Positions 1-18,849 of a DNA stretch of 18,849 nucleotides are shown here, in pieces. Position numbers and translations under genes: made by a program. The DNA is taken from contig LKUE01000381.1 of the NCBI GenBank assembly GCA_001412365.1, positions 1-18,849 on the forward strand. Direction: 5' to 3'. Every line of letters starts with the position of its first letter. The first letter of the stretch is position 1. The DNA comes from Desulfuromonas sp. SDB. GTDB lineage: Bacteria > SDB-A. The notes under the pieces were generated by a model that had not been told where the DNA came from, made no database searches, and saw only the letters and a list, made by a program, of their open reading frames with translations.

Positions 1-35
1 TCAGTGTTTTTCTGTGGTTGATATTCTTTATTCTG

Positions 36-120
36 CGGAGAGGGTGGGAGTCGAACCCACGGGACGTTGCCGTCCACGCGATTTCGAGTCGCGCTCCTTC
101 GGCCACTCGGACACCTCTCC
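36..120 (-). tRNA. tRNA-Ser, anticodon CGA
   Basis: Reading the minus strand gives a full type II tRNA cloverleaf. The 7-bp acceptor stem is GGAGAGG/CCTCTCC, the anticodon loop CTCGAAA gives CGA for the UCG codon, and a long variable arm GGACG-GCAA-CGTCC is followed by the T arm GTGGG-TTCGACT-CCCAC. The discriminator base is G at position 36, as usual for tRNA-Ser. The 3' CCA is not encoded (CAG follows), so it must be added after transcription. The 5' end lies 15 nt after the stop codon of the nitroreductase gene on the same strand, so it is probably released from the 3' end of that transcript. Confidence 0.97.
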
Positions 121-135
121 TAAATTTAACTATTC

Positions 136-1023
136 TTAAGACTCTTCCTGAAATATATCATCAAATCGGGATTTTTCCATCCAGGAAAATCCGGAATTTT
201 TAAAATTCTGTAAAAATTCCAAATTTCCCACCGGCATGCCATTAGCCTCATAGTGTAAGCCAAAAACATACTGAGTCATATTAAATCCATTTTGCTTTTT
301 TACCAGTTCAATACATCTTTCCGCTTCTTCAGGAGAAAACACATCCCGGCAACACTTTTCAAATGCTATCATTCTTTGATCATTAATTTCGATAATCCGG
401 TGATTTTCTCTTTCCTGATAAGCGTTCCATAACTCTTCCGGATCCGGATCCTGGTAAACCTCATCATGAACCATTATATCTGCAGAAAATTTCTTTGTAG
501 GTTTAGGATATTTGGTCTGGGAGTAGCCTATACTTAATAAAACAACCGGATAAACCCCCGAAGGCAGCTTGAACATATCCACCGTTTCATTATGAAATTC
601 CATAATAGTGCCAATATAACAACTGCCTAAACCATAAGCATCAGCAGCTACACATATATTCTGGGCGGCGATAATGGTATCCTGAAAAGAAATCCAAAAA
701 TGCCGGAACGATTCCCGGGCGGTATAGGGAGCATTTCCTTTTTTTGCCAGAATTTCATTTCTTCTTAAGTCCATGCAGAACAACAACAGTACCGGGGCTT
801 TAGAAATAAATTTCTGAAAAACCATTTCACCTAATTTATCTTTAACTTCCTGATTTTGAATTTTGATCACCGACCAGGGCTGTAGATTACCTCCCGAGGG
901 TCCGTGTACCGCTGCTTTGAAAATTTGATCTAAAATTTCCGGTTCAATTTCTTTTTCCGAATAATTTCTAACACTAGCCCGGTTATGGAGAATTTCAATA
1001 AGTTTGTAATTATTATCATTCAT
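136..1023 (-). CDS. Nitroreductase-family FMN oxidoreductase with C-terminal extension
   Basis: A 295-residue protein. The first ~200 residues look like the nitroreductase fold: an N-terminal R-x-S-x-R-x-Y motif (residues 15-21) and SGGNLQPW (about 43-50), typical of the FMN/substrate-binding start of the family, followed by a Gly-rich region. Such enzymes use NAD(P)H to reduce nitro compounds, quinones or enoates; the substrate here cannot be told. About 95 residues follow the usual end of the domain, with a CC pair, another Cys, and a conserved-looking FGLHYEANGMPVGN stretch that I do not recognise. I place the start at the ATG at 1023 because AGGAGA sits 6 nt upstream. Extending to 1053 would add 10 charged residues with no such site. 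The start codon overlaps the end of tadA by 8 nt, implying translational coupling. Confidence 0.85.
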   Translation of the reverse strand: MNDNNYKLIEILHNRASVRNYSEKEIEPEILDQIFKAAVHGPSGGNLQPWSVIKIQNQEVKDKLGEMVFQKFISKAPVLLLFCMDLRRNEILAKKGNAPYTARESFRHFWISFQDTIIAAQNICVAADAYGLGSCYIGTIMEFHNETVDMFKLPSGVYPVVLLSIGYSQTKYPKPTKKFSADIMVHDEVYQDPDPEELWNAYQERENHRIIEINDQRMIAFEKCCRDVFSPEEAERCIELVKKQNGFNMTQYVFGLHYEANGMPVGNLEFLQNFKNSGFSWMEKSRFDDIFQEES

Positions 1024-1501
1024 GGTTATCTCCTGATTTTTTCTGATTTTCATCTCTTCTCTCTCTGAAAAATGCCTGCATCAGTGATTTTGATTTGTCT
1101 GCCTGTATCCCTCCGATAACTGCAAGTTTATGGTTTAACTTATCTATCTGAGTGAGATTGGCTAAGGAAACACATCCCCCGAATTTCGGATCTTCGGTTC
1201 CATATACCACCAGGGAAATTCTAAACAGGACTGCTGCGCTTATACACATCAAGCAAGGTTCTAAAGTTGAATACAATATGCAGTCAGTTAAACGCCAGTT
1301 TTTTAAAGTCTGAGCAGCTGCAGTCATAGCAATCATCTCGGCATGGGCTGAAGCATCTTTTAGCAGTTCAGTTTGATTATACCCTCTGCCAATTATTTGA
1401 TGGTCCTTTACCACTACCGCTCCCACTGGAACTTCTCCCTGCTGATATGCCTTTTCAGCTAACTTCAGAGCTTGTGACATGAAGTGTTTATGATTATTCA
1501 T
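1016..1501 (-). CDS. tadA: tRNA-specific adenosine deaminase TadA
   Basis: A 161-residue cytidine/deoxycytidylate-deaminase-fold enzyme. The zinc and catalytic residues are present: HAE (His53, Glu55) and PCLMC (Cys83, Cys86), with EVPVGAVVV near the N-terminus as usual for TadA. TadA converts A34 to inosine in tRNA-Arg(ACG), so that one tRNA reads CGU, CGC and CGA. The length fits the family (about 150-170). I start at the ATG at 1501. The frame stays open further upstream, but only by reading through tRNA genes, which is spurious. There is no good Shine-Dalgarno site; the 19-nt leader is T8 plus ATCAAGTAATA. The gene lies directly after tRNA-Arg(ACG), its expected substrate, and overlaps the next gene by 8 nt. 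Free-standing cytosine or guanine deaminases are the alternative, but motif and length favour TadA. Confidence 0.92.
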   Translation of the reverse strand: MNNHKHFMSQALKLAEKAYQQGEVPVGAVVVKDHQIIGRGYNQTELLKDASAHAEMIAMTAAAQTLKNWRLTDCILYSTLEPCLMCISAAVLFRISLVVYGTEDPKFGGCVSLANLTQIDKLNHKLAVIGGIQADKSKSLMQAFFRERRDENQKKSGDNHE

Positions 1502-1520
1502 TATTACTTGATAAAAAAAA

Positions 1521-1593
1521 CGCGCCCGGTAGGAGTCGAACCTACAACCTACGGATTCGTAGTCCGGCGCTCTATCCATTGAGCCACGGGCGC
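1521..1593 (-). tRNA. tRNA-Arg, anticodon ACG
   Basis: The minus strand folds as a 73-nt tRNA. The acceptor stem is GCGCCCG/CGGGCGC, the D arm GCTC-AATGGATA-GAGC, the anticodon loop CTACGAA (anticodon ACG), and the T arm GTAGG-TTCGACT-CCTAC, with discriminator G. The anticodon stem has one mismatch at its outermost pair (C27-U43). CCA is not encoded; the 3' end runs straight into eight Ts. ACG is the anticodon whose first base is deaminated to inosine by TadA, encoded 19 nt downstream on the same strand. Only 5 nt separate it from tRNA-Lys upstream. Confidence 0.97.
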
Positions 1594-1598
1594 TTAGC

Positions 1599-1672
1599 TG
1601 CGCTGCCTGGGAATCGAACCCAGAACCCACGGATTAAGAATCCGTTGCTCTGCCTAGTTGAGCTAGCAGCGC
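1599..1672 (-). tRNA. tRNA-Lys, anticodon CTT
   Basis: A 74-nt cloverleaf on the minus strand. The acceptor stem is GCGCTGC/GCAGCGC, the anticodon stem and loop ACGGA-TTCTTAA-TCCGT (anticodon CTT, Lys AAG codon), and the T arm CTGGG-TTCGATT-CCCAG, with discriminator A. CCA is not encoded. It is the first gene of the minus-strand unit; a consensus-like promoter lies directly upstream. Confidence 0.97.
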
Positions 1673-1682
1673 TGGTGTCAAA

Positions 1683-1713
1683 ATTATCTATCAGATAAAA
1701 CTTTACCTGTCAA
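1683..1713 (-). promoter_or_regulatory. Promoter of the tRNA-tadA operon
   Basis: On the minus strand there is a perfect -35 box TTGACA (1708-1713). Downstream it offers TAGATA at 17 nt (1685-1690) or the better match GATAAT at 19 nt (1683-1688). Predicted initiation falls just before the 5' end of tRNA-Lys at 1672. The -10 region overlaps a perfect inverted repeat TTATCT-ATC-AGATAA (1684-1698), which could be an operator or simply AT-rich chance. Confidence 0.6.
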
Positions 1714-1730
1714 TAAAAGATAATTAATAT
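1702..1730 (+). promoter_or_regulatory. Possible promoter for the exported-protein genes
   Basis: TTTACC (1702-1707), a 17-nt spacer, then TAATAT (1725-1730). Each box matches consensus at 4 of 6 positions. Predicted initiation (about 1737) falls on the ATG at 1738, which has no Shine-Dalgarno site, so the mRNA may be leaderless. It overlaps the divergent tRNA promoter. Weak by sequence alone. Confidence 0.3.
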
Positions 1731-1737
1731 TTCCCTA

Positions 1738-3585
1738 ATGATCTGGTTATTGATAATATTAACTCTAAATATCCATCAATATGAGCAAAATCCCTTTACT
1801 CTGGCTGCTCAAGGTCATATATCTCAGGCAATGATCGTTTTAGATGAACTTAATAACCAGGGAATTATCAATCATCAGCAGTTGCTGTTATGGGCAAGAC
1901 TTAAAGAGCAATTTGCCCAAACCGATTCCGCATGTTCAATTTACCATCAACTTAGCAGCTATCAAGATGCCACTGGATTTTTATCTGCCGGAGAACTGGT
2001 AAAATGGAATTCCAACCTGGTTTTCAGCACTGATACCATCTACGTAATTGATTCATTTTACCAAAATCACTACATCCGCCATATGAGGATATACCTGAAA
2101 AGTGGTCAGGGAATATTTTTTTTAGATTATAATCCTTTTTTCTCCTATCCTGAAATATCCGGCTGCTCCCACCAAAATTTAACTCCGGGGAATTACTTCC
2201 GGCAGAAAATCATTGTTGACATCAACTTTAATGCTACCTTGTCCCGGCTGAACTTCATATCTTCTGAACCGGGAAATTTTGTTGATTTCCGTATTCAGGG
2301 ATGGGATGTAACCTTTCCTGAAAAAATTGAATTTCAAGACCCCCGACCTGTGTCCTATCAATTAATTCAATTGAGCTCTTTCCCTCCCTACCACATTTCC
2401 TCCCAGCATTTTAAAAGGGTTAATGAAAAAATGATAGGCTCAGGAGATGTCCCCGACCAATATCAGAGTCAATGGTCAGGCAGTCATCCCTGGCTTGTAC
2501 CCAGTAAGTTTCAAAGTTGGAGGGAATTAGCTGATTCTATAGAACAGAGGATTAATCTGGAAAACAACCATGCTGATCTCAGTGATGATGTTGACTTAAA
2601 TGATCTTCCCCGTTTTTATCAGTACCTTCAACAACAGTATATTCTACTGGAAATTCCCCTCTACCGGACTCATTATTTCTGCAGAAGCATTGAATTTTGT
2701 CTAAACCATTCTGAATTAACCGTCCTGGAAATCGCTAAGCTAATCCAAGCAGTTCTTTCCCCCCAGAAAAAAGTGGAGATATTGCTGGCAAGCAATCAAA
2801 TGCCCCAAACCAGATATTCACCTTCTCCCAGCGTTTATTTTGAACGGGTTATGGTCAGGGTTGATGATTCCATATGGATAAATCCTCAACTCAATTCCCC
2901 TTTTAACTACCTTCCCGGTAGTTTCCAAAATGTCCCCGCATTAAATCTGTTCACCGGGGAATTAGAAATCCTGCCGGTTTTGTCCTATAAATACAGTCAG
3001 TGTGAAATTAGAAATTCTCTGAGTCTTATTTTTCCTGAAATTTCTGTACAAACCGATATCAGTTTGACCGGAGAATTTTATCTAAATCTACTGGACAACC
3101 GCCAAGATGAAAATTTCATCTTAAACGACATAACCATTAAACATGGGTTAGCTCATGATATTCAGATCCAGGAAGAGCTTAGACCGGATCGGGGAATAAT
3201 ATCAATTAAATATCAGCAACTTCTGATCCCTTACTCTGAACATTATTCGATGATTAAGCTTTATGTCCCGGATATATTTTTATCCTCGGTAAAATTCTAT
3301 AACACCGAACAAAGTTATAATGTAAATACTAATTTTAAAATCAGCTACACTGTCAGCGGCAACTTCAAATTGATAAATCCCTACCAGCAGTTCCATACTG
3401 AAATCAACGAAAATTGGTACCAGTTTTATTTAAATAGTAAAACAGATCGGGAAAGCAGCTTTGTTCAAGCCGAATTCATTCTAAGTCAAACCAAAATACC
3501 CATTTGGAGGTCTGACCAAATTGAACAGCTGAATAATATTCTTTCCCGGCAGATTTTCACCAAAACATTGATGGTAACTCATTAA
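1738..3585 (+). CDS. Exported transglutaminase-like protein lacking the catalytic triad
   Basis: A 615-residue protein of no family I can name with certainty. It begins with a short hydrophobic stretch (MIWLLIILTLNIH) that could be an export signal but has no Lys or Arg. Residues ~300-400 resemble, block by block, the transglutaminase core of the next gene: FYQYLQQQY matches IYYFVSNNI, LEIAKLIQAVL matches DQVELLITMLK, and VYFERVMV...IWINP matches FNHLIVGM...YWADP. At the three catalytic positions it has Thr328, Glu369 and Asn382 instead of Cys, His and Asp, so it should be inactive as a protease or transglutaminase. The C-terminal ~200 residues look like beta-rich sandwich modules. It ends with TAA immediately before the ATG of the next gene, so the two are almost surely co-expressed. 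The homology is my reading by eye. Confidence 0.8.
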   Translation: MIWLLIILTLNIHQYEQNPFTLAAQGHISQAMIVLDELNNQGIINHQQLLLWARLKEQFAQTDSACSIYHQLSSYQDATGFLSAGELVKWNSNLVFSTDTIYVIDSFYQNHYIRHMRIYLKSGQGIFFLDYNPFFSYPEISGCSHQNLTPGNYFRQKIIVDINFNATLSRLNFISSEPGNFVDFRIQGWDVTFPEKIEFQDPRPVSYQLIQLSSFPPYHISSQHFKRVNEKMIGSGDVPDQYQSQWSGSHPWLVPSKFQSWRELADSIEQRINLENNHADLSDDVDLNDLPRFYQYLQQQYILLEIPLYRTHYFCRSIEFCLNHSELTVLEIAKLIQAVLSPQKKVEILLASNQMPQTRYSPSPSVYFERVMVRVDDSIWINPQLNSPFNYLPGSFQNVPALNLFTGELEILPVLSYKYSQCEIRNSLSLIFPEISVQTDISLTGEFYLNLLDNRQDENFILNDITIKHGLAHDIQIQEELRPDRGIISIKYQQLLIPYSEHYSMIKLYVPDIFLSSVKFYNTEQSYNVNTNFKISYTVSGNFKLINPYQQFHTEINENWYQFYLNSKTDRESSFVQAEFILSQTKIPIWRSDQIEQLNNILSRQIFTKTLMVTH

Positions 3586-5493
3586 ATGATCTTAATTATA
3601 ATTATAATATCTCTGTTGAATTCCGAACCGGATTTCGCCGAAATGGAATCCCTTGCAATAGAACAGGGAGATACCAGCAGGCTAATAGAAATACTCCCCT
3701 ACTGGGGAAAATATGAATTGGGTTTGTTTTTAAATTCAGTTTACCGGAGTAATTTTACTGAATCCGCTTCTGATAGCTTATACCGGCAATATTCATTGAG
3801 TATCCCCGCCCAGTCAGAGGAAAGAATAATTACAGAATATGTCTTGATCATCAACTCAGATCGAACTGAAGTAATATCAATTTCCGCCAGGATGCTTATC
3901 CATTCCAATCAAACTGCAGAAATGCTTTGCCAGGTATTATATGATCAAAGCCGCACAATTTTAGCCGATTACAGAATTCAAGGTGAATTTATAAACACCG
4001 GACAGAAGTTTTCAAACTTAAAATTAACCAAAACCGATTTAACCACCCTCGCCGGATACGACCTTTGCGGATTGACTTTGGTTTCACCGGTGTTACCGGA
4101 AATAGCTGTCCCCGCTTATATTGATTTATATTATCAACTGGAAACAGATAAATCCCGGTGGAATGGAAATTTCATATATTTTCTGCCCTTATTGAATTTT
4201 ATACCCACTGACAGTCTGACCATACAAATCAGCGGAGATAAAGCTTTTAGCTGGAGAATATCAAAAGATTATTCTAACCAGCAGGAATACGAGGTTAATC
4301 AATCCACAGATAGGAGCTTAATTATTGATTTCAACTTTCTTCCTTCAATTTCCAATGATGACTATGACCCCCAGCTGATAATTAGTTCATTTACTGACTT
4401 CAATGAAATTGCCAGGCACTACCATCAATTTTTCAGTTATTCAGATCCCTCCCCGGCTATCCGGGAAAAAATCAATTCACTTGCCTATGCCAAAACCCCT
4501 CTAGATGCCGCTGCAGAGATTTATTATTTCGTATCCAACAATATATCCTATATCGCATTGGAATGGGGGTGGAATGCCTATTACAGCACCCCTCCTGAAT
4601 TGACCCTTAGCTACGGCTACGGAGATTGCAAAGATCAGGTTGAGCTGCTGATTACCATGCTCAAATCCATTAACATCAATTGCTGGCCAATTTTAATCAG
4701 TACCCGTGAGTCCTCTGATATTTGCCTGGATCCTCCTGCTGCCAATTTCAACCATCTAATTGTGGGAATGGAAATTCAGGGAGATACCTACTGGGCAGAT
4801 CCAACTCATCCTTATTTAAAATTCGGTGATCTTCCCTTAGCTGACCGGACCAGAAAGGGATTATTATTATCCAGCTACAATAATTCCACCCTGATAGAGA
4901 TCCCCGGTGAAATTCATCCTTCCGGATATTACCGTAATCTCCGGGGAAACTTAAATGAAAACGGCGGAATGGAAGTGGTGGTCAATGATTCAGTTTTCGG
5001 TTTCCTCTCCAGTACCTACCGCGCCGAATTAGTTGATAATCCCTATCCGAAAATTTCTGCCTGGTTCAGCAGAAAACTTCCCTCCTGGGAACAAAGGGCT
5101 TCCTGGTATGATTTCCCTGAAATGGGCACAGTTACTTTGGGGGGAAGGTTTTACTTTCACTACAATCTTCAACAATTGAATTTGTTAAATCTTCCTCTGA
5201 TGGAAATAGATCTTCCCTATCCTTTCCAACATTATACTCAGGGTCCACTTACTTACAAAATTGAAATGAATTTTATTTTTCCGGAAAAAATAACTTTTTC
5301 CCCGCCGGAAAATTATCATTACCTGGATGATAATTTGCGGGTTGAATATACTTACTCAATTTATGAGGACAGTTTGATCATAACTCATTATGCTGAAATT
5401 TTAAATGACACTGTCCGGGGATCAATAAACGACTATATTCAAGGGCTAATTCTTACCGAATTATTATCACAGCGTCCACTGGTTCTATGGTAA
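3586..5493 (+). CDS. Exported DUF3857/transglutaminase-like protein
   Basis: A 635-residue protein. An N-terminal hydrophobic stretch (MILIIIIISLLNS) suggests export. Residues ~75-280 are beta-rich and resemble the DUF3857 domain usually found before transglutaminase cores. The transglutaminase core at ~300-410 has the whole triad: Cys348 in GYGDCKD, His390 in FNHLIV and Asp405 in YWADP. The remainder (~430-635) is the beta-rich C-terminal part common in these proteins. Family members are secreted or periplasmic; most have no known substrate and may act as peptidases or transglutaminases. The ATG follows the previous stop codon with no gap and no clear ribosome site, which suggests translational coupling to the triad-less partner upstream. 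Confidence 0.85.
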   Translation: MILIIIIISLLNSEPDFAEMESLAIEQGDTSRLIEILPYWGKYELGLFLNSVYRSNFTESASDSLYRQYSLSIPAQSEERIITEYVLIINSDRTEVISISARMLIHSNQTAEMLCQVLYDQSRTILADYRIQGEFINTGQKFSNLKLTKTDLTTLAGYDLCGLTLVSPVLPEIAVPAYIDLYYQLETDKSRWNGNFIYFLPLLNFIPTDSLTIQISGDKAFSWRISKDYSNQQEYEVNQSTDRSLIIDFNFLPSISNDDYDPQLIISSFTDFNEIARHYHQFFSYSDPSPAIREKINSLAYAKTPLDAAAEIYYFVSNNISYIALEWGWNAYYSTPPELTLSYGYGDCKDQVELLITMLKSININCWPILISTRESSDICLDPPAANFNHLIVGMEIQGDTYWADPTHPYLKFGDLPLADRTRKGLLLSSYNNSTLIEIPGEIHPSGYYRNLRGNLNENGGMEVVVNDSVFGFLSSTYRAELVDNPYPKISAWFSRKLPSWEQRASWYDFPEMGTVTLGGRFYFHYNLQQLNLLNLPLMEIDLPYPFQHYTQGPLTYKIEMNFIFPEKITFSPPENYHYLDDNLRVEYTYSIYEDSLIITHYAEILNDTVRGSINDYIQGLILTELLSQRPLVLW

Positions 5494-5518
5494 TTTGAGA
5501 TTGGTAAAAATATATATA

Positions 5519-5547
5519 TTGATAGCTTTATGCAGTTTGGATATAGT
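5519..5547 (+). promoter_or_regulatory. Promoter for the NHL-repeat gene
   Basis: TTGATA (5519-5524), 17-nt spacer, TATAGT (5542-5547), giving initiation near 5554 and a ~44-nt leader with AGGAG (5587-5591) before the ATG at 5598. The -10 lies in a perfect 13-bp palindrome GATATAGTATATC. The promoter is bracketed by inverted 8-mers TTTGAGAT (5494-5501) and ATCTCAAA (5550-5557). The 104-nt gap 5494-5597 shows no convincing intrinsic terminator for the genes upstream. Confidence 0.55.
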
Positions 5548-5597
5548 ATATCTCAAAAATACAGAAATAAAATAATCCAATATTTTAGGAGTAAATA

Positions 5598-6959
5598 ATG
5601 AGAACATTTATTATATTATTTTGTCTAATCTTCTCAGGGACAGTTTTATCCGGGGAAAGTTATGATCCCACCACTTTGGTTTTTCCTCCCCACGGTCATT
5701 CCGGAGGTTATCACAAAGCAACTTCCCATACCATTAGAATGGTTTTAGGCAATGATATTTCATTTAATGATCCCCAGGGAATTACTTTGGTAAAATTAAA
5801 TGACCTGGATGATCCTTCCACCCATAATGACGATGACGAGTTAACTTTCTTTGCAGTAAATTCAGGGGCAGGGCAAATTGTATACAACGATGGGTTAAAG
5901 GATATCAAGGTTTACGGTTCCACCGGTGTTTCTCAACTGCAGCTGTGGGAGCCTCAAGGTATTGCTTCAACTCCGTCCGGGGATGTCTATGTGGCTGATA
6001 AGAACAATCATAGGATAGTTCACTTAAAATACAATCAGGGAAATCTTGAATTTCAAAGATTTATCGGGAATGGTTTGGGGACTGCTCCCGGTAATTTATC
6101 TTATCCTCAGGATGTGGCAGTGGATTCCCGGGGAAATATTTATATCACCGAGATGGGCAACAACCGCATTTCAGTTTTTGATCGAAACGGAATTTTTCAA
6201 ATGGTTATCGGAGTTGGATTTTTAAATAAACCTTTTGGAATTGCAGTTTTGGACAGAGTGGATCCCTGGACCTACTATCATGACCGGGATTTTCTGGCAG
6301 TATCCGATGCGGATAATTTCAGGATGACTATTTTTGATTTGCAGGGAAACCGCAAGAAATCACTGGACGGTTATGATCTGGAAAATGAAGAAATTTATTT
6401 CGGATACTTAGCTATAGATTACTACAGCATGGTTTATGCAACCGACAGGAGAAATTCCCAAATTCACATATTCACCAAGGACCTTAGGTTTATTACTTCC
6501 TACGGAAGAGAAGGCACCGGGGACAAAGAATTTCATTCTCCCCGGGGTATTGCTATTTGGAAAAGATTTGGACAAATATTAATTCTGGAGCAGCAGTCTG
6601 CACAGTACTACTGGCTAGGGGTAGATGCGATGATTAAGGGGGCTTTTCCCGATGCTTTTTCCTTTGAAAATCCTGGATCAACCATATCTGTTTATATCAC
6701 CCAACCTGCTGATATTACCTTGGAAGTATACAATAAACAGGGCGCTCTGGTGAGAGATTTACTCCCTCAATTCAGAGAAGTGCCCGGATTTACCCAAGTG
6801 TTGTGGGATGGAAAAGACAATCAGGGTGAAATTGTTGACACCGGAGAATATCAGGTAAAGCTTATTGTCACCCCTACCTACTCATCAAAGGGCTATTTTA
6901 AAAAAGAGCTGTTCACCACTGTACTTTGCAGGGACAGCATTGTAAATCCCGAGGAATAA
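5598..6959 (+). CDS. Secreted NHL-repeat protein with C-terminal FlgD-like Ig domain
   Basis: A 453-residue protein with a clear signal peptide (MRTFIILFCLIFSGTVLSG). About five NHL beta-propeller blades follow, each with a P-x-G/D-[IV]-A...G-x-[IV]-Y-[IV]-[AT]-[DE]...N-x-R-I pattern. The clearest run from ~115 (PQGIASTPSGDVYVADKNNHR) and ~168 (PQDVAVDSRGNIYITEMGNNR), with looser blades to ~345. Residues ~355-432 (DITLEVYNKQGALVRDLL ... WDGKDNQGEIVDTGEY) match the FlgD Ig-like fold often found at the C-terminus of secreted proteins in these lineages. It probably binds other proteins or sugars outside the inner membrane; no catalytic motif is visible. It has its own promoter and a good Shine-Dalgarno site (AGGAG, 6 nt from the ATG). 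The next gene starts right after its stop. Confidence 0.88.
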   Translation: MRTFIILFCLIFSGTVLSGESYDPTTLVFPPHGHSGGYHKATSHTIRMVLGNDISFNDPQGITLVKLNDLDDPSTHNDDDELTFFAVNSGAGQIVYNDGLKDIKVYGSTGVSQLQLWEPQGIASTPSGDVYVADKNNHRIVHLKYNQGNLEFQRFIGNGLGTAPGNLSYPQDVAVDSRGNIYITEMGNNRISVFDRNGIFQMVIGVGFLNKPFGIAVLDRVDPWTYYHDRDFLAVSDADNFRMTIFDLQGNRKKSLDGYDLENEEIYFGYLAIDYYSMVYATDRRNSQIHIFTKDLRFITSYGREGTGDKEFHSPRGIAIWKRFGQILILEQQSAQYYWLGVDAMIKGAFPDAFSFENPGSTISVYITQPADITLEVYNKQGALVRDLLPQFREVPGFTQVLWDGKDNQGEIVDTGEYQVKLIVTPTYSSKGYFKKELFTTVLCRDSIVNPEE

Positions 6960-6960
6960 T

Positions 6961-7086
6961 ATTATTTTTGCCGCAAATATCGCATACATTTTAACTGTTT
7001 TAATTATTTTTCAGATAAATCCGGAAATAGAAATAATCCCCATAGATACCTACCCTCCTCCGGTCAGTGACTCAGTCAGGGACACG
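6961..7086 (+). other. In-frame leader coding for the missing signal peptide of the beta-barrel gene (possible ATT start)
   Basis: The frame of the 7087-8556 gene is open from 6946. Between there and the GTG at 7087 there is no ATG, GTG, TTG or CTG, yet the stretch codes for an export-signal-like sequence (I-I-F-A-A-N-I-A-Y-I-L-T-V-L-I-I-F-Q-I-N). GAGG at 6951-6954 is placed 6 nt before the ATT at 6961 and 9 nt before the ATT at 6964. AUU is a rare but real start codon (infC is the classic case). The alternative is a base error that destroyed an ATG. It begins 1 nt after the stop of the NHL gene. Confidence 0.5.
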
Positions 7087-8556
7087 GTGGTTTTGGAACT
7101 ACCTCCCCTTCCCTATATTGCAGAGAAAGACAGCTTCCCTGTTCCCCTGCTGATTACTCCTCTCCGCAGAGAATACGATTGGCTTAACTATCCGGACTTC
7201 AGTCCGGTTAATCACTACCCCCTGTTCTTTCCCCTTAAAAATATTCTGTATCAAACCTTTATCTTCCCCGGAGAATACTGGCTGGAAGGTTTTAACCTGC
7301 AGGATCCTGCCACCGGAGCAATATGGCATGATAATTATCCGGACTTAACCGACCATCTGTACAGTTTAACTATGCAGGAAATTAATTACGGCAGCAACAG
7401 TGTTGACTACTATTATCATCCCTTGACCTATATAGGTCACAGTAGAATAGGGGAAACCGGGGAAAGATCCGAGCTTAGATTTGGCAGAAAAGTAGGAAAA
7501 AATTTTTCCGCAGTGGTGGGAGCATTGCTGATGAGGGGGACTGAATATCAAAATTACCATAATTATGAAAAACAACAGGGAATTCTGAAATTTAAATATC
7601 AACTCCACCATTTCAGCATAAGGGGAAATGTTCTTCATCAATATCTTCGCCAGGGTCATCAGGATTCATTACCGGTGATAAAAGTTTATGATCTGGGTCA
7701 AATTAATTTAACTCTTTGGCATTTTGATTTTAACTACAAGTACTATGATCTTTATCATCATGACAATCAATCACCGGTTAATACTTCAGGATGGTCACAA
7801 AAAATTCATAACTTCAACCTGGTTTTCAATGCCCTGAAAACTTCTAAACTAAATGCAGATTTATACGGAGGGGTAATTGCCCTTTTCAATTCCAACAGCA
7901 TTTACCGGTATCAGGCGGGGATAAAACTGAATTCAGAAATACTACCCCTGTTTTGGCTAAACTTAAACTCAAGTTTAAATTCAGATACGAATTACCACAT
8001 AAATTTTTCAGGGCTTTACCGTCCCCATCCCCGCTATTCATTTTACGGAGGATACCTGCTTAAAGACTATCCCTACCCGATGATTGATTCATTGACCTCT
8101 GATGAAATCCCACGGTTTAGGTCCAAAGCGTATATCGGATGCAAATATCTTTCCCCAAGATTATCTGCAGATATCGTCGCCGGTTATATATTTAAAAGCG
8201 AAAATTCTGTTTTCCAGGAAAACAGATGGGAGGATATTGACCGGGATATAAGTTACACCGCAGGAGTAAACTTAAATTTAAGCCTAACCAATCATTTGGA
8301 TTTTTACGGAATGTTTTTTAAAGAGTTAAATGAGAGTGGATATGCCTACCTTCACTACCATCATAGTTTTTTTAAAGACGATTTAACCATACACATTTTA
8401 CCGGGAGTTAGCGCCTTTAATACTGAAGAATTTGAATACTATCCCCATCTCCTGCTCAAGGCACAAATACTCTCATTTGAAATGTACTGGAGAGTAATGG
8501 TTGAAAATCAGAAGTCCAGATATGACTATGGATTTATTTGGAATATTACCAATTAA
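7087..8556 (+). CDS. Putative outer-membrane beta-barrel protein
   Basis: At least 489 residues from the GTG at 7087, the only conventional start. A longer form from an ATT at 6961 (531 residues) would have the signal peptide that this kind of protein needs. From about residue 115 onward the sequence alternates hydrophobic and polar residues in ~10-residue strands rich in Tyr, Phe and Trp, separated by short Asn/Asp/Ser turns (for example SELRFGRKVGKNFSAVVGALL and LSADIVAGYIFKSEN), which is the texture of an outer-membrane barrel. There is no TonB-box or plug domain I can recognise, so it is more likely a porin-like or assembly protein than a TonB receptor. The segment before residue ~110 is Pro- and Tyr-rich. 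It follows the NHL protein and ends 11 nt before argS. Family unrecognised; barrel assignment is inference. Confidence 0.75.
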   Translation: MVLELPPLPYIAEKDSFPVPLLITPLRREYDWLNYPDFSPVNHYPLFFPLKNILYQTFIFPGEYWLEGFNLQDPATGAIWHDNYPDLTDHLYSLTMQEINYGSNSVDYYYHPLTYIGHSRIGETGERSELRFGRKVGKNFSAVVGALLMRGTEYQNYHNYEKQQGILKFKYQLHHFSIRGNVLHQYLRQGHQDSLPVIKVYDLGQINLTLWHFDFNYKYYDLYHHDNQSPVNTSGWSQKIHNFNLVFNALKTSKLNADLYGGVIALFNSNSIYRYQAGIKLNSEILPLFWLNLNSSLNSDTNYHINFSGLYRPHPRYSFYGGYLLKDYPYPMIDSLTSDEIPRFRSKAYIGCKYLSPRLSADIVAGYIFKSENSVFQENRWEDIDRDISYTAGVNLNLSLTNHLDFYGMFFKELNESGYAYLHYHHSFFKDDLTIHILPGVSAFNTEEFEYYPHLLLKAQILSFEMYWRVMVENQKSRYDYGFIWNITN

Positions 8557-8567
8557 CGGAGAAATCT

Positions 8568-10262
8568 ATGTACGTTAAGCAATATTTATCCAAACTGATC
8601 AATCAATCCTTAAATATCCATGAATCAGAGATGGTAATCAACAATTTAGTGCCTCCTGCTCAACCTGAATGGGGAGATGTAGCTTTTAAAACATTCCAGC
8701 TGGCTTCAAAGCTAAATTTAAAGCCAGTTGAATTGGCTTTGAGTTTAGAACAGAAGCTGAACCAAAACCAGGAATTTAAAGCTAAGGCAACCGGACCCTA
8801 TTTAAACATAACCTTCTCCACCGGATTTATCTGCAATCTGGTATTAGACCATGTGTTTAACCGCCCTTCTCCTCCCCCCCCGCCTGAGCCCCAACCCACC
8901 GTGGTCATAGACTTTTCCTCTCCCAATATTGCCAAGCCCTTCGGGGTAGGTCACCTGCGCTCTACGGTTATAGGAGCAGCCCTGTATAGAATATTCAAAT
9001 ACCTCGGATACAAAGTCATCGGGATAAATCACCTGGGAGACTGGGGAACCAATTTCGGGATGATCTTGACCGGATATGAACAGGAAGGTGAAAACACCAC
9101 TCAGCTGGAACAGGATGGAATAAAATATTCCTACCAGCTGTATGTCCGCACTCACCACAAAGCGGAACAGGATCAGGAAATCAACAACCGGGCTAGGGAG
9201 TGGTTCAACAAGCTTGAACAAGGCGATCCTAAAGCAATTGAAATTTGGAAAAGATTCAGAGAATTCAGTATTAAAAAATTTAAACAGACTTATCAACGGC
9301 TGGGAATTGAATTTGATCACTATACCGGGGAAAGTTTCTATCAACATAAAACTGATGAAGCCATAGACTTCCTCCAGAAAAAAGATTTAACTGAAGTTGA
9401 CCAGGGAATGCTTATTGTACGGTTAGACCAATACGATCTTCCTCCTCTCCTGTTAAAAAAATCTGACGGCAGCACTTTATATGCAACCAGAGAAATTGCC
9501 GCGGTTTTATACCGGCTGGACACATTTAATCCGGACCTTTTGCTTTACGTGGTGGGCAACCCCCAGGAATTACACTTCAAACAGATAAGCGCTGCTCTGG
9601 ACGAAGCAGGAATCAAGATAAAAGAAAAATTGATCCATGTAAAATTTGGTCACATACTGGGAATGAGCACCCGTAAGGGAACTTTGGTATTTCTAGATGA
9701 TTTAATTGACGAGGCGGTTAGGAGAGCTAAAGAAAAGATGCAGGAAAATAAAACCATTTCCTACAGTGAAAGGGAAATGGATTTTATCTCCTCCAAAGTG
9801 GGTATCGGAGCTCTGGTGTTCAACGATTTAAAAACCAAACGGATCAAGGATATTGAATTTAACTGGGACCGGGCATTGTCATTTGAGGGGGAAAGCGGTC
9901 CTTATCTGCAGTATGCCCATGCCAGAATAAAATCAATTATTCGAAAGTCCAGTCAAATTCCCCGCTACCAGCCAGATTCCGTCCTTGACCAGCTAAATCA
10001 ACCGGAAGAGAAGGCGTTAGCTTTAGCTATCAGTGATTTCCCCATGATTATTGAACAAGCCGCCAGGGAATACGAGCCTTCGGTTATCTCAAGATATTTG
10101 CTTGATTTAGCCTCAACCTTCAGCAAGTTTTACCACTCCTGTCAGGTGGTGGGAAGCAAACCAGAACTGCTTGAAGCCAGATTGTGTTTAATCGAAGGAT
10201 GCCGGATAACTTTAGCCAAGGGGCTGGAGTTACTGGGAATTGAACCTCTAAATAAAATGTAA
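8568..10262 (+). CDS. argS: Arginyl-tRNA synthetase
   Basis: A 564-residue class I synthetase that charges tRNA-Arg with arginine using ATP. The order is N-terminal additional domain (NNLVPPAQPEWGDVAF), catalytic Rossmann fold with HIGH-type motif GVGH (126-129) within SSPNIAKPFGVGHLRST, KMSK-type motif MSTRKG (366-371), and a C-terminal DALR anticodon-binding domain introduced by GESGPYLQYAHARI (~441). The length is normal. I start at the ATG at 8568 because GGAG (8558-8561) is 6 nt upstream. The in-frame ATG at 8538 lies inside the previous gene without a ribosome site. The stop overlaps the next ATG by one base (TAATG). The first His of HIGH is Gly here, a substitution tolerated in many ArgS proteins. 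Confidence 0.97.
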   Translation: MYVKQYLSKLINQSLNIHESEMVINNLVPPAQPEWGDVAFKTFQLASKLNLKPVELALSLEQKLNQNQEFKAKATGPYLNITFSTGFICNLVLDHVFNRPSPPPPPEPQPTVVIDFSSPNIAKPFGVGHLRSTVIGAALYRIFKYLGYKVIGINHLGDWGTNFGMILTGYEQEGENTTQLEQDGIKYSYQLYVRTHHKAEQDQEINNRAREWFNKLEQGDPKAIEIWKRFREFSIKKFKQTYQRLGIEFDHYTGESFYQHKTDEAIDFLQKKDLTEVDQGMLIVRLDQYDLPPLLLKKSDGSTLYATREIAAVLYRLDTFNPDLLLYVVGNPQELHFKQISAALDEAGIKIKEKLIHVKFGHILGMSTRKGTLVFLDDLIDEAVRRAKEKMQENKTISYSEREMDFISSKVGIGALVFNDLKTKRIKDIEFNWDRALSFEGESGPYLQYAHARIKSIIRKSSQIPRYQPDSVLDQLNQPEEKALALAISDFPMIIEQAAREYEPSVISRYLLDLASTFSKFYHSCQVVGSKPELLEARLCLIEGCRITLAKGLELLGIEPLNKM

Positions 10263-10675
10263 TGTTATTTTTTGTTTTGTTAACTGTCCTGATCTGGGGA
10301 TTATGGGGTTTTTTAGGAAAACTTGCCACCAAGTACAATACCCCGGTTATGATTACCGCTATATCCAGTTTGGTCTCCCCGATTTTTGCAGTAATATTAT
10401 TCACCTATATTAAGATGAAGAGTATTTCTTTTAATTCTTCACCTCTGGCTGTTTTGCTTATAGTGTTGACTTTTTTGGCAGGGGTATCCGGCAGTTTAGC
10501 TTATTACTACGCTCTTACCAAGGGAAATGCATCGGTGGTGGTTAGTTTAACTTCTCTATATCCGGCAGTTACCATTTTACTATCGGTGCTGATCCTCAGG
10601 GAAAAAATCAATATAATTCAAGCATTTGGTTTTTCATTGATTTTACTGGGAGCCTTTCTTATCAACAGAGATTAA
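10262..10675 (+). CDS. Half-size EamA/DMT-family membrane transporter
   Basis: A 137-residue, almost wholly hydrophobic protein with about five membrane helices (near 2-18, 28-50, 60-82, 86-106 and 113-134). It shows the EamA signature: an N-terminal FWGLWGF-like motif (VLIWGLWGFLGKLA), then a central AYYYALTKGNASVVVSLTSLYPAVTILLS segment, and REKINIIQAFGFSLILLGAFLI at the end. Full EamA transporters carry two such repeats (about 300 residues), whereas this has one, so it must act as a dimer, as small multidrug or metabolite exporters of the same superfamily do. Substrate unknown. The ATG overlaps the argS stop (TAATG), so it is translated by coupling. Confidence 0.88.
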   Translation: MLFFVLLTVLIWGLWGFLGKLATKYNTPVMITAISSLVSPIFAVILFTYIKMKSISFNSSPLAVLLIVLTFLAGVSGSLAYYYALTKGNASVVVSLTSLYPAVTILLSVLILREKINIIQAFGFSLILLGAFLINRD

Positions 10676-10684
10676 AGGTCTTCC

Positions 10685-10714
10685 TTGTCACTTCTACCTC
10701 AAATTGCATATAAT
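10685..10714 (+). promoter_or_regulatory. Promoter of the GlmL-like to glgP operon
   Basis: TTGTCA (10685-10690), 18-nt spacer, perfect TATAAT (10709-10714). Transcription should begin about 10720-10721, on the GTG start codon of the next gene, giving a leaderless mRNA. No ribosome site is present in the 44-nt gap. Confidence 0.6.
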
Positions 10715-10719
10715 TAATT

Positions 10720-12342
10720 GTGGTAATCTCATTAGATATTGGAACATCTTTAACCAAATGTCTGGCATTAGATGAAGAACAGGGATATTTGGACAGGTTA
10801 ATCATACCCACTGATCCAAATTTAAATTTGCAAAATTCCTTTTCCCAGATATTAACTTTACTGGAAACTAAATCCGGAAGGAAAATTTTCAGGGGCAATC
10901 GTTGTATTTATCCAATTTTTGCATGTACCTCTATAAAGGGGGGGCTGAGAGTTGCCAGTGTCAGCAGTTTGTATAATACTGCAGGAAGAATTGCCGAATT
11001 AGCAGTGTCCTATTCCGGAGGTAACTTGGTCTGTCAAATATCTACTGATCAAGATTTGCTTTTTTCCGAAAAAGTTTTAAAACTGGTAAAAGCTCAACCT
11101 GATTTGATTATAATCAGCGGTGGCTGCGAAGAAGGTTCAAATAAATCAGTGGTGGATATTGTAAAAGTGGTGGCTACCGCCATTCCCCTAATTAACCCTA
11201 CCGGTTCCTTGCCGGTTATCTACGCCGGAAACAGTTTTATTCAAACTGAAGTAAGTTCCCTGCTGGAGAGTATTTCTAAATTTAAAATATCTTCCAATAT
11301 TATACCGGAAGAAGGACAACAGGATATCTATCCTGCAATCAGTGAAATTAGAGATTCCTTTACCGATATATACTTGGGAAATAGAGAAAAATGGAAAATG
11401 CTATACCAAAATCTCTCTGAACCAATAGTGCCTACCTCTTTTTGTTTTTTGAAATCAGTGGAAACATTAAATATATCAGCTAATGCATTGTTTATTGATG
11501 TTGGCAGTTATTCCACCGATTTAATCATCGCTGAACAAAAGCAGCCTCAAAATTATTATTTACATAGATTTAATAAATTAGAAGGAGTGGGCAGTTCTTT
11601 AAATTCAAAATTTAGTTTTCAGGAATTAGATGAAATATTAACCTGGACAACTTATCCCTTAAACCGGTCAATTTTAATGGATATAATTGATAAAAGGAGA
11701 GGGATTGCCTCAAGCAGTCCGGTTAATGATCAGGAGCTGGATTTCTTACATTGTATCGCCAGAGATTTAATTGGAAATTTGTACAAAAAATTTGTTGATA
11801 AAAAACAAAAATTTTTCTTAAGAGAAATATATCTTCTTTCAATACTATTTAAATTTTCTCCAATTTCAAAAGACCTGTTCACTGTGCTCAATGCCATTCA
11901 GCCCTCCGGTATAGTTGATATTTACTTAACTGATTGTTTTTGGGCTAATTACGGTTTGCTAAATTTTTATAATCTTCAGACCAACACTCATTTCAACAAA
12001 AAACTGCTGGCTACGGTAATCTCCCCGCTTTTCAGCGATAAATCCCGGGGATCTAAGGTGGCAGATGTAGTTATTCAAACTCCGGGAAGGACCTATCAGG
12101 ACAACATCAGGGCAGGTGAATTCCGCATGTCCCCAGTTCAAGCATCGCAAGGAGAAATAATTGTCCTGCCGGTCAGAGGAGTGGACGGAGGAGAAGGCAA
12201 TGGAAAACCAGTGTATTCTAGCTTAAAACCCTCTGAATCCGGTTTGATATTTGACGGAAGAATAAAACCAATTACCCCTGAATTCTATCAGGAACACTGG
12301 GAAGAATATCTCAATCTTTGGCAAAAGGTATTAACCGCATAA
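10720..12342 (+). CDS. Glutamate-mutase-L (MutL/GlmL)-like ASKHA ATPase
   Basis: A 540-residue protein with the actin/Hsp70-like nucleotide-binding signatures: phosphate 1 SLDIGTSLTK (4-13) and phosphate 2 FIDVGSYSTDLI (258-269). Between them are CTSIKGGLRVASV (69-81) and PDLIIISGGCEEGSNKSVVDIVK, which resemble the SSAxGGLrM and llaGGtdgGnkE blocks of the GlmL family. GlmL-type proteins are ATPases linked with B12-dependent mutases, but no mutase gene lies nearby. After ~420 an extra C-terminal domain follows (GEF...LPVRGVDGGEGNG...GLIFDGRIKPI at 508-518), which I recall from GlmL-like proteins of Chloroflexi. The start is GTG, with no ribosome site, under a promoter whose start site coincides with it. 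The stop overlaps the next ATG (TAATG). This is not the mismatch-repair MutL. Exact role unknown. Confidence 0.8.
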   Translation: MVISLDIGTSLTKCLALDEEQGYLDRLIIPTDPNLNLQNSFSQILTLLETKSGRKIFRGNRCIYPIFACTSIKGGLRVASVSSLYNTAGRIAELAVSYSGGNLVCQISTDQDLLFSEKVLKLVKAQPDLIIISGGCEEGSNKSVVDIVKVVATAIPLINPTGSLPVIYAGNSFIQTEVSSLLESISKFKISSNIIPEEGQQDIYPAISEIRDSFTDIYLGNREKWKMLYQNLSEPIVPTSFCFLKSVETLNISANALFIDVGSYSTDLIIAEQKQPQNYYLHRFNKLEGVGSSLNSKFSFQELDEILTWTTYPLNRSILMDIIDKRRGIASSSPVNDQELDFLHCIARDLIGNLYKKFVDKKQKFFLREIYLLSILFKFSPISKDLFTVLNAIQPSGIVDIYLTDCFWANYGLLNFYNLQTNTHFNKKLLATVISPLFSDKSRGSKVADVVIQTPGRTYQDNIRAGEFRMSPVQASQGEIIVLPVRGVDGGEGNGKPVYSSLKPSESGLIFDGRIKPITPEFYQEHWEEYLNLWQKVLTA

Positions 12343-13619
12343 TGAATTCAAGATTTATAATATTTGATTATTTTCAGTACAAATTAATTTCTCCTTTCAG
12401 TTCCCGGTCCTGTGTAGAACCTGGAGAAAATGTTGATTTTGGCGATCTGGTGTTTGAAAGATATTATCCTCAGAAAAATTTTTTATTTGATTTAGGATCT
12501 TACTTGGGAACCAATAATCCTGAAATTATCGAAAAAAACCTTAAAATCGGATGCAATCAATCAATTCCTCTTTACTCAAATTTTTCCTCAACAGATAACC
12601 TTCCTCCTGGAGTTAAACCGTTATCTCCGTTTAACGGAAAGATATTGAAATTAGTTTATCCTTATGGATTATCAGTAGCACAAAAAAACAATGAACAGAA
12701 TATAGTTATCAATGTATCCGATCCTTTAGGGGTTTCCCCCCATCAAATATCTAAATTCTTATTGGTAAAAAAGGGTGAATGTATCAACAGGGGAACCAAG
12801 CTGGCTGCCCGAACCTTAAATGATGATTTAACTGAGCTCACTGCGGTAAGTCCTTTTGATGGAGAAGTTATCAGCATTGATAAAAAAAGTGGAAATATTA
12901 TCATAAAAAAAATATTTCAGGAACAGTCAGTTAAAGCTTTGATTCCCGGTCAAGTGATGTCTTTGCAGGAGACTCCACTGGGCAGTTCTGCAACCATTGT
13001 TTCCGCAGGGATATTAATCAAGGGATTGACTGGATTTGGTTCAGCCTGCAAAGGGCATATAGAATTAATTGAATCAAACTTTGATCAAAATATTGATAGA
13101 TTTCAATCAACCCGATTGTCAAACTCCATCGTAGTACTCAACGGCATCCCCGGCGAATCTGTAATTGAAAAATTGATAAAAGCAGGAGTACAAGGAATGG
13201 TTATCCCTTCAATAACTCCACCTGAATTGAGATCTAGTGTAATTAAATACAAAAATAAATTAAGCATTTTAGGATTATTTTGGTCTAAAATTGAACGTCT
13301 TCCGGAAAATGTATTGAATTTCTTTAAGTTTAGAATTGCCCAGTGGGCAATTTTATCCGTTGAAACCAGCCAGTTTAATAACACCTTGTTTATCCCCACT
13401 CCCCTGCCTCCTACTATCCAGTATGAGGATTATCTTCCCTCGCCGGGATCAGAAGTAATAATTTTATCCGGAAAATATAAAAATAAAATTGGAAAATTGC
13501 AGTCAATACAACATCATTTGGCAGACCAGGGAAAAACTGCCTATATCCCCAAAGCACTGATAAAACTAAAAGGTATTGATGAAACAGTCAATGTCCCCAT
13601 TAATAACATTTATTACTGA
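12342..13619 (+). CDS. Barrel-sandwich (RnfC-like) and KOW-domain protein, partner of the GlmL-like ATPase
   Basis: A 425-residue cytoplasmic-looking protein with no signal or membrane segment. The N-terminal part has LISPFSSRSCVEPGENVDFGDLV and two SPF-[ND]-G-x-[IV] hairpins (SPFNG 95-99; SPFDG 170-174), resembling the biotinyl/lipoyl-type barrel-sandwich fold seen in RnfC and related proteins, but with no MKM lysine for attaching a cofactor. A middle region (~215-300) includes GITGFGSACKGHIEL-like and GVQGMVIPSITPPEL-like stretches. The C-terminal segment from SPGSEVIILSGKYKNKIGKL (367-386) to VNVPINNIYY matches a KOW/SH3-like domain. The start is the ATG at 12342, sharing one base with the previous stop. 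The TTG at 12318 has no ribosome site. The tight coupling to the ATPase suggests the two proteins work as a pair; function unknown. Confidence 0.78.
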   Translation: MNSRFIIFDYFQYKLISPFSSRSCVEPGENVDFGDLVFERYYPQKNFLFDLGSYLGTNNPEIIEKNLKIGCNQSIPLYSNFSSTDNLPPGVKPLSPFNGKILKLVYPYGLSVAQKNNEQNIVINVSDPLGVSPHQISKFLLVKKGECINRGTKLAARTLNDDLTELTAVSPFDGEVISIDKKSGNIIIKKIFQEQSVKALIPGQVMSLQETPLGSSATIVSAGILIKGLTGFGSACKGHIELIESNFDQNIDRFQSTRLSNSIVVLNGIPGESVIEKLIKAGVQGMVIPSITPPELRSSVIKYKNKLSILGLFWSKIERLPENVLNFFKFRIAQWAILSVETSQFNNTLFIPTPLPPTIQYEDYLPSPGSEVIILSGKYKNKIGKLQSIQHHLADQGKTAYIPKALIKLKGIDETVNVPINNIYY

Positions 13620-13633
13620 CCAGCAATACTCAG

Positions 13634-14356
13634 ATGACCAAGATAAAATATATTAACACCAATGGAATCGTCGCAGGAAAGACCAAATGGAAGGAGAAGA
13701 GTTGTTTTTTGGTATGTTACAGTGATGACCAGGGATTAATAAATATATTGGCTCATCCTGCTAAAAAGTCCTTTGTATCTTTAGCCAATATCCCGGTAAA
13801 AGTTAATCTCAGCTATTATCAGAGCAGGAGAGAGCATTACTACCTTAGAGAAATGGAAGTTATTAATAATTACCAGAAACTGCATGAAAATTTCAACAAG
13901 TTCAAATACAGTTTGCATATCATTTCACCAATAAGGGAATTGATATCTCCTGGAGGGAATGATATGTTTATATTCAATCTGTTGGACCGGGCATTAACAG
14001 CTCTGTCAAAGGTCAATAATAAACACAACCAGCTGTTGATTTTATCAAGTTATTATTTGATTTTGACAAAGCATTGGGGATATAAATTTAATTTGAACAA
14101 ATGTGTAAAATGCAACAGTGAAAACATTTACAGCTTTTCATCTTCATTGGGAGGATTGATCTGTAAAAAATGCAATGAGTTCTATGGAGATACAGAAATG
14201 ATTGATATAGATCTGTTAAAAAAAATTGACCGGGCAAATAATAATTCCTTATACAGCATTCAAGCTTCTTTGAAATCTGAAATTACACTTTTCCGCAGTC
14301 TGCAGAAGTATTTATATTATCATTTTGGCAAAACACCCCCTGATATAGAACTATAA
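13634..14356 (+). CDS. recO: DNA repair protein RecO
   Basis: A 240-residue protein matching RecO in length and layout. It has an N-terminal OB-fold (~5-75, beginning with the NTNGIVAGKTKWKEKS strand typical of RecO), a helical middle, and a C-terminal zinc finger with two CxxC pairs (Cys157/Cys160 in CVKCNSEN and Cys177/Cys180 in GGLICKKC). RecO works with RecR and RecF to load RecA on SSB-coated single-stranded DNA and to anneal strands. No Shine-Dalgarno site is visible before the ATG; it lies 14 nt after the preceding stop and 9 nt before purC, so it is read from the operon transcript. The sequence is divergent, so the call rests on fold order and the zinc finger. Confidence 0.85.
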   Translation: MTKIKYINTNGIVAGKTKWKEKSCFLVCYSDDQGLINILAHPAKKSFVSLANIPVKVNLSYYQSRREHYYLREMEVINNYQKLHENFNKFKYSLHIISPIRELISPGGNDMFIFNLLDRALTALSKVNNKHNQLLILSSYYLILTKHWGYKFNLNKCVKCNSENIYSFSSSLGGLICKKCNEFYGDTEMIDIDLLKKIDRANNNSLYSIQASLKSEITLFRSLQKYLYYHFGKTPPDIEL

Positions 14357-14365
14357 GGAGGATTA

Positions 14366-15247
14366 ATGAAAGCATTAACATCAACTGACATCAAATCATT
14401 GACTTTATTTTCACAAGGAAAAGTTCGAGATATTTATACTTATGACCAGGATCAACTATTAATTATAACCACCGACCGTATTAGCGCTTATGATGTAGTG
14501 ATGAAGCAGGGTATTCCGGGAAGGGGGAAATTACTTAACCAGCTAAGTAATTATTGGAAAACCAAGTTTTCTGATATCGTCCCCAACGACATTATAATAG
14601 ATAATGTAGATGAAATGGACAAACTAACTGAACAGGAAAAAAATATCTGTAGAGAACGGTCAGTAGTGGTGAAAAAACTAAATGTATATCCAGTGGAATT
14701 TATCGTCAGAGGTTATTTAGCGGGAAGCGGATGGAGGGAGTATAACCAATACGGAAGAATTGTTGATTTTGTACCTCCTCCCGGATTAAGACAAAACAGC
14801 AAATTACCTCTGCCTGCGTTAACCCCCACCACCAAAGAGCAGCAAGGTCATGACAAGCCTATAAGCTGGTCAGACTTATTGGACATTGTATTTGAAAGTG
14901 TGGCTGAAAAGATAAAATCAATTGCTGTAGAGATTTATACCCAAGCTTCGGAAATTGCCCAGAATCACGGAATAATAATTGCTGACACCAAATTTGAATT
15001 TGCCCATAATAAGAAAGATGAAATATTCCTCATTGATGAAGTACTCACTCCTGATTCATCAAGATTTTGGCACAAGGATGAGGTAAAAGAAGGACAGTCA
15101 ATTCCATCTTACGACAAACAAAATCTCCGAGACTGGCTGGATGATCAAAAATGGGACCACCAATCTCCACCCCCTGATTTAAGCGACGAGATCATTGAAA
15201 AAATTACTATTAAATACCAGGAAATCTATGAATTACTCAAATCCTGA
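14366..15247 (+). CDS. purC: SAICAR synthetase (phosphoribosylaminoimidazole-succinocarboxamide synthase)
   Basis: A 293-residue enzyme of purine biosynthesis that joins CAIR and aspartate with ATP to form SAICAR. Family signatures are clear: GKVRDIY (18-24), TTDRISAYDVV (35-45) with GRGKLLNQLS, then EFIVRGYLAGSGW (111-123), and DTKFEF...LIDEVLTPDSSRFW near 210-240. The length fits the longer PurC type. A strong AAGGAGG sits 4 nt before the ATG. No other purine gene is in the window, so it is separated from the usual pur cluster here. Its 3' end overlaps the next gene by 20 nt. Confidence 0.96.
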   Translation: MKALTSTDIKSLTLFSQGKVRDIYTYDQDQLLIITTDRISAYDVVMKQGIPGRGKLLNQLSNYWKTKFSDIVPNDIIIDNVDEMDKLTEQEKNICRERSVVVKKLNVYPVEFIVRGYLAGSGWREYNQYGRIVDFVPPPGLRQNSKLPLPALTPTTKEQQGHDKPISWSDLLDIVFESVAEKIKSIAVEIYTQASEIAQNHGIIIADTKFEFAHNKKDEIFLIDEVLTPDSSRFWHKDEVKEGQSIPSYDKQNLRDWLDDQKWDHQSPPPDLSDEIIEKITIKYQEIYELLKS

Positions 15248-16055
15248 AACCCTGGCTAGCTTAATAGCACCGGTTAGCCAGCTTATTAAATCAGCCGGGG
15301 ATGTATTAATTGACAAAATTAATTCAGTATCCGGTGTCAGAGAAAAAAACAAACACGACTATGTATCGGATGTAGACCAATATATTGAAGGGTATCTTCA
15401 GCAAAAATTAGAAAAATTATATCCGGAAATTGAATTCATGGGTGAAGAACTCAACAAAGGAAATCAAGATATTCAGGGGCTGCACTGGGTGGTTGATCCT
15501 CTGGACGGAACCACAAATTATCTTCATAAATTTCCGGTTTATTCAATATCCCTGGCTCTGGAAATGAACGAGCAGGTTCTTTTGGGAATGGTTTATAATC
15601 CGGTAAATCAAAATCTCTATTACGGAATAAAAGATCAGGGAGCATATCTAAACGACCAGCCCCTCCAGGTATCTTCCCGCAAAAGGTTTACCGGAGGCTT
15701 ATATGCAACCGGATTTCCTTTCCGCCATCACTTAAATATTGACAAATATTTAGCCAGCTTTAAAAATGTACTGCTGTGTTCTGACGGAATCAGACGATGC
15801 GGCTCAGCAGCATTGGATTTGTGCATGGTGGCAGAAGGAGTGCTGGATGGCTACTGGGAAGACGGATTGTCCCGGTGGGATATTGCCGCAGGAATGTTGA
15901 TAATAAGAGAAGCAGGAGGAGTAGTAAAGGATTTCAAAGGCAAAGATTTCCCTCATATCACTGGAAATGTTATAACTTCCAATGCTGAAATATTCAGCGA
16001 TTTTTATCAGAATGCAATTATTCCATATATAAATTATCAAACCGCGGAGGATTGA
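15228..16055 (+). CDS. Inositol monophosphatase family protein (SuhB-like)
   Basis: A 275-residue Mg2+-dependent sugar-phosphate phosphatase. All three metal motifs are present: GEE (72-74), DPLDGTTN (90-97, the DPxDGTxN signature) and WDIAAG (217-222). Members hydrolyse inositol monophosphate, glycerol phosphate, PAP or fructose bisphosphate; motifs alone do not choose. I start at the ATG at 15228, which has AGGA 5 nt upstream and lies inside the end of purC. The TTG at 15195 would add 11 residues without support. The stop overlaps the next ATG (TGATG). Next to a glucan phosphorylase it might have a sugar-phosphate role, but this is inference. Confidence 0.93.
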   Translation: MNYSNPETLASLIAPVSQLIKSAGDVLIDKINSVSGVREKNKHDYVSDVDQYIEGYLQQKLEKLYPEIEFMGEELNKGNQDIQGLHWVVDPLDGTTNYLHKFPVYSISLALEMNEQVLLGMVYNPVNQNLYYGIKDQGAYLNDQPLQVSSRKRFTGGLYATGFPFRHHLNIDKYLASFKNVLLCSDGIRRCGSAALDLCMVAEGVLDGYWEDGLSRWDIAAGMLIIREAGGVVKDFKGKDFPHITGNVITSNAEIFSDFYQNAIIPYINYQTAED

Positions 16056-18616
16056 TGAAACCTATTAAAATTTTTAAAGTTACCCCTTCCTTACCCGATG
16101 AATTATCCGACTTAGAAACCATCGCCTATAATCTACTATGGGGGTGGAATGAAGAGGCAGTAACTTTGTTTCATCGGATATCCCCTGAAATTTGGGAAAA
16201 ATCAAAGCATAATCCTGTAATGATGCTATCCATGGTCAGTCAGGAACATTATCTTAAACTTTCTAAAGATGAAAGCTTTATCGCCCACATGGAAAGAGTT
16301 ATTAGATTTATGGATTCTTATCTGACCAGCGCAAAGTGGTTTGAAAAAGCATATCCTGAATATGAAAATACCAAGATAGCGTACTTTTCTCTGGAATTCG
16401 GTTTAAATGATTGCTTCCCCAACTATTCCGGAGGATTGGGGGTATTATCCGGAGATCATTTAAAATCATCCGCCGATCTGGGGATACCTTTAGTGGCAGT
16501 TGCCCTGCTTTACGGGCAGGGCTACATGACTCAGTATCTATCTGATGATGGATGGCAGCATGAGAAATACATTGAAAATGATTTTGAAAATCTCCCCATC
16601 AAGCTGCTCACCAATGAAAATCAGGAACCCTTGAAAATTTCAGTTAAAATGGCGGATCGGGAAGTATTTGCAGAAATATGGCTAGTCAAAGTAGGCAATA
16701 TAAGCGTATATGCCCTCAACACCAATATTCCCGAAAACTGCGACGCTGATAAATTTATAACTGAACGGTTGTACGGCGGAGATGAAAACACCCGGATTAT
16801 GCAGGAAATACTAATCGGCATCGGGGGGATGAGAGCATTGAGGAAAGTGGGGATAATGCCCACGGTAGTACATATGAACGAAGGGCACAGCGCTTTTTTG
16901 ATTCTGGAAAGGATCAGGCAGCTGATGAGTGATTTCAATTTAAGTTATCAGGAAGCCAGGCTCATTGCCGCTTCCACCAATGTTTTTACCACTCACACTC
17001 CGGTACCCGCAGGAAATGAAGTTTTTCCCACGGAAATGGTTGAACACTATTTAGGCTATTTCAGGGAAGAGCTCGGTTTAACTAAAGATCAGTTCTTCGA
17101 TTTAGCCAGACAACGACCGGAAAACGATAGTGAACCTTTCAATATGACTGTTCTAGCTTTGAACAATTCTCATTACTGTAATGGGGTCAGTAAACTGCAC
17201 GCTGAAGTTTCCCGGAAGATGTGGTCAAATATTTGGCCTGACCTTCATCATGATGAAATTCCCATTATAAGTATAAAAAACGGCATTCATCCGAACAGCT
17301 GGATTTCCGGGGACATGGCTGAACTTTTCACCAGATATTTGGGACCACGCTGGCTGGAAGAACCCGGAGATCAGGATATATGGCAAAGAATCTCCCAGAT
17401 ACCTGATGCCGAACTGTGGAATACTCATGAACGCCGTAGAGAAAGATTGGTCTCGTTTATCCGCAGAAAGCTTAAAAATGATCTGATTTGCCGGGGCGCT
17501 CAAAAAACTGAAGTTGACCAAGCAGAAGAGGTGCTTCATCCTGATGTTCTTACCATCGGCTTCGCCCGAAGATTTGCCACCTATAAACGGGCAACCTTGC
17601 TGTTCAGAGATATTGCCAGGTTAACCAAAATACTTACCAACCGGGATCATCCGGTTCAAATAATATTCGCGGGGAAAGCTCATCCCCGGGATGACGCAGG
17701 AAAAGACCTTATCCGTCAGATAATCCACATATCCAGAATACCGGAGTTAAGAAGGCATATCGTGTTTATTGAAGATTACGACATCAATGTAGCCCGATAC
17801 CTGGTGCAGGGCTGCGATGTCTGGCTTAATACCCCTAGACGCCCTCTGGAAGCAAGCGGGACCAGCGGAATGAAAGTTCTGTTCAACGGAGGCATCAATC
17901 TGTCCACTCTTGATGGATGGTGGGATGAAGCCTACAATGGCAGAAACGGATGGGCAATAGGTCGGGGGGAAGAATATCAGGATCACTACCTCCAGGACCA
18001 AGTGGAAAGCTTTGCCCTTTATGAACTATTGGAAAACGAGGTAATTCCTAAATTTTACAACCGGGGAAGAGATGGTTTACCCCGAAAATGGATTAGAATG
18101 ATAAAATCTTCCATGCAGCAGTTGTCTCCTATATACAATACCAACCGCATGTTAACTGACTATACCAAATTATGCTACATTTCCGCCCACGGTAACTGGA
18201 ATAAATTGTCTGAACATAATTTTACTAAATCTCATGAGTTAGGACAATGGTGGGATAATATAACACAAAACTGGGATAGTATAAAAATCAATGAAGTTTA
18301 TTCAGACACCCATCATCCCCTGGAAATGGGTCAAGAGTTGGAAGTTAAAGCAACTATAAATCTAGGAAAATTAACTCCTGAAGAAGTCCTGGTAGAAATA
18401 TACTACGGTAAAATATCCGCAACCGGTGAAATTGAAGATTTTAAAACAGTGAAAATGACCGTATCGGAAAGCAATGGAGACTCCAACTATACCTATTCAG
18501 GTAAGATTCCCTGCCAATCCAGCGGCAAGAAAGGATTTTCGGTGAGAATACTGCCTTACCATCAAAATTTATCCAGAAAATTCCTGCCGGGGATGATTCA
18601 CTGGGCTAATAGTTAA
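16055..18616 (+). CDS. glgP: Alpha-glucan (glycogen/maltodextrin) phosphorylase with DUF3417 N-terminal domain
   Basis: An 853-residue GT35 enzyme. It phosphorolyses alpha-1,4-glucans from the non-reducing end, releasing glucose 1-phosphate, with pyridoxal phosphate as cofactor. Residues ~5-110 look like DUF3417 (LSDLETIAYNLLWGWNEEAV), which marks the long bacterial and archaeal type. Catalytic-domain landmarks follow: AYFSLEFGLNDCFPNYSGGLGVLSGDH-like, NEGHSAF, THTPVPAGNEVF, FARRFATYKRA, and the PLP motif EASGTSGMK with Lys607. The C-terminal ~130 residues form a beta-rich extension usual in this type. I start at the ATG at 16055 (GGAGG 4 nt upstream), overlapping the preceding stop by one base. 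It is the last gene of the operon and implies storage or use of glycogen-like polymers. Confidence 0.95.
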   Translation: MKPIKIFKVTPSLPDELSDLETIAYNLLWGWNEEAVTLFHRISPEIWEKSKHNPVMMLSMVSQEHYLKLSKDESFIAHMERVIRFMDSYLTSAKWFEKAYPEYENTKIAYFSLEFGLNDCFPNYSGGLGVLSGDHLKSSADLGIPLVAVALLYGQGYMTQYLSDDGWQHEKYIENDFENLPIKLLTNENQEPLKISVKMADREVFAEIWLVKVGNISVYALNTNIPENCDADKFITERLYGGDENTRIMQEILIGIGGMRALRKVGIMPTVVHMNEGHSAFLILERIRQLMSDFNLSYQEARLIAASTNVFTTHTPVPAGNEVFPTEMVEHYLGYFREELGLTKDQFFDLARQRPENDSEPFNMTVLALNNSHYCNGVSKLHAEVSRKMWSNIWPDLHHDEIPIISIKNGIHPNSWISGDMAELFTRYLGPRWLEEPGDQDIWQRISQIPDAELWNTHERRRERLVSFIRRKLKNDLICRGAQKTEVDQAEEVLHPDVLTIGFARRFATYKRATLLFRDIARLTKILTNRDHPVQIIFAGKAHPRDDAGKDLIRQIIHISRIPELRRHIVFIEDYDINVARYLVQGCDVWLNTPRRPLEASGTSGMKVLFNGGINLSTLDGWWDEAYNGRNGWAIGRGEEYQDHYLQDQVESFALYELLENEVIPKFYNRGRDGLPRKWIRMIKSSMQQLSPIYNTNRMLTDYTKLCYISAHGNWNKLSEHNFTKSHELGQWWDNITQNWDSIKINEVYSDTHHPLEMGQELEVKATINLGKLTPEEVLVEIYYGKISATGEIEDFKTVKMTVSESNGDSNYTYSGKIPCQSSGKKGFSVRILPYHQNLSRKFLPGMIHWANS

Positions 18617-18628
18617 GTTCCATTAAGG

Positions 18629-18657
18629 TTGTAACTGCTTTTCTTGAGTTTTATAAT
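18629..18657 (+). promoter_or_regulatory. Promoter of a non-coding transcript or downstream gene
   Basis: TTGTAA (18629-18634), exactly 17 nt, then a perfect TATAAT (18652-18657). Initiation should be near 18664-18665, so the RNA would begin (A)GGGGAGTAGTACTG. No start codon with a ribosome site or usable ORF follows in the window. Confidence 0.6.
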
Positions 18658-18663
18658 CGAGCT

Positions 18664-18805
18664 AGGGGAGTAGTACTGTTCTCTGAGGTAAATTGTTGTT
18701 TTTCAAAACAGTACCCCCCAGTGTAAATCTCACCTGTGACGAAGTCACACTATCAGAAGATAGCGGCTATCAGAGATAGCTAGCTATCTTCGATAGCTTA
18801 GATGA
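18664..18805 (+). ncRNA. Candidate structured RNA or 5' leader (riboswitch-like)
   Basis: Just after the predicted start site comes GGGGAGTAG, then a perfect 8-bp stem GTACTGTT (18673-18680)/AACAGTAC (18707-18714) closing a 26-nt loop. The GGGG before it faces CCCC after it across an AGTA bulge. AGCTAG (18660-18665) can also pair with CTAGCT (18780-18785), which would close the whole element. GGGGAGTAG resembles the conserved 5' box of the yybP-ykoY manganese riboswitch as I remember it, but I do not find the other conserved yybP-ykoY blocks, so the class is open. It may be the leader of a gene beyond the window. Confidence 0.35.
18735..18798 (+). repeat. Four consecutive small perfect hairpins, three sharing a GATAGC unit
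   Basis: Within 64 nt there are TGTGAC-GAA-GTCACA (18735-18749), CTATC-AGAA-GATAG (18750-18763), GCTATC-AGA-GATAGC (18766-18780) and AGCTATC-TTC-GATAGCT (18782-18798). The last three are near-tandem repeats of a ~16-nt palindromic unit. They may form a row of stem-loops or fold alternatively with each other. Confidence 0.7.
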
Positions 18806-18847
18806 ATAACCAGATAATGATGAATTTATTCAATCATTTCTGGTTAT
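18806..18847 (+). repeat. Long near-perfect hairpin at the window edge
   Basis: Arms ATAACCAGA (18806-18814) and TCTGGTTAT (18839-18847) pair over 9 bp, then AATGAT/ATCATT over 6 bp, then GAA/TTC over 3 bp around a TTTA loop. There is one bulged base on each side (T18815, A18832). No T-run follows before the window ends, so an intrinsic terminator cannot be claimed. It could be an expression platform or a small palindromic element. Confidence 0.65.
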
Positions 18848-18849
18848 GA

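Follow-up and report, generated by a model that had tools for sequence, protein, structure and literature searches.

A gene for tRNA-Arg(ACG) standing immediately ahead of tadA, which encodes the enzyme that modifies this tRNA, raises the question of whether substrate and enzyme are made from one transcript and whether the tRNA also controls its enzyme. TadA forms inosine at position 34 (I34) of tRNA-Arg(ACG), its substrate, and in most bacteria acts on essentially one tRNA. The window, as we call the whole 18,849-nucleotide stretch analysed here, is contig C381 of a genome of 3.1 Mb. A sequence-only reading of it had placed the end of tRNA-Arg(ACG) 19 nt ahead of the tadA ATG on the shared strand, and this is borne out by ARAGORN, Rfam and profile searches. 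That reading was right about tRNA-Arg and tadA but missed a tRNA-Lys, a nitroreductase gene and tRNA-Ser(CGA), all likewise on the minus strand (Table 1). Here a promoter-like element is followed by tRNA-Lys(CTT), 5 nt, tRNA-Arg(ACG), 19 nt and tadA, after which the nitroreductase gene starts with an 8-nt overlap and tRNA-Ser(CGA) follows 15 nt past its stop; the contig ends 34 nt further on. The neighbouring operon, from 1738, has the opposite orientation.

Table 1. Features of the tadA unit in the window
Feature	Position	Strand	Basis
Promoter-like element: TTGACA 1713-1708, 17-nt spacer GGTAAAGTTTTATCTGA, TAGATA 1690-1685	1685..1713	-	Conserved across the family; putative promoter function
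tRNA-Lys(CTT), heads the unit	1599..1672	-	ARAGORN; Rfam 66.6 bits
tRNA-Arg(ACG), TadA substrate, without encoded CCA	1521..1593	-	ARAGORN; Rfam 69 bits
tRNA-Arg(ACG)-tadA gap, 19 nt, TTTTTTTTATCAAGTAATA	1502..1520	-	Sequence
tadA, tRNA adenosine(34) deaminase, 161 aa, ATG 1501, stop ends 1016	1016..1501	-	NF008113; PF14437; PF00383
Nitroreductase-family gene, 295 aa	136..1023	-	PF00881 88.4 bits
tRNA-Ser(CGA)	35..120	-	ARAGORN; tRNA match in whole-genome scan

The protein is TadA by profile and motifs: it scores 155.5 bits against NF008113 ('tRNA adenosine(34) deaminase TadA'), above the cut-off of 150, and its translation holds both zinc-site motifs, HAE (in SAHAEMIAM) and PCxxC (in EPCLMC); inosine-forming activity on tRNA-Arg(ACG) is predicted. 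The reading frame stays open beyond the ATG and across the tRNA gene as far as a GTG at 1630, but the domain match begins at the third residue of the protein read from the ATG. A cloverleaf fold was obtained for tRNA-Arg(ACG) itself (1593-1521). The gap opens with eight T directly behind this tRNA and contains no match to a Shine-Dalgarno (SD) sequence (anti-SD pairing, -0.2 kcal/mol).

Where the unit might be transcribed from was addressed by a consensus scan and by comparing four genomes of the family: the window's own, G001 (from another genus), G002 and G003. The earlier statement that no promoter fits into the gap is a fair one for 19 nt, and the scan finds none there. Nor does the scan report a minus-strand promoter-like site anywhere in 1500-1860, where its -10 rule also misses what is likely the real promoter. 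The first 22 nt of the element ahead of tRNA-Lys (1713-1692; TTGACA and most of the spacer) read TTGACAGGTAAAG[T/G]TTTATCTG, with one variable position. All four genomes carry this stretch ahead of tRNA-Lys, with 21 of 22 positions kept in an alignment and diverged flanks, and nowhere else in them does it match exactly. Elsewhere in the family, tRNA promoters (Gly(GCC), elongator-type CAU tRNAs and others) keep TTGACA and the -10 but not the spacer, whereas here 15 of 16 spacer positions are conserved, which argues that this spacer is under extra constraint. tRNA-Arg(CCG) was dropped as a promoter control, its upstream region looking coding, and other tRNAs were used instead. The spacer is loosely palindromic (AGgTAAA..TTTAtCT), as would suit an operator. 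The -10 hexamers are poor in two of the four genomes. We take the conserved element to be the putative promoter of the unit.

The sequence-only reading had proposed a search for the same order in relatives, and the order is indeed kept, both in the sole assembled locus of the family and in 43 loci from 32 families of the wider survey described below. The family locus, in G001, runs tRNA-Lys, tRNA-Arg(ACG), tadA and then a Ser-like tRNA cut by the contig end. tadA was not found in G002 and G003, where the contigs (L249, G002:C89; L250, G003:C22) break inside tRNA-Lys at the identical base; loss of the gene was rejected as an explanation, since the block falls into the assembly gap. Short-read assemblies readily lose a short, tRNA-flanked tadA contig, and the gap may then mimic gene loss; the G001 contig likewise ends inside the tRNA behind tadA. 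A DNA search of the family genomes returned no second close copy of tRNA-Arg(ACG) among the typed hits, the nearest of which were Arg(CCG) and a CAU tRNA, and one 80% match (C296) was untyped.

We surveyed 157 tadA loci, one per genome, from 122 bacterial families, identified by profile search with tRNAs called by ARAGORN; the upper half of the matches by score supplied most of the loci, which makes the percentages rough. On the strand of tadA, the closest tRNA up to 300 nt upstream is Arg(ACG) in 43 of 157 loci (32 of 122 families), and other tRNAs take this place in only five (Arg(CCT) 2, Arg(CCG) 2, Ser(GCT) 1). Arg(ACG) thus accounts for 43 of the 48 loci with a same-strand upstream tRNA; the remaining 109 have none. 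Downstream, the nearest tRNA is Ser(CGA) in 64 loci, Ser(GGA) in 11, Ser(GCT) in one and an Ala tRNA in one, which puts a tRNA-Ser behind tadA in 76 of 157. Both flanks, Arg(ACG) ahead and Ser behind, occur together in 34 loci from 25 families, an association with a Fisher p of 2e-6 on raw loci for which the TadA tree gives only four supported independent pairs. Opposite-strand tRNAs near tadA are rare (two upstream, two downstream). In a second set of 80 close tadA matches, rich in Pseudomonadota and Bacteroidota, Arg(ACG) is upstream only at a Caldithrix locus (L200). The order is therefore common in some lineages and absent from many; the adjacency is a widespread gene order and probably of ancient origin. 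The distance from tRNA-Arg to the first tadA ATG has a median of 32 nt and falls to 6-9 nt in seven loci, gaps that are too short to hold a promoter.

The pair often belongs to a larger block. SRP RNA lies behind tadA and tRNA-Ser in 9 of the 20 loci checked, L016 and L200 run on into dnaX, and L008 starts with serS (dnaX and serS confirmed by profile). In the window, tRNA-Arg(ACG) directly precedes tadA and tRNA-Ser comes after it, with the nitroreductase gene inserted in between; no SRP RNA was found within the window, whose contig stops shortly past tRNA-Ser. The unit is best explained as the local version of a block comprising (tRNA-Ser), tRNA-Arg(ACG), tadA, tRNA-Ser, SRP RNA and dnaX. 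In Bacillus subtilis the neighbourhood of tadA (yaaJ) reads yaaJ-scr-dnaX-yaaK-recR (PMC10454642). L016 and L200 resemble it in having tadA beside SRP RNA and dnaX, whereas within the window's contig tadA has neither as a neighbour. The paper on the B. subtilis region makes no mention of a tRNA-Arg beside yaaJ (PMC10454642). In the block described here tRNA-Arg(ACG) is fixed ahead of tadA.

We consider it probable, with good confidence, that Lys-Arg(ACG)-tadA-nitroreductase-Ser(CGA) forms one tRNA-led transcription unit, with its promoter upstream of tRNA-Lys and its mRNA freed by tRNA processing. Transcription would start ahead of tRNA-Lys and run through tRNA-Ser(CGA); the tRNAs would then be released by RNase P together with the nucleases that act on tRNA 3' ends, leaving the segment between tRNA-Arg and tRNA-Ser as the message that encodes both TadA and the nitroreductase. 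Co-transcription of tRNA-Arg(ACG) and tadA, already proposed in the sequence-only reading, is very likely and well supported by indirect evidence, namely the short same-strand gap, a promoter-like element only ahead of the tRNA pair and the recurrent order. It may also fairly be inferred that tRNA processing sets the 5' end of the tadA mRNA. The shared transcript would roughly couple TadA output to transcription of its substrate, as an effect of dosage.

Such a mechanism is likely, and it is of a known and ordinary kind. For the E. coli tufB operon (thrU-tyrU-glyT-thrT-tufB), Lee et al. (1981, as cited in PMC5371648) reported that the protein gene shares a transcript with the four tRNA genes. 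The window unit likewise has its tRNAs and mRNA on one strand with no promoter found between them, the tRNA genes leading and the mRNA for a tRNA-acting protein coming behind them. The two differ in that EF-Tu binds nearly all tRNAs, whereas the essentially single substrate of TadA is the adjacent tRNA, and in that co-transcription is here supported by indirect evidence. In the selC and pylT operons tRNA-Sec and tRNA-Pyl lie beside the genes that charge or convert them, so that, as in the window pair, a tRNA is encoded together with its dedicated enzyme; those operons serve special amino acids, whereas the window pairs a standard decoding tRNA with a wobble-base editor. In animal mitochondria, tRNAs punctuate the transcripts, and mRNAs bounded by tRNAs are freed by processing. 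The window mRNA would similarly have a tRNA at both ends, but in a bacterial operon with its own putative promoter and with processing that is presumed.

A less probable, though quite possible, account is that the genes are a relic of an ancient translation-gene cluster, without mutual effect beyond compact packing and with tadA often served by its own promoter. tRNA-Ser, SRP RNA and dnaX share the block without any substrate relation, and the genes downstream of B. subtilis yaaJ (scr-dnaX-yaaK-recR) have their own promoters (PMC10454642). Terminators in some tRNA-Arg-tadA gaps point the same way: a scan finds a terminator-like hairpin in 7 of 47 gaps, about five of them convincing, and in those lineages tadA needs read-through or a second promoter or start. 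Such terminators could be sites where read-through is controlled. In the window, the eight T behind tRNA-Arg could be a weak terminator, which counts against a single transcript. Against the relic account, however, the upstream position is nearly exclusive to Arg(ACG), the gaps are often below promoter size, and the conserved promoter-like element of the window's family stands only before the tRNAs. The tRNA-Arg(ACG)-tadA gap holds a hairpin with a T run that resembles an intrinsic terminator in L069, L070, L060, L093 and L141.

We think it unlikely that expression is gated by the substrate, such that folding or 3' cleavage of tRNA-Arg decides tadA translation, or unmodified tRNA-Arg feeds back, and TadA tracks the need for inosine. 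Equally doubtful is the fuller version, in which such gating and a regulator at the conserved spacer of the promoter jointly set tadA translation, and many families have kept the pair for the sake of this coupling. The specificity of the upstream tRNA (43 of 48) favours gating, and with gaps of 6-9 nt the tadA mRNA would be almost leaderless after tRNA 3' cleavage, a suggestive point that falls short of being decisive; the window gap lacks a ribosome-binding site. The best anti-SD energy over the candidate starts has a median of -2.9 at gaps of up to 40 nt versus -4.8 in loci that lack an upstream tRNA (p = 0.009), but the difference disappears if the first ATG alone is considered (p = 0.90), and shorter gaps offer fewer candidate starts. 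Since the comparison depends on the choice of start codon, we make no claim that loci with an adjacent tRNA are marked by weak ribosome-binding sites. Moreover, the gap in G001, another member of the family, contains a good SD (-11.3), and the window tadA has one CGN among its six arginine codons and hence no obvious codon sensor. tadA is also linked still more often to tRNA-Ser (76 loci), which TadA does not modify.

A similar link in another enzyme speaks against gating as well. A same-strand CAU tRNA lies upstream of tilS in 12 of 59 loci (L279, L281, L282, L290, L292, L301, L340, L342, L344, L348, L356 and L362). The substrate of TilS is tRNA-Ile2, and elongator tRNA-Met is the look-alike that it must avoid. 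The acceptor stems of these CAU tRNAs are mostly GGCGG..., like elongator tRNA-Met, and three are initiator-like; judged by sequence they look like tRNA-Met, not tRNA-Ile2. The idea that wobble enzymes with a single substrate tRNA are generally encoded behind that tRNA is accordingly not supported. The tadA/tRNA-Ser and tilS/tRNA-Met links indicate that a tRNA-enzyme gene neighbourhood can be conserved without a substrate relation. The proposal that enzyme supply is tied to substrate supply is thus supported as far as shared transcription goes, but not as a control loop, given the equal link to tRNA-Ser, the similar tilS/tRNA-Met link and the intrinsic terminator that a few relatives have in the tRNA-Arg-tadA gap. 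Any regulatory link between substrate and enzyme beyond shared transcription is unproven, as is a dedicated feedback, which no finding demands.

Chance adjacency in a tRNA-rich spot of one genome has virtually no probability left: the three tRNAs that ARAGORN places within 1.7 kb would favour it, but the survey refutes it, the pairing recurring in 32 families, the control gene trmD, for a general tRNA methyltransferase, having a tRNA nearby in just one of 30 loci and never within 300 nt upstream, and one tRNA-Arg(ACG) among some thousands of genes being expected ahead of tadA in well under 1 in 1,000 genomes.

Our literature search covered open-access full text and turned up no account of tRNA-Arg(ACG)-tadA as a conserved order; as a conserved gene order, we regard the recurrent pairing of substrate and enzyme genes as moderately new. 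Databases of gene neighbourhoods that rest on proteins only would miss it. That about a quarter of the sampled families place the enzyme gene behind the gene of the substrate tRNA offers a concrete, testable place to study tadA regulation. Elsewhere in the window, the plus strand at 10720-13619 carries a GlmL-like gene, with a weak, below-cut-off match to methylaspartate mutase accessory protein; the gene behind it has no match in NCBIfam. The window also encodes an arginine--tRNA ligase, argS (8538-10262, plus strand; TIGR00456, 483 bits), 7 kb from the tadA unit in an oppositely oriented gene group.
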